Below, piece after piece: positions 1-57,423 of a stretch of 57,423 nucleotides of DNA. A program made the position numbers and the translations under genes. Each line of letters begins with the position of its first letter. Within the stretch, counting starts at the first letter, position 1. The stretch comes from Adlercreutzia sp. ZJ473. GTDB taxonomy: Bacteria; Actinomycetota; Coriobacteriia; Coriobacteriales; Eggerthellaceae. The stretch is from positions 1 through 57,423 of the forward strand of contig NZ_JAAVTO010000012.1 of assembly GCF_013185065.1 (NCBI RefSeq), given 5' to 3'. The notes below the pieces were generated by a model. The model saw only the letters and a list, made by a program, of their open reading frames with translations. It was not told the DNA's origin and made no database searches.

Positions 1-672
1 GCCGCCGCCGAAGGTGCCCTTCGTGGAGTCGCCGGCGAACAGCCACGCCGCGCCCTCGTCGTCGGACGCGGCCAGGATGCGGTCGGTGATCACCGGGGCC
101 GGCAGCTCGATGACCTCCTTGACGCCCACGGCGACGGCGGAGGCGGGCGGCCGGGCGGCCCCCACGGCCTCGGCGGTCAGCAGCGAGTTCACGCCGTCGC
201 ACAGGATGACCACGTCGGCGGTGATCTCGTCCTCGCCGGCGCGCACGCCGACGACCTTGCCGGCGTCGTCCTTCACCAGGCCCTCCACGGCGATGCCGTA
301 GATGAGCTCGGCGCCGGCCTCCTCGGCCTTCTCGGCCAGCCACGAGTCGAAGGGGGCGCGCAGGACGGAGTAGGAGTCCTGGCCCTCCTTGAGCATCTCG
401 TCGGAGGTGAAGTCGACGGTGAAGCTGGCGTCCTCGGACAAGAGCGAGATGCGCTCGCGCGTGATCTTGCGCTCGAGCGGGGCCTCCTGCTCGAAGTCGG
501 GGAACACGGCCTTCAGCGCATGGGAGTACACGCGGCCGCCGGTCATGTTCTTGGCGCCGGCGAAGTTGCCGCGCTCTATCACGAGAACGCTCTTGCCGGC
601 CTTCGCGAGCTCGTAGGCGGCAACCGGGCCAGCGCACCCGGCGCCTACGACGATGGCATCGAAGTCAGCCAC
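1..672 (-). CDS. fixC: FixC-like ETF:quinone oxidoreductase (3' part outside window)
   Basis: FAD-dependent dehydrogenase of the FixC/ETF-QO family, expected to pass electrons between the ETF encoded upstream and membrane quinone. 224 N-terminal residues are visible; the C-terminus lies beyond base 1. The N-terminus shows the Rossmann FAD motif GAGCAGPVAA and then ERGNFAGAKNMTGGR, where the KNMTGG segment is typical of FixC. I chose the GTG at 672-670 because AAGGAGG lies just upstream; it overlaps the end of the ligase gene by 28 bases, so the two are translationally close. It is the last visible gene of the operon that starts near 8310. A FixX-type ferredoxin would be expected further downstream and is not visible. 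The family call is secure; the physiological direction of electron flow is inferred. Confidence 0.85.
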   Translation of the reverse strand, partial: MADFDAIVVGAGCAGPVAAYELAKAGKSVLVIERGNFAGAKNMTGGRVYSHALKAVFPDFEQEAPLERKITRERISLLSEDASFTVDFTSDEMLKEGQDSYSVLRAPFDSWLAEKAEEAGAELIYGIAVEGLVKDDAGKVVGVRAGEDEITADVVILCDGVNSLLTAEAVGAARPPASAVAVGVKEVIELPAPVITDRILAASDDEGAAWLFAGDSTKGTFGGG

Positions 673-2234
673 GTCTCCTCCTTGTCTTCGGCTTCCCTTT
701 TCCTCGCGCTCTCGGAGAGGGCCCTCCTCAGCGCGTCCTTCACCACCTTGCCCGAGGCGTTGCGCTCGATCTTCCTCAAGAAGAGCACGTGGCGGGGCTT
801 CTTGTAGCCGCCGAGGCAGTGCTCGCAGCGCGCGGCCACCTCGTCGGCGGTCAGCGCGCCCGCGCCCTCGGACGCCACCACGAAGGCGGCGAGCGCCTCG
901 CCCCAGACGGGGTCGGGGACCCCTACGACGGCCACGTCGGCGACGCGCTCGCCGAGGCCCCTGATGCAACGCTCCACCTCGAGCGGGTACACGTTCTCTC
1001 CCCCGGTTATCACCAGGTTGTTCTTCCGGTCGACCAGGGTGAGGTATCCCGCCGCGTCGAAGAACCCGATGTCCCCCGTGAAGTACCAGCCCTCCCGCAT
1101 CACCCGCATGGTCGACGGCGCGTCGCGGTAGTAGCCGTTCATGAGCGTGGGCGTCTTCACCGCCACCTCGCCCAGCACGCCCGGCTGGCACTCGCGCCCC
1201 TGCTTGTCGATGACGGTGACCTCCATGCCCGGCAGGGCGCGCCCCACCGTGGAGCGCAGCGCCACGCTGTCGTGGTCGCGCGGCTCGAGCAGCGTGACGG
1301 CCGAGGCCGTCTCCGTCATGCCGTAGCCTTGGATGAGGCCGCAGCCCAGAACGCGCCGGCACCGCACGAGCAGCGCCTCGTCTATGGGCTCGCCCCCGTA
1401 GAGGACGTAGCGGAGCGAGCTCATCCGCTCGCCCGTCTCCTCGAGGTGCGCCACGAGCAGGCGCAGGACGTAGGGGACCGCGCCCATGCGCGTCACGCCG
1501 TGCTCGTTCACCAGCCGCACGATGTCCTCGGGGCGGCTCGAGTCGTCGATGACGACCTCCGCCCCCGCGAGAAACGCCGCGAACGTCGAGACCGACGTGA
1601 CGTGGAACAGGGGCAGGACGCTCAGCACCACGTCGTCCTCGCTGAACCACATGGCCCGGGCGTCGATCTCCGCGCGGGCGATGAGCGCCTGGTGGGAGAG
1701 CATGACGCCGTGGGGGTCCCCCGCGGTCCCGCTCGTGTAGATCATGAGCGCCGGATCCGACGGCGCCCTGTCGACGTGCTCGTCGAAGGGCTCAGCGCCT
1801 GCGATGAGCTCCTCGTAGGCGGACGACGCGAAGGCGTCGTCGCCGTCGAGCAGGATGACGGCGAGGGGGCGGCCCACCCCGCCGATGACCGGCGAGAGCC
1901 GCCCCCACACCGCCGACGAGCACACGAGCACGGTGGAGCCCGACGCGCCCAGCAGGCGGACGAGCGCCGCGGGCGACAGGCGCGTGTTGTGCTGCTCGCA
2001 CACCGCGCCGATCTGCGCGCAGGCGAAGGTGAGCTCCACGCACGCCAGCGTGTTCGCCGTCACGAGCGACACGTGGTGCCCGCGGCGCACGCGCAGCGCG
2101 CGCAGGATCCCCGCGAGGCGGTCGACCCTCCCCTTCACCTGCGCATACGTGAGCGCCCTGCCCTTGTGGCGCAGCGCGACCTTGTGCGGGCTGCGCCGCA
2201 CGGCGTCGGCCAGCATGTCAGGCAGGTACGTCAA
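645..2234 (-). CDS. AMP-forming acyl-CoA ligase, CaiC-like
   Basis: ANL-superfamily acyl-CoA synthetase of 529 residues, a normal length. It would adenylate a carboxylic acid and transfer it to CoA in the cytoplasm. Visible motifs: P-loop YTSGTAGDPHG at about 166-176, GYGMTET near 305, YFTGDIG near 392, the hinge region DRKNNLVITGGENVYP near 407 and the C-terminal lysine motif NASGKVVK. It overlaps the upstream CoA-transferase gene by four bases (ATGA) and the downstream fixC start by 28 bases, so it sits inside a tightly coupled operon. Having both a ligase and a CoA transferase matches carnitine (CaiC/CaiB) and caffeate (CarB/CarA) systems, where the ligase primes and the transferase recycles CoA. 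The substrate cannot be read from the sequence. Confidence 0.88.
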   Translation of the reverse strand: MTYLPDMLADAVRRSPHKVALRHKGRALTYAQVKGRVDRLAGILRALRVRRGHHVSLVTANTLACVELTFACAQIGAVCEQHNTRLSPAALVRLLGASGSTVLVCSSAVWGRLSPVIGGVGRPLAVILLDGDDAFASSAYEELIAGAEPFDEHVDRAPSDPALMIYTSGTAGDPHGVMLSHQALIARAEIDARAMWFSEDDVVLSVLPLFHVTSVSTFAAFLAGAEVVIDDSSRPEDIVRLVNEHGVTRMGAVPYVLRLLVAHLEETGERMSSLRYVLYGGEPIDEALLVRCRRVLGCGLIQGYGMTETASAVTLLEPRDHDSVALRSTVGRALPGMEVTVIDKQGRECQPGVLGEVAVKTPTLMNGYYRDAPSTMRVMREGWYFTGDIGFFDAAGYLTLVDRKNNLVITGGENVYPLEVERCIRGLGERVADVAVVGVPDPVWGEALAAFVVASEGAGALTADEVAARCEHCLGGYKKPRHVLFLRKIERNASGKVVKDALRRALSESARKREAEDKEETWLTSMPSS

Positions 2235-3472
2235 AGCCCACCAACGTAGTCGGTCTTGCGCAGCACGCGCGCCTCGTAGAGCTCTGCGATCTCGTCGGCG
2301 CCATAGCCCACCTCCGCGAGGATGTCGTCGTTGTCCATGCCCTGCGAGGGGCAGCCGCGCCAGATCCGCGCGGGGTTGTTCTTGAAGCGCGGAACTGACG
2401 TTACGCCCTTCACGTGCCTGCCGTCAACCGTGTCCCACTCAACCCAGGTGCCGCGCGCGAGGTAATGCGGGTGGCTCTCCATCATCTCATAGCTCATGAC
2501 CACCGAGCAGGGGATGTTGATGCCCGCCATGGCCTCGGCGAACTCGGCCGCGGTGTGCTCGGCGCAGTACGCCTCGATGGCGGCGTCGAACACGGGGGCG
2601 CCCGGCGTGTCGATGCCCACCGACGGGATGCCCTCGGGGAACAGCTCGCTGCCGTACTCGAGGCCGAAGAACTCGAGCGCGCGCCTTATGGTGGACTGCC
2701 CCGCCGTGAACAGGTACACGCCCTCGCCGTCCTTGCACGCGTAGTAGCCGGAGCCGGCGGAGATGCTGTCACGCGGGGCGCCGGCGCCGCGCTCCTCCTG
2801 GATGCGCTTCTCGAACCACTTGCCGAACAGGCCCGCCTGGCAGCGCACCGCGGCCTCGTACTGGGCCAGATCGAAGCTCTCCCCCTTGCCCGTGCGCTGT
2901 GCGCCGACGTACGCGGCCAGCGCCGACCCGTAGGCGAACAGCCCGGCGTAGTAGTCGGTCACGAACTTCTGGATCATGTAGGGCGGGCCGTCCTTGTAGC
3001 CGTTCAGGTACATGAGACCGGAGAAGGCGTTCACCGTGAAGTCGTACCCGGGCAGGCTCACGTACGCGGGGTCGCCCGTGAGGCCGTAGCCCGACAGGTG
3101 CCCGATGACCAGCCGGGGGTTGTGCTCCCACAGAAGCTCGTCCGAGTAGCCCCACTTCTCCCACTGGCCGCCGCGCGACGCCTCGATGAAGATGTCGGCG
3201 GTCTCGATGACGCGCAGGAACGCCTCGCGGCCCGCGGGGGACACCACGTCGAGCATGAGGTTGCGCATGTTGCGGTGCTCGTTCTGCACGCCCCACCCGT
3301 CCTGCGTCCAGCGGTACGGGTCGATGCCCTTGGGCGGCTCGAGCCAGATGACGTCGGCGCCGTTCTCCGCGAACAGCTCGCCCGCGAACGGGCCCGCCGT
3401 GGAGACCGCCGCGACCACCACCTTCAATCCCGCGAGGTTGCCGAAGACCGGCATGTCGTCATGTCTTGCCAT
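2231..3472 (-). CDS. Family III CoA transferase, CaiB-like
   Basis: 413-residue family III CoA transferase. It resembles L-carnitine CoA-transferase CaiB throughout: AGPFAGELFAENGADVIWLE at about 26-45, HNPRLVIGHLSGYG, GYDFTVNAFSG, TGKGES and RFKNNPARIWRG near the C-terminus. The conserved catalytic aspartate corresponds to D173 in FVTDYYAG (YTADYFSG in CaiB). The enzyme would move CoA from a product thioester to the incoming acid. It overlaps the ligase gene by four bases and starts 13 bases after the end of the flavoprotein gene. The family is certain. The carnitine-type substrate is not established, because no CaiD-like hydratase or BCCT carnitine transporter is present in the window. Confidence 0.88.
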   Translation of the reverse strand: MARHDDMPVFGNLAGLKVVVAAVSTAGPFAGELFAENGADVIWLEPPKGIDPYRWTQDGWGVQNEHRNMRNLMLDVVSPAGREAFLRVIETADIFIEASRGGQWEKWGYSDELLWEHNPRLVIGHLSGYGLTGDPAYVSLPGYDFTVNAFSGLMYLNGYKDGPPYMIQKFVTDYYAGLFAYGSALAAYVGAQRTGKGESFDLAQYEAAVRCQAGLFGKWFEKRIQEERGAGAPRDSISAGSGYYACKDGEGVYLFTAGQSTIRRALEFFGLEYGSELFPEGIPSVGIDTPGAPVFDAAIEAYCAEHTAAEFAEAMAGINIPCSVVMSYEMMESHPHYLARGTWVEWDTVDGRHVKGVTSVPRFKNNPARIWRGCPSQGMDNDDILAEVGYGADEIAELYEARVLRKTDYVGGL

Positions 3473-3485
3473 GGCATCCGCCTTT

Positions 3486-4853
3486 CTACGCGACGTACGT
3501 GTCGAAGAACTCGATGGCGCTGTTCGCGGCGAGCTCGGTGCCCACGCCCGAGCCGCCCGCCTCGGCGCCGACGACGAACAGGCCCTCGAGCGGCGTCTTG
3601 ATGCACGGCCGGTCGACGCCCGCCTGCCCCGCCCGCTGGGCGATGCCGATGCCCGCGCCGTCCTCGCCCATGATGCGCGCCGCGTCGGAGGGGAACACCT
3701 TCTCGACGAAGAGGGCGTGCTCGCGGAGCCCGGGGAAGCTCTTCTCGGCGAGGTCGATCAGCGCCTCCAAGATGGCAGGGCAGTGCTCCTCCTTGATGCC
3801 CGCCGGCACGGCCGTCGTCATCATGACGAGCTGCTTGCCCTCGGGCGCCACCGACGGGTCGAAGCTCGAGGGGACCACGATGAACGAGTTCAGCTCCTCG
3901 GGGACCTCGCCCGCCATGAGGCGGTCGTTGTACTCGCGCACGGGGGTGGACGAGAACCCCGAGAGCATCTTGATCTCGGGGCTTATGACGGTGTCGAGCG
4001 CGAAGCGCGCGATGATCGACACGAACGATATCTCCAGGCCGCGCACGTCCTCGACGTAGCCCTCGTCGAAGTGCTCGGGGCCCACCAGGCTGTCCACCGT
4101 CTCCTTGAGGCCCGCGTTCGAGACGATCATGTCGGCGCGATGCTCCTCGCCGCCGACCACCACGCCGACGGCGCGCCCCTCCTCCACGACGACCTTCTCC
4201 ACCGGCGCGCCGAAGCGGACCTCGGCGCCGTGCTGCTCGAGGCCCTTCAGGTACGCGCCCAGGATGGACACGCACCCGCCCGAGGGGTAGCCCGAGGCGT
4301 GCGCCTCGGACTCCCACTTGAGGCAGCGCGCGAACTCGCCCGCCGACAGGAGGTACTCGGGGATGCAGCAGTAGATGAAGCCGATCTGGCTCACGCACGC
4401 GTGGACGAAGGGGTCGGTGGTGTAGGCGTTCAGGAACTCCTCGAGCGTCTGGCCGTCGTAGTCGCTCGTCTCCTCGTCGCTCATGCCCTTCACGTCGGTC
4501 ACCATCTTGATGACGGCCTCGAAGTCCGCGTCAGGCACGCGCCCCTTGAGGTCCTGCGGGAACTTGAACGTCTCGCCGCCCGTCGACTGGACGGGGCGGA
4601 CCTTGGTGAACTCGATGCCGTGGTCGACCTCGCAGCGGTCGAGCAGCCCGATGAGCGGGCCCTTCGGCCCGCGTGAGATCAGGTGGACGCCGAAGTCGAC
4701 CGTGAAGCCGTCGCGCTGCGACGACCCGATGCGCCCGCCCGGCTGCAGGCGCTTCTCGAACAGCGCGACGCGCTTCCCGCTGTGGGCGAGCAGCAGCGCC
4801 GACGCCAGCCCTCCCACGCCCGCGCCGATGACGATCGCGTCATAGTGCTTCAT
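3486..4853 (-). CDS. Phytoene-desaturase-like FAD oxidoreductase
   Basis: 455-residue NAD(P)/FAD-dependent oxidoreductase of the phytoene desaturase / amine-oxidase fold. N-terminal dinucleotide motif VIGAGVGGLASALLLAHSG at about 8-26, then FEKRLQPGGRIGS, and a C-terminal FAD-closing segment GLFVVGAEAGGSGVGTELAA. No membrane segment or signal peptide is apparent. It lies between the thioesterase and CoA-transferase genes in the same orientation, so it is probably part of the same pathway. It is an unusual member of an acyl-CoA dehydrogenase/ETF operon: carnitine and caffeate operons lack it. It may saturate, desaturate or isomerise a C=C bond of the substrate, but this is inference. Start ATG at 4853; the ORF is complete. 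Confidence 0.75.
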   Translation of the reverse strand: MKHYDAIVIGAGVGGLASALLLAHSGKRVALFEKRLQPGGRIGSSQRDGFTVDFGVHLISRGPKGPLIGLLDRCEVDHGIEFTKVRPVQSTGGETFKFPQDLKGRVPDADFEAVIKMVTDVKGMSDEETSDYDGQTLEEFLNAYTTDPFVHACVSQIGFIYCCIPEYLLSAGEFARCLKWESEAHASGYPSGGCVSILGAYLKGLEQHGAEVRFGAPVEKVVVEEGRAVGVVVGGEEHRADMIVSNAGLKETVDSLVGPEHFDEGYVEDVRGLEISFVSIIARFALDTVISPEIKMLSGFSSTPVREYNDRLMAGEVPEELNSFIVVPSSFDPSVAPEGKQLVMMTTAVPAGIKEEHCPAILEALIDLAEKSFPGLREHALFVEKVFPSDAARIMGEDGAGIGIAQRAGQAGVDRPCIKTPLEGLFVVGAEAGGSGVGTELAANSAIEFFDTYVA

Positions 4854-4915
4854 GTGATGCTCCGTTCTGCCGCCCTCAGGCGGCGCTCACTCGGGGGCCT
4901 CCGCCTCGCGCGCCG

Positions 4916-5374
4916 CTACTTCTTCGCGGGGAGCGCGTAGTAGTTGAACTTCATGAGGGCGACCTGCTCGCCGTCGGCGTCGAGCACGGGGACGTCGAGG
5001 AAGTAGTCGCCGCGCCCGCGCTCGCGGGCCAGCGCGATCTTGTCCTGCGCCTCCTGCTCGGTGAGCGCGAGGTCGACGTGGAGGTCCTTCACGCCGGGCT
5101 TCACGTACGCGCACTCGACGCTCTTCAGGATGGGCACGAACTCGTCGGTGCCGTACGTGGCCATGAACAGCGTGCCGCCCGCGATCTCGGCCAGCACGAA
5201 CTCGCTTCCCGCGTACGCGATGCCCACGTGGTTTCGGTGCAGCTGCCCCAGGGGGAGCGCGATGCGCACGTGCCGCTCCTCCACGACCTCGGCCCTCAGC
5301 TCGGCCCTGTTCACGAACGGCGTCGGGCCGTTCGACACGTTGTCAGCCAGCTCCTGGAAAAAACCTGCGTCCAT
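4916..5374 (-). CDS. Hotdog-fold thioesterase (PaaI/DUF4442-like)
   Basis: 152-residue hotdog-fold protein, probably an acyl-CoA thioesterase releasing a CoA-bound intermediate. The helix segment HRNHVGIAYAGSEFVLAEIAGG fits the hotdog family, and the length is normal. An in-frame upstream start at 5434 exists but would lie inside the ETF alpha gene. I prefer ATG at 5374, which is preceded by GGAAGGGAAG and begins MDAGFFQEL. The gap after the ETF alpha stop is then 37 bases. Its place within a CoA-thioester redox operon suggests product release or proofreading of dead-end thioesters. Confidence 0.72.
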   Translation of the reverse strand: MDAGFFQELADNVSNGPTPFVNRAELRAEVVEERHVRIALPLGQLHRNHVGIAYAGSEFVLAEIAGGTLFMATYGTDEFVPILKSVECAYVKPGVKDLHVDLALTEQEAQDKIALARERGRGDYFLDVPVLDADGEQVALMKFNYYALPAKK

Positions 5375-5411
5375 GATCTTCCCTTCCGCGCTTCGCATGC
5401 ACCTGCGAAGG

Positions 5412-6377
5412 CTACCTCTCGAGCTCCGCGACAAGGCGCGGAACCACGTCGTACAAGTCGCCCACGATGCCGAAGTCGGCCTGCTTGAACACGGGCGCGC
5501 CCTTGTCCTTGTTTATGGCCACGACGACCTTCGCGCCCGTCGCGCCCACCATGTGCTGCACCTGCCCCGACACGCCCACGGCGATGAACAGGTTCGGGGT
5601 GAGCATCGCCCCCGACACGCCGATGTAGCGCTCGCGGGCCATCCACTTCGAGCCCTCGGCGACGGGGCGCGTGCAGCCCACCTCGGCGCCCACGGCGCGC
5701 GCGAGCTCGTACGCGAGCGCGAGGTCCTCCTCGGCCGCGAAGCCGCGCCCCACGCTCACGATGTTGCGCGCGGCGCTCAGGTTCACCGCGTCGACCTCGC
5801 GCGCGCGGCGCTCGACGAGCCTGATCCCCGACGAGCCCGGCTGCACCGCGAAGGTCTCGACCGCGCACGGCACCCCGGCGTCACCAGCGGCGCCTGGCGC
5901 GCTGGCGGCTTCGGCGGCCTTGCTCGCCAAGAGGGCGGCGCACGGCACCGCCACGACGAAGGCGCTTACGCCGCGCTCGACCGTCACCGCGCCGCCGCCG
6001 TAGACCATGCGCTCGGCGCGCAGCGCCCCCTCCTCGTCAACGCTGAGGCTCGTCGCGTCGCTCATCACGCAGGCCCCTCGGCGCGCCGCCACGCACGCGC
6101 CCAGAAGGCGCATGCGCTTGGTCGGCGCCACGAGAAGCGCGTCCGGCGTGCGCTCGGCCGCCAGCTGCGCCAGCACCTGAGCGCCGTCCTCGACGAGCGC
6201 GCCTCCCGCCAGGTGGATGACCGCGCCCGCGCCGCTCTCCCTCACCGCGTCCAGACCCTGCTCGTCCCCCATCCACACCGCGGTCGCGCACGCTCCCAGG
6301 TCGCGCGCAACCGCGACCAAGGCTGCGTAGTCAGAGGCGTCCTCAGCCGCAACCCAGACGTTCTCGCATCGCGTCAT
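5412..6377 (-). CDS. fixB: Electron transfer flavoprotein alpha subunit, FixB-like
   Basis: 321-residue ETF alpha subunit. The C-terminal FAD-binding domain carries the expected series: NIVSVGRGF, PVAEGSKWMARERYIGVSG, TPNLFIAVGVSGQVQHM, VVVAINKDKGAPVF and ADFGIVGDLYDVVP. The N-terminal half is more divergent and alanine-rich. It pairs with the ETF beta gene directly upstream (12-base gap) and with the FixC-like quinone oxidoreductase at the end of the operon. The heterodimer would carry electrons between the acyl-CoA dehydrogenase and FixC. Start ATG at 6377. Confidence 0.9.
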   Translation of the reverse strand: MTRCENVWVAAEDASDYAALVAVARDLGACATAVWMGDEQGLDAVRESGAGAVIHLAGGALVEDGAQVLAQLAAERTPDALLVAPTKRMRLLGACVAARRGACVMSDATSLSVDEEGALRAERMVYGGGAVTVERGVSAFVVAVPCAALLASKAAEAASAPGAAGDAGVPCAVETFAVQPGSSGIRLVERRAREVDAVNLSAARNIVSVGRGFAAEEDLALAYELARAVGAEVGCTRPVAEGSKWMARERYIGVSGAMLTPNLFIAVGVSGQVQHMVGATGAKVVVAINKDKGAPVFKQADFGIVGDLYDVVPRLVAELER

Positions 6378-6389
6378 ATCGCATCACCC

Positions 6390-7151
6390 CTACTTTGCAG
6401 CCTTGATGTCGGCAGCGAGGCTGCGCACGGCCTCGTCGACATCGCCTTCGTACATGACCTGCTTGCGCGCGACGCTCTGCGGGGCGAGCATCGACGTCAC
6501 CTCGACGCACGGCGCGCACGCTGCTCCCAGCTCGTCGACGGTCCACGTGGTGGACGGCTTCTTCCCGGCAGCCAGGATGTCCTTCAGCTGCGGGATGCGC
6601 GGGAGGTTGGCGTCGGAGGTGACCGAGATGACGGCGGGCGCGGCCAGCTCGAGGACCTCCACCTCGCCCTCGAGGCTGCGCTCGACCACCACGGCGTCCC
6701 CGTCGACGCGCACGGAGCTCACCGCGTTGACGACCGTCACGCCGAGCAGCGCGCCTACGAGCGCGCCGGTCTGCTGCCCGTACGCGTCGGCGGAGCCTTC
6801 GCCGAAGAACGCGAGGTCAAACCCGATCCTCTGCAGCGCCGCCGCGAGCACTGCGGCCGTCTGGAGCGCGTCGGCGCGCGCCATGCCCTCGTCGACCACG
6901 CAGAACTGCTCCGCCGCGCCGCGCGACAGGGCCGCCTTCCTCAGCTTGCTGTCGGACAGGCGCGCGTCGCCGGCGCTCAGGAGCACCGCGCGTCCCTCGG
7001 TGTCGGAGGCGACGCGCACCGCCTCCTCGATGGCGTTGAGGTCGTACTCGCCGAGCACGTAGCTCGCCTTGTCGAAGCGCAGCGTGCGGTCGTCGTTGGC
7101 CACGATGTCCTGCGCGTCCGCCACCACCTTGTAGCATGCGACTGTGTTCAT
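6390..7151 (-). CDS. fixA: Electron transfer flavoprotein beta subunit, FixA-like
   Basis: 253-residue ETF beta subunit with strong similarity to FixA: CYKVVADAQDI at the N-terminus, YDLNAIEEAVR, DLAFFGEGSADAYGQQTG, RSLEGEVEVLEL and the PRIPQLKDILAAGKKP segment. FixA of E. coli has matching CYKCVPDEQDI, YDLNAIEAA and DGSSDLYAQQ stretches. It lies between the acyl-CoA dehydrogenase (13-base gap) and ETF alpha (12-base gap) genes. The FixA type of ETF is linked either to carnitine metabolism or, in nitrogen fixers, to electron bifurcation; which applies here is unknown. Confidence 0.92.
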   Translation of the reverse strand: MNTVACYKVVADAQDIVANDDRTLRFDKASYVLGEYDLNAIEEAVRVASDTEGRAVLLSAGDARLSDSKLRKAALSRGAAEQFCVVDEGMARADALQTAAVLAAALQRIGFDLAFFGEGSADAYGQQTGALVGALLGVTVVNAVSSVRVDGDAVVVERSLEGEVEVLELAAPAVISVTSDANLPRIPQLKDILAAGKKPSTTWTVDELGAACAPCVEVTSMLAPQSVARKQVMYEGDVDEAVRSLAADIKAAK

Positions 7152-7164
7152 GTCAGCCTCCCGC

Positions 7165-8310
7165 CTAGCGCGCTTCCTTGACGAGCGCGCGGCCCGCGGT
7201 GTGCACCATGATCTCGTCGGTGCCCGCCATGATGCGGTAGACGCGCTGGTCGCGCCACAGGCGGGCGATGCGGCAGTCGTTGGTGTAGCCGATGCCGCCC
7301 ATGATCTGGAGCGCCTCGTCGATCACCTCGAACGCGGCCCTGCTCGTGTAGCGCTTGACCAGCGAGGAGTCGACCATGATGGACTCGCCGTGGTCCTTCT
7401 TCCACGCGGCCTTGTACAGCATGTTCTGCATGTTCTCGATCTTGATCCTCATGTCGACGATCTTCTCCTGCACCAGCTGGAACGAGCCGATGGTCTTGCC
7501 GAACTGCATGCGCTGGGCCGCGTACCGCGCCGCCTCGTCGTAGGCGCAGCGGGCCATGCCCACGTTGGCGGCGCACAGGGTGAGGCGCTCCACCTCGAAG
7601 TTCTTCATGAGCTGGTAGAAGCCCTTGCACTCCTCGCCCACCAGGTCGGACTCCTCGCACTCGACGTCATCGAGGTACACCTCGTAGGTGCCGCACATGT
7701 GGTTGCCGATCTTGTCGAGCTTCTCGATGGTCACGCCGGGGGAGTCCATGGGGAACAGGTACATGCTGAAGTCCTTGTAGGGGTTCTCGTTGACGCCGCT
7801 GCGGCACACGCAGAGCATGAAGGGCGCGCGGTCGGCGCTCGTGTTGAAGGTCTTGTGCCCGTTGATGTACACCTTGCCGTCGCGCTTCGTGGCCGTGGTG
7901 GACATGGCGGCGCTGTCGGAGCCCGCCTGGGGCTCGGTGAAGCCCAGCGTGAAGGGCTTTCGGCCCTCGAGCGCGTAGGCGAGGACCTTCTCGCGCTGCT
8001 CCTCGTTGCCGAACGTCAGGATGTCGTCGACCTCGGTGGAGTAGTTGATCCAGCACAGCGACGGGTAGCCCTGGGCGTGCGCCTCCTCGGCGACCATGAC
8101 CTGCGTGAGGATGTCGACCGACGTGCCGCCGAACTCCTCGGGGATGCCGAGCGTGGAGAACCCCGCCTCGACGAGGGCCTCGACGGCCTTGTCGGGGAAC
8201 TGGTGCGTCTCGTCGCACTCCTTGAAGTAGTCTTCGAAGTTGCCGCGCTCGAACACCGTGCGCAGGCTCTCGAGCAAGAGCTCCTGCTCCTCCGTCTTCC
8301 TGAAGTCCAT
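7165..8310 (-). CDS. Acyl-CoA dehydrogenase, CaiA-like enoyl-CoA reductase candidate
   Basis: 381-residue acyl-CoA dehydrogenase, close in layout to CaiA: MDFRKTEEQELL, the FAD-binding stretch GFTEPQAGSDSAAMSTTA, NGHKTFNTSADRAPF, AARYAAQRMQFGKTIGSFQ, QIMGGIGYTNDCRIARLWRD and AGTDEIM (the region of the usual catalytic glutamate). It is the promoter-proximal gene of the operon and precedes both ETF subunits. In CaiA and CarC systems such enzymes work as enoyl-CoA reductases in anaerobic respiration. With fixA, fixB and fixC in one unit that direction is plausible here but not proved. The start at 8310 follows an AAGGGGC-type ribosome site. Confidence 0.9.
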   Translation of the reverse strand: MDFRKTEEQELLLESLRTVFERGNFEDYFKECDETHQFPDKAVEALVEAGFSTLGIPEEFGGTSVDILTQVMVAEEAHAQGYPSLCWINYSTEVDDILTFGNEEQREKVLAYALEGRKPFTLGFTEPQAGSDSAAMSTTATKRDGKVYINGHKTFNTSADRAPFMLCVCRSGVNENPYKDFSMYLFPMDSPGVTIEKLDKIGNHMCGTYEVYLDDVECEESDLVGEECKGFYQLMKNFEVERLTLCAANVGMARCAYDEAARYAAQRMQFGKTIGSFQLVQEKIVDMRIKIENMQNMLYKAAWKKDHGESIMVDSSLVKRYTSRAAFEVIDEALQIMGGIGYTNDCRIARLWRDQRVYRIMAGTDEIMVHTAGRALVKEAR

Positions 8311-8422
8311 GAAAAGCCCCTTCCGTGAAGACCGCCGCAGCGCGATGCGTCAAGCCCCTCGGCAGTCAGCGAGCGGTCGCGTATAACGCCCGAAGCCATA
8401 TCCCGGGCATGACCTGTTTGCT

Positions 8423-8460
8423 ATTATAGAAACGGCGCCTGGCATAGGAAAAATACGTAT
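8423..8460 (-). promoter_or_regulatory. Promoter and candidate LysR operator of the acyl-CoA dehydrogenase operon
   Basis: Reading leftward there is a perfect palindrome ATACGTAT (8460-8453), 24 intervening bases, then a perfect -10 box TATAAT (8428-8423). No good -35 box is present, which fits an activated promoter, and the palindrome would be centred near -40. The identical palindrome at the identical distance precedes the transporter gene at 9760. The divergent LysR gene is the natural candidate regulator. Confidence 0.6.
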
Positions 8461-8517
8461 GTTGCAGCCGGGAGCCCCTCAGATGTTCGCCCTGCATGCG
8501 CAGATTGCAGCCCCCGT

Positions 8518-8565
8518 ATTCACCTTATGAATAGTTTTGGCAGGACCAAACGGCTAGAGTAGGAA
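8518..8565 (+). promoter_or_regulatory. Possible promoter and autoregulatory site of lysR (8585)
   Basis: The inverted repeat ATTCA-N5-TGAAT (8518-8532) is followed by a possible promoter TTGGCA-N17-TAGGAA (8537-8565). The repeat has the T-N11-A form common at LysR sites. The match to promoter consensus is moderate. Confidence 0.35.
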
Positions 8566-8584
8566 AGCGGAGAGAGGAGCGCTC

Positions 8585-9556
8585 GTGGACATCGAGATCT
8601 ACCGAGAGTTTATGGCGTTGGCGGCTCACAAGAGCTTCGTCTCGGCGGCGCGCGACCTGAACATGTCCCAGCCCTCGCTCAGCCGTCACATGACCTCCCT
8701 CTCGAACAACCTCGGCTGCAAGCTCTTCTACGAGACGCGCCCCCTGAGCCTCACCGCCGCGGGCGAGGTGGTGCTCCGCTACGCCAGCAAGATCGTCGGC
8801 GACGAGGAGAACATGATCGCCGACTTGCGCTCGCTGCCGTCGTCGGGCGGCAGCCGCATCCGCATCATCGACATGCTGCACACCAACGCGCTCTACGTGG
8901 GCCTGAACGAGGTGATCGCGCAGACGAAGGAGGCCTTCCCCGACCTGCGCGTCGACTATCCCAACATGGACGCGAGCGGGTTCGACGCGCAGCAGATGGT
9001 CCAGCAGGACAAGGTGGACATCGCCTTCGAGACCATCCTCTCCGACGACCCGCTCGCCACGCCCTGCGTGCCGGACGACCTGCGCGCCATCTGGATCCCC
9101 GAGTTCCACGGCGAGCTCGTGATGGGCATCTCGCAGGGCTCCCCCCTCGCGACGCGCACGTGCCTCGAGCTCAAGGACCTCGCCTCGTCGCGCTTCATCC
9201 TGCAGGCCAACCGCTACAGCGAGCGCTTCCGCAAGGACTTCGTGGCGATGTGCGCCGAGGTGGGCTTCTACCCCAACATATCGCTCGTGCCGGTGGAGAA
9301 CCCGCTCATGTTCTACGGCACCGAGCCGGCCGACGGCATCCACCTGCTCTCGCGCGTCAACAAGAAGTACAAGCCGCTCATCGCCAACCTGCTCAAGCAG
9401 TACGTGGTCATCAGGCCGCTGTGCGACAAGAAGCGCTACGTGGACTCGTTCGCCCTCGTCAAGCGCGACACCGACAAGCCTGCGCTCGCCTGGCTGGCCA
9501 ACCTCCTCGAGCAGCACGCCGAGGCGCTGCACGACGAGGTGCTCGCAGGCGACTGA
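8585..9556 (+). CDS. LysR-family transcriptional regulator
   Basis: 323-residue LysR regulator. The N-terminal winged helix-turn-helix is typical: FMALAAHKSFVSAARDLNMS then QPSLSRHMTSLSNNLGCKLF, followed by a substrate-binding domain from about residue 90. The start is GTG at 8585 with GAGAGGAGC just upstream. It is divergent from the acyl-CoA dehydrogenase operon and upstream of the anion transporter, the usual LysR position next to its targets. Both flanking transcription units carry the same ATACGTAT palindrome. The inducer is probably the pathway substrate or an intermediate. Confidence 0.9.
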   Translation: MDIEIYREFMALAAHKSFVSAARDLNMSQPSLSRHMTSLSNNLGCKLFYETRPLSLTAAGEVVLRYASKIVGDEENMIADLRSLPSSGGSRIRIIDMLHTNALYVGLNEVIAQTKEAFPDLRVDYPNMDASGFDAQQMVQQDKVDIAFETILSDDPLATPCVPDDLRAIWIPEFHGELVMGISQGSPLATRTCLELKDLASSRFILQANRYSERFRKDFVAMCAEVGFYPNISLVPVENPLMFYGTEPADGIHLLSRVNKKYKPLIANLLKQYVVIRPLCDKKRYVDSFALVKRDTDKPALAWLANLLEQHAEALHDEVLAGD

Positions 9557-9643
9557 CCGATCCCGCCCGCCCCTCAGCGCGTCCTCCCGACTATTCGGAT
9601 TCTGCATAGCACCTGCACGCTTTTCCGCAGATTCCCCCTTGAC

Positions 9644-9681
9644 ATACGTATTTGTCGCATACTCGCCCAGGCCCGTAGAAT
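9644..9681 (+). promoter_or_regulatory. Promoter and candidate LysR operator of the anion transporter
   Basis: Palindrome ATACGTAT (9644-9651), 24 bases, then a -10-like TAGAAT (9676-9681). The arrangement copies that of the divergent operon at 8423-8460, and the bases after the palindrome also agree partly (TTkTCsyAT in both). TTGACA overlaps the palindrome at 9639-9644 but is too far from the -10 box to act as a normal -35. Transcription would begin near 9688. Confidence 0.58.
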
Positions 9682-9759
9682 GGCGCCGTGAAGGGGGCAA
9701 TTCGCAGGGGATCAGTCGAGTTTGCCGTCTTGGAAAAGGCTTTCGAAGAAGGGGGAAGT

Positions 9760-11172
9760 ATGGAAAGCACTAACGTATCGCTCGTCAAGAGGCTCATCGG
9801 CATAGGCATCGCCCTAGCCTGCATCTCAGTCTCCTACCTCATACCCGGGACCGAGGCCCTCGGGCATGAGGGCATCGTCACGCTCGGCCTCCTTTTGGCC
9901 CTCGTGGCCCTCTGGGTGACCTCGGCCATTCCGCTGGGCGCCACCGCCGTGCTCATCGCCGTGCTCATGTTCCTGCTCGGCGCCGTCGACAACCTGGGGA
10001 AGGCCATCATGGGCTTCGCGAGCCCCGCGCTCTTCTTCATCATCGCCGTGTTCGCGCTGCCCGTCATCATGCTGAAGACCAAGTGGGGCATCCGGCTCAT
10101 CAACGCGCTTCTGAAGTGGACCGGCTCGAACTCCCGCAAGCTGGTCTTGGGCTTCATGATCGCCACCACGCTGGTGTCCACCGTCATGTCCGACGTTCCC
10201 ACCACCGTGCTGTTCCTGGGCTTCGCGCTCACCATCCTGAAGGCGGCGAACGCCAAGCCCGGCAAGTCGAACCTCGGCAAGTGCCTCATGATCGGCATCC
10301 CCATCGCGGCCGTCACGGGCGGCGTCGCCACGCCGGCCGGCAGCTCCTTCAACGTCGTCGCCATGAACATCCTCCAGCAGGTGACGGGGACCTCCATCAC
10401 GTTCCTCGACTGGCTCATCGTGGGCCTGCCCATCGCCATCATCATGACGCCCATCACCTGGTTCTTCATCACCCAGCTCATCAAGCCCGAGCCCATCGAC
10501 GACTCCTGCCTCCAGGACATCCGCGACGAGGCCGCCGAGGCCAAGACCGTGTCTCCCTATGAGATCAAGGCCCTCACCATCATCCTCATGCTGGTCGTCC
10601 TCTGGATCGTGGGCAACTGGGTGCCCGTGTTCAACGCCACCGTCGTCGCCGTCCTCGGCCTGGTCGTCATGTTCCTCCCGGGCATGAACCTGCTGACGTG
10701 GAAGGAATTCCAGGATGCCGTGCCGTGGGGCATCGTGCTCATGTGCGGCACCATCATGTCCATCGGCGACGTGGTCACCGCCACCGGCGGCGCCAAGTTC
10801 CTGGCTGACGCCTTCATGGCGAGCGGCGTCCTGAGCCTCGGCTTCCTCGCCACCATGGCCATCCTCCTGGCGTTCGCCTACATCCTGCACACCGTCTGCC
10901 CCGTGGGCGTTGCCATCCTCGGCATCTTCCTGCCCATCTTCATCCAGATCTGCGCAGGCTTCGGCGTCTCGGCCGCCGTGCCCACCATCTCGCTCGCCAT
11001 CGTGGTCGCCGGCAACTACCTGATGCCCGTCAACCCGACCGTCATGCTGACCTACGGCGAGGGCTACTACTCCTTCGGCGACATGTTCAAGACCGGCCTC
11101 GTCCCGGCCATCGCGCTGATCGCCGTCATGACGCTGTGGGTGCCCTTCATCGTGGGAATCCTCGGCGTCTAG
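9760..11172 (+). CDS. DASS/SLC13-family anion transporter
   Basis: 470-residue integral membrane protein with about a dozen hydrophobic segments, of the divalent anion:sodium symporter family. Indicative stretches are TSAIPLGATAVLIAVLMFLL near the N-terminus, GVATPAGSSFNVVAMNIL in the first substrate-binding loop and AGNYLMPVNPTVMLTYGEG in the C-terminal half. The longest ORF opens at 9688, but that is at the predicted transcription start. I take ATG 9760, which has GAAGGGGGAAG in front. The shared operator with the operon at 8310 suggests that it imports the acid that the operon handles. Dicarboxylates are common substrates in this family, but the substrate here is unknown. Confidence 0.85.
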   Translation: MESTNVSLVKRLIGIGIALACISVSYLIPGTEALGHEGIVTLGLLLALVALWVTSAIPLGATAVLIAVLMFLLGAVDNLGKAIMGFASPALFFIIAVFALPVIMLKTKWGIRLINALLKWTGSNSRKLVLGFMIATTLVSTVMSDVPTTVLFLGFALTILKAANAKPGKSNLGKCLMIGIPIAAVTGGVATPAGSSFNVVAMNILQQVTGTSITFLDWLIVGLPIAIIMTPITWFFITQLIKPEPIDDSCLQDIRDEAAEAKTVSPYEIKALTIILMLVVLWIVGNWVPVFNATVVAVLGLVVMFLPGMNLLTWKEFQDAVPWGIVLMCGTIMSIGDVVTATGGAKFLADAFMASGVLSLGFLATMAILLAFAYILHTVCPVGVAILGIFLPIFIQICAGFGVSAAVPTISLAIVVAGNYLMPVNPTVMLTYGEGYYSFGDMFKTGLVPAIALIAVMTLWVPFIVGILGV

Positions 11173-11228
11173 CGAGACAGGCGCAGCGAAGCGCCTTCGA
11201 GCTGGAGGGGGGCCGGCCCGAAGGGAGA

Positions 11229-11265
11229 GGGGGCCGCGGCGGAAGACGATTCCGCCGCGGCCCCC
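11229..11265. terminator. Hairpin terminator between convergent genes
   Basis: A 15-bp perfect stem (11229-11243 with 11251-11265) encloses a 7-base loop, followed by TTCTGTTGTT on the plus strand. It lies between the transporter stop and the convergent LysR gene and probably serves the transporter. Confidence 0.75.
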
Positions 11266-11356
11266 TTCTGTTGTTGGGAGCGCAAGGTCGCGGGAGGGCT
11301 GGGCGCGCAGGGGTGCCTCGCGGCTGGCGGCGGGAGGGCGCGGCGGGCGCCTCCCC

Positions 11357-12301
11357 TCACGCGAAGGGCAGCGCGTCGGCGCCGTCCCGCGACAGGAAGT
11401 CGGCCTTCGCGAAGCGGCGCGTGGCGCTCTTCACGAAGTCGGCGAACGCCACCACGAGCTCCGTCTCCTTCGACTTCTTCCACACCGGCCCCGCGACCAG
11501 GTCGAGCCCGTCGCCCTCGATGCGCGCGAACGCGAGGTTGTTCCCGCCGTACACGCTCAGGTGGTCGGGCGTGATCGCCACCTGGTTCGAGGCGACGAGC
11601 GTCGCCATGAGCGCCGCGGCGTCGGATATCGCGTCGTTCACGCGCACGTCGACGCCCGCCTTCCGCAGCTTCACGCTCAGCTGGGCGAGCGTGTTGTGAG
11701 CGCTGCTGAAGCGCGGCATCACCACCACCTCGCCCCGCAAATCGTCGATGGTCACGCTCGCGCGCTGCGCGAACCGGTGCGTCTTCGGCGCGGCGAGCTT
11801 GTAGCTGTCGGCGTAGAGGCGCCGGCACGCGTACTTCCCGCCGAGCACCCCCTCCGAGAACAGCGTGAAGGCGACGTCGACGTTGTTGTCGGCGAGCTCC
11901 CTCGTCAGCTGGCCGATCTCGAGCGTGCGGAAGCTGAAGCTCACGTCGGGGCGGACGTCGCGGAACATCCGGCACGCCACGGGGAGGAACGACCCGTACG
12001 AGCCCAGGAGGAAGCCGACGCGCATGACCGAGGAGGCGCTGTCGCAGAAGAGCCCGATGCGGCTTATGGCCGTCTCGTAGTCGGCGATGATCTTGCCGGC
12101 GTCCTCGCAGAACAGCGCGCCCACCTCCGTCAGGCGCACCGAGTGGCTGTCGCGCACGAGCAGGCGCACGCCGAGCTCCTTCTCCAAGTTGGATATGTGG
12201 CTGCTCAGCGCCGACTGCGCCATGTACAGGCTGCGCGCCGTCTCGGTGAAGCTCAGGTTGGATGCAAGCAGGAGGAACTCGTAGAGCGTTTCGATGCGCA
12301 T
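11357..12301 (-). CDS. LysR-family transcriptional regulator
   Basis: 314-residue LysR protein: helix-turn-helix at about 15-45 (LSFTETARSLYMAQSALSSHISNLEKELG), substrate-binding domain from about 92. A perfect -10 box TATAAT on the minus strand lies at 12352-12347, about 45 bases before the start codon. It is downstream of, and in the same direction as, the molybdoenzyme/ferredoxin pair, but a terminator hairpin separates them, so it probably has its own promoter. Its targets are unclear; the neighbouring molybdoenzyme operon is a reasonable guess. Confidence 0.88.
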   Translation of the reverse strand: MRIETLYEFLLLASNLSFTETARSLYMAQSALSSHISNLEKELGVRLLVRDSHSVRLTEVGALFCEDAGKIIADYETAISRIGLFCDSASSVMRVGFLLGSYGSFLPVACRMFRDVRPDVSFSFRTLEIGQLTRELADNNVDVAFTLFSEGVLGGKYACRRLYADSYKLAAPKTHRFAQRASVTIDDLRGEVVVMPRFSSAHNTLAQLSVKLRKAGVDVRVNDAISDAAALMATLVASNQVAITPDHLSVYGGNNLAFARIEGDGLDLVAGPVWKKSKETELVVAFADFVKSATRRFAKADFLSRDGADALPFA

Positions 12302-12413
12302 GGCGGGCCTCCTCGGAAGAATCTCCTCGAAAGGGTGTCTCCCGCCATTATAGCCTCCGCGCGCGAGGCGAGGCAGGGGGCGAGGCGGGAGGCGAGAAAG
12401 GAGCGAAAGAGAA

Positions 12414-12448
12414 GGGCGCCCGCGCGGCCGAAAGCCCCGCGGGCGCCC
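12414..12448 (-). terminator. Terminator of the molybdoenzyme/ferredoxin operon
   Basis: An 11-bp perfect stem (12414-12424 with 12438-12448) with a 13-base loop begins 22 bases after the ferredoxin stop. On the minus strand it is followed by the T-rich stretch TTCTCTTTCGCTCC. Confidence 0.65.
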
Positions 12449-12470
12449 TCTGCGGCGCGTGGCGCGTCCG

Positions 12471-12794
12471 CTAGGAGAACATCACGACCTTCTGCTTCCT
12501 CATGAGCTCGGTGAACTCCTCCTGCGCGCCGATGTACAGGCACCCCGCCTGGCAGTGCTGCACGCAGGTGGGCAGCTTGCCGGCGGCCTGGCGCTCGGCG
12601 CAGCGGTCGCAGCGGTCCGTGGGGATCGGCAGGAACTCGTACTGCCAGCGCGTCTCGGACAGCTGGTCAGGGCCGATCTGGGTGAGCTTGATGCCGAACT
12701 TGTCGGGGCCGAGCCCGTGCTCCTGCTGGCAGGCGATCTCGCAAGAATGGCAGCCCGAGCAGAACTCGTAGTCGACGACGATCACTTGTCTCAT
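12471..12794 (-). CDS. Small two-cluster 4Fe-4S ferredoxin subunit of molybdoenzyme
   Basis: 107-residue iron-sulfur protein, shorter than DmsB-type subunits (about 200). It shows CSGCHSCEIAC at about 12-22, then CDRCAERQAAGKLPTCVQHC, enough cysteines for two [4Fe-4S] clusters. It would pass electrons to or from the molybdoenzyme encoded 15 bases upstream. A closely similar protein is encoded at 34782 beside a paralogous molybdoenzyme, so the pair is a repeated module. There is no signal peptide and no membrane anchor gene nearby, so it is probably cytoplasmic. Confidence 0.85.
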   Translation of the reverse strand: MRQVIVVDYEFCSGCHSCEIACQQEHGLGPDKFGIKLTQIGPDQLSETRWQYEFLPIPTDRCDRCAERQAAGKLPTCVQHCQAGCLYIGAQEEFTELMRKQKVVMFS

Positions 12795-12809
12795 GGTAAC
12801 CCTCCCCTT

Positions 12810-15122
12810 CTATTCCTCTACCTTGCTGATGGCGCACAGCTGGGACTTGTACGAGGCGCCGAGGCCCACCTTGCCCGGGCGCATGGGAACCAGCTTGTTG
12901 ATGTTGCACTCCATGACGCCGAAGAGCGTCCCGTCCTCGGGGTCGCGCTCGGGGAACCACCACGCGTGGTCGGCCGAGACCGTGTCCTTGCGGATGCGCA
13001 CCGTGAGCTTCGCCTTCTGCCGGCACGAGCCGAAGTTGTTCTCGACCTTCACCCAGTCGCCCTCGGCGATGCCGTGGCGCGCGGCCGTCTCGGGGTGGAT
13101 GAGGATGGTGGGGTCGGGGTGGATGCTGCGCATGGAGGCCGACTGACGGTGCTCCGAGTGGAAGAAGCCCCAGATGCGCGCGCCCGTGGTGAGCACGAGC
13201 GGGTACTTCTCGGCCAGGTCGGGGCGTGAGACGGGACTCTCGGGCGGCTCCTCGTACGTCGCCAGCGGCGAGAGGCCGAAGTGCAGCATCTCAGGGCAGT
13301 AGAAGTTGTAGCGCCCCGTCGACGTGGCGAAGCCCACCTCGCCCTTGCGGCGCAGCAGGCCCTTCTCGTACTTGCGGTACTCGAACTCGGGGTAGGCCCA
13401 GGTGCGTTCGCGCAGCGACTCGTAGGTGAAGCCCGTGTTGCGCAGCAGGTAGTCGTAGAACCCCTGCTCGTCGTCCCACTGCTTGTACTCGTCGGAGGTG
13501 AAGCGGCTTCCCACCTCGTAGATGATGCGCTGGTCGGACCGGCACTCGCCGAGGGGCTCCACCGCCTGGGCGATCGCGCCGAGGGCGTAGGGCTGATGTC
13601 CCGTGATGCCGAGGCGCTCCGCGAAGCACGCGGCCGGCAAGAGCACGTCGGCGCACGCGAGCGCCGTCGGCGTGAGGAACAGGTCGACCACCACGTTGAA
13701 GTCGGTGCCCTGGAGCGCGGGAAGGATGCGCTGGGGCTGCGCGCCCATGCAGGCGATGGCGTTGTTCTGCATCATGAACATCGCCTTGATGGGATAGGGC
13801 TCGCCGGTCTCGAGGGCCTCGAGCAGCATGTCGGGGCTGATGGCGTCCATGGCCTTCAGCGCCGGGTACTTGCCGTTCATCGTCTTGTCCGCGGCGGCGA
13901 CGGGGGCCGAGCACGCGCGCCACACCTTCTCGCTGGGCATCCACGTCACGCTCATGTCGAACGTCGGACGCGCAGCCACCATGGTGCCAGGCTTCTCGAA
14001 GTTGCCCGTGAGCGCCATGAGGTCGAAGCACGCCATGCCCGTGATGAAGCCCTCGGAGGTGTGGTCCATGGCCACGCCCCACTGCAGGCACGCCGACTTC
14101 GCGCTGCCGATGCAGCGGGCCGCCTTGACCACGAGCTCCTCGGGCACGCCGCAGGTCTCGGCGGCGAACGCGGCCGTGCAGGGCCTCACGTGCTCCTTGA
14201 ACTCGTTGAAGCCGTAGCACCACAGGTCGACGAACTCCTTGTCCTCGAGGCCCTCCTCGATGATGACGTTGCACAGCGCGAGCGCGAGCGCCGCGTCGGT
14301 GCCGGGGCGGAGCTGCAGGAACACCTCGGCCTTGCCCGCCACCCAGGTGAGCACGGGGTCCATCACGATGAGCTTGCTGCCGCGCTTCATGCTCTCGACC
14401 ACCCAGTGACCCAGCGTGCCGTCCGAATTGGCCACCACCGGGTTGTTGCCCCAGATGAGGATGTACTCGGGCGCCTCCCAGCGCGGGTCGTCGTAACGGT
14501 CGGGGAAGAACTGCGAGTAGTCGCACACGAACAGCCCGCCCGCCTTGAGGGCCGTGCTGAAGATGCGCGGGGCGTAGCATGCCTGACCCGACAGGAAGCC
14601 GGTGCCGTAGTTCGGCGTGCCGAGGTACTGGGCCATGAGCGGGCCGTAGCCGTTGATGTCGCGGCCCGTGCCCTGCGTCACCCAGATGGACTCGGGGCCG
14701 TACGCCTCCGCGACCTTCTTCATCTCCCGCTCGATGATGTCGTAGGCTTCCTCCCAGCTGATGCGCTCGAAGGCGTTCTTGCCGCGGTCCTCGCGGGCGC
14801 GCTTCAGGGGATGGCGCAGGCGGTCCTCATGGTAGAGCATCTCCTTGAACGCCAGGCAGCGCGGACACAGGCGCCCCTGGTTGTACGGGTTCTCCGGGTC
14901 GCCCTCGATCTTCTCGAGCACGCCGTCTCTCACGTACATGAGGATGCCGCAGTTGTCGTGGCATCCCGGGCCGGAGCGCGCGTTGGAGCGGATGACGGTG
15001 CAGCCGTCTTCCTCCCACGTCCACTTCCTGCCCGCCGGGTCATCCTGCGTCTTGGGATAAGGAGCGCCAGCCCCTTCGGCCCCCTGCGCCTCAAGCTGCG
15101 CGCGATCTTGCCTCTCGTCCAT
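12810..15122 (-). CDS. Molybdopterin oxidoreductase, acetylene hydratase/catechol dehydroxylase-like group
   Basis: 770-residue bis-MGD enzyme of the DMSO-reductase superfamily. ATG at 15122 (GAGAGGGG upstream) is chosen over the longer ORF to 15419, whose extra N-terminus looks random. Visible: PGCHDNCGI at 52-60, GRLCPRCL at 83-90, SGQACYAPR around 178-186 with C182 as the likely Mo ligand, LRPGTDAALALA, and a C-terminal WWFPERDPEDGTLFGV resembling acetylene hydratase. The first cysteine of the usual Cx2Cx3C...C cluster motif is replaced by glycine (G51), although C41 is nearby. No Tat signal is seen. It is followed by a ferredoxin gene. The substrate is unknown; Eggerthellaceae use this group for catechol dehydroxylation and related reductions. 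Confidence 0.82.
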   Translation of the reverse strand: MDERQDRAQLEAQGAEGAGAPYPKTQDDPAGRKWTWEEDGCTVIRSNARSGPGCHDNCGILMYVRDGVLEKIEGDPENPYNQGRLCPRCLAFKEMLYHEDRLRHPLKRAREDRGKNAFERISWEEAYDIIEREMKKVAEAYGPESIWVTQGTGRDINGYGPLMAQYLGTPNYGTGFLSGQACYAPRIFSTALKAGGLFVCDYSQFFPDRYDDPRWEAPEYILIWGNNPVVANSDGTLGHWVVESMKRGSKLIVMDPVLTWVAGKAEVFLQLRPGTDAALALALCNVIIEEGLEDKEFVDLWCYGFNEFKEHVRPCTAAFAAETCGVPEELVVKAARCIGSAKSACLQWGVAMDHTSEGFITGMACFDLMALTGNFEKPGTMVAARPTFDMSVTWMPSEKVWRACSAPVAAADKTMNGKYPALKAMDAISPDMLLEALETGEPYPIKAMFMMQNNAIACMGAQPQRILPALQGTDFNVVVDLFLTPTALACADVLLPAACFAERLGITGHQPYALGAIAQAVEPLGECRSDQRIIYEVGSRFTSDEYKQWDDEQGFYDYLLRNTGFTYESLRERTWAYPEFEYRKYEKGLLRRKGEVGFATSTGRYNFYCPEMLHFGLSPLATYEEPPESPVSRPDLAEKYPLVLTTGARIWGFFHSEHRQSASMRSIHPDPTILIHPETAARHGIAEGDWVKVENNFGSCRQKAKLTVRIRKDTVSADHAWWFPERDPEDGTLFGVMECNINKLVPMRPGKVGLGASYKSQLCAISKVEE

Positions 15123-15161
15123 GGAAACCCCTCTCGCTCTTAGGGCGAACACTGTGACCTG

Positions 15162-15233
15162 ATTATAGAATCCGCAGATCAGAGCGTGCATTTTGATTAT
15201 CAGATCGGCTATCGCGCAATCCGATAGCCGATC
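15162..15233 (-). promoter_or_regulatory. Promoter and large inverted-repeat operator upstream of the molybdoenzyme
   Basis: On the minus strand a perfect -10 box TATAAT lies at 15167-15162. Upstream of it is a perfect 12-bp inverted repeat, GATCGGCTATCG and its complement, at 15203-15214 and 15222-15233 with a 7-base spacer, centred near -60. The position and symmetry suggest a regulator-binding site. No regulator gene is directly adjacent. Confidence 0.5.
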
Positions 15234-15292
15234 GGAGCAAGGGGTCGAGGCGAAGGGAAGGCGGGGCCGCCGAAGCGGCCCGAGAGAAGGAC

Positions 15293-15329
15293 GTGGCCCC
15301 GAGGCAGCGCCAAGCTGCCCCGGGGCCAC
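15293..15329 (-). terminator. Terminator downstream of purB
   Basis: A 15-bp stem with one mismatch (15293-15307 with 15315-15329) and a 7-base loop lies 29 bases beyond the purB stop, followed on the minus strand by GTCCTTCTCTC. Confidence 0.6.
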
Positions 15330-15358
15330 GCCGAGACCATGCCGGGTTTGGGGCTGGG

Positions 15359-16708
15359 CTAGAACTCCAGGCCCTCGAGGCGCTTGAACACCTCGTCCTT
15401 GCGCGTGAGGAAGTCCCACGGGTCGAAGATCTCGTCGAGCTTCTCCGGCGGAAGCGCGGACGCGGCCTCCTCGTCGGCCTCGAGGCGCTCGCGGTACGTG
15501 GGCCCGTCAACCGCGTTCTGGATGTCCTCCCACACCTTCATGGCGTTGCGCTGCACGATGACGTAGGCGTCCTCGCGGCTGATCCCCGTGTCCACCAGCG
15601 CGAGCAGCACCTTCGAGCTGAAGATGAGGCCGCGCGTGCGCCACAGGTTCTGCTCCATCTTGGCCGGGTAGGTCTGCAGGCCGTCGAGCATCCACTGCAT
15701 CTTGCCGAACATGTAGTCGAGCGCCGTGAAGCTGTCGGCCAGAGCCACGCGCTCGGCGCCCGAGTGCGAGATGTCGCGCTCGAACCACAGCGCCACGTTG
15801 TCGAGCGCCACCTGCGCGTTCGACTTCACCACGCGCGACAGGCCGCACACGCGCTCGGCCGTGATGGGGTTGCGCTTGTGGGGCATGGCGGACGAGCCCT
15901 TCTGGCCCTTCGTGAACGGCTCCTCGGCCTCGATCACGTCGGACTGCTGCAGCAGGCGCACCTGCATGGCGATGGACTCCAGCGTGGAGGCGCACACGGC
16001 GAGCGCCGTCATGACCTGCGCGTGGCGGTCGCGCGCGAGCACCTGGGTGGACAGCGGGTCGGGGGCGAGGCCCATCCTCTCGCACACGTAGCGCTCCACG
16101 AACGGGTCGATGCTCGAGTACGTGCCCACCGCGCCCGAGATCGCGCCCGTGGCGGCCACCTCGCGCGCCTGCTCCATGCGCACCTGCGCGCGGTGCAGCG
16201 CCCACGCCCAGCTGCCGAACTTCATGCCGAAGGTCATGGGCTCGGCGTGGATGCCGTGCGTGCGGCCCACGCAGAGCGTCTCCTTGAACTCGAACGCGCG
16301 GCGCTTGCACGTCTCGCCCAGCTTCCTGATGTCGGCCAGGATGATGTCGACGGCCTGCGTGATCTGGTAGCTGAGCGCCGTGTCGCCCAGATCCGACGAG
16401 GTCATGCCGTAGTGCACCCAGCGGCTCGGCGGCTCGGCGCCCTCGGGCACCTCGGCGTCGATGTACTTCGCCATGCACGTGGTGAAGGCGATGACGTCGT
16501 GGTTCGTGACCTTCTCGATCTCGTCGATCTCGGCCACCGTGAAGTCGGCGTGCGCGCGGATCCACGCGGCCTCCTCCTTCGTGATGCCCGAAACCCCCAG
16601 CTCGGCCTGCGCCTCGCAGGCCAGGACCTCGATCTCCTTCCAGATGGCGAACTTGTTCTCAAGCTCCCAGATGCGGCCCATCTCCGGGCGCGTGTAACGA
16701 TTGATCAT
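15359..16708 (-). CDS. purB: Adenylosuccinate lyase
   Basis: 449-residue fumarase/aspartase superfamily lyase acting twice in purine synthesis (SAICAR to AICAR, adenylosuccinate to AMP). Recognised from HYGMTSSDLGDTA, GRTHGIHAEPMTFG, the signature loop KGSSAMPHKRNPI and the N-terminal RYTRPEMGRIW. I chose ATG at 16708 with GAGGAAGG upstream; the longer ORF reaching 18073 runs through other genes and is a shadow. It is a single-gene unit with its own terminator. Confidence 0.96.
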   Translation of the reverse strand: MINRYTRPEMGRIWELENKFAIWKEIEVLACEAQAELGVSGITKEEAAWIRAHADFTVAEIDEIEKVTNHDVIAFTTCMAKYIDAEVPEGAEPPSRWVHYGMTSSDLGDTALSYQITQAVDIILADIRKLGETCKRRAFEFKETLCVGRTHGIHAEPMTFGMKFGSWAWALHRAQVRMEQAREVAATGAISGAVGTYSSIDPFVERYVCERMGLAPDPLSTQVLARDRHAQVMTALAVCASTLESIAMQVRLLQQSDVIEAEEPFTKGQKGSSAMPHKRNPITAERVCGLSRVVKSNAQVALDNVALWFERDISHSGAERVALADSFTALDYMFGKMQWMLDGLQTYPAKMEQNLWRTRGLIFSSKVLLALVDTGISREDAYVIVQRNAMKVWEDIQNAVDGPTYRERLEADEEAASALPPEKLDEIFDPWDFLTRKDEVFKRLEGLEF

Positions 16709-16769
16709 GCCGAGCCTTCCTCTCGTTTCCTGCAGGTTAGAGCATAGCAGATCACGGCGCGCTCGCGCT

Positions 16770-16970
16770 GCCGAGAACGGCGTGCGCCGCGGACGGGAAC
16801 GGACGGGCGCTGCCTGCGAGCGAGGGCGGGCGGGAACGGGCGCGCAACGCGGGCGGGAACGGCTCGCGCCGCCTGCGAACAAAGGGTGCGGGGGTGCGCC
16901 ACTTGCGGGTAAGGGCGGGCGGGCGCTACCTGCGGGCGGGAACGGCTCGCGCCGCCTGCGGGCGACGCGG
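16770..16970. repeat. GC-rich degenerate repeat spacer
   Basis: The spacer between trkA and purB contains an exact 29-base direct repeat at 16849-16877 and 16932-16960 (core GGGAACGGCTCGCGCCGCC), plus several weaker GGGCGGGAACGG units from about 16790. No gene is visible. Function unknown. Confidence 0.6.
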
Positions 16971-16974
16971 AGGG

Positions 16975-17646
16975 CTAAAGCCCCCTGAACACGTCGCGCA
17001 CCTCGTCGATGACGTCTTTGTTGGCGACCACGATCACCTTGTCGCCGGGATGGGCCGTGATGTTGTCGCTGGCCACCACCACGTCGTCCTTGGTGGTCAC
17101 GGCCACGATGAGCGCGTTGTCGGGCAGCGGGATGTCGTCGATCTCGATGCCGTCTTCGTTGGAGTGGTGCCGCATGCGCGGGACCACCAGCTCGGCGAGC
17201 CCCACGTCGCCGTGCGTCAGCGACGACACGATCGACACCGAGCCCAGGAGCGCCTCCTCCTCGATGAGGTTCGCGATCAGCGTGGTCGACGACACGCACT
17301 CGATGCCCACCTTGCGGAAGATGCGCAGGTTCTTCGGGCTGTTCACGCGGGCGATCACGCGCGACACGTGGAACACGCGCTGGGCGATCTCGCACGCCAC
17401 CAGGTTGTTGTCGTCCTGGCCGGTGGTGGCCACGAACACGTCGGCGCGGCGGATGCCCGCGTCCTCCTGGAAGCGCGAGTCGCACCCGTCGCCGTGGATG
17501 ACCAGGTAGTCGCCCTCGAGCATGACCGACAGCGCGTCTGCCGCCTGCAGGTTCTCCTCGATGACGGCCACCTCGTTGCCGCTTGCCAGCAGGACCGAGG
17601 CCAGATACGACCCCACCTTGCCGCCGCCTGCGATGACGATGAACAT
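16975..17646 (-). CDS. TrkA-family potassium transport regulator (RCK protein) 2
   Basis: 223-residue protein with an N-terminal NAD-binding RCK domain (VIAGGGKVGSYLASVLLASG at about 4-23, HGDGCD and ATTGQDDNNL) and a C-terminal TrkA_C domain. It would gate a Trk/Ktr-type potassium transporter in response to nucleotides. It follows a second RCK gene by nine bases, so the two are co-transcribed and may form a hetero-oligomeric gate. No TrkH/KtrB channel gene is in the window. Start ATG at 17646. Confidence 0.88.
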   Translation of the reverse strand: MFIVIAGGGKVGSYLASVLLASGNEVAVIEENLQAADALSVMLEGDYLVIHGDGCDSRFQEDAGIRRADVFVATTGQDDNNLVACEIAQRVFHVSRVIARVNSPKNLRIFRKVGIECVSSTTLIANLIEEEALLGSVSIVSSLTHGDVGLAELVVPRMRHHSNEDGIEIDDIPLPDNALIVAVTTKDDVVVASDNITAHPGDKVIVVANKDVIDEVRDVFRGL

Positions 17647-17655
17647 CGGCTCCCC

Positions 17656-18318
17656 CTAACCTTGGATGTAGCGCGAGAAGGAGGGGATCAGGTCGTGGCG
17701 CACGCAGGCGAGCACGGTGTCGCCGTTGTAGAGCACCGAGTCGCTCGTGGGGATGGACGAGGCCGAGCCGTCGCCGCGCTCGAAGGCCACGATGCGCACC
17801 TCGTGGTCGCGCTCGAGCTCGGACACGCGGATGGTCCTCTTGTTCTCGCGGCTCGACAAGTCGAGCGAGAACTGGAGCACCTCGCACTCGCCGAACGAGT
17901 CCACGTGCGCGCCGTGGCCCGCCACCACCTTCGAGAACACGTCCTCGGCCACGAGCGACGTGCCGCACACGTAGTCGATGCCGAGCTGCATGTAGGCGCG
18001 CTCGTGGTCGGGGTTGTACAGACGGGCGATCACGTGGGGGACGTCGAACAGGCGGCTGGCCACCTCGGCGCACATGAGGTTCGCGTTGTCATACTGCGTG
18101 ACGGCCGCGAGCACGTCGCACTCCTCCACGCCCGCGCGTATGAGCACGTCCTCGTCGAAGCCGACGCCCTGCACGGTGGAGCCGTTGAAGTTGCGGCCGA
18201 GGTTCGCGAACGAGTCGGCGTTGCGGTCGATGCAGCACACGTTGCTGCCGTTGTCGGAAAGCATGTTTGCCAGCTGGGAGCCTACGCGGCCGCATCCAAC
18301 TACGATGACGTTGCTCAT
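17656..18318 (-). CDS. TrkA-family potassium transport regulator (RCK protein) 1
   Basis: 220-residue RCK protein: N-terminal VGCGRVGSQLANMLSDNG, CCIDRNADSF and VTQYDNANLMCAEVASRL, with a C-terminal TrkA_C-like part. It is the upstream member of a pair with the gene at 16975. It begins only three bases after the stop of the secreted protein gene at 18322, so the three genes are probably one transcription unit. Confidence 0.88.
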   Translation of the reverse strand: MSNVIVVGCGRVGSQLANMLSDNGSNVCCIDRNADSFANLGRNFNGSTVQGVGFDEDVLIRAGVEECDVLAAVTQYDNANLMCAEVASRLFDVPHVIARLYNPDHERAYMQLGIDYVCGTSLVAEDVFSKVVAGHGAHVDSFGECEVLQFSLDLSSRENKRTIRVSELERDHEVRIVAFERGDGSASSIPTSDSVLYNGDTVLACVRHDLIPSFSRYIQG

Positions 18319-18321
18319 GGG

Positions 18322-19170
18322 TTAGATCTTAGCCATCTCGTTGACGGTCTTGGCGTACCAGTCCAGATACGTGGGCGGGCAGTACTTCTTGGCGTTCGCC
18401 ACGCTGATGCTGTAGCCGTAGCCGCTCGCCAGACCCGCGACGTGCGCGTTGATGGCCTCTTCCCAGCTCGACCAGCTCTCGGCCATCCAGCCCCACGCGT
18501 TGTAGGCGCGGAAGCAGTGGCGGCCCTTGGTGCTCTCGGTGTTCGAGATGGCCGGCGACCAGCGCGGGTCGACGCCGTTCTCCCAGGCGGCCTCGGCGAA
18601 CACGCTGCCGTAGCCCGCCAGCGGCGAGCCGTGCAGGTACGCGTCGATGCGGACGGTCCACTCGGCGACGAAGACGGCCTTGCCGCAGGTGAAGTCGACG
18701 TCGGGAAGGACGGGCGCCTCGATGGCAGCGGCGGCGGCCTTCGCGGCGGCGGCGATGGCGATGTGGCGCTGCTCCTCGGCGCGGGCGGCCTCCTCGGCGG
18801 CGATGCGCGCGGCCTCCTCCTCGGCGGCGATCTCCTGGAAGCCCTTCGACACGTCGCGCTTGGCGGCGCTCTCCAGGACGAGACCCTCGGACACGTCGCC
18901 GTATGCGGCGGACCCCGAGGTGAACGTGGTAGAGGAAACGCCGCCCGAAGCAGGCGCGGGGGCGGCGGAGATGGTGGGGCTTGCGTAAGCGGAAGGCGTG
19001 GCGGAAGCGGCGGCGGAGAGCCCGAACTCGGCGACCTCGGTGCGGGAGGAGTTCCCCGCCGAGGCGACGCCGAACGTCACGCAGCTGACGGCGATCACCG
19101 AGGCGCAGGCGACGGCCGCGAAGCGCGCAGCGAGTCCCCTGTTCGTTGCGGTATGTCGTCTCGTCGCCAA
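18322..19170 (-). CDS. Secreted muramidase/glucosaminidase-like protein
   Basis: 282 residues if translation begins at TTG 19170, which has GGAAAGG seven bases upstream. Upstream ATGs would break the signal-peptide layout. An Arg-rich n-region (ATRRHTATNR) and hydrophobic core end near SCVTFGVASA, a good signal peptide. Residues about 70-170 are a low-complexity stretch including an EEEAARIAAEEAARAEEQR helix. The C-terminal 110 residues (FAEAAWENGVDPRWSPAISN, TESTKGRHC, AYNAWGWM, EEAINAHVAGLASGYGYS) resemble lysozyme-like or glucosaminidase domains, with E in NTESTKG a candidate catalytic residue. Two or three cysteines in that domain may pair. The enzymatic call is tentative. Confidence 0.65.
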   Translation of the reverse strand: MATRRHTATNRGLAARFAAVACASVIAVSCVTFGVASAGNSSRTEVAEFGLSAAASATPSAYASPTISAAPAPASGGVSSTTFTSGSAAYGDVSEGLVLESAAKRDVSKGFQEIAAEEEAARIAAEEAARAEEQRHIAIAAAAKAAAAAIEAPVLPDVDFTCGKAVFVAEWTVRIDAYLHGSPLAGYGSVFAEAAWENGVDPRWSPAISNTESTKGRHCFRAYNAWGWMAESWSSWEEAINAHVAGLASGYGYSISVANAKKYCPPTYLDWYAKTVNEMAKI

Positions 19171-19280
19171 ACCCAGCCTTTCCAACGCGCACTCAGACGA
19201 GCCGCCTTGGCGGTGACAGCATGCTGGGTTGTGGGTGAATTTGCTGCCGAACGGCTCGATATGCGATTTTTGCTTCGGCC

Positions 19281-19310
19281 ATTTTACCGTAGCGAGCGCC
19301 CCGAAGGCAA
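19281..19310 (-). promoter_or_regulatory. Promoter of the secreted protein/trkA unit
   Basis: On the minus strand TTGCCT (19310-19305), an 18-base spacer and TAAAAT (19286-19281). It lies about 110 bases before the chosen TTG start. Confidence 0.5.
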
Positions 19311-19381
19311 AAAACCGCCGCCCGCCCTCCACGTTTTGTTCGCTTGACAAACGTCAGGCCAACCAAAACCGCAGGTGAGAG

Positions 19382-20266
19382 CTACTGTGCATGCCTTATG
19401 TTCGCTTTTTCCTCCACAACTGGCTCTCCACAAACGCGCTCGACGCGCACCCAGGATATGCGCGACCGGCGCATCTTCTCGATCTTGAAGGAGTAGCCCT
19501 CCACGTCGATCACGTCGCCGGCCTGGGGGACGGAGTCGAGCACGCCCATGAGCCAGCCCGCGAGCGTCTCGTAGTCGCACGACTTGGCCACCGGCCAGCC
19601 CAGCTCGAGCGCCCGCTCCACGGGGAGGCGCCCGTCGGCGCGCCACGCCTGCGGGCCGATCTTCGCCACCAGCTTGTGGCCGCGGTCGCGGTCCGTCTCG
19701 TCGTTGATCTCGCCGACGATCTCCTCCACGATGTCCTCGACGGTGACGAGGCCGGCCGTCCCGCCGTACTCGTCGACCACGATGGCTATCTGCTGGCCGG
19801 CGTCCTGCATCTCGCCGAGCAGCGGGATGACGTCCTTCGTCTCGGGGACGAACAAAGGGTCGTACATGAACCGGGTGACCGGCTCGTCGATGCGGCCGTC
19901 CATCAAGGGCCCGATCAGGTCCTTGAAGTGCACGATGCCCTCGATGCCGTCGATGTCGTCGTGGTACACCGGCAGGCGCGAGAACCCCGTGCCGCGCATG
20001 CGCTCGAGCGCGGCGCGCCCCGTCTCGACGTCCTCCACCAGGATCATGTCGACGCGCGGCTTCATGATCTCGCGCACGGACGTGTCGCTCAGGTCCAGGA
20101 TGTCGTGGATCATGCGCTTCTCGGCGGCCTCGAGCTCCTCGGCGTCGGCCACCATGTCCTTGATCTCCTCTTCCGACGCCGACTCGCGGCGCCCCATGCC
20201 GAAGATGCCGAAGATCCCCGACCGCTCCCTCTTCTCTCTGCCTTCTCTGTCAGATGCCTTGTCCAT
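19382..20266 (-). CDS. CorC/HlyC-type CBS-domain protein
   Basis: 294 residues from ATG 20266 (MDKASDREG); a longer ORF to 20371 adds only a basic, poorly conserved N-terminus. After a charged start there is a tandem CBS pair (STREIMKPRVDM-type segment VREIMKPRVDM, then GFSRLPVYHDDIDGIEGIVHFKD), IVVDEYGGTAGLVTVEDIVEE, and a C-terminal CorC_HlyC domain. The length matches E. coli CorC (about 290). There is no DUF21 membrane domain, so it is the soluble form, associated with magnesium/cobalt efflux. Confidence 0.9.
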   Translation of the reverse strand: MDKASDREGREKRERSGIFGIFGMGRRESASEEEIKDMVADAEELEAAEKRMIHDILDLSDTSVREIMKPRVDMILVEDVETGRAALERMRGTGFSRLPVYHDDIDGIEGIVHFKDLIGPLMDGRIDEPVTRFMYDPLFVPETKDVIPLLGEMQDAGQQIAIVVDEYGGTAGLVTVEDIVEEIVGEINDETDRDRGHKLVAKIGPQAWRADGRLPVERALELGWPVAKSCDYETLAGWLMGVLDSVPQAGDVIDVEGYSFKIEKMRRSRISWVRVERVCGEPVVEEKANIRHAQ

Positions 20267-20503
20267 GTTCGTTTCTTCTTCTTGCCTTACCTTGCTTGAC
20301 TCGCTTGCTTCTCGCCTTTTTCGCCTCACGTGCCCCACGCGCTTGCGGCCTGTCGCCCCTGCGCGCCTCATGCGCGCCCTGCGCTCCGCGCCGACATCGG
20401 CGCCGGCGCTCGCGCCTCACGCGCACGCACGCGCTTCCTTTGCGCTGGATCTCGCTCCAACGTCTACGTCACGCTCCTCCTTCGCGCCCGACCACCAGCC
20501 TCG

Positions 20504-21358
20504 CTAGATGACGAACAGGATCACGGAGAGGAACTGCAGGACGCTTCCCGCCAGCACGAACACGTGGAACACCGAGTGCATGTAGGGCACCTTCTTCAGG
20601 AGGTAGAACGCCGCGCCCACGGTGTAGCTGACGCCGCCCGCGGCGAGGAGCCAGAAGCCCGGCGCGGGCAGAAGATCGAACAGCTGCGGGAGGAACGCCA
20701 CCACGCACCAGCCCATGAGCACGTAGATGACCGCCGACACCCAGCGCGGGCGGAACGTCCAGAACGCCTCGCACGCGACGCCTATGAGCGCCGCGGCCCA
20801 CACGAACGCCGCCAGCCAGATGCCGCCGGCCTCGCCGAGCGTGATGAGGCAGTACGGGGTGTAGGAGCCCGCGATGAGCAGGTAGATGCAGCTGTGGTCG
20901 AGCACCTTGAACACGCGCTTGGCGCCGTCGTGGGCGATGGCGTGGTACAGCGTCGACATGAGGTACTCCACCAGAAGCGAGATGCCGTAGACGAGCGCCG
21001 CGAACAGGTGAATGCCCGCGCCCGAGCCCACCGCCTTCACGATGAGCAGCACGAGCGCCGCGATGGCGAGCGCCGCGCCGATGCCGTGCGTGATGGAGTT
21101 GGCGACCTCCTCGCCGAGCGTGTACTCGCGCACGACGCGCTTCTTGCCGTGCCGGGAGACCGCCGACATGCCGGACGCGGCAGAGGCGGCGCCAGGGGCT
21201 CCGGGAGCGGCGCCAAGGGCTTCGGAGGAGGCGCCTTCGCCCGCGGGGCGGACGACCAGAGGCGCGGCGCCCGAGAGGCCGAACGAGCGGCCCCGGCGGC
21301 CCTTCTCCGAGGGCCTGCCTGCCGGTGCTTCATGTTGTGATGAGCGGCTTTTGTCCAT
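20504..21358 (-). CDS. Hemolysin III / PAQR-family membrane protein
   Basis: 284 residues. The N-terminal ~70 residues are a polar, Ala/Gly/Pro-rich tail, followed by seven hydrophobic segments. Family motifs: GEEVANSITHGIGA, STLYHAI, LDHSCIYLLIAGSYTPY and a final HSVFHVFVLAGSVLQF. The metal-binding Ser/Asp/His set is present. I chose ATG 21358 (MDKSRSS); ATG 21376 is possible but overlaps the end of the preceding gene. It follows the PH-domain gene closely in the same direction. Confidence 0.88.
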   Translation of the reverse strand: MDKSRSSQHEAPAGRPSEKGRRGRSFGLSGAAPLVVRPAGEGASSEALGAAPGAPGAASAASGMSAVSRHGKKRVVREYTLGEEVANSITHGIGAALAIAALVLLIVKAVGSGAGIHLFAALVYGISLLVEYLMSTLYHAIAHDGAKRVFKVLDHSCIYLLIAGSYTPYCLITLGEAGGIWLAAFVWAAALIGVACEAFWTFRPRWVSAVIYVLMGWCVVAFLPQLFDLLPAPGFWLLAAGGVSYTVGAAFYLLKKVPYMHSVFHVFVLAGSVLQFLSVILFVI

Positions 21359-21362
21359 AGGC

Positions 21363-23408
21363 TCACTGTAGCACATTTCCGCGCGGCTTCACCCAGCCAA
21401 GCCACGTGCAAGCGTCTTGTTCGCTCACGTCGATGAGGCGCATGGTGGTGCCGCCGACGCCTGCGGCGGTGCGCACGGCCAGGGTGGCGGTGCGCGCCCG
21501 GCGCTGGAAGGGGTTCGTGCGCGTATAGCCGTACTGGATCTTCTGGCGCGGGAAGCTCATCGTCTCACGCGAGAAGCCGCCGATGCTCATCTGCATGAAG
21601 CGCTCGTTGTAGGCGAAGCTCGACTCGCGGAACCACAGCACGCTGCCCACCGCGTCGAGCACGAGCAGGATGGCGGCGAGCACGTAGAACGCGGCGGCGC
21701 CCGCGTTGAGGTAGCCGAGCACGACCTGGCCGCCCACGAGGTCCAGCTCGAAGGCGCTCGCCACGCCCGCCGGGCCCGCGACGACGTTCAGGAGCAGCTG
21801 GAGCGCCGCCACGCACACCGCCAGCCAGAAGCCCGCACCTTGGAGCACGCAGCGGCGGATGACCGCGCGGCGCAGCGCCACGGGGGCCACCGGGACCGCG
21901 TCCGTGGGCAGGTCGGCGTACTCGGGGATGATGCCCGCGAGGATCTCGGGCACGCGGGAGACCTTCACGAAGGGATGGATGACCAGGCCGCGCGCGTTGA
22001 GCGCGCTCTTCTGGGAGGCGTCCTCGCCCTCGGCGGCCGCGTCGATCTTGCCGAGCGAGACCTCGCAGTAGCCCAGGATGCGGCGGATGAAGGTCTGCTT
22101 GACCACCACCGCCTGCACGCGGTCGATGTCGACGCCCTGGAACACGTGCTGCAGAAGGCCGCGCTCCACCTCGATGCGGTTGTCGCGCCGGCGCGCGCGG
22201 AAGCCGCCGTAGCTGATGCACGAGCCCACGCCCGACAGCAGCCACAGCACGAGGATGCCCACGAGGAAGGCGGCCACGCCCGCGGCCACGGCGCCGCCGA
22301 CTACGTCGGCGGCCGCCTGGGCAGCGGCCTGGGTGGCGAGGCCCTCGACGAACGAGCTGCTCGTGCGCGGGAAGAGGCTGAAGAGCACGTCGACGAGCTG
22401 GCCTGCGATGCCGAGCACGCCGATGACGATGATGACGAACGCCGTGTTGTTGGACAAGCCCGTGAGCAGGAGCTCCTTGTTGGTGAGGCCGTACTCGTAG
22501 GTGACGCGCCCCGTGTCGAGCTCCGCGCCCGCGAACAGGCCGCCGACGTCCTGCCAGACGGCCGCGCCCGCGTCGAGCACGTTGCCGGAGGCGGGGGCGA
22601 CATGGGCCGGCGCCGCGCCGGGAACGGGGACCACGGGGGTCGCGGCGGCGGCTGGCGGCACGGCACCCGCGGCGACGCCCGCAGAGGCGCCGGGGACGCC
22701 CTGCGCGCCCATGAGCGCCGCGCGCTTGCGGGAGAACAGCTCGACGCGCAGCCACTCGGCCTGCTGCTTGGTGAGGTAGGGCACCTGGACGGCCTTGTTC
22801 GACGCCCCGCCCGCCGTGTCGATGGACACCGTGCACACGCCGAAGAGCCGCTGCAGCAGGCTCGCGCGCTGGTCGACCGACTGGACGCGCTGGTAGGGCA
22901 CGTGCACGCGCTTCTTGTTGATGATGCCGCTGTGCAGGTTGAACTCGTCAGCCGAGAGCATGAAGTAGAGGTGCTTGTAGGAGACGAGCTGGTAGGCCGC
23001 GAGCGCGCCGATGAGCACGACCAAGCCCGCCACCGTCGCGGCGATGGCGATCGTCGCAGCGAAGGCGTCCTCGGCTGGGGCGCCCTCGCTCGCGCCCGCG
23101 ATGAAGCTTATGATGCTCGAGAGGGAGGCGACCATGGCGGCAAGCAAGACGGCGAGCGCCGTGCGGATGGAGCCGAGCCAGATGTAGCTGTGGTGCACGT
23201 GGTGCTTCTGCAGCTCGCCGGGCGCGGGCGCCCCCGGCTGGGGCACGGCGTACGCGGGCGGGACGGCCGCAGGGGCTCCAGACGCGGCGTATGCGGGCGG
23301 CGTGACCGCAGGTGCTTCGGGCGCCCCCGGCTGGGGCGCGCCCTGCTGGGGCATGCCCTGCTGGGGCGCGGCGCCGTAAGGCTGCTGACGAGGGTTGCGC
23401 GGGTCCAT
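21363..23408 (-). CDS. Bacterial PH-domain (YdbT-like) membrane protein
   Basis: 681 residues. Residues 1-75 are rich in Pro, Gln and Ala. Two hydrophobic hairpins follow, then repeated bPH_2 domains: SYKHLYFMLSADEFNLHSGI, then VPYQRVQSVD; later SYGGFRARRRDNRIEVERGL, then VDIDRVQAVVV; and a final SFAYNERFMQMSIGG with FPRQKIQYG. E. coli YdbT is about 490 residues, so this is longer, mainly by the N-terminal tail and a Pro/Ala linker near 245-300. It is preceded by the YdbS-like gene with a one-base gap, the conserved ydbS-ydbT order. Function unknown. Confidence 0.85.
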   Translation of the reverse strand: MDPRNPRQQPYGAAPQQGMPQQGAPQPGAPEAPAVTPPAYAASGAPAAVPPAYAVPQPGAPAPGELQKHHVHHSYIWLGSIRTALAVLLAAMVASLSSIISFIAGASEGAPAEDAFAATIAIAATVAGLVVLIGALAAYQLVSYKHLYFMLSADEFNLHSGIINKKRVHVPYQRVQSVDQRASLLQRLFGVCTVSIDTAGGASNKAVQVPYLTKQQAEWLRVELFSRKRAALMGAQGVPGASAGVAAGAVPPAAAATPVVPVPGAAPAHVAPASGNVLDAGAAVWQDVGGLFAGAELDTGRVTYEYGLTNKELLLTGLSNNTAFVIIVIGVLGIAGQLVDVLFSLFPRTSSSFVEGLATQAAAQAAADVVGGAVAAGVAAFLVGILVLWLLSGVGSCISYGGFRARRRDNRIEVERGLLQHVFQGVDIDRVQAVVVKQTFIRRILGYCEVSLGKIDAAAEGEDASQKSALNARGLVIHPFVKVSRVPEILAGIIPEYADLPTDAVPVAPVALRRAVIRRCVLQGAGFWLAVCVAALQLLLNVVAGPAGVASAFELDLVGGQVVLGYLNAGAAAFYVLAAILLVLDAVGSVLWFRESSFAYNERFMQMSIGGFSRETMSFPRQKIQYGYTRTNPFQRRARTATLAVRTAAGVGGTTMRLIDVSEQDACTWLGWVKPRGNVLQ

Positions 23409-23409
23409 G

Positions 23410-23901
23410 CTACACGTCCTCCCGCGCGATGCGGGCGAGCTCGGCGGCGCGGTCGCGCAGGAGCTCGGCCTCCTCGTTGCCGAGGCCGGGGATCTCGTGC
23501 TCGCCCGCCGCCGTGGCCACCGTCACGCTCGACAGCCCGAACGCGCGCAGGATGGGCCCCTGGCGCGTGTCGGTGTTCTGCACGCGGATGAACGGGATGA
23601 TGAAGCGCTTGCGCCAGATGATGCCGCGCGCGATGTCGAGGTAGTCGTCGGATAGCTCGTAGCGCCAGCGCGCGTAGCGAATGGGCGGCAGCACCACCAG
23701 GAACACCACGGCGAGCGCCACGAACCCCGCAGCCACCACGGCGAGCACCATGAGCGCCCACCCGGCGTCGGGGTCAACGGCCGCGGCGATGGCGAACGGC
23801 ACGAAGCACACGAGGAAGCACACGGCAATCCACAGCCCGTCGCTGATTCGCCACACCATCTTGATCTTGGGGTTCAGCTGATGAGCTGGCATCTCCCGCA
23901 T
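23410..23901 (-). CDS. Bacterial PH-domain (YdbS-like) membrane protein
   Basis: 163 residues from ATG 23901, which has AAGAAGGAGT upstream; the ORF extension to 24147 is unlikely. Two membrane segments (about 25-42 and 50-72) are followed by a bPH_2 domain with RYELSDDYLDIARGIIWRKR, IPFIRVQNTDTRQGPILRAF and TVATAAGEHEIPGL. It forms an operon with the larger YdbT-like gene. Confidence 0.86.
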   Translation of the reverse strand: MREMPAHQLNPKIKMVWRISDGLWIAVCFLVCFVPFAIAAAVDPDAGWALMVLAVVAAGFVALAVVFLVVLPPIRYARWRYELSDDYLDIARGIIWRKRFIIPFIRVQNTDTRQGPILRAFGLSSVTVATAAGEHEIPGLGNEEAELLRDRAAELARIAREDV

Positions 23902-24344
23902 GGTCACTCCTTCTTCTTCACGCACTACCCTGTCCGAGGCGCTTCGCCGCGCACGTGCGCCGGCTGGAAAGCGAAGGCCCTTCAGATTCTGTCGGCTCCC
24001 ATTGTGACATATCCTCTCCCGCCTCGACGCCGCATCCGACATTCTCGAGCAGCAGTTGAGGCAAAGAGCCGCAGCGCGAAAGCCCCCTGACGCCGAGGCG
24101 CCCTTCGGCAGCGAGCGCCGCGGCCCCTTCCCCTTACGGTTTTGCAAGGTTCACGGGAGCTGGTCTTCTCGGAGCTTCCCCGCGCGCTACAATGGCGAAG
24201 ACGCCGAGGCGTCACGTCGCGCGAGCGCTCACCGCAAGGGCGGCAGGCGACGGCAGACCGGGGCCGGCTGTCCCGCTGTCCCGCCGCCCCGCGCCATCCG
24301 CGGACGCTGCCCGTCGCGCGACGCAGCTTGACCAGGAGGTTCCC
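23902..24344. other. Divergent intergenic region upstream of ydbS-like and response regulator genes
   Basis: 443 bases without a convincing gene. A -10-like TACAAT lies at 24188-24193 on the plus strand, so the response-regulator mRNA would have a leader of roughly 145 bases. That leader can fold: GACGCC/GGCGTC at 24200-24213, and CGTCGCGCGA (24215-24224) is complementary to TCGCGCGACG (24314-24323), close to the ribosome site AGGAGG. Confidence 0.4.
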
Positions 24345-25016
24345 ATGCCCAGCCGGATATACATCATCGAGGACGACGCGGCGCTGCGCCGCGAGCTGGC
24401 CCATCTGCTGGAGCTCTCGGGATTCGAGGCGCGCTGCTGCGAGCAGTTCACGCACGCCGCAGCCGACGCGCTCGCGACCAACCCCGACTGCGTGGTGCTC
24501 GACCTCAAGCTTCCCGGCACCGACGGGCACACCGTCTGCCGCGACATCCGCGCGCGCTCAAGCGTGCCCATCATCATGCTCACCTCCTCGAACAGCGAGT
24601 TCGACGAGGTCATGGGCATGAACCTCGGCGCCGACGACTACGTGTGCAAGCCCTACAGCCCCGCGGTGCTCATCGCGCGCATCCAGTCGCTTTTGCGCCG
24701 CAGCTCGGCGGGAGCGGCCAGCCTCAGGATAGAGCACAAGGGCGTCACGCTCGACGTGGGCGCGGGCGCGGTGTCGTTCGAGGGCAAGCAGGCCGAGCTC
24801 ACGCGCAACGAGCTGAAGATCCTGCACATCCTCATGCGCAACCCCGGGCTCGTGATCTCGCGCACCGAGATCATGTGCGACTTGTGGGAGTCCGACGCGT
24901 TCATTGACGACAACACGCTCACCGTGAACGTGAACCGCCTGCGCAAGACGCTCGGCCATCTCGGCGTCCCCGACACCTTCCTCGTCACCCGCCGCGGCCA
25001 AGGCTACATGGTGTAA
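24345..25016 (+). CDS. OmpR-family response regulator (BceR-like)
   Basis: 223 residues. Receiver domain with acidic pair IIEDDAALR, phosphorylation site VVLDLKLPGTDG (D at about 50), LTSSN and the lysine in DDYVCKPYSP; then a winged-helix DNA-binding domain ending TVNVNRLRKTLGHLG, RRGQGYMV. ATG 24345 follows ACCAGGAGG; the ORF start at 24192 is rejected because it overlaps the -10 box. No kinase gene is adjacent. The likely partner is the kinase at 37285, which precedes BceAB-like genes, so the response regulator seems to have been parted from its operon by the intervening island. Confidence 0.9.
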   Translation: MPSRIYIIEDDAALRRELAHLLELSGFEARCCEQFTHAAADALATNPDCVVLDLKLPGTDGHTVCRDIRARSSVPIIMLTSSNSEFDEVMGMNLGADDYVCKPYSPAVLIARIQSLLRRSSAGAASLRIEHKGVTLDVGAGAVSFEGKQAELTRNELKILHILMRNPGLVISRTEIMCDLWESDAFIDDNTLTVNVNRLRKTLGHLGVPDTFLVTRRGQGYMV

Positions 25017-25028
25017 GGCCCGCGCCCC

Positions 25029-25901
25029 TCAGCCCATCAGATGCTTGCCGCGGTTGAGCGCCAGCACCTTCCGGCTGATGGAGTCATAGCGCTCGAACGC
25101 CCCGTCCTCCAAATCGCAGATGTCGGTTCGGAAGGTATCCACGATCCCCGGCGTCATGCGCTCGAGCTTCCCAAGGCCGTCTTCGGTGATGACGAGCAGG
25201 TTTACGCGACGATCAGCCGAGCTGCGGACTCGCGTGACGCGGCCATGCCGCTCGAGCTTCTCCGCCGCCACGGCAACCTCGTTCGAGCGCAGAAGCAGCG
25301 TGTTGCAAACATCCGACGGCCGCATGCCGCTGGGGCTCGTGCTCAGCAGATACAGGATGCGGTACTCGTTGAGGGATATGTTCGCGCGACGCATGTGCCG
25401 ACTCAGCGCGTTCATCATGACCAAGCTGGCATCCACGTACGCGTTCTCCACGGAGAGCTCGCCGCCCTTCTGATAGGCCAGGCGATGCGCAATGGCGGTG
25501 TTGGCCGAGTCCTTGAACGTAAGCTCGAGCTCGTCAGCCGTGTACACCGACCAGAACTCATGGGCCAGGGCGTGGATCGACGGATCCGCCAGCTCAACCA
25601 GATGCCGTCCCTTCTCGCCGAGCTCCACGTGCACCACGCGCCGGTCGCTCTTGCTGTAGCGTCGCCTGACCGCCTTGCGGGACTCCAGGTCGTTGATGTT
25701 GAGCGTCACGGTAGACGTGGCGAGGTCCAGGTCCTGAGCCAACGAGCTGACGGTGCGGCTGCCTTCGGACATGATGAGGCGCAGCAAGATGCGGTACTGG
25801 GTCATGGAGATCCCCGCGCGCTCGTGAACGATTGCACCCGCTGCGCGGCTGAGCAGAACGACGGTGGTGATCCAATCGGAGTGACCCTCGTTGGCAAGCA
25901 T
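25029..25901 (-). CDS. Tandem MarR-domain transcriptional regulator
   Basis: 290 residues, twice the size of a usual MarR protein, with two winged-helix modules. First: SMTQYRILLRLIMSEGSRTV, SSLAQDLDLATSTVTLNIND, VRRRYSKSDRRVVHVELGEKG. Second: SLNEYRILYLLSTSPSGMRP, SDVCNTLLLRSNEVAVAAEK, VRSSADRRVNLLVITEDGLG. Both copies keep the wing with its DRR motif. Ordinary MarR proteins act as dimers, so this may be a single-chain dimer. It is divergent from the molybdoenzyme at 26117 and converges on the response regulator with a 12-base gap. It probably controls the molybdoenzyme. Confidence 0.83.
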   Translation of the reverse strand: MLANEGHSDWITTVVLLSRAAGAIVHERAGISMTQYRILLRLIMSEGSRTVSSLAQDLDLATSTVTLNINDLESRKAVRRRYSKSDRRVVHVELGEKGRHLVELADPSIHALAHEFWSVYTADELELTFKDSANTAIAHRLAYQKGGELSVENAYVDASLVMMNALSRHMRRANISLNEYRILYLLSTSPSGMRPSDVCNTLLLRSNEVAVAAEKLERHGRVTRVRSSADRRVNLLVITEDGLGKLERMTPGIVDTFRTDICDLEDGAFERYDSISRKVLALNRGKHLMG

Positions 25902-25913
25902 GGCCGCCTCGTC

Positions 25914-25961
25914 TCAAGTAGTTTGGATAATGCCTCATTTTACGAGAATCTACTTGATCAA
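25914..25961. promoter_or_regulatory. Candidate operator between tandem-MarR and molybdoenzyme genes
   Basis: Exact inverted arms TCAAGTAG (25914-25921) and CTACTTGA (25950-25957), 36 bases centre to centre, plus an overlapping palindrome TTGATCAA (25954-25961). They lie in the AT-rich divergent promoter region, just upstream of the marR start. Confidence 0.45.
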
Positions 25962-26116
25962 TCTAGGTTCTCTTTTCTCCATATCCCCTTTTCACGGCCT
26001 TATCCTTATATCCGACGAAAGACCGTCAGCGCGTTCGGGAGGAGCATGTCGGCTTTTCTGGCAGCCGACACGCAGCCAACCGAGGCATGGCGGTCTCAAA
26101 CGAGAGGAGGCAAGCT

Positions 26117-28525
26117 ATGTCAGAGGAGAAGTGGGTTTGCACAGCCTGCCCTGGCTGGGGCGACCATGAGTTTTGCGCCATCAAGACCATCACCAGAGAC
26201 GGCGAGATCGTTCGCACCGAGCACATCGACTACCAGGGCGCCGAAGCCGGCGAGGGCCACATCTGCCAGAAGGGCATCATGTCTTGGCATCAAGTGTACG
26301 CCGACGATCGTCTGCTCTACCCCCTCAAGCGCGCCGGCGAGCGCGGAGAGGGAAAGTGGAAGCGCATCAGCTGGGACGAGGCGCTCGACGAGATCGCCGA
26401 GAAGCTGCTCGACATCCGCGAGAAGTACGGCGCCGAGTCCGTCACGTTCTGGAACATCACCACGTCGCTGCCCCCGTCGCAAGGCCTGGACAGCCTGCTT
26501 GGCGAGCGTTTGAACTGCCTGTGGGGCGGCACTGACCCCTTGAACGCGTATGGCCTCGACAACGGACCGTACTACTCCAGCTACTTCGACCTGGGCGAGT
26601 TCTACAAGTACATGATGATCGACCCCGTCAAGTTCGACGGCTCCCAGTACATCATCGTATGGGGCGGCAACCCCGTCGAGAACCAGCAGCGCGTGGCCAA
26701 GCACATCGTCGAAGCCAAGTCGCGTGGAGCCAAGATCGTTGACGTGGGCTTGCTGTTCGACGGCACGGCCGGCTACGCCGACTGGTTCATCCCGGTCAAG
26801 CCCGGCTCTGACACGGCGCTGGCCCTGTGCATGGCGAACCAGATCGTGCAGCGCAAGGAGTACGACGAGCCCTACCTGATCAAATACACCGTCGCCCCCC
26901 TGATGGTCGACGTGGAGAGCGGGCTGTACGCTCAGCCCGAGGACGGCAAGTTCTACTGGTTCGACGAGGAAGCCGGTCAGATGAAGGTCGCTGAGCGCGG
27001 CCAGGAGGAGTACCCTGGCAAGCCGGCGCTCGAGGGCACCTACCAGATCGACGGCAAAGACGTCAGGCCCGCGTTCCAGATGCTCAAAGACCACCTGAGC
27101 ACCTACACGCCGGAGTACCAGGAGTCCATCACCGGCGTTCCCGCGCACGACGCCGTCAAGCTGGGCGAGGAGTACTCCTCCCACCGTCCCGCCTTCATCG
27201 TGGGAGCCCTGGGGCTCCGCTACCAGAACCAAGGCGACGCGTATCGCGCGTTCTACCTGCTCGGCATGCTCACGGGCAACCTCGGCAAGCCGTGCGGCGG
27301 CGTGACCTCCGAGATTCAGCCCTGCGGCTTCCCGCTGCTCTTCAACAACCTGCCCATCGTCTACCCCGAGGGCCGCGAGAACGACAAGGCCCATTACGTG
27401 AAGCAGGCCGACTACTTCGAGGACGTGAAGAAGGGCAAGTACAAGGCGTTCCTGAACGTGTCAGGCAACCCGGTCCACAACTGCCCCAACCGCTCCCGTT
27501 GGATCGAGGACACCTTCCCGCAGATGGAGCTCATCGTCGACATAGACATATGGATGACCGACACCGGCGAGTACGCCGACTACGTGCTGCCCGCCTGCAT
27601 GCCCTTCGAGCGCACTGAGCTGATCGCAGCCGCCCAGTACAACCACATCGTGCTGCAGGAGCCAGCGGTCGAGCCGAAGGGGGAGGCGAAGGATCCCAGC
27701 TACATCTACCGCGAGCTCGGTTGCCGCCTGGGCTTCGGCAAGTACTTCGAGGGCATGGAGGCAGAGGACTGGATCGCCATCCGCTTGGACAGCCAGTCTC
27801 CGTTCATCGCCAACATCGAGCCCAAGGTGACCGTCGAGCGCCTGAAGGAGGAGAAGATCATCCGGGCTGCCGTACCGCCTGTTCCGTGGGATCCTTTCCT
27901 GGGGATGAAGTTCCCCACGCCCACCGGCCACATGGAGTTCTACTCGAGCCGCCTGGCGACCATCGGCGTTCCCATGGCCTTCTACCATGAGCCCTACGAG
28001 GTTCCCACGCTCAAGACCGAGCGCGAGGGCACGTCCAAGTTCCCCTACCAGTTCTTCAGCGGCCGCCAACGCTTCTTCATGCAGTCCATGTTCACCGACG
28101 ACCCGGTGATGGCCGAGCTCTCCGGAGGGAAGCCTACCGGGCGCATCAACCCTGTCGACGCAAAGCGCGAGGGCATCAAAGACGGCGACAAATGCGAGGT
28201 GTTCAACGACCGCGGCCACTGCATCGTGGAGATGCGCATAGACAACGCCATGCCTCCGGGGACCATCCAGGTTTGGTTCGGCTGGCGCAAGCGCGCCTTC
28301 GAGGACGGCGGCATGTACTCCGAGCTGCTGGTTCCCCTGGGAGAGAAGGACACCATCGACAAGGCGGCCGAGTTCTGGTGGGACTGCACCGTCGCCGACT
28401 GCGCCGTCGGCCCGCTGCTGGGCGGCGCCTACAGCGGCATGGCCGGCGCCTGGGACACGATCTGGGACTGCGCTTGTGACATTCGCAAAATCGAGGACAG
28501 CGAGAACGAGGAGGAGGCAGAGTAG
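26117..28525 (+). CDS. Molybdopterin oxidoreductase with Asp at the Mo-ligand position
   Basis: 802-residue DMSO-reductase-superfamily enzyme. ATG 26117 is preceded by GAGAGGAGG. Cluster cysteines C8, C11, C20 and C50 give Cx2Cx8Cx29C, longer in the second spacing than usual. IVWGGNPVENQQRVAKHIVE, PVKPGSDTALALCMANQIVQ, LNVSGNPVHNCPNRSRW and a C-terminal dinucleotide-binding domain follow. In the position of the usual Cys/Ser Mo ligand I read GLDNGPYYSS, which places D148 there. No Tat signal peptide. It is followed after two bases by a ferredoxin gene. Substrate unknown. Confidence 0.84.
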   Translation: MSEEKWVCTACPGWGDHEFCAIKTITRDGEIVRTEHIDYQGAEAGEGHICQKGIMSWHQVYADDRLLYPLKRAGERGEGKWKRISWDEALDEIAEKLLDIREKYGAESVTFWNITTSLPPSQGLDSLLGERLNCLWGGTDPLNAYGLDNGPYYSSYFDLGEFYKYMMIDPVKFDGSQYIIVWGGNPVENQQRVAKHIVEAKSRGAKIVDVGLLFDGTAGYADWFIPVKPGSDTALALCMANQIVQRKEYDEPYLIKYTVAPLMVDVESGLYAQPEDGKFYWFDEEAGQMKVAERGQEEYPGKPALEGTYQIDGKDVRPAFQMLKDHLSTYTPEYQESITGVPAHDAVKLGEEYSSHRPAFIVGALGLRYQNQGDAYRAFYLLGMLTGNLGKPCGGVTSEIQPCGFPLLFNNLPIVYPEGRENDKAHYVKQADYFEDVKKGKYKAFLNVSGNPVHNCPNRSRWIEDTFPQMELIVDIDIWMTDTGEYADYVLPACMPFERTELIAAAQYNHIVLQEPAVEPKGEAKDPSYIYRELGCRLGFGKYFEGMEAEDWIAIRLDSQSPFIANIEPKVTVERLKEEKIIRAAVPPVPWDPFLGMKFPTPTGHMEFYSSRLATIGVPMAFYHEPYEVPTLKTEREGTSKFPYQFFSGRQRFFMQSMFTDDPVMAELSGGKPTGRINPVDAKREGIKDGDKCEVFNDRGHCIVEMRIDNAMPPGTIQVWFGWRKRAFEDGGMYSELLVPLGEKDTIDKAAEFWWDCTVADCAVGPLLGGAYSGMAGAWDTIWDCACDIRKIEDSENEEEAE

Positions 28526-28527
28526 TC

Positions 28528-28947
28528 ATGGCAGAGATCAAAGAGAGCACCATATTCGTCGATCTGCTTCGCTGCACCGGTTGCTGGACCTGTGCCCTAT
28601 CCTGCATGACCGGCAACAACCTGAAGGACGGACAATACTTCGTCTCCGTTCGCACCAACGGCTCGGGCGAGGGCATCGACCGCCCCTCCGGCACGTGGCC
28701 TGACCTGCGCATGAGCTGGATGCCCATCTACTCCAAGCACTGCGTCAAATGCACCGACCGCACCGCCGAGGGCCGCGCCCCCTACTGCGTGGGCATGTGC
28801 CCGAACAAAGCGCTGAGCTGGGGCGAGGAGGTTGAAGGCAAGATCGAGGCTTGCCGCGAGCGCGGAAGCCGCATCTTTCAGCTTCCCCGATGGGAGAACT
28901 CCCGCGAGGACGTGATCTACGCATCGGCTGATCGCGAGATCATCTGA
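28528..28947 (+). CDS. DmsB-like 4Fe-4S ferredoxin subunit
   Basis: 139 residues with CTGCWTCALSC at about 16-26 and CVKCTDRTAEGRAPYCVGMC in the second half, enough for two [4Fe-4S] clusters. PNKALSWGEE follows the last cysteine. It lies two bases after the molybdoenzyme stop and would be its electron-transfer partner. It belongs to a different subtype from the two shorter ferredoxins at 12471 and 34782. No membrane anchor (NrfD/DmsC) gene follows. Confidence 0.87.
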   Translation: MAEIKESTIFVDLLRCTGCWTCALSCMTGNNLKDGQYFVSVRTNGSGEGIDRPSGTWPDLRMSWMPIYSKHCVKCTDRTAEGRAPYCVGMCPNKALSWGEEVEGKIEACRERGSRIFQLPRWENSREDVIYASADREII

Positions 28948-28976
28948 GAGCTTGCCTCGCGTAAGCTCGCATATGC

Positions 28977-29005
28977 GGTGGCGCCCTTCCCCAAAGGGCG
29001 CCACC
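28977..29005 (+). terminator. Terminator after molybdoenzyme/ferredoxin operon
   Basis: A 12-bp perfect stem (28977-28988 with 28994-29005) and 5-base loop begins 29 bases past the ferredoxin stop, followed by TATTT. Confidence 0.75.
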
Positions 29006-29218
29006 TATTTAGCGCAGAAGCCTCCGACGCGTAGCCGCCGTCCCTGAGCGTCCAGATCTCACCTCGGTGCTCTCGTCCGCTGCCCCCGCGTCCGGGAGCG
29101 CTATTTCGTCGCAGGACGGGCAGGCTCTCTCCTGTCGGCTTGTCGCCCATGGTGTATCCTTCGTTTTGAGAAGCGGGCGGCCGCATGAGCGGACGTGCAT
29201 TCAAGCTAAGGAGGCTCT

Positions 29219-30127
29219 TTGCAAGGCAGAGATGGCAAAGCGGGGTCGGCGGTCGTAGGGTACGGCCTCGCGATATTGCAAGCCGTCCTCTACTCCACGC
29301 TCGGCATCTTCGGAAAGCTCGTCTACGCGACCGGGCTCAATGCGCAGCAATCGGTCATCCTCCGCTTCTTCTTCGCAACGGTGCTGCTGGGGGTCTTCAT
29401 GCTCATCTGGAGGCGGCAGGCGTTCGTAAGCCGACAGCCCTCGGTGTACCTTCAGGCCGTGTTCTTCTATATCAGTTCGATCTTCTACTTCTTCACCGTC
29501 GAGCGCCTGACCGCCGGCATGACCACGGTGATCTTCTACGCCTACCCGGCCGTGGTTGCCGTGGCCAGCCTGTTCGTCTTCAAGGAGCGGCTCAGCGTCT
29601 CCACCGTCGTCGCGTTCGTGCTGGCCATCAGCGGCCTTGCGATGGTGTCGGGGGTGGCGGCAGGCGAGGTCACGCTGGATGCGCTCGGCATCCTGTTCGG
29701 CATCGTCTCCTGCGTGGCGTTCGCCGCCTACACCATCCTCATCCAGAAGACCGGCCGCTCCGAGAGCCCCCTGACCGTCACCTTCACGCTGTCTTGGACG
29801 AGCCTGCTGGCCTCCTGCATCGTCTTCGCCCCGTCCCTTCCGGGGCTGCTCGACCTCGACGCGTACCAGCTCATGCTGGGCGCCCTGATGGCGCTGTTCG
29901 CCACCATCCTCCCCATCTTCATCTACATCGAGGCGATCAAGCGCATCGGCGGGACGAAGTCGTCCCTCATCGGCATCAGCGAGACGCCGTTCTCGCTGAT
30001 CATCGCATTCCTCGTGCTCGGGGAGACGCTGACCTTGGGGCAGGGCATCGGCTCGTGCCTCATCGTCGCCAGCATCGCGGTCATCACCATAGCTCCGCTG
30101 CTGGCGAAGGACGAGAAGCCCCGCTGA
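29219..30127 (+). CDS. EamA/DMT-superfamily transporter
   Basis: 302 residues with about ten hydrophobic segments in two EamA repeats (GIFGKLVYATGLNAQQSVIL in the first; GILFGIVSCVAFAAYTILIQ in the second). It begins with TTG 29219, preceded by AAGGAGG; the first internal ATG would remove the first membrane segment. It ends ITIAPLLAKDEKPR. It stands alone between the two molybdoenzyme operons. The substrate is unknown; metabolite exporters are common in the family. Confidence 0.82.
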   Translation: MQGRDGKAGSAVVGYGLAILQAVLYSTLGIFGKLVYATGLNAQQSVILRFFFATVLLGVFMLIWRRQAFVSRQPSVYLQAVFFYISSIFYFFTVERLTAGMTTVIFYAYPAVVAVASLFVFKERLSVSTVVAFVLAISGLAMVSGVAAGEVTLDALGILFGIVSCVAFAAYTILIQKTGRSESPLTVTFTLSWTSLLASCIVFAPSLPGLLDLDAYQLMLGALMALFATILPIFIYIEAIKRIGGTKSSLIGISETPFSLIIAFLVLGETLTLGQGIGSCLIVASIAVITIAPLLAKDEKPR

Positions 30128-30669
30128 CCCGCCGAACGCGCCGCCGAGAGCCGCTTCATTCGGGTCGTCCGCCTGCCTCGGAATCTCTGGGGCTCAAGGC
30201 CCTCGAAATTCTCCAAGTCCTCGGGACTCTCGAGACCCTCGAGGCTCTCGGAACCCTCGAAGTCCTCAAGGCCCTCGGAACACCGACAACGCCCTCTTTT
30301 CATCCACGCTTCTAAAAAGATGGATGGAAAAGCGCCATTGTCGGTAACGTTGCCCTGCATTGCCGACAAGCAGAGGCAAGGACGATTCCGCCGTTTCCCC
30401 TGAAAGCGGGAACGGGACATGAAGACTTTCAAAGAAGTTCCGAACAAGGACGACCATCATTTCCGGAGGTGCTTTTCGACGCCTTCAGACCCTTATTCCG
30501 CAACAGCATCATGACAGTCTTATCTGAAGAAATCGGATCCCTAACCGGCGCAACGGAGCAGAGCCTACTGCCCGACATGCCCTGCCTCGTTGTAGAATAG
30601 GAATGTTCCGCGTCAGGCTCAAGGGGACGGTCCTGATAGCACTACCGTTTCACACAGAGGGGAACCACT
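30128..30669. other. Intergenic region with 9-bp minisatellite and luxR promoter area
   Basis: 542 bases without a convincing gene. It holds the ten-unit 9-bp repeat (30194-30283), inverted arms TTGTCGG (30338-30344) and CCGACAA (30363-30369), and a possible -10 TAGAAT (30593-30598) about 70 bases before luxR. No good -35 was found. Confidence 0.5.
30194..30283. repeat. 9-bp tandem repeat, ten units
   Basis: Ten consecutive 9-base units of the form CTCRARGYC (for example CTCAAGGCC, CTCGAGACC, CTCGAAGTC). Both strands stay open across it, but the reading frames show no gene signals. Confidence 0.75.
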
Positions 30670-32220
30670 ATGTCTGACGAGCTGCATTATGCCCAGAGCG
30701 GTCGCTCCGGACTCGACGAGTACTTGGCGGGATCGAACGCTCGCTGGCCCATAATCAAGTTTTTGAGTCTCTCCTTGTACTCCGCCTGGATTCTCCTAAC
30801 CATGACCACCCCCAGCGCGGTCGCCCAAGCTGAGATCGAGAGTCCGGCAATCTACAGCTCGTTGCTGTACCTCCTCTCGGGGGTGGCATTAGCAGCGTGT
30901 CTATTCCTCTGCGGCATATTCTGCATGCGACTACAACCTTGGCTTAAGAAGCGTTGGTTCGTGCTGGGCGCCGGCCTCATCGCAGGCATGGGAACCTATC
31001 TCCTCTCTGGCGGCGCCCCCGGGGAACACTACGGCACGCTGTTTCCCGTCGGCAGCGTGCTCACTGGCCTTGGCACTGCGTTCGTCTGCCTGAAGATCGG
31101 CTGCGTCTACGCTGAGATGTACATGGGCAATCCCTTCGTCATTACCATCGCATCGGTATTGCTGTCAAACCTGGTGTTCTTTCTCTGCATGGGAGTGCCG
31201 CCCGATGCACAGCGCGTTCTGATTGCCCTGCTTCCCGCAGGCGCATCGCTTCTGACTTGGTTCGACGTTAAGAATCCCCGTCATGCCTCCACGCTGGAGA
31301 AAGACCTCATCCCCATCGAGAGCCTGCCTACGCACCTGTTTCTGCGTCTGAACCTGACCATCTTCCTTATGTGTGTCGCCGTGGGAGCCATCAGGGGCAT
31401 GGCCGGGTTAGTCCATCCGGCAGAGGGATGGACACCTGCAGTCATCGTGTTCGCGAGCATGGTTGCATGGGGAATTGGCCTTGTCGCCTTCTCGATCGCC
31501 TTCACGCTGAGAAACTTCGAGATCAGTTCGGTCTATCTCCCCGCAGCGCTCGGATCAGCTGCTGTCATCGCGGTCTGTTCCCTTTTCGGCTCGAATCTCG
31601 GCCCTTTGGTTAACGTTGTGGCAAACGTCGGATACAACGTGTTCATCATCGTCGTCTGGTGCCTGCTTCAAGATCTGGCAAGCCGCACCACACTCAACCC
31701 CGTGAGAGTGTTCGGCTTCGGACGTGGATCCTCGGGGGCGGGCACGACGCTCGGTTGGCTCGCCTCTTTCATCATATTCTTCTACGGCACGAGCAGCGAC
31801 CTGTTGCCTCTGCTGTTTGTAATCAGCGCCCTCTTGGTGCTCGCCTCGGGCGTCTTGATGCGCGGCTCGTTTACGATCAGCCAAGCCTTGCAGCGGACCT
31901 TGAAGGAGCGACGTCGCGTCGACGCATCGGATGAGCAGAAGCGCGCCGCAGAGCAAGACGAGGTGGAAGCATCCTCCCTGACCATCGCCGATCCTCTTGC
32001 GGCAGCCTGTGCACAGCTCGCCGAAGAGATGGGACTCACGACGCGCGAGGCTGAAGCGATGGAGCTACTGGGGCGCGGACGGACGGTCGGCTATGTAGCC
32101 GAAGAGCTTGGCATCTCCTACAACACAGTCAAGGGGTACGTGAAGAACGTCTACGCGAAGTGCGGGGTCCACTCCCGGCAGGATCTGATCAGCGCCATCG
32201 AAAAGCGTTGGGGAGGCTGA
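30670..32220 (+). CDS. Membrane-bound LuxR-family regulator
   Basis: 516 residues. Residues about 25-400 contain roughly ten to twelve hydrophobic segments, and the last ~70 carry a LuxR/NarL helix-turn-helix (MGLTTREAEAMELLGRGRTV, YVAEELGISYNTVKGYVKNV, YAKCGVHSRQDL). Such membrane-LuxR fusions are abundant in Eggerthellaceae and often lie beside molybdoenzyme operons. The start ATG 30670 follows AGAGGGGA. Base composition is lower in G+C than the flanks (30 of 60 in the line from 31141). It probably senses a substrate through the membrane domain and controls the operon at 32474. Confidence 0.88.
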   Translation: MSDELHYAQSGRSGLDEYLAGSNARWPIIKFLSLSLYSAWILLTMTTPSAVAQAEIESPAIYSSLLYLLSGVALAACLFLCGIFCMRLQPWLKKRWFVLGAGLIAGMGTYLLSGGAPGEHYGTLFPVGSVLTGLGTAFVCLKIGCVYAEMYMGNPFVITIASVLLSNLVFFLCMGVPPDAQRVLIALLPAGASLLTWFDVKNPRHASTLEKDLIPIESLPTHLFLRLNLTIFLMCVAVGAIRGMAGLVHPAEGWTPAVIVFASMVAWGIGLVAFSIAFTLRNFEISSVYLPAALGSAAVIAVCSLFGSNLGPLVNVVANVGYNVFIIVVWCLLQDLASRTTLNPVRVFGFGRGSSGAGTTLGWLASFIIFFYGTSSDLLPLLFVISALLVLASGVLMRGSFTISQALQRTLKERRRVDASDEQKRAAEQDEVEASSLTIADPLAAACAQLAEEMGLTTREAEAMELLGRGRTVGYVAEELGISYNTVKGYVKNVYAKCGVHSRQDLISAIEKRWGG

Positions 32221-32282
32221 CACGACATTCTGCAGCTGGCGCAGATATTCGTGTTCGCCTCGTTTTAGCAGGTCAGAGCGCT

Positions 32283-32313
32283 GCCCACCCGAAACGGGCG
32301 GGCTGTTTTTCTT
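32283..32313 (+). terminator. Terminator after luxR
   Basis: A 9-bp stem with one mismatch (32283-32291 with 32295-32303) and 3-base loop, followed by TGTTTTTCTT. Confidence 0.75.
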
Positions 32314-32427
32314 CAAGAAACCCCAAAAAAACGCCCCGAAGCGGGTCTGCCGCCAAGTGCTCGTCCTCCCTAAGCTTGCAGACGAGCTCGGCTTCGGCCG
32401 TCCCCTAACTGCCGGAGCTGAGCGATC

Positions 32428-32449
32428 TCACTGCATATCAGAGCAGTGA
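32428..32449. promoter_or_regulatory. Inverted repeat upstream of molybdoenzyme operon
   Basis: TCACTGC (32428-32434) and GCAGTGA (32443-32449), exact 7-bp arms with an 8-base spacer, 24 bases before the start codon. It could be the LuxR operator or a leader hairpin. Confidence 0.45.
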
Positions 32450-32473
32450 ACCGCAAGGCAAGAAGGAGGAAGG

Positions 32474-34768
32474 ATGTCCGAAGAGAAGAAAAGCTACCTC
32501 ACCGAGGAGAGCGACGGGGTTCTCAAAGTGCGCACCTGCGCCTGGTCCCCTCCGGGAGACCACCCGGTGGGATGCGGCGTATGTCTTTACGTAAAGGACG
32601 GCAAAGTCGTAAAAGTCGAGGGCGACCCAACCCACCCCATCTCCCAAGGTCGCTTGTGCCCGAGGTGCCTGGCCCTCGACGAGGTCATGTATCACCCTGA
32701 CCGCATCAAGCATCCCATGAAGCGCGCCCGCAAGGATCGCGGCAAGAACACATGGGAGGAGATCACATGGGACGAAGCGTATGATATCCTCGAGCACAAG
32801 ATCCGTGAGATCTGGGACAAGTACGGTGCTGAGACTATCTTCACTTTGACCGGCACCGGCCGCGAGTCCACTCTCTACGCACCAGTCTACGGCCCAGCTG
32901 TCATGAACACTCCCAACGGCGCCTCCACCTACGCGTTCTCCGGCGAAGCATGTTACGGCCCCCGCGCGACTATCACCAACTACCTGCTAGGTGCCGGCTA
33001 CCCCGAGATGGACTATGCCCAGTACTTCCCTGATCGCTACGATGACCCGCGCTACGAGATCCCGAAGTACGTGTTGGTCTGGGGCAAAGATCCACTGTAC
33101 TCCAGCCCCGACAGCTTCTTCGGCCACAGCCTCATCGACCTCAAGAAGCGCGGCACTCGGTTTATCGTCATTGACCCGCGCCTGACATGGCTGGCGTCGC
33201 GCGCCGACTTTCATCTGCAGCTTCGTCCAGGTACCGACGCGGCTGTGGGCATGGGCCTTCTGCGCGTCATTATCGAGGAGGATTTGTACGACCACGCTTT
33301 CGTCGAGAAGTGGTGTCACGGCTTCGATGAGCTGCGCGAGGCCGTCAAGGACTGGACGCCCGAGCGCGTCCAGGAAATAACCTGGGTCGACCCTGAGGTG
33401 CTGGTTGGCGCAGCACGTGCGTTCGCGACCAACGTCCCATCTTCCGCGCTGTGGGGCGTCGCCCTTGACCAGGCGAAGGCGTCCACCCAGGCTGGCATGT
33501 GCTTTCTCGACCTGCTGGCGCTCACAGGCAACCTCGATCGCCCCGGCGGTGTGACCCTAGGCAAGCCCACCAGCTTCATCGGACAGTGGCGCTACGATAT
33601 GATGAACGTGCTCGATCCCGAGATGGCTGCGAAGCACATCGTAGATCCTACGGGAAAGTACGAGTTGTTCAACACAGGTGCGGCCATGGGCGGCGTTCAG
33701 GGCGACACCCTTCTGAACTACCTGGAACAGAAGCTGCCCGAGTTCAAGGAGGTCCCCTACAAGCTGCGGATGTGCTGGATGATCGGCACAAACCCGCTGG
33801 CTTGCATGGCCGACCAGCCGCAGCGCTGGTACAAGGCCATGCTTCCGCTGGACTTCATCGTGGCGAACGAGATCTTCATGACTCCCACCACCATGGCCCT
33901 ATGCGACCTCGTCCTGCCCCTCTCCACCTTCGCCGAGCACGACGGCCTGGTCACCCCGCACTTCGGCCGCAACCAGCACTTCATCGGCGCGATGAACAAG
34001 GCAGTCGAGCCCCTCGATACTAAATCTAACCTGGAGATCCTCATCGACATGGGCCGTCGCATGCGCCCCGAGATATGGGAGAAGATGGCCTCCCCCGAAG
34101 ATTTCTTCCGCGACAAGCTCAAGGAAGTCTACGACTGGGATTATGACGAGCTGCGCGGTGAGGTCTGCCGCCAGCATGACTACGAGTACTACAAGTACGA
34201 GACCGGCGGCTTGCGAGACGACGGCGAGCCCGGCTTCCAGACCCTGACCGGCAAGGTGGAGCTCTACTCCATGCTGCTCCCGGTATTCGGCGAGCAGGGC
34301 ACCCCCTACTATGAAGAGCCCGAATACAGCCAAGCATCGAAGCCCGAGCTGGCTGAGGAGTTCCCCTTGGTGTACACCACCGGCGGCCGCAATATCTCCA
34401 TGTTCCACTCCGAACACCGACAGATCCCCAGCATGCGCGCCATGCACCCCGACCCGCTGGCAACCATCAACCCCGTTGACGCCGAGAAGTACGGCATCAA
34501 GGAAGGCGACTGGGTAGCAGTCGAAAGCCCGCTCGGCCGCGCGATTCAGAAGGCGTCGATAAACGAGCAGGTTTGCCCGAACCTGGTTCACATCGAACAC
34601 GCATGGTGGTTTCCCGAGCAGGACGGAGAGGCTCCCAACCTGTATGGCGTCTGGGATGCGAACGCCAACAATCTGATCCCTCACGAGAGCGTCGGCCTCA
34701 CCGGCTATGGTGCCCCGTACAAAAACGGCATGTGCAAAATCTACAAAGTCGATACCCCCAAAGGCTAA
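32474..34768 (+). CDS. Molybdopterin oxidoreductase, catechol dehydroxylase-like candidate
   Basis: 764 residues and clearly paralogous to the enzyme at 12810: both have GRLCPRCLA, FFPDRYDDPR (YFPDRYDDPR here), LRPGTDAA, FHSEHRQ and WWFPE. Mo-ligand candidate C160 in SGEACYGPR. The N-terminal cluster region reads CAWSPPGDHPVGCGVCLYV (C22, C34, C37) with C62 and C65. This differs from the usual Cx2Cx3C, with H30 where a cysteine is expected, so the cluster may be absent or altered. No Tat signal. Start ATG 32474 follows AAGGAGGAAGG. It heads an operon with ferredoxin, an unknown protein and an MFS transporter. The acetylene hydratase / catechol dehydroxylase / transhydroxylase group is likely; the substrate is unknown. 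Confidence 0.82.
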   Translation: MSEEKKSYLTEESDGVLKVRTCAWSPPGDHPVGCGVCLYVKDGKVVKVEGDPTHPISQGRLCPRCLALDEVMYHPDRIKHPMKRARKDRGKNTWEEITWDEAYDILEHKIREIWDKYGAETIFTLTGTGRESTLYAPVYGPAVMNTPNGASTYAFSGEACYGPRATITNYLLGAGYPEMDYAQYFPDRYDDPRYEIPKYVLVWGKDPLYSSPDSFFGHSLIDLKKRGTRFIVIDPRLTWLASRADFHLQLRPGTDAAVGMGLLRVIIEEDLYDHAFVEKWCHGFDELREAVKDWTPERVQEITWVDPEVLVGAARAFATNVPSSALWGVALDQAKASTQAGMCFLDLLALTGNLDRPGGVTLGKPTSFIGQWRYDMMNVLDPEMAAKHIVDPTGKYELFNTGAAMGGVQGDTLLNYLEQKLPEFKEVPYKLRMCWMIGTNPLACMADQPQRWYKAMLPLDFIVANEIFMTPTTMALCDLVLPLSTFAEHDGLVTPHFGRNQHFIGAMNKAVEPLDTKSNLEILIDMGRRMRPEIWEKMASPEDFFRDKLKEVYDWDYDELRGEVCRQHDYEYYKYETGGLRDDGEPGFQTLTGKVELYSMLLPVFGEQGTPYYEEPEYSQASKPELAEEFPLVYTTGGRNISMFHSEHRQIPSMRAMHPDPLATINPVDAEKYGIKEGDWVAVESPLGRAIQKASINEQVCPNLVHIEHAWWFPEQDGEAPNLYGVWDANANNLIPHESVGLTGYGAPYKNGMCKIYKVDTPKG

Positions 34769-34781
34769 GGAGGGAGGACCC

Positions 34782-35111
34782 ATGAAATACGGAATGCTCA
34801 TCGATTACGGAAACTGCACCAACTGCGGCACCTGCGAGATCGCTTGTCGCAAGGAGCATGGCATACCCCTCGACGAGTGGGGCATCAAGGTAAACGAAAT
34901 CGGGCCGAAGAAGCTCGCTGGCACGTGGGAATGGGACTACGTCCCCGTCCCCTCCTCGCTGTGCAATCTGTGCGCGGAGCGCCTCGCAAAGGGAAAGCTC
35001 CCCGCCTGCCAGCATCACTGCCTAGCGAAGGTCATAGAAGTGTTACCGCTTGAAGAGATGCCCGCCCGCATGCGAGCCATCGGCAGCAAGGTAACCTGCT
35101 ACCTGCCATAG
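34782..35111 (+). CDS. Small two-cluster 4Fe-4S ferredoxin subunit
   Basis: 109 residues: CTNCGTCEIAC at about 12-22 and CNLCAERLAKGKLPACQHHC in the middle. It closely matches the protein at 12471 (shared EIAC, KEHG/QEHG, CAER and GKLP stretches). ATG 34782 follows AAGGAGGGAGG, 13 bases after the molybdoenzyme stop. The likely role is electron delivery to the molybdoenzyme. Confidence 0.86.
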   Translation: MKYGMLIDYGNCTNCGTCEIACRKEHGIPLDEWGIKVNEIGPKKLAGTWEWDYVPVPSSLCNLCAERLAKGKLPACQHHCLAKVIEVLPLEEMPARMRAIGSKVTCYLP

Positions 35112-35129
35112 CAGTAATCGGAGGTCCCC

Positions 35130-35597
35130 ATGCCGCAGAAACGCACTGGCTTCACCACCATGGTCGACTTGGCCGAATTTGAAAAGACCACCTGGGCGTT
35201 TTTGACGAACGTGAAGATGGTCTGGGAGTACAACGGCATCGCCTTTCTGTTCCGCGAGGCCGGAATTCCCCTCTACGGGCTCGAGAAGGGAACGATCAAG
35301 ATGAACCACCCTGTCATCGGCATGGTCATCCCTCCCAGCAAAGACAAGAACTACGGCGTCGACATCTACGTTCCCGCCGAGAAGAAGGCGAAAGCCGCAA
35401 AGCTGATCGCCAATCGAGAGCGCGTCAAGAAATGCGCCGAGCTCGAGCTGAGCGCAGGCCCAGCGCATTACGACGCATTCTATTCCGCGGCACGCACGGC
35501 AAAAGCAGCGTACGACCGCCAACGTCACGAGACTCGCTGGAAGCGGAGGAGAGAGAAGCTGTCGTCCTTGCTGCCTTCATTTGCCACAAGAATCTGA
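35130..35597 (+). CDS. Unknown protein, third gene of molybdoenzyme operon
   Basis: 155 residues, not recognised. It has a clear ribosome site (CGGAGG) and starts 18 bases after the ferredoxin stop, so it is very probably translated. Residues 1-85 look globular and mixed (MVDLAEFEKTTWAFLTNVKM, GIPLYGLEKGTIKMNHPVIG, VDIYVPAEKK). The last ~65 are helical and very basic, ending RHETRWKRRREKLSSLL. No signal peptide, no membrane segment, only one cysteine. It could be a small accessory subunit, a dedicated chaperone or a substrate-binding protein; nothing decides between these. Confidence 0.7.
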   Translation: MPQKRTGFTTMVDLAEFEKTTWAFLTNVKMVWEYNGIAFLFREAGIPLYGLEKGTIKMNHPVIGMVIPPSKDKNYGVDIYVPAEKKAKAAKLIANRERVKKCAELELSAGPAHYDAFYSAARTAKAAYDRQRHETRWKRRREKLSSLLPSFATRI

Positions 35598-35722
35598 GCC
35601 TGGAGCAAACTGCGAAGAGCACTCTTTCTTTCAAGCGAGCCTCCCTCACACCATAGCGGCATGTCGTTTCATAGGACGATTCCGCAATGAGCACACCACG
35701 ACAACAACAAAGGAGAAATTCC

Positions 35723-37039
35723 ATGCTTCAAGATATCGAAGACGTGAGCAAGCCAAAAAGCAGCGGGTTGCATTACGCATTCGCCATCTGCTTAGGTGGC
35801 TTCCTCACCCAGATGATAGTTCTTTCCTGCCAACGCATCCCATCTATCGCGCTTGAGCCCATCCGCGAGACGCTGGGCGTCAGCTATGCCGAGGTCGGCC
35901 TGATCACCTCGGTGTTCATGGTCTTTTACGCGGGCCTCTCCATCGTCTGGGGCATGCTTGGCGACAAGATCGGCACCCGGAAGGCCATCACCCTGGCCTG
36001 CGTCCTGTCGGCCATCGGCGCCATCTCCTTCGGCCTGTTCGCTCCCATGGGGTTGTACATCGCCATTGCGACATGGGCAATCGCCGGCATCGGCACCGCC
36101 GGCTTGCTGATGGCCATTCTTCCCAAGATCGTCTCTCGTTGGTTTGCCCCCAACAAGCGCGGTTTTGGCATGTCGCTCATCACCCCCGGCGCAAACTTCT
36201 CTGCGATAATCTTGGGCATTGTCGCCCCTATCATCATCGCTGCCACGGGGTGGCAGGCAACTTACATCATCTTCGGCGGCCTATTCGCAGCCATCGCGGT
36301 GTTTGTGTTCATCGTGTTCCGCGAGGGACCTGAGGAGAAGGGCCTCGCCCCCTACGGCGCCCCCGCTGGCACCCAAGCGGCGCCCACCCCCACCATCGAG
36401 AAGACCGCAGACGAGGAAGGCGCCATGAGCAAGCTCGGCCGCGTCTTGAAGATGCCCATCGCATGGCATTTCGGCCTGTTCTACATCATCTACCAGATCG
36501 CCTACATGGCAGCAACCCAGTATTACGTATCTTCCATCCAGTCCGCAGGCTTCCAGCTTGGCGAGGCCGCCCTTTCCATCACCATTGGCGGCGTCCTCAC
36601 CATCATCGTCGAGCTTATCCTCGGACAACTCTCCGACCGCTTCGAGCGCAAGAACATCATCGGCGGCGTAGTCCTCGTCGGTGCCATCCTCGGCTTCGGC
36701 TACTGGTTCTACTTGTCCTCGGTCGCTGTTCCGTCCCTGTACGTTTGCTACTTCTTTGTCGCGCTGATCAGTGCCTCCACCGGTGTCATCACCGTCATCA
36801 TGACGGGCGCCGGCGAGTACTTCGACGACGACGTCCGCGCAACGGGCACGGGCTTCGTTGGCACCGTCAACCTGGTCGGACGCTACCTGGGTCCGTGGAT
36901 CGCCGGTATGATCATCGATGCGACGGGCGTTGTCGGCAACTCCTTCGGCATCGTTGGCGTATGCTTCCTGGTTGCTGCGATCATAGCCTTCAGCTTCCCG
37001 CGCGTCGAGAAGGTTCGTCCTCACGCACGTCATGCCTAG
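35723..37039 (+). CDS. Major facilitator superfamily transporter
   Basis: 438 residues with about twelve membrane segments. The MFS loop 2-3 motif is present as GMLGDKIGTRKAI, and the repeat in the second half reads GQLSDRFERKNIIGG. The middle loop is Pro/Ala-rich. ATG 35723 follows AAAGGAGA; the earlier in-frame ATG at 35687 lacks a site. It comes 125 bases after the unknown gene and before a strong terminator, so it is probably the last gene of the operon at 32474, importing the substrate or exporting the product. Confidence 0.87.
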   Translation: MLQDIEDVSKPKSSGLHYAFAICLGGFLTQMIVLSCQRIPSIALEPIRETLGVSYAEVGLITSVFMVFYAGLSIVWGMLGDKIGTRKAITLACVLSAIGAISFGLFAPMGLYIAIATWAIAGIGTAGLLMAILPKIVSRWFAPNKRGFGMSLITPGANFSAIILGIVAPIIIAATGWQATYIIFGGLFAAIAVFVFIVFREGPEEKGLAPYGAPAGTQAAPTPTIEKTADEEGAMSKLGRVLKMPIAWHFGLFYIIYQIAYMAATQYYVSSIQSAGFQLGEAALSITIGGVLTIIVELILGQLSDRFERKNIIGGVVLVGAILGFGYWFYLSSVAVPSLYVCYFFVALISASTGVITVIMTGAGEYFDDDVRATGTGFVGTVNLVGRYLGPWIAGMIIDATGVVGNSFGIVGVCFLVAAIIAFSFPRVEKVRPHARHA

Positions 37040-37089
37040 AGTGCCTGCCGTCAGTTCGCGCCTCAGACGCTGTCAATCCCATGCCTAGG

Positions 37090-37121
37090 AGGAGGGCTGC
37101 AACTTTTGCTGCAGCCCTCCT
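37090..37121 (+). terminator. Terminator after MFS gene
   Basis: A perfect 12-bp stem (37090-37101 with 37110-37121) with the loop ACTTTTGC, 50 bases after the stop. It marks the right end of the accessory island's operons. Confidence 0.75.
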
Positions 37122-37284
37122 TCGCGTAGCAGCAGGCTTTATCGCTAAAAGCACCTCATTGCAGACACGATGCCGTATTTTGCGGGCAGGCACCTCCCTT
37201 ACAAAACTGCAAGCAAGGCGTCATCGCGCGCCCTTTTCCGGCAGATGCGCTATCCTTGGAGGCATCGAGAGAGGACCTGCCCCC

Positions 37285-38364
37285 ATGCCCGACGCCGCCG
37301 ACATCCCCCGCTTCACGTTCGCCGCCTATGCGCGCGACCGGTGGGCGGCGCTGCTCATCGGGGTGTTCTGCCTGGCGGGAATGGCCTGCATGCTGGCGAT
37401 CCTCGGCATTGGAGCGCACGCCTGCCTGCTGGTGACGGGCTTCGTGGCAACCTGCCTGATCGTCCTCTTCGTCAGCGACTTCGCGCGGCGGGCGCGGCAC
37501 TACCGCGACGCGGCTGAGTTCGTCGTGCAGATCGGGCAGGTCGGGCAGTTCACCTCGCTCGTGGAGGAGCCTGCGTTCCTCGAGGGCCGCATCCTCTACC
37601 ACGTCACCGACCAGCTCGCCAACGTGGCGAACAGCGAGAACGCCGCCGAGCGCGAGCAGGCGCAGGCGCACCGCGAGTACATCGAGCTGTGGATCCACGA
37701 GATCAAGACGCCCATCGCCGCCGCGAAGCTCATGCTCGCGAGCATGCACGGCCAGCAGGCCACGAAGCTCAAGGGCGAGCTCGAGCGCATCGAGGCGCAG
37801 GTTGACCAGGCGCTCTACTCCGCGCGCTCAACCTCCGTCTCCAACGACTACGCCATCCGCGAGCTCAACCTGGCCTCCGCGGTGCGCGCGGCATGCCGCA
37901 AGAACACCCACTTCCTCATCGAGCGCGGCGTGGAGCTGCGCGTGCAGGTCCCCGAGGAGACGTCCGTGCTCGCCGACGAGCCGTGGCTCACGTTCATGCT
38001 CGGGCAGGTGATTACCAACGCGGCGAAGTACGGCGCGCACGCCATCACGTTCTCGGCACGCGAGGAGGAGCCCGGCACGCCACGCGAGCGCACGGTGCTC
38101 GAGGTGCGCGACGACGGCTGCGGCATCCCCGCCGCCGACGTGCCGCGCGTGTTCGACCGCGGGTTCACCGGCAGCGTGGGGCGCGCCCAGGGCTCGGCCA
38201 CCGGCATGGGGCTCTACCTCGTGGCCGTCATGTGCGCGCGCATGGGCCTCGGCGTGGGCCTGGCCAGCGAGGAGGGCGTCGGCACGCGCGTGCTCTTCGC
38301 CTTCCCCCACGACCGCCGCCGCGCCCTGAGCGAGCACCCGTCCCCGTGGCGCTTCGACGGGTGA
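37285..38364 (+). CDS. Sensor histidine kinase (BceS-like)
   Basis: 359 residues. Two closely spaced membrane segments (about 20-60) with almost no extracellular loop, as in intramembrane-sensing BceS kinases. H-box WIHEIKTPIAA, N-box QVITNAAKYGA, G-boxes EVRDDGCGIPAADVPRVFDR and GSATGMGLYLVAVMC. ATG 37285 is preceded by GAGAGGACC. Such kinases are controlled by their ABC transporter; the BceAB-like genes start 1.15 kb downstream. Its response-regulator partner is not adjacent; the OmpR-type gene at 24345 is the obvious candidate. Confidence 0.9.
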   Translation: MPDAADIPRFTFAAYARDRWAALLIGVFCLAGMACMLAILGIGAHACLLVTGFVATCLIVLFVSDFARRARHYRDAAEFVVQIGQVGQFTSLVEEPAFLEGRILYHVTDQLANVANSENAAEREQAQAHREYIELWIHEIKTPIAAAKLMLASMHGQQATKLKGELERIEAQVDQALYSARSTSVSNDYAIRELNLASAVRAACRKNTHFLIERGVELRVQVPEETSVLADEPWLTFMLGQVITNAAKYGAHAITFSAREEEPGTPRERTVLEVRDDGCGIPAADVPRVFDRGFTGSVGRAQGSATGMGLYLVAVMCARMGLGVGLASEEGVGTRVLFAFPHDRRRALSEHPSPWRFDG

Positions 38365-38394
38365 GGGAAGAGGCGCTTGCAGAGGCAACGGCGG

Positions 38395-39282
38395 CTAGGG
38401 CAGGTTTCGCTTGTCGAGGGCGCTGGCAGGATCGACGTTGCGGATGAGGCTCGGAGCGTCGAAGAGGGCCGCGCAGACGAGGTCCTCGCGATTGAGGGCG
38501 TGACGCCCGCGCCCCAGGGCGTTCTCGAAGAAGGCCGCCAAAAACGACTCGTCGGGGAAGATGCCGGCAGCGGCGTTGCGGTACATGGCGCGCACAAGGG
38601 CGTCGCGAAAGTAGAGGGCGCTGCTTTCGAAGGGCTCCCTCGACACGTCGAATCCCAGATGGTTGAGATAGAGCGCCGAGAACACCGCCACCGTGCGCGT
38701 ATTGCCCTCGTAGAAGGGGTGAACCTGCCAGAGGAACGCGACGAAGTGGCAGAAGCTGGCAAGCTCGTCGCCTTCCAAGGCGGTGTAGAGCCTTCCCTGC
38801 TCCGTGGCGAACGCGCCCTTGAAGGCCATGTCGTAGACGAGAGGGTCGGCGTACAGAACGCTGTCGCCGTTCAGGATGTCCTCCTGCTTCACCATGCGCT
38901 CGGCCTTGAACTCGCCGGGGTGGTACACCGCGGGGTCGAGGTCCTGGAACAGGTAGCGGTGCACTTCCGCCAGCATATCCGGCGCAAGGCAGAAAGGCGC
39001 AGCCGCCAGGAGCTCGGCGATGCGCTGGGCCACCAGGTCAGCTTCGCGGGTGTCGGCATGGACGGCAGCGTTGTGGTAAGCGCGCACGAGCCGCCCCGTT
39101 TCCTCGAGGGTGCGCTCGCCGCTCACATAGCCGGCGGCCGCTTCGCGCACGTAGGGGGAAACCTCCAGGCCGTCAACGCGCTGCAAGCCGATGGCCACGG
39201 CCCAGTAATGGCGCCGCGCCGCTTCCGACTCGCGTGAGCGAGCAGGCTCGTATGCGAAGCTGTCCAGACCTTCAGCCGTCAT
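38395..39282 (-). CDS. Fic-domain protein with VbhA-like N-terminal segment
   Basis: 295 residues from ATG 39282. The Fic active-site motif HPFYEGNTRT (H188-T197) carries the catalytic histidine and the phosphate-binding EGN..R. AMP transfer to a protein target is the usual activity. Residues ~28-70 (IGLQRVDGLEVSPYVREAAA then GYVSGERTLEE) resemble the antitoxin-like helix fused to many Fic proteins. The inhibitory motif (S/T)xxxE(G/N) would align with LQRVDG, so both key residues are changed. It is encoded opposite to the Bce-like genes on both sides. The extension to 39423 is rejected as non-conserved. Confidence 0.82.
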   Translation of the reverse strand: MTAEGLDSFAYEPARSRESEAARRHYWAVAIGLQRVDGLEVSPYVREAAAGYVSGERTLEETGRLVRAYHNAAVHADTREADLVAQRIAELLAAAPFCLAPDMLAEVHRYLFQDLDPAVYHPGEFKAERMVKQEDILNGDSVLYADPLVYDMAFKGAFATEQGRLYTALEGDELASFCHFVAFLWQVHPFYEGNTRTVAVFSALYLNHLGFDVSREPFESSALYFRDALVRAMYRNAAAGIFPDESFLAAFFENALGRGRHALNREDLVCAALFDAPSLIRNVDPASALDKRNLP

Positions 39283-39426
39283 GGCCGCCCATCGTTTCTC
39301 TCGGGAACCCAACGGACCCACCTTACCACGAAACGCCTCTCGTCGCAGAAGGCAGACGGACGCAGCGCTCCTCGTTCCCCTTCCATCTCCGTGCCCCCAT
39401 CCCCCTCCCTGCTCGCCTAACAAAGC

Positions 39427-39481
39427 TGTAAGCTAACCGTAAGCGGGTTCGATGGATGCCTTGCGGGCGCGTCCGTAAGAT
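39427..39481 (+). promoter_or_regulatory. Candidate response-regulator direct repeats and promoter of bceAB-like genes
   Basis: GTAAGC occurs at 39428-39433 and 39439-39444, exactly 11 bases apart (one helical turn), as expected for OmpR-family sites. A possible -10 TAAGAT lies at 39476-39481; the -35 is poor, as in activated promoters. The response regulator at 24345 is the likely binder. Confidence 0.45.
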
Positions 39482-39514
39482 GAGAGCATCCCTAAGAAAA
39501 GGAGGCATCTCACA

Positions 39515-40393
39515 ATGAGCGAGACATTCGCAACGCCGTCGGCCGCAACGCTCGGGTCGGCGGCTTTCTCCCGCGGCAACTACGGCACGGGCGCCCACGC
39601 GAGCAGAGGCTCGGGCCGAGGCGTCGGCGCGCCCATCCTGAGCGTGCACCACATCGAGAAGGTGTTCGGCTCGCGCGACTCGGTCACCCACGCGCTCGCC
39701 GGCGTGAGCTTCGACGTGGAGGCCGGCGAGTTCGTCGGCATCATGGGCCCGTCAGGATCGGGCAAGACCACGCTTCTGAACTGCGTCTCCACCATCGACA
39801 AGCCCACCGGCGGCCACATCCTCGTGGACGGGCGCGACATCACCGGCCTCTCCAAGCGCGCGCTGGCGAAGTTCCGCCGCGACGACCTGGGCTTCATCTT
39901 CCAGGACTCCAACCTGCTCGACACGCTCACGGGCTACGAGAACATCGCGCTCGCGCTCACCATCAAGCACGACGCCCCCTCCTCCATCCCCGCGCGCGTG
40001 GAGTCGGTCGCGCGCTCGCTCAGCGTGGAGGGCGTGCTCAAGAAGTACCCCCACCAGATGTCGGGCGGGCAGCGCCAGCGCGTGGCGGCGGCGCGCGCCA
40101 TCGTGAGCGACCCCAAGCTCGTGCTCGCCGACGAGCCCACCGGCGCCCTCGACTCGCGCAACGCCCAGATCATGCTCGAGACGCTCGACCTCATGAACCG
40201 CGACATGGGCGCCACCATCATGATGGTCACGCACGACGCGTTCGCCGCGTCGTTCACCAACCGCGTGCTGTTCATCAAGGACGGCACCTTGTTCAACGAG
40301 ATCCGCCGCGGCGACATGGCGCGCGAGCAGTTCTTCAACCGCATCATGGAGGTCATCGCGTTTCTGGGAGGTGACGCGAGCCATGCTGCTTAA
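39515..40393 (+). CDS. ABC transporter ATPase (BceA-like)
   Basis: 292 residues. A 40-residue Ser/Gly-rich N-terminal extension precedes a standard ABC domain: Walker A GPSGSGKTT, signature MSGGQRQRVAAARA, Walker B LVLADEPTGALD, and H-loop MVTHDAF. The MacB/BceA-like FQDSNLLDTLTGYENIAL segment is present. ATG 39515 follows AAAAGGAGG. It overlaps the permease start by 11 bases. It would power the peptide-antibiotic resistance transporter and signal to the kinase at 37285. Confidence 0.92.
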   Translation: MSETFATPSAATLGSAAFSRGNYGTGAHASRGSGRGVGAPILSVHHIEKVFGSRDSVTHALAGVSFDVEAGEFVGIMGPSGSGKTTLLNCVSTIDKPTGGHILVDGRDITGLSKRALAKFRRDDLGFIFQDSNLLDTLTGYENIALALTIKHDAPSSIPARVESVARSLSVEGVLKKYPHQMSGGQRQRVAAARAIVSDPKLVLADEPTGALDSRNAQIMLETLDLMNRDMGATIMMVTHDAFAASFTNRVLFIKDGTLFNEIRRGDMAREQFFNRIMEVIAFLGGDASHAA

Positions 40394-42584
40394 GCTCGCC
40401 GCGCGCAACATCCGCCGCTCGGTGAGGGACTACGCCATCTACTTCGTGACCCTCGTGTTCGGCGTGGCGGTGTTCTACGCGTTCAACTCCATCGGAAGCC
40501 AGAAGATCCTGTTCAGCATCGAGGGCGCCGACGCGAGCGCCTTCGAAGTGACCCAGGAGCTGCTCGGCACGTTCTCGGTGGTCATCGCGTTCGTGCTCGG
40601 GTTCCTCATCGTGTACGCGAACCGCTTCCTCATCAAGCGGCGCAAGCACGAGTTCGGCATCTACCTCACGCTGGGCATGGGTCCGGGCGAGGTGTCGCGC
40701 ATCGTGCTGTACGAGACGGTGCTCGTGGGCCTCATCTCGCTCGCCGTGGGCCTGGTCTGCGGCGTCCTGCTGTCCCAGGCGCTCTCGTTCGCCACGGCGG
40801 CGCTGTTCACCATCCCGATGACGCACTACCAGTTCGTGTTCTCGAGCACGGCGCTTCTCATGACGCTTCTGTGCTTCGTGGCCATCTACGTGGTGGTGGC
40901 GCTGTTCAACCTGCTCACGGTGCGCCGCTACAAGCTGATCGACCTCTTGAGCGCCAACGTGCGCAGCGAGCGGATGCCCGTGCGCAACCCCTGGGTGTGC
41001 CTGGCCGCGTTCGTGGCGTCAGCGGGCGTCCTGGCCGTGGCGTACCGCCTGCTCAACGAGAACGGCATGATCTACTTGGAAGACCCGAAGTTCGCGTGGG
41101 CGACCGTGCTCATGCTGGCGGGGACGCTCGTGTTCTTCTGGTCGCTCGCGGGGTTCGCGATCGCCGTGGTCACGCGGGCGCGCGGCGCGTACCTGCGCGG
41201 GCTCGTGCCGTTCACCGTGCGCCAGATCGCAAGCAAGGTGAACACGGCGTTCGTGTCGCTGTGGGTGGTCTGCGTGCTGCTGTTCCTGTCGATCACCACG
41301 TTCTCCACGGGCATGGGCCTCATCGAGGTGTTCTGCGGCGGCATGGAGAAGGCAGCGCCCTACGACGCCACCATCCGCGCCGACGTGTACTACGAGGAGG
41401 AGACCGACCTCGTGCACCCCGCGTCCGAAAGCCTCACCGCGCGCGCCGAGAGCATGGCCGCGGAGCACCCCGCGACGTACGCCGACGGCACAGCTTACGG
41501 CTGGGACATCGAGGCGAAGCTGCGCGACGCGAACCCCGCCTGGGATGACTTCGTGAAGGAAAGCGCGCAGATCGACTACTGGGAAGTGCCCGGCTCAACG
41601 TACGCGCCGCTCATGGAGGCCGCGGCAGACGTGGAGCTCTCCACCGTCTTGAACGAGGAGAACATCAAGAGCTCGAACATCCAGGTGGTGGACGTCTCCC
41701 AGCTGAACGCGCTGCGCGCGATGACGGGCGCGGACCCGATCACGCTGGCTGACGACGAGTGCGCGCTGGCCAACAACATGGACGCAACCGACGAGCTGGC
41801 ACATGCGTTCATCGAGAAGGGGAAGGTCGCGAGCATCCTCGGGCATGACCTGCGGATCCAGGATGAGATCCTCGACGTGCAGTTCTCCGACAACGCCATG
41901 ACGGCCACTGCGCTCGTGTTCGTCGTGCCTGACCAGGCGGTGTCCGAGCTGCGCGCCGGCGGCGCCATCCCGATGACGAGCTACCTGAACCTCACGTACG
42001 CCGACGGCCTGAGCGCCACCGAGGGCGACGAGGCGCTCGCCGAGGGGCTGGCGATCGCGCTCCCGAAGGGCTCGCCCTCGGACCTCGAGACCAGCTACAC
42101 GTACGCCGACGACGCCTACTCCTTCCAGCCCGGGCTGTGGCCGGCGTCGACCACGTACACCAAGGCCGAGATGAGCTCGCAGGCGGACGGGCTGCGCATG
42201 ATGATCACGTACCTGGCGCTCTACGTCGGCTTCATCTTCCTCGTGGCCACCGCCGCCATCCTGGCCATCCAGCAGCTCTCGGAGGCGGCTGACTCGCAGC
42301 AGCGCTACCGCCTGCTCGCGAAGCTCGGCTGCGACGAGCGCGCGCTCAACCGCTCGCTGTTCACGCAGGTGCTCGTGTACTTCCTGGCGCCGCTGGCCCT
42401 GGCGGTGTGCCACTCCGCGTGCGCCATCGGCGTGATGTCGACCACGCTGTTCGAGGCGCTCGGCGTGCCCGTGCAAGGCCCCATCATGATGGCAGCCGGG
42501 TTCACGCTCGTCATCTACGGCGGCTACCTGCTGATCACCTACTTCGCCAGCAAAGGCATCATGAGGCAAGCCATCCGCGGGTAA
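40383..42584 (+). CDS. FtsX-family permease (BceB-like)
   Basis: 733 residues with four membrane segments in the N-terminal third, more after it, a large extracytoplasmic domain (about 330-600) and a C-terminal membrane group: the BceB architecture. KRRKHEFGIYLTLGMGPGEV is the typical FtsX-type cytoplasmic stretch. I prefer ATG 40383, with GGGAGGTGA upstream, to GTG 40371. It ends FASKGIMRQAIRG. With the ATPase it probably protects against a cell-wall-acting antibiotic and acts as the sensor for the kinase. Confidence 0.9.
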   Translation: MLLKLAARNIRRSVRDYAIYFVTLVFGVAVFYAFNSIGSQKILFSIEGADASAFEVTQELLGTFSVVIAFVLGFLIVYANRFLIKRRKHEFGIYLTLGMGPGEVSRIVLYETVLVGLISLAVGLVCGVLLSQALSFATAALFTIPMTHYQFVFSSTALLMTLLCFVAIYVVVALFNLLTVRRYKLIDLLSANVRSERMPVRNPWVCLAAFVASAGVLAVAYRLLNENGMIYLEDPKFAWATVLMLAGTLVFFWSLAGFAIAVVTRARGAYLRGLVPFTVRQIASKVNTAFVSLWVVCVLLFLSITTFSTGMGLIEVFCGGMEKAAPYDATIRADVYYEEETDLVHPASESLTARAESMAAEHPATYADGTAYGWDIEAKLRDANPAWDDFVKESAQIDYWEVPGSTYAPLMEAAADVELSTVLNEENIKSSNIQVVDVSQLNALRAMTGADPITLADDECALANNMDATDELAHAFIEKGKVASILGHDLRIQDEILDVQFSDNAMTATALVFVVPDQAVSELRAGGAIPMTSYLNLTYADGLSATEGDEALAEGLAIALPKGSPSDLETSYTYADDAYSFQPGLWPASTTYTKAEMSSQADGLRMMITYLALYVGFIFLVATAAILAIQQLSEAADSQQRYRLLAKLGCDERALNRSLFTQVLVYFLAPLALAVCHSACAIGVMSTTLFEALGVPVQGPIMMAAGFTLVIYGGYLLITYFASKGIMRQAIRG

Positions 42585-42631
42585 GGGGAAAGCGCGGCGC
42601 TAAGCCCGCAGGTCGTTCGCAACGTCAGCGA

Positions 42632-42731
42632 GAAGGGCCCTGGCGCCCGCAATTGCCCCGCCTTTGCACCAAGCGCACTTCGTGCGCGCCGCGTGCAAAG
42701 CAAGGGGCAAGGGCGAGTGCCAGGGCCCTTC
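42632..42731. repeat. 100-base nested inverted repeat between convergent genes
   Basis: Four collinear complementary segments form one long interrupted hairpin: 13 bp (42632-42644 with 42719-42731), 7 bp (42653-42659 with 42704-42710), 8 bp (42662-42669 with 42693-42700) and 6 bp (42673-42678 with 42682-42687). It lies between convergent genes. It could be a bidirectional terminator, a small non-autonomous repeat element or a structured RNA. Confidence 0.7.
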
Positions 42732-42781
42732 GCAGCGTCGAGCTGTCTCGCCCGTTCCGTCAAGACGGGCGGGACTAACGC

Positions 42782-44203
42782 CTAGTAGAGCCCGAAGAAG
42801 TAGTCGAGCTCGTCTTCCCATTCGTCTTGGTCCATGACCCACTTCCCGTTCTTGTACTCCACGTCGACGGAGAAGTAGCCGTCCTGCTCCATGTCGGCCT
42901 CGTTCACGGCCTGCATGAACAGCTCGCCGATGCGGGCGTAGCCCTGCTCCTGCGTCATGCTCGACGCCTCGCCGGACGCCTTGAAGTCGCTGAGCAGCGC
43001 GTTGAAGCGGTTGAGCACGTCGAACACGTCGCGGCACGTGACGTCGAAGGCCACGAAGCCCTCGGAGCTGCGGTCGACCACGTACATGCTCACCTCGTAG
43101 TCGAAGCCCTGCGTCATAGCGCGCGCGTACTCCATGGGGTCGATGCCGCACTGCGCCATGGTGAGGCCCGTGCCCTCGACGAAGTCCTCCTGGACTATCG
43201 CCGCGATGGAGGCCAGCATCGCCTCGTCGCCGGTCTTGATCTTCTCGAGCTCGGCGCTCACCAGGTCGATGGCGGCCTTCTCGTCCTCGGTGTAGTCAGA
43301 CCCCGCGACGTCGTCCGAGGACGCCTCGCTCGAGGACACGAGCCCCGAGCCGGAGCCGATCTCGTCCGCAGCCATCTGGGACACGGCCATGCCGAAGAAC
43401 GCGAAGTAGCTGACAACCGCGATCACCGAGAACACGATGCCCAGCACGCCGCAGATGCGGCCCGCCTTCGCCGTGCCCGCCGTGCCGCCGGACTTGAGGT
43501 AGCTGCCGGCGAGCACGATGGCGACGATGCCGAGGATGATGCTCGGCACCACCGAGCTGGCCAGCAGGATGGCCAGGATGCCGCACACGAGCGCTCCCGT
43601 GGCCTTGCCCGCGGACGCGGGAGCCGCGGCGCCCGGATAGGGCTGGCCGTAGGGCTGCGGGCCCGCCGGCGGCTGCCCGTAGGGAGGCACCGCGCCCGCC
43701 GGCTGCTGGTAAGGCTGGTAGGGCTGGCCGGCCGCCGGCTGGGGCGCGCCGTAGGGGTTCGCGCCCGCAGCACCCGGGGCACCCGAGGCGCCTGGGGCGC
43801 CTGGGATGCCTGCGGCACCTGGGGCACCCGAGGCAGGGGCTCCGTAGGGGTTCGCGGCGCCCTGCGCAGCCGCGGGGCCAGCCGCGCCGCCGTACGTCTG
43901 CTGGTAGGGGTTGCCCGCAGGCTGCGCCTGCGCCTGCGCGGCTCCCGCAGCCGCAGGACCCGCAGCCGCGTACGCGCCTGCCGCCGGCTCGGCCGCGGCG
44001 GGCTGCACCGAGGCGTAGGGGTTCGCCGGCTGCGCCACCTGCGGTGCGTCATCAGCCGAGACCACCGGCTCCTCCACGCCGCCGTACGGGTTCACCACCT
44101 GGATGGGCGACGCGTCGTTGTCGCGGGAGTCCGTGCCGAACAGCGAGTCGTCGCCGCTCTGTCCCTGGTCGTTGTCGTTGAAGATGTCGTCTTGGCCGGC
44201 CAT
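42782..44203 (-). CDS. Proline-rich DUF4190-like membrane protein
   Basis: 473 residues. Residues 1-205 are low-complexity with repeated NPYG/QPYG units and a short GxY tract (ASGAPGAAGIPGAPGASGAP). Two membrane segments follow (ALVCGILAILLASSVVPSII, VLGIVFSVIAVVSYFAFFGM) in a DUF4190-like hairpin, then an extracytoplasmic domain of ~190 residues rich in acidic residues (SDYTEDEKAAIDLVSAELEK...). Start ATG 44203 follows AGGAGAAGGGGG. No enzyme motif is visible. Probably a cell-envelope protein of unknown function. Confidence 0.8.
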   Translation of the reverse strand: MAGQDDIFNDNDQGQSGDDSLFGTDSRDNDASPIQVVNPYGGVEEPVVSADDAPQVAQPANPYASVQPAAAEPAAGAYAAAGPAAAGAAQAQAQPAGNPYQQTYGGAAGPAAAQGAANPYGAPASGAPGAAGIPGAPGASGAPGAAGANPYGAPQPAAGQPYQPYQQPAGAVPPYGQPPAGPQPYGQPYPGAAAPASAGKATGALVCGILAILLASSVVPSIILGIVAIVLAGSYLKSGGTAGTAKAGRICGVLGIVFSVIAVVSYFAFFGMAVSQMAADEIGSGSGLVSSSEASSDDVAGSDYTEDEKAAIDLVSAELEKIKTGDEAMLASIAAIVQEDFVEGTGLTMAQCGIDPMEYARAMTQGFDYEVSMYVVDRSSEGFVAFDVTCRDVFDVLNRFNALLSDFKASGEASSMTQEQGYARIGELFMQAVNEADMEQDGYFSVDVEYKNGKWVMDQDEWEDELDYFFGLY

Positions 44204-44226
44204 GCGCGACCCCCTTCTCCTGTGTG

Positions 44227-44262
44227 AAAAAAATGAGCCCGGGCGTTCAGGCCCGGGCTCAT
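44227..44262 (-). terminator. Rho-independent terminator of cydAB
   Basis: A 12-bp perfect stem (44233-44244 with 44251-44262), 6-base loop, followed on the minus strand by seven T residues: a textbook terminator 71 bases past the cydB stop. It ends only 24 bases before the next gene's start codon. Confidence 0.92.
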
Positions 44263-44333
44263 TGTACCTAACTTCGGAGAGCTTGCGGCTCGCAACGCCG
44301 CCGCGCTCTCCTGCGTTTCGCGCTCACATGCCC

Positions 44334-45359
44334 CTAGTGCGCCATGTCCTTCTCGGTCAGGCGGCCGCGGAACGTGCGGTAGATCACCACGTGGTAGACC
44401 AGAACGAGCGGCAGGCCGATGCACAGGATGATCGTCATGTACGTCAGCGACAGCTCGGAGGCGCCCGCGCTCATGAGCGTGATGGCGTCGCCGACGCTGC
44501 CAGCGCTGGCCACCACGAGGTTCGGGAACATCGAGCACGCGAGCAGGCCCACGAGGCACAGCGCCGCGGCTGACTGCGCCAGGAAGGCGAGCAGGTCGCT
44601 CCTCTTCCCCGCCACGAAGGCCGCCACGAGCGCCGCCACCACGAGCGCCGCGAACAGCACGCGCAGGATGCCCAGCTCGGGAGCCATCTCGGGGGCCACG
44701 CCGCCCGCCAGCGCGAACGCGCTCACCACGACGAACACCGCGAGCGCCGCAACCTGCAGCGGCATGCGCAGCTTGGCCGCGCGCGAGCGCAGCTCAGAGC
44801 CCTCGGGGGTCTTCAGCGCCAGCCAGCTCGCGCCCGCAGCCATGAACATGACCAGCCCGAGCACGCCCGTGAGCAGGGTGAACGGCGTCACCAGGCCCAG
44901 CAGCGGAATGCCCGCGTAGTCGCCGTTGGCGTCCATCGGGATGCCCGCGAAGATGTTGCCCACGGCCACGCCCAGAAGCAGCGCCGGGAGGAGCGACCCC
45001 AGGAAGAAGCACACGTCCCACAGCTTGCGCCACGCGCGATCGCCCGCCCAGAACTCGAACGACACCGCGCGCACGATCAGGCCGAACAGCACCAGCATGA
45101 CCGCCAGGTAGAAGCCCGAGAACGTGGTGGCGTACGCCGCCGGGAACGCCGCGAACAAGGCGCCGCCCGCCGTGAGCAGCCACACCTCGTTGCCGTCCCA
45201 CACCGGCCCGATGGAGCGCCGCGCGACGGCGCGCTCCTCGTCGTTCTTGGCGACGAAGGGGTACAGCACGCCCACGCCCAGGTCAAAGCCGTCGAGGATG
45301 AAGTATCCCGCAATGAGGACGAAGATCAGGAAGAACCACAGCACGCTGAGAACGGTCAT
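44334..45359 (-). CDS. cydB: Cytochrome bd oxidase subunit II
   Basis: 341 residues, normal length, with about eight or nine membrane segments. Signature regions: GYFILDGFDLGVG, RRSIGPVWDGNEVWLLTAGGALFAAFP and FWAGDRAWRKLWD. With CydA it forms the quinol:oxygen oxidoreductase, in an anaerobe chiefly for oxygen scavenging. Its start overlaps the cydA stop by one base (TAATG). No cydX-like small ORF or cydCD genes are seen. Confidence 0.96.
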   Translation of the reverse strand: MTVLSVLWFFLIFVLIAGYFILDGFDLGVGVLYPFVAKNDEERAVARRSIGPVWDGNEVWLLTAGGALFAAFPAAYATTFSGFYLAVMLVLFGLIVRAVSFEFWAGDRAWRKLWDVCFFLGSLLPALLLGVAVGNIFAGIPMDANGDYAGIPLLGLVTPFTLLTGVLGLVMFMAAGASWLALKTPEGSELRSRAAKLRMPLQVAALAVFVVVSAFALAGGVAPEMAPELGILRVLFAALVVAALVAAFVAGKRSDLLAFLAQSAAALCLVGLLACSMFPNLVVASAGSVGDAITLMSAGASELSLTYMTIILCIGLPLVLVYHVVIYRTFRGRLTEKDMAH

Positions 45360-46861
45360 TATCGATCGCCCCCTTCCTCGGAAGCCTTCGCAGAGACTGC
45401 TTCGCCGCCCGCGGCAGGAGCTTTCGCGGCAGCTGCGCTCACGAACGAGCCCGCGGCGCTTGCGGCGACGGCCTCGACGTCGGAGTCGTCCTCGACGGGG
45501 CCGGCCGCGATGAACTTGGAGATCACGCGCGCCCAGCCGACGAACAGCAGCAAGTACACGACCAGGAACAGCACGACCGTGATGAGCAGCTCGACCGGCG
45601 TGACCGAGGCCGACGTGCCGTCCGCGGTGAGCAGGGACACGCCGTCAGGGCCGGTGGTCGAGGGGTACACCACGTAGGGCTGGCGACCGAGCTCGGCGGT
45701 CATCCAGCCGCACTGGATGGCGAGGAACGGGAACACCGGGCAGATCAGCAGGAGGTACTGCAGCCAGCGCATGCTCTTCACCCGCGCGCCCTTGCGCGAG
45801 AACACGAGCGCGAGCACCACGCACAGCGCGATGGCGCCGAACATGGCCACCATGAGGTGGTAGGTCTGGAACACGAAGTTCACCGGCATGGTCTCAGGGT
45901 CGATGTCGGCGTACTTCTCGGTCTGCGCCAGGTCGTTCAGGCCGGGGAACTCGGTGTCCCACGTGCCGGTGGCCAAGAAGCTCGTGCCGCCGGGGATGGA
46001 GAAGGGCGCGAGCACCTCCTCACCGCTCTCGTCAACCCAGCCGAACGCGTACAGCGGCGGGGCCTCGGACTCGTACATGCCCTCCATCATGGCGAGCTTG
46101 GTGGGCTGCTCCTCCGCGACGATGACGGCCGAGGCGTGCGCGGTGCCCAGCATGACGCAGGTCGCCACGATGCCCACGACGGCGCCCACGCGCATCATCT
46201 TCATGGCGGCGCCCTCGTGGCGCTTCTTGATGAGGTACCACGCGGCCACGGCCATCGAGACGAACGCTCCCATGATGAGCAGGCTCACCACGGTGTGCCC
46301 GTAGCGCGACAGCGTCGAGGGGTTGAACGCGGCGGCGAAGAAGTCCGTGATCACAGCCTGGGTGCCGTCGGCGGAGAGCTCGGCGCCCGCGGGCGTCTGC
46401 ATCCACGAGTTGGCGATCAGGATCCAGAGCGCGCTCAGGCACGAGCCGAACCACACGAGCCACGACGACGCGAGGTAGAACTTCGGGCTCACCTTCTTGC
46501 GCCCGAACAGGAGCACGCCCAAGAACACCGACTCCAGGAAGAACGCGAACAGGGCCTCGGCAGCCAGCGGAGCGCCGAAGATGTCACCCACGAAGCGCGC
46601 GTAGTCGGCCCAGTTGGTGCCGAACGAGAACTCCATGGTGATGCCCGTGGCCACGCCGATGGCGAACGTCGCCGTGAAGATCTTCACCCACATGCGCGCG
46701 AGCGCATCGTCCTCCGCGGACTTCGTGCGGTACGCCTTCGTGGCGAAGATGGCCATGATGAGGCCGATGCCAATGGTGATTGGCACGAAGATGAAGTGAT
46801 AGCTTGCCGTCAGGGCGAACTGCAACCGCGCCAGCAAGACCGGATCAGCCAAGAAATCCAT
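45359..46861 (-). CDS. cydA: Cytochrome bd oxidase subunit I
   Basis: 500 residues, typical of the short Q-loop class. N-terminal [22 protein letters not shown] contains the conserved histidine; [36 protein letters not shown]-type segments and [16 protein letters not shown] follow. The C-terminal ~45 residues are an Ala/Glu-rich tail not typical of the family. ATG 46861 follows AAGGAGGGGG. A -10-like TACAAT lies at 46911-46906 on the minus strand. Confidence 0.96.
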   Translation of the reverse strand: [500 protein letters not shown]

Positions 46862-47149
46862 GAACCCCCTCCTTACCTTTCCTCAATTGCTACTAACTGA
46901 GTAACATTGTAACCTCTCGGCGCATCGTTAAGAAGCACGATCAACGTTTTTCTGAGCGAATGTTGCCGAGATGTTGAGGGGCCGCGCCCGGCGAGCCGGA
47001 GAGCCGCACGAGGGGCGGACGGAAGGCGGGCAGCGCAGGGGGCGCGAGGACGCGGGGGCGGGGCTGCCGCCGGTTCGCGCGCGGGGCAAGCGGAGACACG
47101 GAGCTCAGGCGAAGGGAGGACGCGAACACGGCGTGGTACACTGTCGGGT

Positions 47150-47737
47150 ATGGGCCTTTACGATGACATCCTCGCCTTCGAGCCGTTCAACGAGCAGGAG
47201 GCGGCCGACAAGCCGGTGATCCTGCGCGCGCTGCGCGAGGACCCGGCGTGCTTCGAGCGCGCGGCGCAGGCGCACATGGCGTGCTCCATCTGGGTGGTCG
47301 ACCCCACGTTCACGCAGACGCTGCTCGTGTACCACAACATCTACGACTCGTGGAGCTGGATCGGCGGACATGCCGACGGCGAGCGCGACCTGGCGCGCGT
47401 GGCGCTGCGCGAGCTGGAGGAGGAGACGGGCGTGGCGGGCGCGCGGCTTCTGCCGTGCGGGCCGGGCGGCATCTACTCGCTCGAGGTGCTCACGGTGGAC
47501 GGGCACGTCAAGCGCGGCGCCTACGTGAGCTCGCACCTGCACTTGAACGTGACGTACCTGGCCGTGGCCGACCCCGCCGAGCCGCTGCGCGTCAAGCCCG
47601 ACGAGAACAGCGGCGTGCGCTGGGTGCCGCTGGGAGACGCCATCGCGCTCTCGACCGAGCCGTGGATCCGCGACCGCATCTACCGCAAGCTCATCGACAA
47701 GCTGCCCGCCGCGCGCACCGCCAGCGGCCTGCTCTAG
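47150..47737 (+). CDS. NUDIX hydrolase
   Basis: 195 residues. A complete NUDIX box is present at about 66-88: GGHADGERDLARVALRE followed by LEEETGV, matching Gx5Ex7REUxEExGU. It is of the class that opens with a variable ~45-residue segment. Substrate unknown (nucleotide-diphosphate derivatives in general). There is no clear ribosome-binding site; a -10-like TACACT ends seven bases before the ATG, so it may be translated from a leaderless mRNA. Confidence 0.9.
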   Translation: MGLYDDILAFEPFNEQEAADKPVILRALREDPACFERAAQAHMACSIWVVDPTFTQTLLVYHNIYDSWSWIGGHADGERDLARVALRELEEETGVAGARLLPCGPGGIYSLEVLTVDGHVKRGAYVSSHLHLNVTYLAVADPAEPLRVKPDENSGVRWVPLGDAIALSTEPWIRDRIYRKLIDKLPAARTASGLL

Positions 47738-47843
47738 CGCGCCGCCAGCAGCCTGCCCGAGCGCATCCCGCCCCGCTCAGGCAGCGCGGCCCGCTCGGGC
47801 GCGCGCCAGCAGCCCACTCGGACGCACTTCCTTCGTCTTAGCC

Positions 47844-48935
47844 CTAGTAGTAGCGGTAGTACGCGGCGCAGCTTCCCTCGCTCGAGACCATGCAGGGTCC
47901 CACGGGGTTCTCAGGCGAGCACACCGTGCGGAACAGCGGGCAGTCGCTCGGGGGCATGATGCCGCGCAGCACGTCGCCGCAGCGGCAGCCCTTGTGCTCG
48001 ACGGTGGGCTCCACCTCGGGCGCGAAGCGGCGCATGGCGTCGAAGTCGGCGAACTCCTCGCGGATGCGGTAGCCCGACCCGGGGATCTCCCCCAGCCCGC
48101 GCCACGTGGAGGCGCAGGTCTCGAACACCTCGTCGATGGCGGCGAGCGCCACGGGGTTGCCCTCGGGCATGACGCCGCGCGCGTACGCGATCTCGATCTC
48201 GGCGCGGCCCTCGTGCAGCTGGCGCATGATCATGGCGATGCCCTGCAGCACGTCAACCGGCTCGAAGCCCGTGATGACGCCGGGGACGCCGTACTTCTCC
48301 GCGAGGAAGCGGTAGGGCTCGGCGCCGATGATGGTGCTCACGTGCCCCGGCAGGATGAGCGCGTCCACCTTGAGCGCCGGGTCGTTGATGATGACCTCGA
48401 GCGCGCCGGGCATGTTCTTGTGCGCGGCGTACACGCTGAAGTTCGCCAGGCCCGCCGCCTTCGCGCGCTTGATGGCCATGGCCACGAGCGGCGTGGTGGT
48501 CTCGAAGCCGACGCCCACGAACACGATCTGGCGGTCGGGGTTGTCTTGCGCGAGGCGCAGCGCGTCGAGCGGCGAGTACACGATCTCCACCGAGCGCCCG
48601 GCGGCCTGCTCCTGAAGCAGGCTCGAGGTGGAGCCCGGCACGCGCGTCATGTCGCCGAACGTGGCGATGGTCACCTCCGGCACGCGCGCGAGCGCGATCA
48701 CCTTGTCGATGTCGTGGTTCGACGTCACGCACACCGGGCAGCCCGGGCCGCTGGCCAGGCGCGTGCCCTCGGGCATGAGGCCGCGGATGCCGTTGCGCGC
48801 GATGGCCACCGTGTGCGTGCCGCACACCTCCATGAGCGTGGCGCCCGCCGGCGCCAGCGCGCGGATGGAGCCGATCAGGCCCCGCGCCAGCTCGGGGTCC
48901 TTGAACGCCTTGAGCTCTGCTCGCAGGTCACCCAT
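47844..48935 (-). CDS. hypD: Hydrogenase maturation protein HypD
   Basis: 363 residues. EVCGTHTVAIARNGIRGLMP, SGPGCPVCVTSNHDID, FVGVGFETTTP, LPGHVSTIIG, and a C-terminal cysteine set (GCRCGDVLRG, DCPLF, CSPENPVGPCMVSSEGSC) that binds the [4Fe-4S] cluster. With HypC it assembles the Fe(CN)2CO centre of [NiFe] hydrogenase. It follows hypC with a three-base gap. hypA, hypB, hypE and hydrogenase structural genes are not in the window. Confidence 0.96.
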   Translation of the reverse strand: MGDLRAELKAFKDPELARGLIGSIRALAPAGATLMEVCGTHTVAIARNGIRGLMPEGTRLASGPGCPVCVTSNHDIDKVIALARVPEVTIATFGDMTRVPGSTSSLLQEQAAGRSVEIVYSPLDALRLAQDNPDRQIVFVGVGFETTTPLVAMAIKRAKAAGLANFSVYAAHKNMPGALEVIINDPALKVDALILPGHVSTIIGAEPYRFLAEKYGVPGVITGFEPVDVLQGIAMIMRQLHEGRAEIEIAYARGVMPEGNPVALAAIDEVFETCASTWRGLGEIPGSGYRIREEFADFDAMRRFAPEVEPTVEHKGCRCGDVLRGIMPPSDCPLFRTVCSPENPVGPCMVSSEGSCAAYYRYY

Positions 48936-48938
48936 TTC

Positions 48939-49208
48939 TCACGCCCCCGCGACGGCGATCTGCTCTTCGGAAACCCCCAGGTCCTCGCCTACGAGATCGG
49001 GGAACTGCCTGATGAGGTCAATGGTTTCCAGCGCGAACTGCTCGTCGACCACCTCGATGGCGAAGCCCGCGTGCACGAGCACGTAGTCGCCCGCGCCCGC
49101 CTGCGGCGTGAGGTCAACCGAGATGGAGCGCGTCACGCCCAGGATGTCGACCGTCGCCAGCCTGCCGTCCTCGATCTGGGTAATCTTCGCCGGAATCGCC
49201 AAGCACAT
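48939..49208 (-). CDS. hypC: Hydrogenase maturation chaperone HypC
   Basis: 89 residues. N-terminal MCLAIPAKI contains the essential Cys2; GDYVLVHAGFAIEVVDEQFA is the conserved HypC core. It carries the Fe(CN)2CO group together with HypD. It is placed between hypF (42-base gap) and hypD. Confidence 0.96.
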   Translation of the reverse strand: MCLAIPAKITQIEDGRLATVDILGVTRSISVDLTPQAGAGDYVLVHAGFAIEVVDEQFALETIDLIRQFPDLVGEDLGVSEEQIAVAGA

Positions 49209-49250
49209 GTCTGCCTTCTTTCACCCTCCGGTGTCGCGCGCGGAGGAACG

Positions 49251-51878
49251 TCACATCGCCTTCGTTTTCGCCCATGCTACCACAGCCTGGCCGAGCGAGA
49301 CGCTTCCGTCGTTGGGCGGCAGGTCGCGGCTGATGGCGACCGTGAAGCCCGCGTCCTCGAGCGCGGACAGCGCGTGCTCGACCACGTAGCGGTTCATGAA
49401 CACGCCGCCCGCGAGCACCACGGTCTCGATGCCGTACAGCGCGCGCACGAGCTCGGCCGCCTGCGCGACGGCGCCCACCACGGCGTCGTGGAAGCGCCGC
49501 GCGATGACCGGCACGGGCACGCCTGATGCCACGTCGTCGAGCAGCGCGCGGAAGGTGGGCTCGGCGTCGAGCAGGACCACCGAGGTGTCCTGCGCCGTGC
49601 TCGCCTCGGTGGCCGTGTTCTTCACGACCGCCACCGCATAGCGCTCGGCGGCGTCCGCTTCCGCATCGCCGGAGGCATCCCCTTCCGCGAGGTCGCCGAT
49701 GGCCGCTTCCAGCAGGCACGCGCCCTCGCCCTCGTAGGCAGGCTCCGCGCAGACGCCGAGCAGCGCGCTGGCCGCGTCGAACAGGCGCCCGACCGAGGAG
49801 GTCAGCGGCGTGTTGATGCCCTGCTCGATCATGGCGTCGCAGATGCCCGCCTGCGCGCCGAGCGCCTCGAGCGCCGGCGCGGCGCCGGGGTGGTCCAGCA
49901 GGTCGAAGGCCCACAGCACGCCGTAGGCCATGCGCAGCGGGTGCTTGATGGCCGCCGCGCCGCCCGGCATGGGCACGTAGGCGAAGTTGGCGAAGCGCTC
50001 GAACGCCTGCAGGTTCGCGAGCATCACCTCGCCGCCCCAGATGGCGCCGTCGACGCCGTAGCCCGTGCCGTCGAACGCGATGCCGCACACTGCGTCGCGC
50101 AAGCCGTGCTCGGCCATGACCGCAGTCACGTGCGCGTGGTGGTGCTGCACCTCCGTCACGGGAAGCGCCTGGCCATGCGCCCACTTCGACGTGAGGTACT
50201 CGGGGTGCAGGTCGCAGGCGACCACGGCGGGCGCAAGCTCGAACAGCTCCTCGTAGCGCTGGCGCGCCGCCAGCCACGCGTCATAGGTCTCGGCGTTCTC
50301 CATGTCGCCGACGTGCTGCGAGACGAACGCCTCGGCATCCTGCGCGCCCTTCTCGCCTGCGCGCAGGAGCGTGAAGGTGTTCTTCTGCTCCGGCCCCGTG
50401 GCGAAGATGACGGGCGAGCCTCCGTCAGCGCGGCAAGGCCGGGCGCCACGGGAAGCCGCGGCGTCGGCTTGCTCCGCCTGTCCCGCGAGGGCGAGCGGAA
50501 CCGGAAGCGGCGCGTAGCCGCGGGCGCGGCGGATGAACTGCACGGCGTGCCCCGCGCTGCCCGCGCGGATCACGCGCACCACCGAGTCGTCGAAGCGCGT
50601 GAGGATGTCGCGGTTGTTCCCCAGAAACGCGTCGGCCACGTCCGCCAGCTTCGCGTAGGCTTCCTCGTCGCTCACCACGATGGGCTCGTCGTGCAGGTTC
50701 CCCGAGGTCATCACCAGCATGGGAGGGAGGGCGCCGCCTTCCCCCGCCCCGGCGGCCCTGGCGGCTCCGGCAACCCCGGCGGCCCCAGCAGCCCCGGCGG
50801 CACCTGCGCCCGCCTCCGCCGCAGCGGCGAAGTCGTGCATGAGGAGGTGCTGCGCGGGCGTGTAGGGCAGCATCACGCCGAGCTCGCCCAGGCCGTCGGC
50901 GAGGCGCGGCGCGAGGCGCGCGCCCGCGCGCTTGCGCAGGAGCACGATGGGCCGCTGCGCGCCGGTGAGCACCGCCTCCTCCACCTCGTTGACCTCGCAC
51001 ACCGCGCGCACGTCGCCCACGTTGGCCATCATGACCGCGAACGCCTTGCCCTCGCGTCGCTTGCGCGCGCGCAGGCGCGCCACCGCCTCGGGGTTGTTCG
51101 CGTCGCATGCCAGGTGGAAGCCGCCGAGGCCCTTCACCGCCAGGATCTTTCCCGCGCGCAGGAGCTCGACCGCCCGCGCGAAGACGGCGTCGCTCTCCGC
51201 GCGCGTCCGCCCCTCCGAGATCAGAAGGTCGCCTTCTCGCCGACGAGCAGGCGGAGGGCAGGCGCCTGTCGGAGCCGCAGCGTCAGCCTCGTCCGCTTGC
51301 CGCCAGGCAAACGAGACAACGGGGCCGCAGTCGAAGCAGGCGTCGGGCTGGGCGTGGAAGCGGCGGTCGAGCGGGTCGGCGTACTCGGCGGCGCAGCGGC
51401 CGCACATCGCGAAGTCGCGCATCGACGTCTTCGCGCGGTCGTACGGGAGCCCCTCGATGATGGTGAAGCGCGGGCCGCAGTTCGTGCAGTTGATGAACGG
51501 GTAGCGGAAGCGCCGGTCGTTGGGGTTGAAGAGCTCGCGCAGGCAGTCGTCGCAGGTGGCGAGCTCGGGCGACACGAGCGTGGTCTGCTCTGCCGCGGCG
51601 GCGTCCGAGAAGCGGATCTCGAAGCGGTCGAAGTCCTCGAGCGGCACTTCCCTAAGCTCGATCTGCGTGACCTGCGCGGCGGCCGGCGCGTTGTCCGAAA
51701 GCTCCAGCACGAACTCGTCGAGCAGCTTGCCCTCGCCTTCGGCGTGGATGTGGACGCCGTCGGTCGCATTCAGAACCCAGCCGTTGATCAGGTACTTCTT
51801 CGCCATGCGATACACGAAGGGGCGGAACCCCACCCCTTGGACGATGCCCTGGACGTGTATGTCGAGCGCCTCTACCAC
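49251..51878 (-). CDS. hypF: Carbamoyltransferase HypF, enlarged
   Basis: 875 residues, about 100 more than most HypF. Acylphosphatase domain (HVQGIVQGVGFRPFVYRMAK), two zinc fingers (CDDC...CTNC and CGRC...CFDC), a YrdC-like domain (KGLGGFHLACDANNPEAVAR, TSGNLHDEPI) and a C-terminal Kae1-like domain with HHHAHV and AFDGTGYGVDGAIWGGE. The excess is in low-complexity inserts: one after the second zinc finger, an Ala/Gly tract inside the YrdC-like domain and one before the third domain. It makes the cyanide ligands of [NiFe] hydrogenase from carbamoyl phosphate. It starts seven bases after pgi ends. Confidence 0.95.
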   Translation of the reverse strand: MVEALDIHVQGIVQGVGFRPFVYRMAKKYLINGWVLNATDGVHIHAEGEGKLLDEFVLELSDNAPAAAQVTQIELREVPLEDFDRFEIRFSDAAAAEQTTLVSPELATCDDCLRELFNPNDRRFRYPFINCTNCGPRFTIIEGLPYDRAKTSMRDFAMCGRCAAEYADPLDRRFHAQPDACFDCGPVVSFAWRQADEADAAAPTGACPPPARRREGDLLISEGRTRAESDAVFARAVELLRAGKILAVKGLGGFHLACDANNPEAVARLRARKRREGKAFAVMMANVGDVRAVCEVNEVEEAVLTGAQRPIVLLRKRAGARLAPRLADGLGELGVMLPYTPAQHLLMHDFAAAAEAGAGAAGAAGAAGVAGAARAAGAGEGGALPPMLVMTSGNLHDEPIVVSDEEAYAKLADVADAFLGNNRDILTRFDDSVVRVIRAGSAGHAVQFIRRARGYAPLPVPLALAGQAEQADAAASRGARPCRADGGSPVIFATGPEQKNTFTLLRAGEKGAQDAEAFVSQHVGDMENAETYDAWLAARQRYEELFELAPAVVACDLHPEYLTSKWAHGQALPVTEVQHHHAHVTAVMAEHGLRDAVCGIAFDGTGYGVDGAIWGGEVMLANLQAFERFANFAYVPMPGGAAAIKHPLRMAYGVLWAFDLLDHPGAAPALEALGAQAGICDAMIEQGINTPLTSSVGRLFDAASALLGVCAEPAYEGEGACLLEAAIGDLAEGDASGDAEADAAERYAVAVVKNTATEASTAQDTSVVLLDAEPTFRALLDDVASGVPVPVIARRFHDAVVGAVAQAAELVRALYGIETVVLAGGVFMNRYVVEHALSALEDAGFTVAISRDLPPNDGSVSLGQAVVAWAKTKAM

Positions 51879-51885
51879 AGCCGCG

Positions 51886-53775
51886 CTACTCGGCCTCTGC
51901 AGGCGCGGGCGCGGGGGTCACCACGGCGGTCACGCCCTCGACCTCATGCGCCTCGGCGCCCGCCGCAACTGCCGCAGCCGCCGCCGCAGCAGCCTCGGCC
52001 TCGGCAGCCGCGGCCTCCTCGGATTCGCGGTCCTCCGCAGCCGCGGCCTCCTCGGCCAGCGCGCGGTCGGTCATGATCTCGGTGATCGTCTCGTGCACCA
52101 CCTGCGCGAGCATGCGCAGCGTCACGCCCGAGTTGTCGGGCAGGTGCAGGTGCACACAGCGGCGCCCGCGGTTCGCCAGCGTGATCAGGTCTCCCGACGC
52201 CTGCGCCTTCGCGAGCGCGCCGAGCGACTCGGCCTCGCGCGGCAGCGGGATGTCCTTGAGCTCGTCAGCCGACAGGATCAGGAACACGCCGCAGTTCGGG
52301 CCGCCCTTCTGCAGCTGGCCGGTGGAGTGCAGGTAGCGCGGGCCCACCTCCAGGCACGACACCACGCCGAACGCCTCGGCCACGCCGTGGCGGATGGCCT
52401 CGAGCGCCTCGCGGCGCCCCTCGCCCGTGAACGGCAGAAACGCGTTCAGCGCGAAGAAGTCGCCCGGCTGGACCGACGAGAGCAGCGCGTAGAGGCTCGA
52501 GCGCATGTCGTCGCAGCCCTCGAACATCGGCGCCTGGCGCACCTCGACGGTGCCCATGTGGATCTCGTCGGTGAAGTTCTCCTCGTAGTCGGGCGCGGGC
52601 TGGCCCTCGCGCAGGATGTCGAGCACCACGGCCTTCGCCGACGCCACGTCAGGCTGGTCGAACGGGCACACCTTCATGAGGTAGCCGCACATGGCGATGG
52701 CGTACTCCCACATGACGAAGTGCTCCGCGAGCTCCTCCACCGAGTCGATGCGGTAGTTCTGGCGCGGGATGGACGAGTCCACGTAGGCGAGGCTCATCTC
52801 GAAGTTGCGGCGCTCGTCCCACAGGTCGGTCTTGGTCTGGTACATGATGACGCTGCGGTCGCCCGGGTCCTCGGTCAGGAGCAGCGAGTCGATCTCGATG
52901 TTGGGCAGGATGCCCTGGCCCTCCTTGCCCACCGACTCGGCGACCAGCTGCTCGATCCACAGGCCGAGCACGCGCCCGCGCTTCGGCGTGAGGAACGAGA
53001 ACTTGTTGCGCCCCGCATGGTAGTTGTCGTACAGAAACGCCGCCAGGTTGATGGCCGGGTTGTCGATGGCGTCCTCGCTGCAGCGCTGCTCGGCCTCCAC
53101 GGCGTGCTCGATGAACGCGTCGAGGTCGATGCCCGCGAGCGCCGCAGGCAGAAGCCCGAACACGGAGAGCGCCGAGAAGCGCCCGCCCACGGTGGGCTCG
53201 CCGGAGAACACCGCGCGCCAGCCTTCCGCCTTCGCCTGCTTCTCCAGGTCAGAGCCCGGATCCGTGATGGCGACCAAGTTCTTCGCCACAGCCTCCTCGC
53301 CGATCTGCTTGGCGAAGCTCTCGCGCAGCGCGCACGAGAGGAGACGCGGCTCGATGGTGCCGCCGCTCTTCGACGAGATCACGACCAGCGTGGTGGCGGG
53401 GTTGCACGCCGAGAGCAGTTCGCGCATGCGCACCGGCGAGTCGGAGTCGAGCGTGCGGAACTTGACGCGGTTGGAGTCCTGCTTGTTGTACTTGGTGATG
53501 GTCATGGGAGCCTGCGTGGAGCCGCCCTGCCCGATGAGCACCACCGTGTCGTACCCGTCGGCGACCACCTCGTCCGCGAACGCCTGGATCTCCTTGATGT
53601 CGCACTGCGGATGGCTGGCCAGGTCGGCCCAGCCCATGAAGTTCTCGGCGCACTTCTGCGCCTCCTCGGAAAAGTCGTACAAGGTGGCGTCCTTCGCGAA
53701 GATGCGGCTCGCCACGCACTCCTTCACCAGCGTCTTCGCTGACGGGTAGAGCTTCTCCATTTCTCCGGAAATCAT
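51886..53775 (-). CDS. pgi: Glucose-6-phosphate isomerase-like protein with long C-terminal tail
   Basis: 629 residues. The isomerase core is recognised from VLIGQGGSTQAPM, SSKSGGTIEP, GGRFSALSVFGLLPAALAGID and NKFSFLTPKRGR. The last ~55 residues are an Ala/Glu-rich tail (EEAAAAEDRESEEAAAAEAE and following) with no counterpart in the family. Such long actinobacterial forms may act in glycolysis/gluconeogenesis as usual. ATG 53775 follows AAGAAGGAAC; ATG 53760 is an alternative. It is the first gene of a run with hypF, hypC and hypD. Confidence 0.87.
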   Translation of the reverse strand: MISGEMEKLYPSAKTLVKECVASRIFAKDATLYDFSEEAQKCAENFMGWADLASHPQCDIKEIQAFADEVVADGYDTVVLIGQGGSTQAPMTITKYNKQDSNRVKFRTLDSDSPVRMRELLSACNPATTLVVISSKSGGTIEPRLLSCALRESFAKQIGEEAVAKNLVAITDPGSDLEKQAKAEGWRAVFSGEPTVGGRFSALSVFGLLPAALAGIDLDAFIEHAVEAEQRCSEDAIDNPAINLAAFLYDNYHAGRNKFSFLTPKRGRVLGLWIEQLVAESVGKEGQGILPNIEIDSLLLTEDPGDRSVIMYQTKTDLWDERRNFEMSLAYVDSSIPRQNYRIDSVEELAEHFVMWEYAIAMCGYLMKVCPFDQPDVASAKAVVLDILREGQPAPDYEENFTDEIHMGTVEVRQAPMFEGCDDMRSSLYALLSSVQPGDFFALNAFLPFTGEGRREALEAIRHGVAEAFGVVSCLEVGPRYLHSTGQLQKGGPNCGVFLILSADELKDIPLPREAESLGALAKAQASGDLITLANRGRRCVHLHLPDNSGVTLRMLAQVVHETITEIMTDRALAEEAAAAEDRESEEAAAAEAEAAAAAAAAVAAGAEAHEVEGVTAVVTPAPAPAEAE

Positions 53776-53856
53776 AGGTTCCTTCTTCTCGAGGCGCCCC
53801 TCTCCCCTGCTTTCCCGGCAAGAGGCGCAAAAAGACCAAATTATGGAATTGCGGAC

Positions 53857-53865
53857 ATTCTAGCA
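53857..53865 (-). promoter_or_regulatory. Extended -10 promoter of pgi-hypFCD
   Basis: On the minus strand TGCTAGAAT, an extended -10 box, about 80 bases before the pgi start codon. No other promoter was found within the run to hypD. Confidence 0.45.
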
Positions 53866-53916
53866 AAGTACCTGCACGCGGCCTATTTCAAGCCCTGCGT
53901 GTGGCGGTTCTGTGAA

Positions 53917-53946
53917 ACGAGAGGCAGCCCGCAGGCTGCCTCTCGT
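53917..53946 (-). terminator. Terminator after LytTR regulator gene
   Basis: A perfect 13-bp stem (53917-53929 with 53934-53946) with loop CGCA, 54 bases past the regulator stop and followed by TTTCAC on the minus strand. Confidence 0.75.
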
Positions 53947-53999
53947 CACTTGATGCCGCTTTCCTGGCTGTTCGCTACCGTCCTCGCGGCTTCGCGACC

Positions 54000-54713
54000 T
54001 TACAGCCCGAGGGCCTTCTTGAGGGCGCTCACGCGGCGGCGGGACACGGGGATCTTCTCCTCCACGCCGTTCAAGGTGAGCAGCAGCGTGCCGCCGGAGA
54101 CCGACTCGATCTCCTCGACCAAAGACAGGTTCACCAGGTACCCGCGGTGCACGCGGAAGAACCCGTGGCCGTCCAGGCGCTTCTCCAGCTGGGCCAGGCT
54201 CACCGTGGAGAAGTAGCGGTCGGTGTCGGTCTGCAGGTACGCGTAGTCGTCGCGCGCCATGACGAAGCGGATCTTGTCGATGCCGATGAGGATCTTCTTG
54301 CCGCCCTTCTCAACCGGGATGCGCTCGGACTTCTGCGCCTGCATGTGCAGCGACACCTGCTCGCGCACGCGCGTGATGGCCTGCGCCAGGCGCTCGGTCT
54401 CGACGGGCTTCACCAGGTAGTCGATGGCGTTCACCTTGAACGCGTCAAGCGCGTGCTCGCTGTATGCCGTCACGAACACGACCGCCGGGGGGAACTTGAG
54501 GTGACGCAGCGCCTCGGCCAGCTGCAGGCCGGTTGCCTCGGGCATGTTCACGTCGAGGAACATGACGTCACAGGGGTATTCCTTCAGCTTCTCGATGGCC
54601 TCGCGAACGCTGGCCGCCTCGGCGACCACTTCGACCTGGCCGACTTCATCTAAGAGGAAGCGGAGCTCTGAGCGCGCAGGGGCCTCGTCGTCAACGATGA
54701 TTGCCTTGAGCAC
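54000..54713 (-). CDS. LytTR-family response regulator
   Basis: 237 residues from GTG 54713, which has TGGAGG upstream; the ORF extension to 54794 runs through the promoter. Receiver domain: AIIVDDEAPAR, phosphorylation site CDVMFLDVNMPEATG, FVTAYSEHALDAF and DYLVKPVE. The C-terminal LytTR DNA-binding domain has RDDYAYLQTDTDRYFSTVSL, FFRVHRGYLVNLSLVEEIES and a final KKALGL. No kinase gene is adjacent, so it is an orphan here. A -10 box TATAAT lies at 54762-54757 on the minus strand. Confidence 0.92.
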   Translation of the reverse strand: MLKAIIVDDEAPARSELRFLLDEVGQVEVVAEAASVREAIEKLKEYPCDVMFLDVNMPEATGLQLAEALRHLKFPPAVVFVTAYSEHALDAFKVNAIDYLVKPVETERLAQAITRVREQVSLHMQAQKSERIPVEKGGKKILIGIDKIRFVMARDDYAYLQTDTDRYFSTVSLAQLEKRLDGHGFFRVHRGYLVNLSLVEEIESVSGGTLLLTLNGVEEKIPVSRRRVSALKKALGL

Positions 54714-55041
54714 GTTTGCCTCCAAACACGGTACGGGAACGTAAAACTTCTTTCGTATTATAGAGCAGAACAACGCCTTTCGCCGAAAAAGCATGGCGAT
54801 TTGTGTAGTTATTATGATGCTCAGCCAACGAACGCGGATGCCGCTCGCGGAGAGAATGCGCCCGCTCGCTTCCGAATGCCCGCCGTTCGCCGCGCCCGCC
54901 TGCGTGGGGCGGATGCGGCGGGGCTGGGCGGGCGCGCCGGGAGGCAGGTGCGGGCGCGGGCACGCCGGGGAGCATGCTCGCCTGCGCCCGGCGCGCCTGG
55001 CGCACTTGCCACGCGCTTGCGCCGCGCCCGCGCGCTTCGCG
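54714..55041. other. Intergenic region with regulator promoter and GC-rich inverted repeat
   Basis: 328 bases without a gene. Besides the -10 box at 54762-54757 it has exact 11-bp arms GGCGCGCCGGG (54931-54941) and CCCGGCGCGCC (54987-54997) with a 45-base GC-rich loop, 45 bases beyond the dipeptidase stop; this may end its transcript. Confidence 0.45.
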
Positions 55042-56448
55042 CTAGCCGAGGTCGAGCTGCTGCAGGTCGAACAGCGCCAGCGCGTAGATCTTGAACGCGG
55101 TCTGCAGCTGCGCGACGCTCACGGTCTCGTCGGGGCCGTGTATGCCGCCGGCCCACGCGGGCATCTCGAGCCACGGCATCTCGGGGCCGAAGCTCGCGCC
55201 GCGCGTGAACTCGCGCGCGTACGTGCCGCCGCCGATGGTGAACGCCTCGCGCGACTCGCCGGTCACGTCGTTGTACGCGGCGAGCAGCGCCTGGATCTCG
55301 GGCGTGTCGGGCTCCACGAGGAACGGCTCCATGAGCAGGGTCCGCTCGAACGTGGCGCCGATGGGGTCGGTGAGCGCCGTCAGCGCCGCCGTGATCTCCT
55401 CGGGCGTGATCGACGTGGGGAAGCGGGAGTCCATCGTCTGCACGAGGCGCCCGTCGGAGAGCGCGATGGTGCCGCCGATCACCGTGAGCGGGCCGAAGTA
55501 GTCGTCGGACGTCGCGATGCCTACGCCCGAGCCGTCGGTGGCGCCAAGAAGGCGCTGGTCGAAGGCGAGGAAGGCACGCTCGGCCTCGTTGCACAGCGCG
55601 TTTTCCAGCAGGTAGTCCACGATGAGCGCGATCGCGTTCACGCCGGTCTCGGGCATGGCTGCGTGCGCGCTCTTGCCCGCGGCCTCGATGCGCGCGAGGC
55701 CCGGGCCCGCCGACGTCACGGTCAGGCGCTCGGCGGCGGGCAGGCTCGCCGCGTCCGCCCTCACCACCGCATGCGCCTGCCCCGGCACCGCGTTGGTGGC
55801 CGCCCCGCCCTCGAACTCCACGATGACGCCGTCGCCGAGCGGCGCGCTCGTGATGCGCGCGTCGAAGCCGCCCTTCTCGCCGTAGCACACGGGGAACTCC
55901 GCGTCAGGCGTGAACAGGAACGTCGGGTCGGCGTAGCGCGCGCGGTAGTAGGGGACGTCGCCCATGCCCGACTCCTCGTTCGCGCCGAAGAGGAAGCGCA
56001 CCATGTGGCGCAGCGGCAGGCCGAGGCCCGCGAGGAAGCGCATGGCGTGCAGCGCCACCACCGAGGGGCCCTTGTCGTCGAGCACGCCGCGCCCCACGAG
56101 GCAGCCGTCCTTGACCGTGACGTCGTAGGGCTCGAAGCTCCAGCCCGGGCCCGCCGGCACCACGTCCATGTGCCCGATGATGCCGATCTGCGTGCCGGCC
56201 GTGCCCCCGAGATCGGCGAACCCCATGTAGCCGTCGACGTCGCCCGTCGCGAACCCCATGCCCGCGGCGATGCCGAGCACCGCGTCGAGCGCGGCGCGCG
56301 GCCCCGGGCCGAAGGGCGCGCCGGGAGCTGCCGCGCCAAGGTCCTCGAAGCTCGGGATGCGCACCAGCGTGGTGATGTCCTCGAGCATGGCGGGCCAGTT
56401 CTCTTCCACGTACTTCTCTGCGGCGGTCATGACGTCGTTGCGTTCCAT
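55042..56448 (-). CDS. M20-family dipeptidase, PepV-like
   Basis: 468 residues, the usual PepV/Sapep length. Metal and active-site segments: GIIGHMDVVPAGPGW (His and Asp), GRGVLDDKGPSV (bridging Asp), FGANEESGMGDVPYY (catalytic and metal Glu), FTPDAEFPVCYGEKG, and HGPDE near the end (His). A lid domain lies between about 190 and 340. ATG 56448 follows GAAAGGAAAG; extension to 56691 would run through repeats. It hydrolyses short peptides in the cytoplasm. Confidence 0.92.
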   Translation of the reverse strand: MERNDVMTAAEKYVEENWPAMLEDITTLVRIPSFEDLGAAAPGAPFGPGPRAALDAVLGIAAGMGFATGDVDGYMGFADLGGTAGTQIGIIGHMDVVPAGPGWSFEPYDVTVKDGCLVGRGVLDDKGPSVVALHAMRFLAGLGLPLRHMVRFLFGANEESGMGDVPYYRARYADPTFLFTPDAEFPVCYGEKGGFDARITSAPLGDGVIVEFEGGAATNAVPGQAHAVVRADAASLPAAERLTVTSAGPGLARIEAAGKSAHAAMPETGVNAIALIVDYLLENALCNEAERAFLAFDQRLLGATDGSGVGIATSDDYFGPLTVIGGTIALSDGRLVQTMDSRFPTSITPEEITAALTALTDPIGATFERTLLMEPFLVEPDTPEIQALLAAYNDVTGESREAFTIGGGTYAREFTRGASFGPEMPWLEMPAWAGGIHGPDETVSVAQLQTAFKIYALALFDLQQLDLG

Positions 56449-57005
56449 GGCTTTCCTTTCGTCGGAGTGTTGCGGCAGGATGGTGCAGCGGGATGGTGCG
56501 TCGGGAGCGTTGCGGTAAAGCGTCAGCGGAGCATTGGCAGAGCATCGGGGGGCGTTGCGGCGGTGCGTCGCGTCAAGCGCTGCGGCCGAATGCCCGTCAG
56601 GGCATCGCGGTGGAGCGTCGGCGGCGAGGCGTTGCGGCAGGCACGGCACGAGCGCCGCGCCACGAGCGCTGCGTTGCAAGCGCTGCGCCACAAGCGCCGC
56701 GTCACAGGAGCCCGCGTTGCAAGCGCTGCGCCGTGAGCGCCGCGTTATAAGCGCTGCCCTCCATTATGGCGGCTCGGCGCCGGAAAAGCACGGAAACTTA
56801 TCAAAGTAAACGCAACGCCCGTGAACGTTGCGTGTTTCCCGAGGTAGGCGCAACACTTTGGTGCTGATTGCGTGGCTGGTCCTAGGCAGAGGCCATGTCA
56901 GGGGGCCGTTTAGGAGCGTTGCGGTTTGTCTGAGGGCATGCTGACGCAAGCCCTCCCGTGAGGGCTTCAAGACTAAGCGCAACGCATCGCCTTGCTCTTT
57001 TGGCG
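56449..57005. repeat. Repeat-rich spacer upstream of dipeptidase
   Basis: 557 bases without a gene. 56649-56760 consists of about eight degenerate 14-base units (such as CAAGCGCTGCGCCA). The octamer GCGTTGCG or its complement recurs across the whole spacer (near 56508, 56550, 56628, 56921, 56979), and AAACGCAACG (56801-56810) faces CGTTGCGTGTT further on as an inverted pair. Confidence 0.6.
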
Positions 57006-57341
57006 CTACCTCAGACGGGTCAGTGGCGGCTCCCCTCGCTTGGCGCGCTCTATGTCGAGGATCTCGGGCTTGAGCATCAGCTCATCGCGGTTGACCCCAT
57101 AGATGCCGAAGGCATCGAGCAGGGCGTTTGCATCGTCGTCGCCGTAGACGAAGCGCAGCATCTGTATGGGCGACTTGCCGCCGAGGGAGGCGCGCGGGTT
57201 GGAGTTGACATGGCTCATGAGGACCACCATGTCAGCGCAGGCAAGCTCGTCGAAGATGAACATGCCCTTCTCCAGGATCTGGCGGATCTCGGTGTGGTCA
57301 ATCCCTATATTTAGGACCTGTTTTCGGGCATGCTGCGCCAT
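57006..57341 (-). pseudogene. C-terminal remnant of an IS30-like transposase
   Basis: 111 residues of open frame. SHVNSNPRASLGGKSPIQML, then DELMLKPEIL, match the C-terminal end of IS30-family DDE transposases, where NSxPRxxLGGxTP-type and V(x)LxPxLL segments close the protein. The DDE core is missing: upstream of 57341 the sequence is a 9-bp hairpin (57339-57347 with 57355-57363) and then another gene end. No intact terminal repeat was identified. Confidence 0.6.
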
Positions 57342-57392
57342 GCTCTCGTCTCATGAGAGCATGCTCCTGGTGTATATTGTTCGCGTCGAAGG

Positions 57393-57423
57393 CTAGATCG
57401 AGTACATCTCGCCGTTCTTCACC
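57393..57423 (-). CDS. Possible C-terminal end of a gene beyond the window
   Basis: On the minus strand the last 31 bases can encode VKNGEMYSI followed by TAG. Too short to identify; another frame or no gene is possible. Confidence 0.25.
   Translation of the reverse strand, partial: VKNGEMYSI

Follow-up and report, generated by a model that had tools for sequence, protein, structure and literature searches.

The T-N11-A dyad is a signature of sites bound by the LysR family (PMC4834489, PMC6449761), and the usual description of a LysR-type regulator has a primary site near -65 and a secondary site that is not conserved (PMC4834489). In the BenM/CatM, CatR/ClcR, and ThnR systems, the LysR gene lies divergent from its target operon, the promoters carry T-N11-A dyads, the proximal site sits beside the -35 region, and a second, separate unit stands under the same kind of site, with ThnR controlling several promoters. 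The locus described here shares these features, T-N11-A dyads being present in its target promoters. Its upstream boxes, however, are placed at -110 and/or -88, whereas divergent LysR systems have theirs near -65 (ThnR PC: -76), and it is the proximal site that is best conserved.

The enzymes of the locus recall the Car (caffeyl-CoA reductase) and cai/fix/ydi operons, which likewise combine an acyl-CoA dehydrogenase (ACAD) and its own EtfAB with a CaiB-type CoA-transferase and an acyl-CoA ligase. In contrast to those operons, this one has an additional CrtI-like flavoprotein and DUF4442 protein, putative LysR control, and a DASS transporter, and its CoA-transferase and ligase miss the curated cut-offs of the known models. 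The dadh locus of E. lenta (LuxR DadR, LysR DadS; PMC9734109) also places a regulator beside substrate-induced redox genes in gut Actinobacteria. There a LuxR-type protein activates the catechol dehydroxylase genes (PMC9734109), whereas here a LysR protein is paired with a defined site and no LuxR-type gene occurs among the conserved neighbours.

A LysR gene between an operon and a transporter

The stretch of DNA analysed here (57,423 nt, hereafter the window) contains the following genes.

645-8310, minus strand: CoA-thioester operon (ORFs, Pfam, NCBIfam; kept in nine LysR1 loci), with the genes
7165-8310, minus strand: ACAD
6390-7151, minus strand: EtfB
5412-6377, minus strand: EtfA
4916-5434, minus strand: DUF4442 thioesterase-like protein
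3486-4853, minus strand: CrtI/amine-oxidase-like flavoprotein
2231-3472, minus strand: CaiB-type CoA-transferase
645-2234, minus strand: AMP-forming acyl-CoA ligase
8585-9556, plus strand: LysR1, LysR-type regulator and proposed regulator (Pfam HTH_1 and LysR_substrate; orthologues)
9760-11172, plus strand: DASS-family anion transporter, with its most likely, corrected start at ATG 9760 (Pfam Na_sulph_symp; orthologues)
11357-12301: LysR2, a second LysR gene, adjoining the transporter

LysR1 has the make-up of a LysR-type regulator of about 300 residues: its 323 amino acids comprise an N-terminal HTH_1 domain (57.9 bits; cut-off 26.6) and a C-terminal LysR_substrate domain (35.3 bits; cut-off 28). 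BenM is its nearest solved regulator, and LysR1 falls below the curated cut-offs for both BenM (NF040709, 50.2 bits against 600) and CatM (NF040710, 40 against 580). A literature search covering papers outside subscription returned no description of how the LysR1/CoA-operon cluster is regulated. The ACAD scores above the cut-off of the YdiO-type model NF008997 (553.9 bits against 537), and CarC is one of its best solved relatives. The CoA-transferase resembles CaiB at a score under the equivalog cut-off of NF002914 (365.9 bits against 413), and the ligase is likewise under the curated cut-offs of known NCBIfam models. The transporter far exceeds the Pfam Na_sulph_symp cut-off and scores 192.2 bits against TIGR00785 (cut-off 198.6). 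Its start is most likely ATG 9760 (MESTNVS...) rather than the listed GTG 9688, since orthologues begin with MENTNV or MESTNV and AGAAGGGGGAAGT directly precedes this ATG, while GTG 9688 falls on the predicted transcription start. Positions 11357-15323 of the window contain LysR2 together with genes for an FeS protein and a molybdoenzyme; for the latter, acetylene hydratase is the best solved relative.

Architecture of the two promoters

A preliminary description of the window had noted a palindrome, ATACGTAT, 24 bases before the TATAAT of the operon promoter and the TAGAAT of the transporter promoter, with a LysR gene between the two copies. We confirmed both copies, their spacing, and the intervening gene, which is LysR1. 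The palindrome occurs twice in the whole window, where 0.04 copies are expected, and none of 100 dinucleotide shuffles reached two. The operon promoter reads ATACGTAT-TTTTCCTATGCCAGGCGCCGTTTC-TATAAT on the minus strand (8460 to 8423) and the transporter promoter reads ATACGTAT-TTGTCGCATACTCGCCCAGGCCCG-TAGAAT on the plus strand (9644 to 9681), the gap being exactly 24 nt in each. The stretch ACATACGTATTT is common to both, with partial matches beyond it. The host genome (2,629,492 bases, 2.63 Mb) contains seven copies of the palindrome, compared with two in a reversed-letter control, and only the two in the window have a TANNNT 23-25 nt downstream. The remaining five (loci L003-L007) were rejected as sites for want of a matching promoter arrangement. 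The promoter elements are as follows, with all positions relative to the start derived from predicted -10 boxes.

8423-8428, minus strand: -10 box TATAAT of the operon promoter, predicted start about 8416 (sequence; 24-nt spacing kept in all orthologous promoters)
8453-8460, minus strand: palindrome ATACGTAT of the operon promoter, -44 to -37
8442-8456, minus strand: proximal T-N11-A box GTATTTTTCCTATGC, centre -33 (logo; best dyad-scan column)
8453-8467, minus strand: proximal T-N11-A box CTGCAACATACGTAT, centre -44, sharing GTAT with the box centred at -33 (logo)
8496-8510, minus strand: middle box CTGCAATCTGCGCAT, about -88, 8/10 to ATGCA-N5-TGCAT, one base off register
8518-8532, minus strand: distal T-N11-A box ATTCATAAGGTGAAT, perfect dyad ATTCA-N5-TGAAT, about -110, one base off register
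9593-9607, plus strand: upstream T-N11-A box ATTCGGATTCTGCAT of the transporter promoter, -95 to -81, centre -88
9644-9651, plus strand: palindrome ATACGTAT of the transporter promoter, -44 to -37
9648-9662, plus strand: proximal T-N11-A box GTATTTGTCGCATAC, perfect GTAT-N7-ATAC, centre -33
9652-9657, plus strand: TTGTCG, weak -35 hexamer abutting the palindrome, 18 bp to the -10 box (TTG kept at -36 to -34 in the logo)
9676-9681, plus strand: -10 box TAGAAT of the transporter promoter, predicted start about 9688

A logo of 15 non-redundant promoters reads cTGCAACATACGTATTTGnnnCATRC to -26, followed by TTYC-TATAAT. Two 15-bp T-N11-A boxes, with centres at -44 and -33, overlap in the palindrome and together form a proximal site of ~25 bp abutting the -35 region. 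The 8-bp site of the preliminary description is real, but it is only the core of this double box, and the boxes at -88 and -110 had been missed. The 24-nt gap resolves into 6 + 18, as the TTG after the palindrome stands where one would expect the start of a -35 hexamer with an 18-bp spacer. In every promoter the -35 hexamer adjoins or runs into the proximal box, and the hexamers are weak or absent (TTGTCG, TTTTCC, TTATTC). The proximal boxes of the two promoter classes show an identity of 0.77 (77%), compared with 0.27 (27%), the background level, in the flanks.

Farther upstream, most promoters carry an in-register box of the ATGCA-N5-TGCAT type at -117 to -103, with a weaker counterpart at -95 to -81. 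A permutation test with this motif, which was chosen after inspecting the promoters, returned 0/20,000 both for all promoters and for the transporter type alone; for the dehydrogenase promoters by themselves the value was 0.009. In a sequence-free scan for dyad symmetry, which used only the 15-bp spacing across the 15 promoters, -33 ranks first and -110 second. The logo holds little information at -79 to -52, and the in-register boxes lie at -110 and -88 rather than near -65, unusually far upstream for a LysR-type regulator. In the window's transporter promoter, the -88 box is the only upstream one, and the -44 box has no T at its left end; the position of ATTCGGATTCTGCAT agrees within a base with that of a perfect ATGCA-N5-TGCAT in G364, a genome of another family considered below. 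The distal operon box ATTCATAAGGTGAAT is positioned between the operon and lysR promoter regions. The box centres are 22, 44, and 11 bp apart, which suggests an arrangement on one face of the helix.

Conservation and co-occurrence with LysR1

LysR1 orthologues with 62-97% identity are encoded in eight other Eggerthellaceae genomes; among the relatives with names are Adlercreutzia sp. ZJ176, Gordonibacter pamelaeae, Gordonibacter sp. An230, Raoultibacter timonensis, and Eggerthella sinensis. As in the window, where the ACAD operon (minus) and lysR (plus) diverge, the genes for ACAD, EtfBA, the DUF4442 protein, the flavoprotein, and the CoA-transferase are divergent from lysR in 8/8 of these loci. 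The G086 locus is interrupted, with a partial CoA-transferase match and no ligase found. We inspected the ACAD promoters with the originally reported 8-mer alone, which avoids circularity. The preliminary description had staked its proposal on conservation of the palindrome before orthologous operons, and a box was found there in all eight genomes (seven exact ATACGTAT; ATACGCAT in G028), 24 nt before a TATAAT-like box in each of them. A second box, again 24 nt before a -10, stands ahead of the transporter unit in each of the eight. With both units boxed in nine LysR1 genomes, the earlier suggestion that they form one regulon is supported.

These nine genomes hold 19 sites, namely those of the ACAD operon and the DASS unit in each, plus one in G053 (Eggerthella sinensis, L095, 5550-5589), where a third LysR1 box precedes a molybdoenzyme/FeS/membrane-subunit operon just downstream of lysR1. 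The site lies directly before the transporter in the window, G028, G066, G068, and G085; a membrane-protein ORF resembling an MFS carrier intervenes in G086 and G089, and about 1.5 kb in G039 and G053. The site persists while gene order and the distance to the transporter vary, and its spacing is conserved across at least six genera and a second family. LysR1 is the sole regulator gene kept in all nine neighbourhoods. Two equal-score DASS copies flank the cluster in G085 (Raoultibacter; L094/L023), with a box found at one. An extra exact ACATACGTATTTG in G086 (C1:1283299) was discarded as a site, having no -10 at the right distance.

We then searched 138 family genomes for the extended pattern ACATACGTATTTGN3CATN14YTATAAT with at most three mismatches. 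It is present in 9/9 LysR1-positive and 0/129 LysR1-negative genomes, with zero matches in the reversed-letter control; the hypergeometric chance is 3e-14 by genome and 8e-8 at the genus level, both naive values that ignore shared ancestry. At the order level (395 genomes), the pattern occurs in 10/10 LysR1-positive genomes and 1/385 negative ones. This single match without LysR1, in G282, is AT-rich with a broken core and was set aside as chance-like. G364 encodes a LysR1 orthologue at 52% identity and was held out when the pattern was made. The pattern is also present there: its box, ATACGCAT, is exactly 24 nt before TAGAAT, accompanies the perfect ATGCA-N5-TGCAT at -96 to -82, and precedes orthologues of the window's molybdoenzyme and FeS genes. 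The 13-mer core is not diagnostic by itself, since with one mismatch it occurs at background frequency where LysR1 is absent.

Two further observations concern these loci. The window itself has no LysR1 box before its molybdoenzyme and FeS genes. A second T-N11-A dyad, TATGCTGATTCTGCATA, precedes the G364 lysR1 orthologue (L108, G364:C280, 456-472) and may be an autoregulation site.

Genomes lacking LysR1 provide natural controls. DASS orthologues (68-74%) in G055, G064, G065, and G132, all without LysR1, have no box, the best match having at least seven mismatches, and we rejected the transporter as carrier of the motif. G055 keeps the DASS gene, a LysR2 orthologue, and the FeS and molybdoenzyme genes much as in the window and has no LysR1, CoA operon, or box. 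ACAD relatives (51-69%) in 15 genomes without a LysR1 orthologue also have no box, nor is one found in G062 and G129, where a LysR relative of 33-34% identity, similar to LysR1 in the helix-turn-helix region, lies beside a 61-69% dehydrogenase. As judged from these sequence comparisons, the motif follows LysR1 rather than the enzymes or the transporter by themselves, which supports the earlier naming of the LysR protein as the likely regulator. LysR1 and the CoA operon occur together in all nine family genomes (the operon was not seen on the short G364 contig), so co-occurrence by itself does not completely distinguish LysR1 from a regulator of the cluster that is encoded elsewhere and acts in trans; the transporter controls help on the transporter side only.

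A proposed LysR1 switch and its alternatives

Very probably, the two boxes are sites of LysR1, which would bind the upstream and proximal boxes and turn on both units upon inducer. LysR1 is indicated as the binder by the T-N11-A dyads, by the divergence of its gene from the operon, and by a co-occurrence that is nearly exclusive, and activation is favoured because the -35 hexamers are weak and the LysR family usually activates (PMC4834489). Points that weigh against LysR1 are the boxless loci of G062 and G129 despite the similar helix-turn-helix region of their LysR relatives, the placement of the upstream boxes beyond -65, and, in the window's transporter promoter, the lack of a -110 box and of the left-end T of the -44 box. 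LysR1 would occupy T-N11-A boxes at about -110 and/or -88 together with the proximal double box (-44, -33), right next to a -35 hexamer that is weak (TTGnnn or poorer) and set 18 bp from the -10. The organic acid that is transported, or the CoA ester of this acid, probably serves as inducer, and induced LysR1 would contact RNA polymerase to switch on the CoA-thioester operon and the anion transporter. The distal operon-promoter box, which also lies in the lysR upstream region, may mediate autorepression. More tentatively, and with somewhat less than even confidence, we picture a LysR-type activator on an array of T-N11-A boxes at -110, -88, -44, and -33, separated by about whole turns (22, 44, and 11 bp). 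Such an activator would wrap or loop over 70 bp of DNA, its conserved anchor being the proximal pair and not a site at -65, and in gut Actinobacteria it would coordinate uptake, CoA-thioester redox chemistry, and, in some genera, a molybdoenzyme.

A box centred at about -40.5 and abutting the -35 hexamer is also in the position of a class II activator. It could belong to another regulator encoded elsewhere, such as a membrane LuxR-type protein like those activating the E. lenta catechol dehydroxylase genes (PMC9734109), with LysR1 only travelling alongside the cluster. We regard this as quite unlikely, given that LysR1 is the one regulator conserved in the nine neighbourhoods, that upstream and proximal T-N11-A dyads in register fit a LysR protein, and that all 129 family genomes without LysR1 lack the box. 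The position of the proximal box against or over the -35 hexamer in every promoter would also suit LysR1 acting as a repressor from an operator over the -35 region, relieved by substrate; the weak or absent hexamers are typical of activated promoters, however, and most LysR-type proteins activate their targets (PMC4834489), making repression unlikely.

LysR2 adjoins the transporter in the window and might recognize the boxes in place of LysR1, but no LysR2 orthologue was found in 6/9 box-bearing loci, and G055 combines a LysR2 orthologue and the transporter with no box, which leaves this reading very improbable. Chance, or residual similarity from duplicated promoter DNA, could be suspected from the shortness of an 8-bp word and from the one-mismatch 13-mer core, which arises by chance in many genomes. 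Against this stand the excess of palindromes over expectation in the window, the identical distance kept across genera and in a second family, and flanks of the two promoter classes that are no more alike than background; we consider such an origin exceedingly improbable.

With the proposed control of both units by LysR1, a guess from a single sequence becomes a regulon that is defined and testable, its regulator named and its sites given exactly. It concerns gut Eggerthellaceae (Adlercreutzia, Gordonibacter, Raoultibacter, Eggerthella), for which few regulator sites are known. The unusual spacing of the boxes bears on how LysR-type proteins reach RNA polymerase, and since the transporter and the CoA operon would share a switch, the acids that induce it would reveal the substrate of the pathway.
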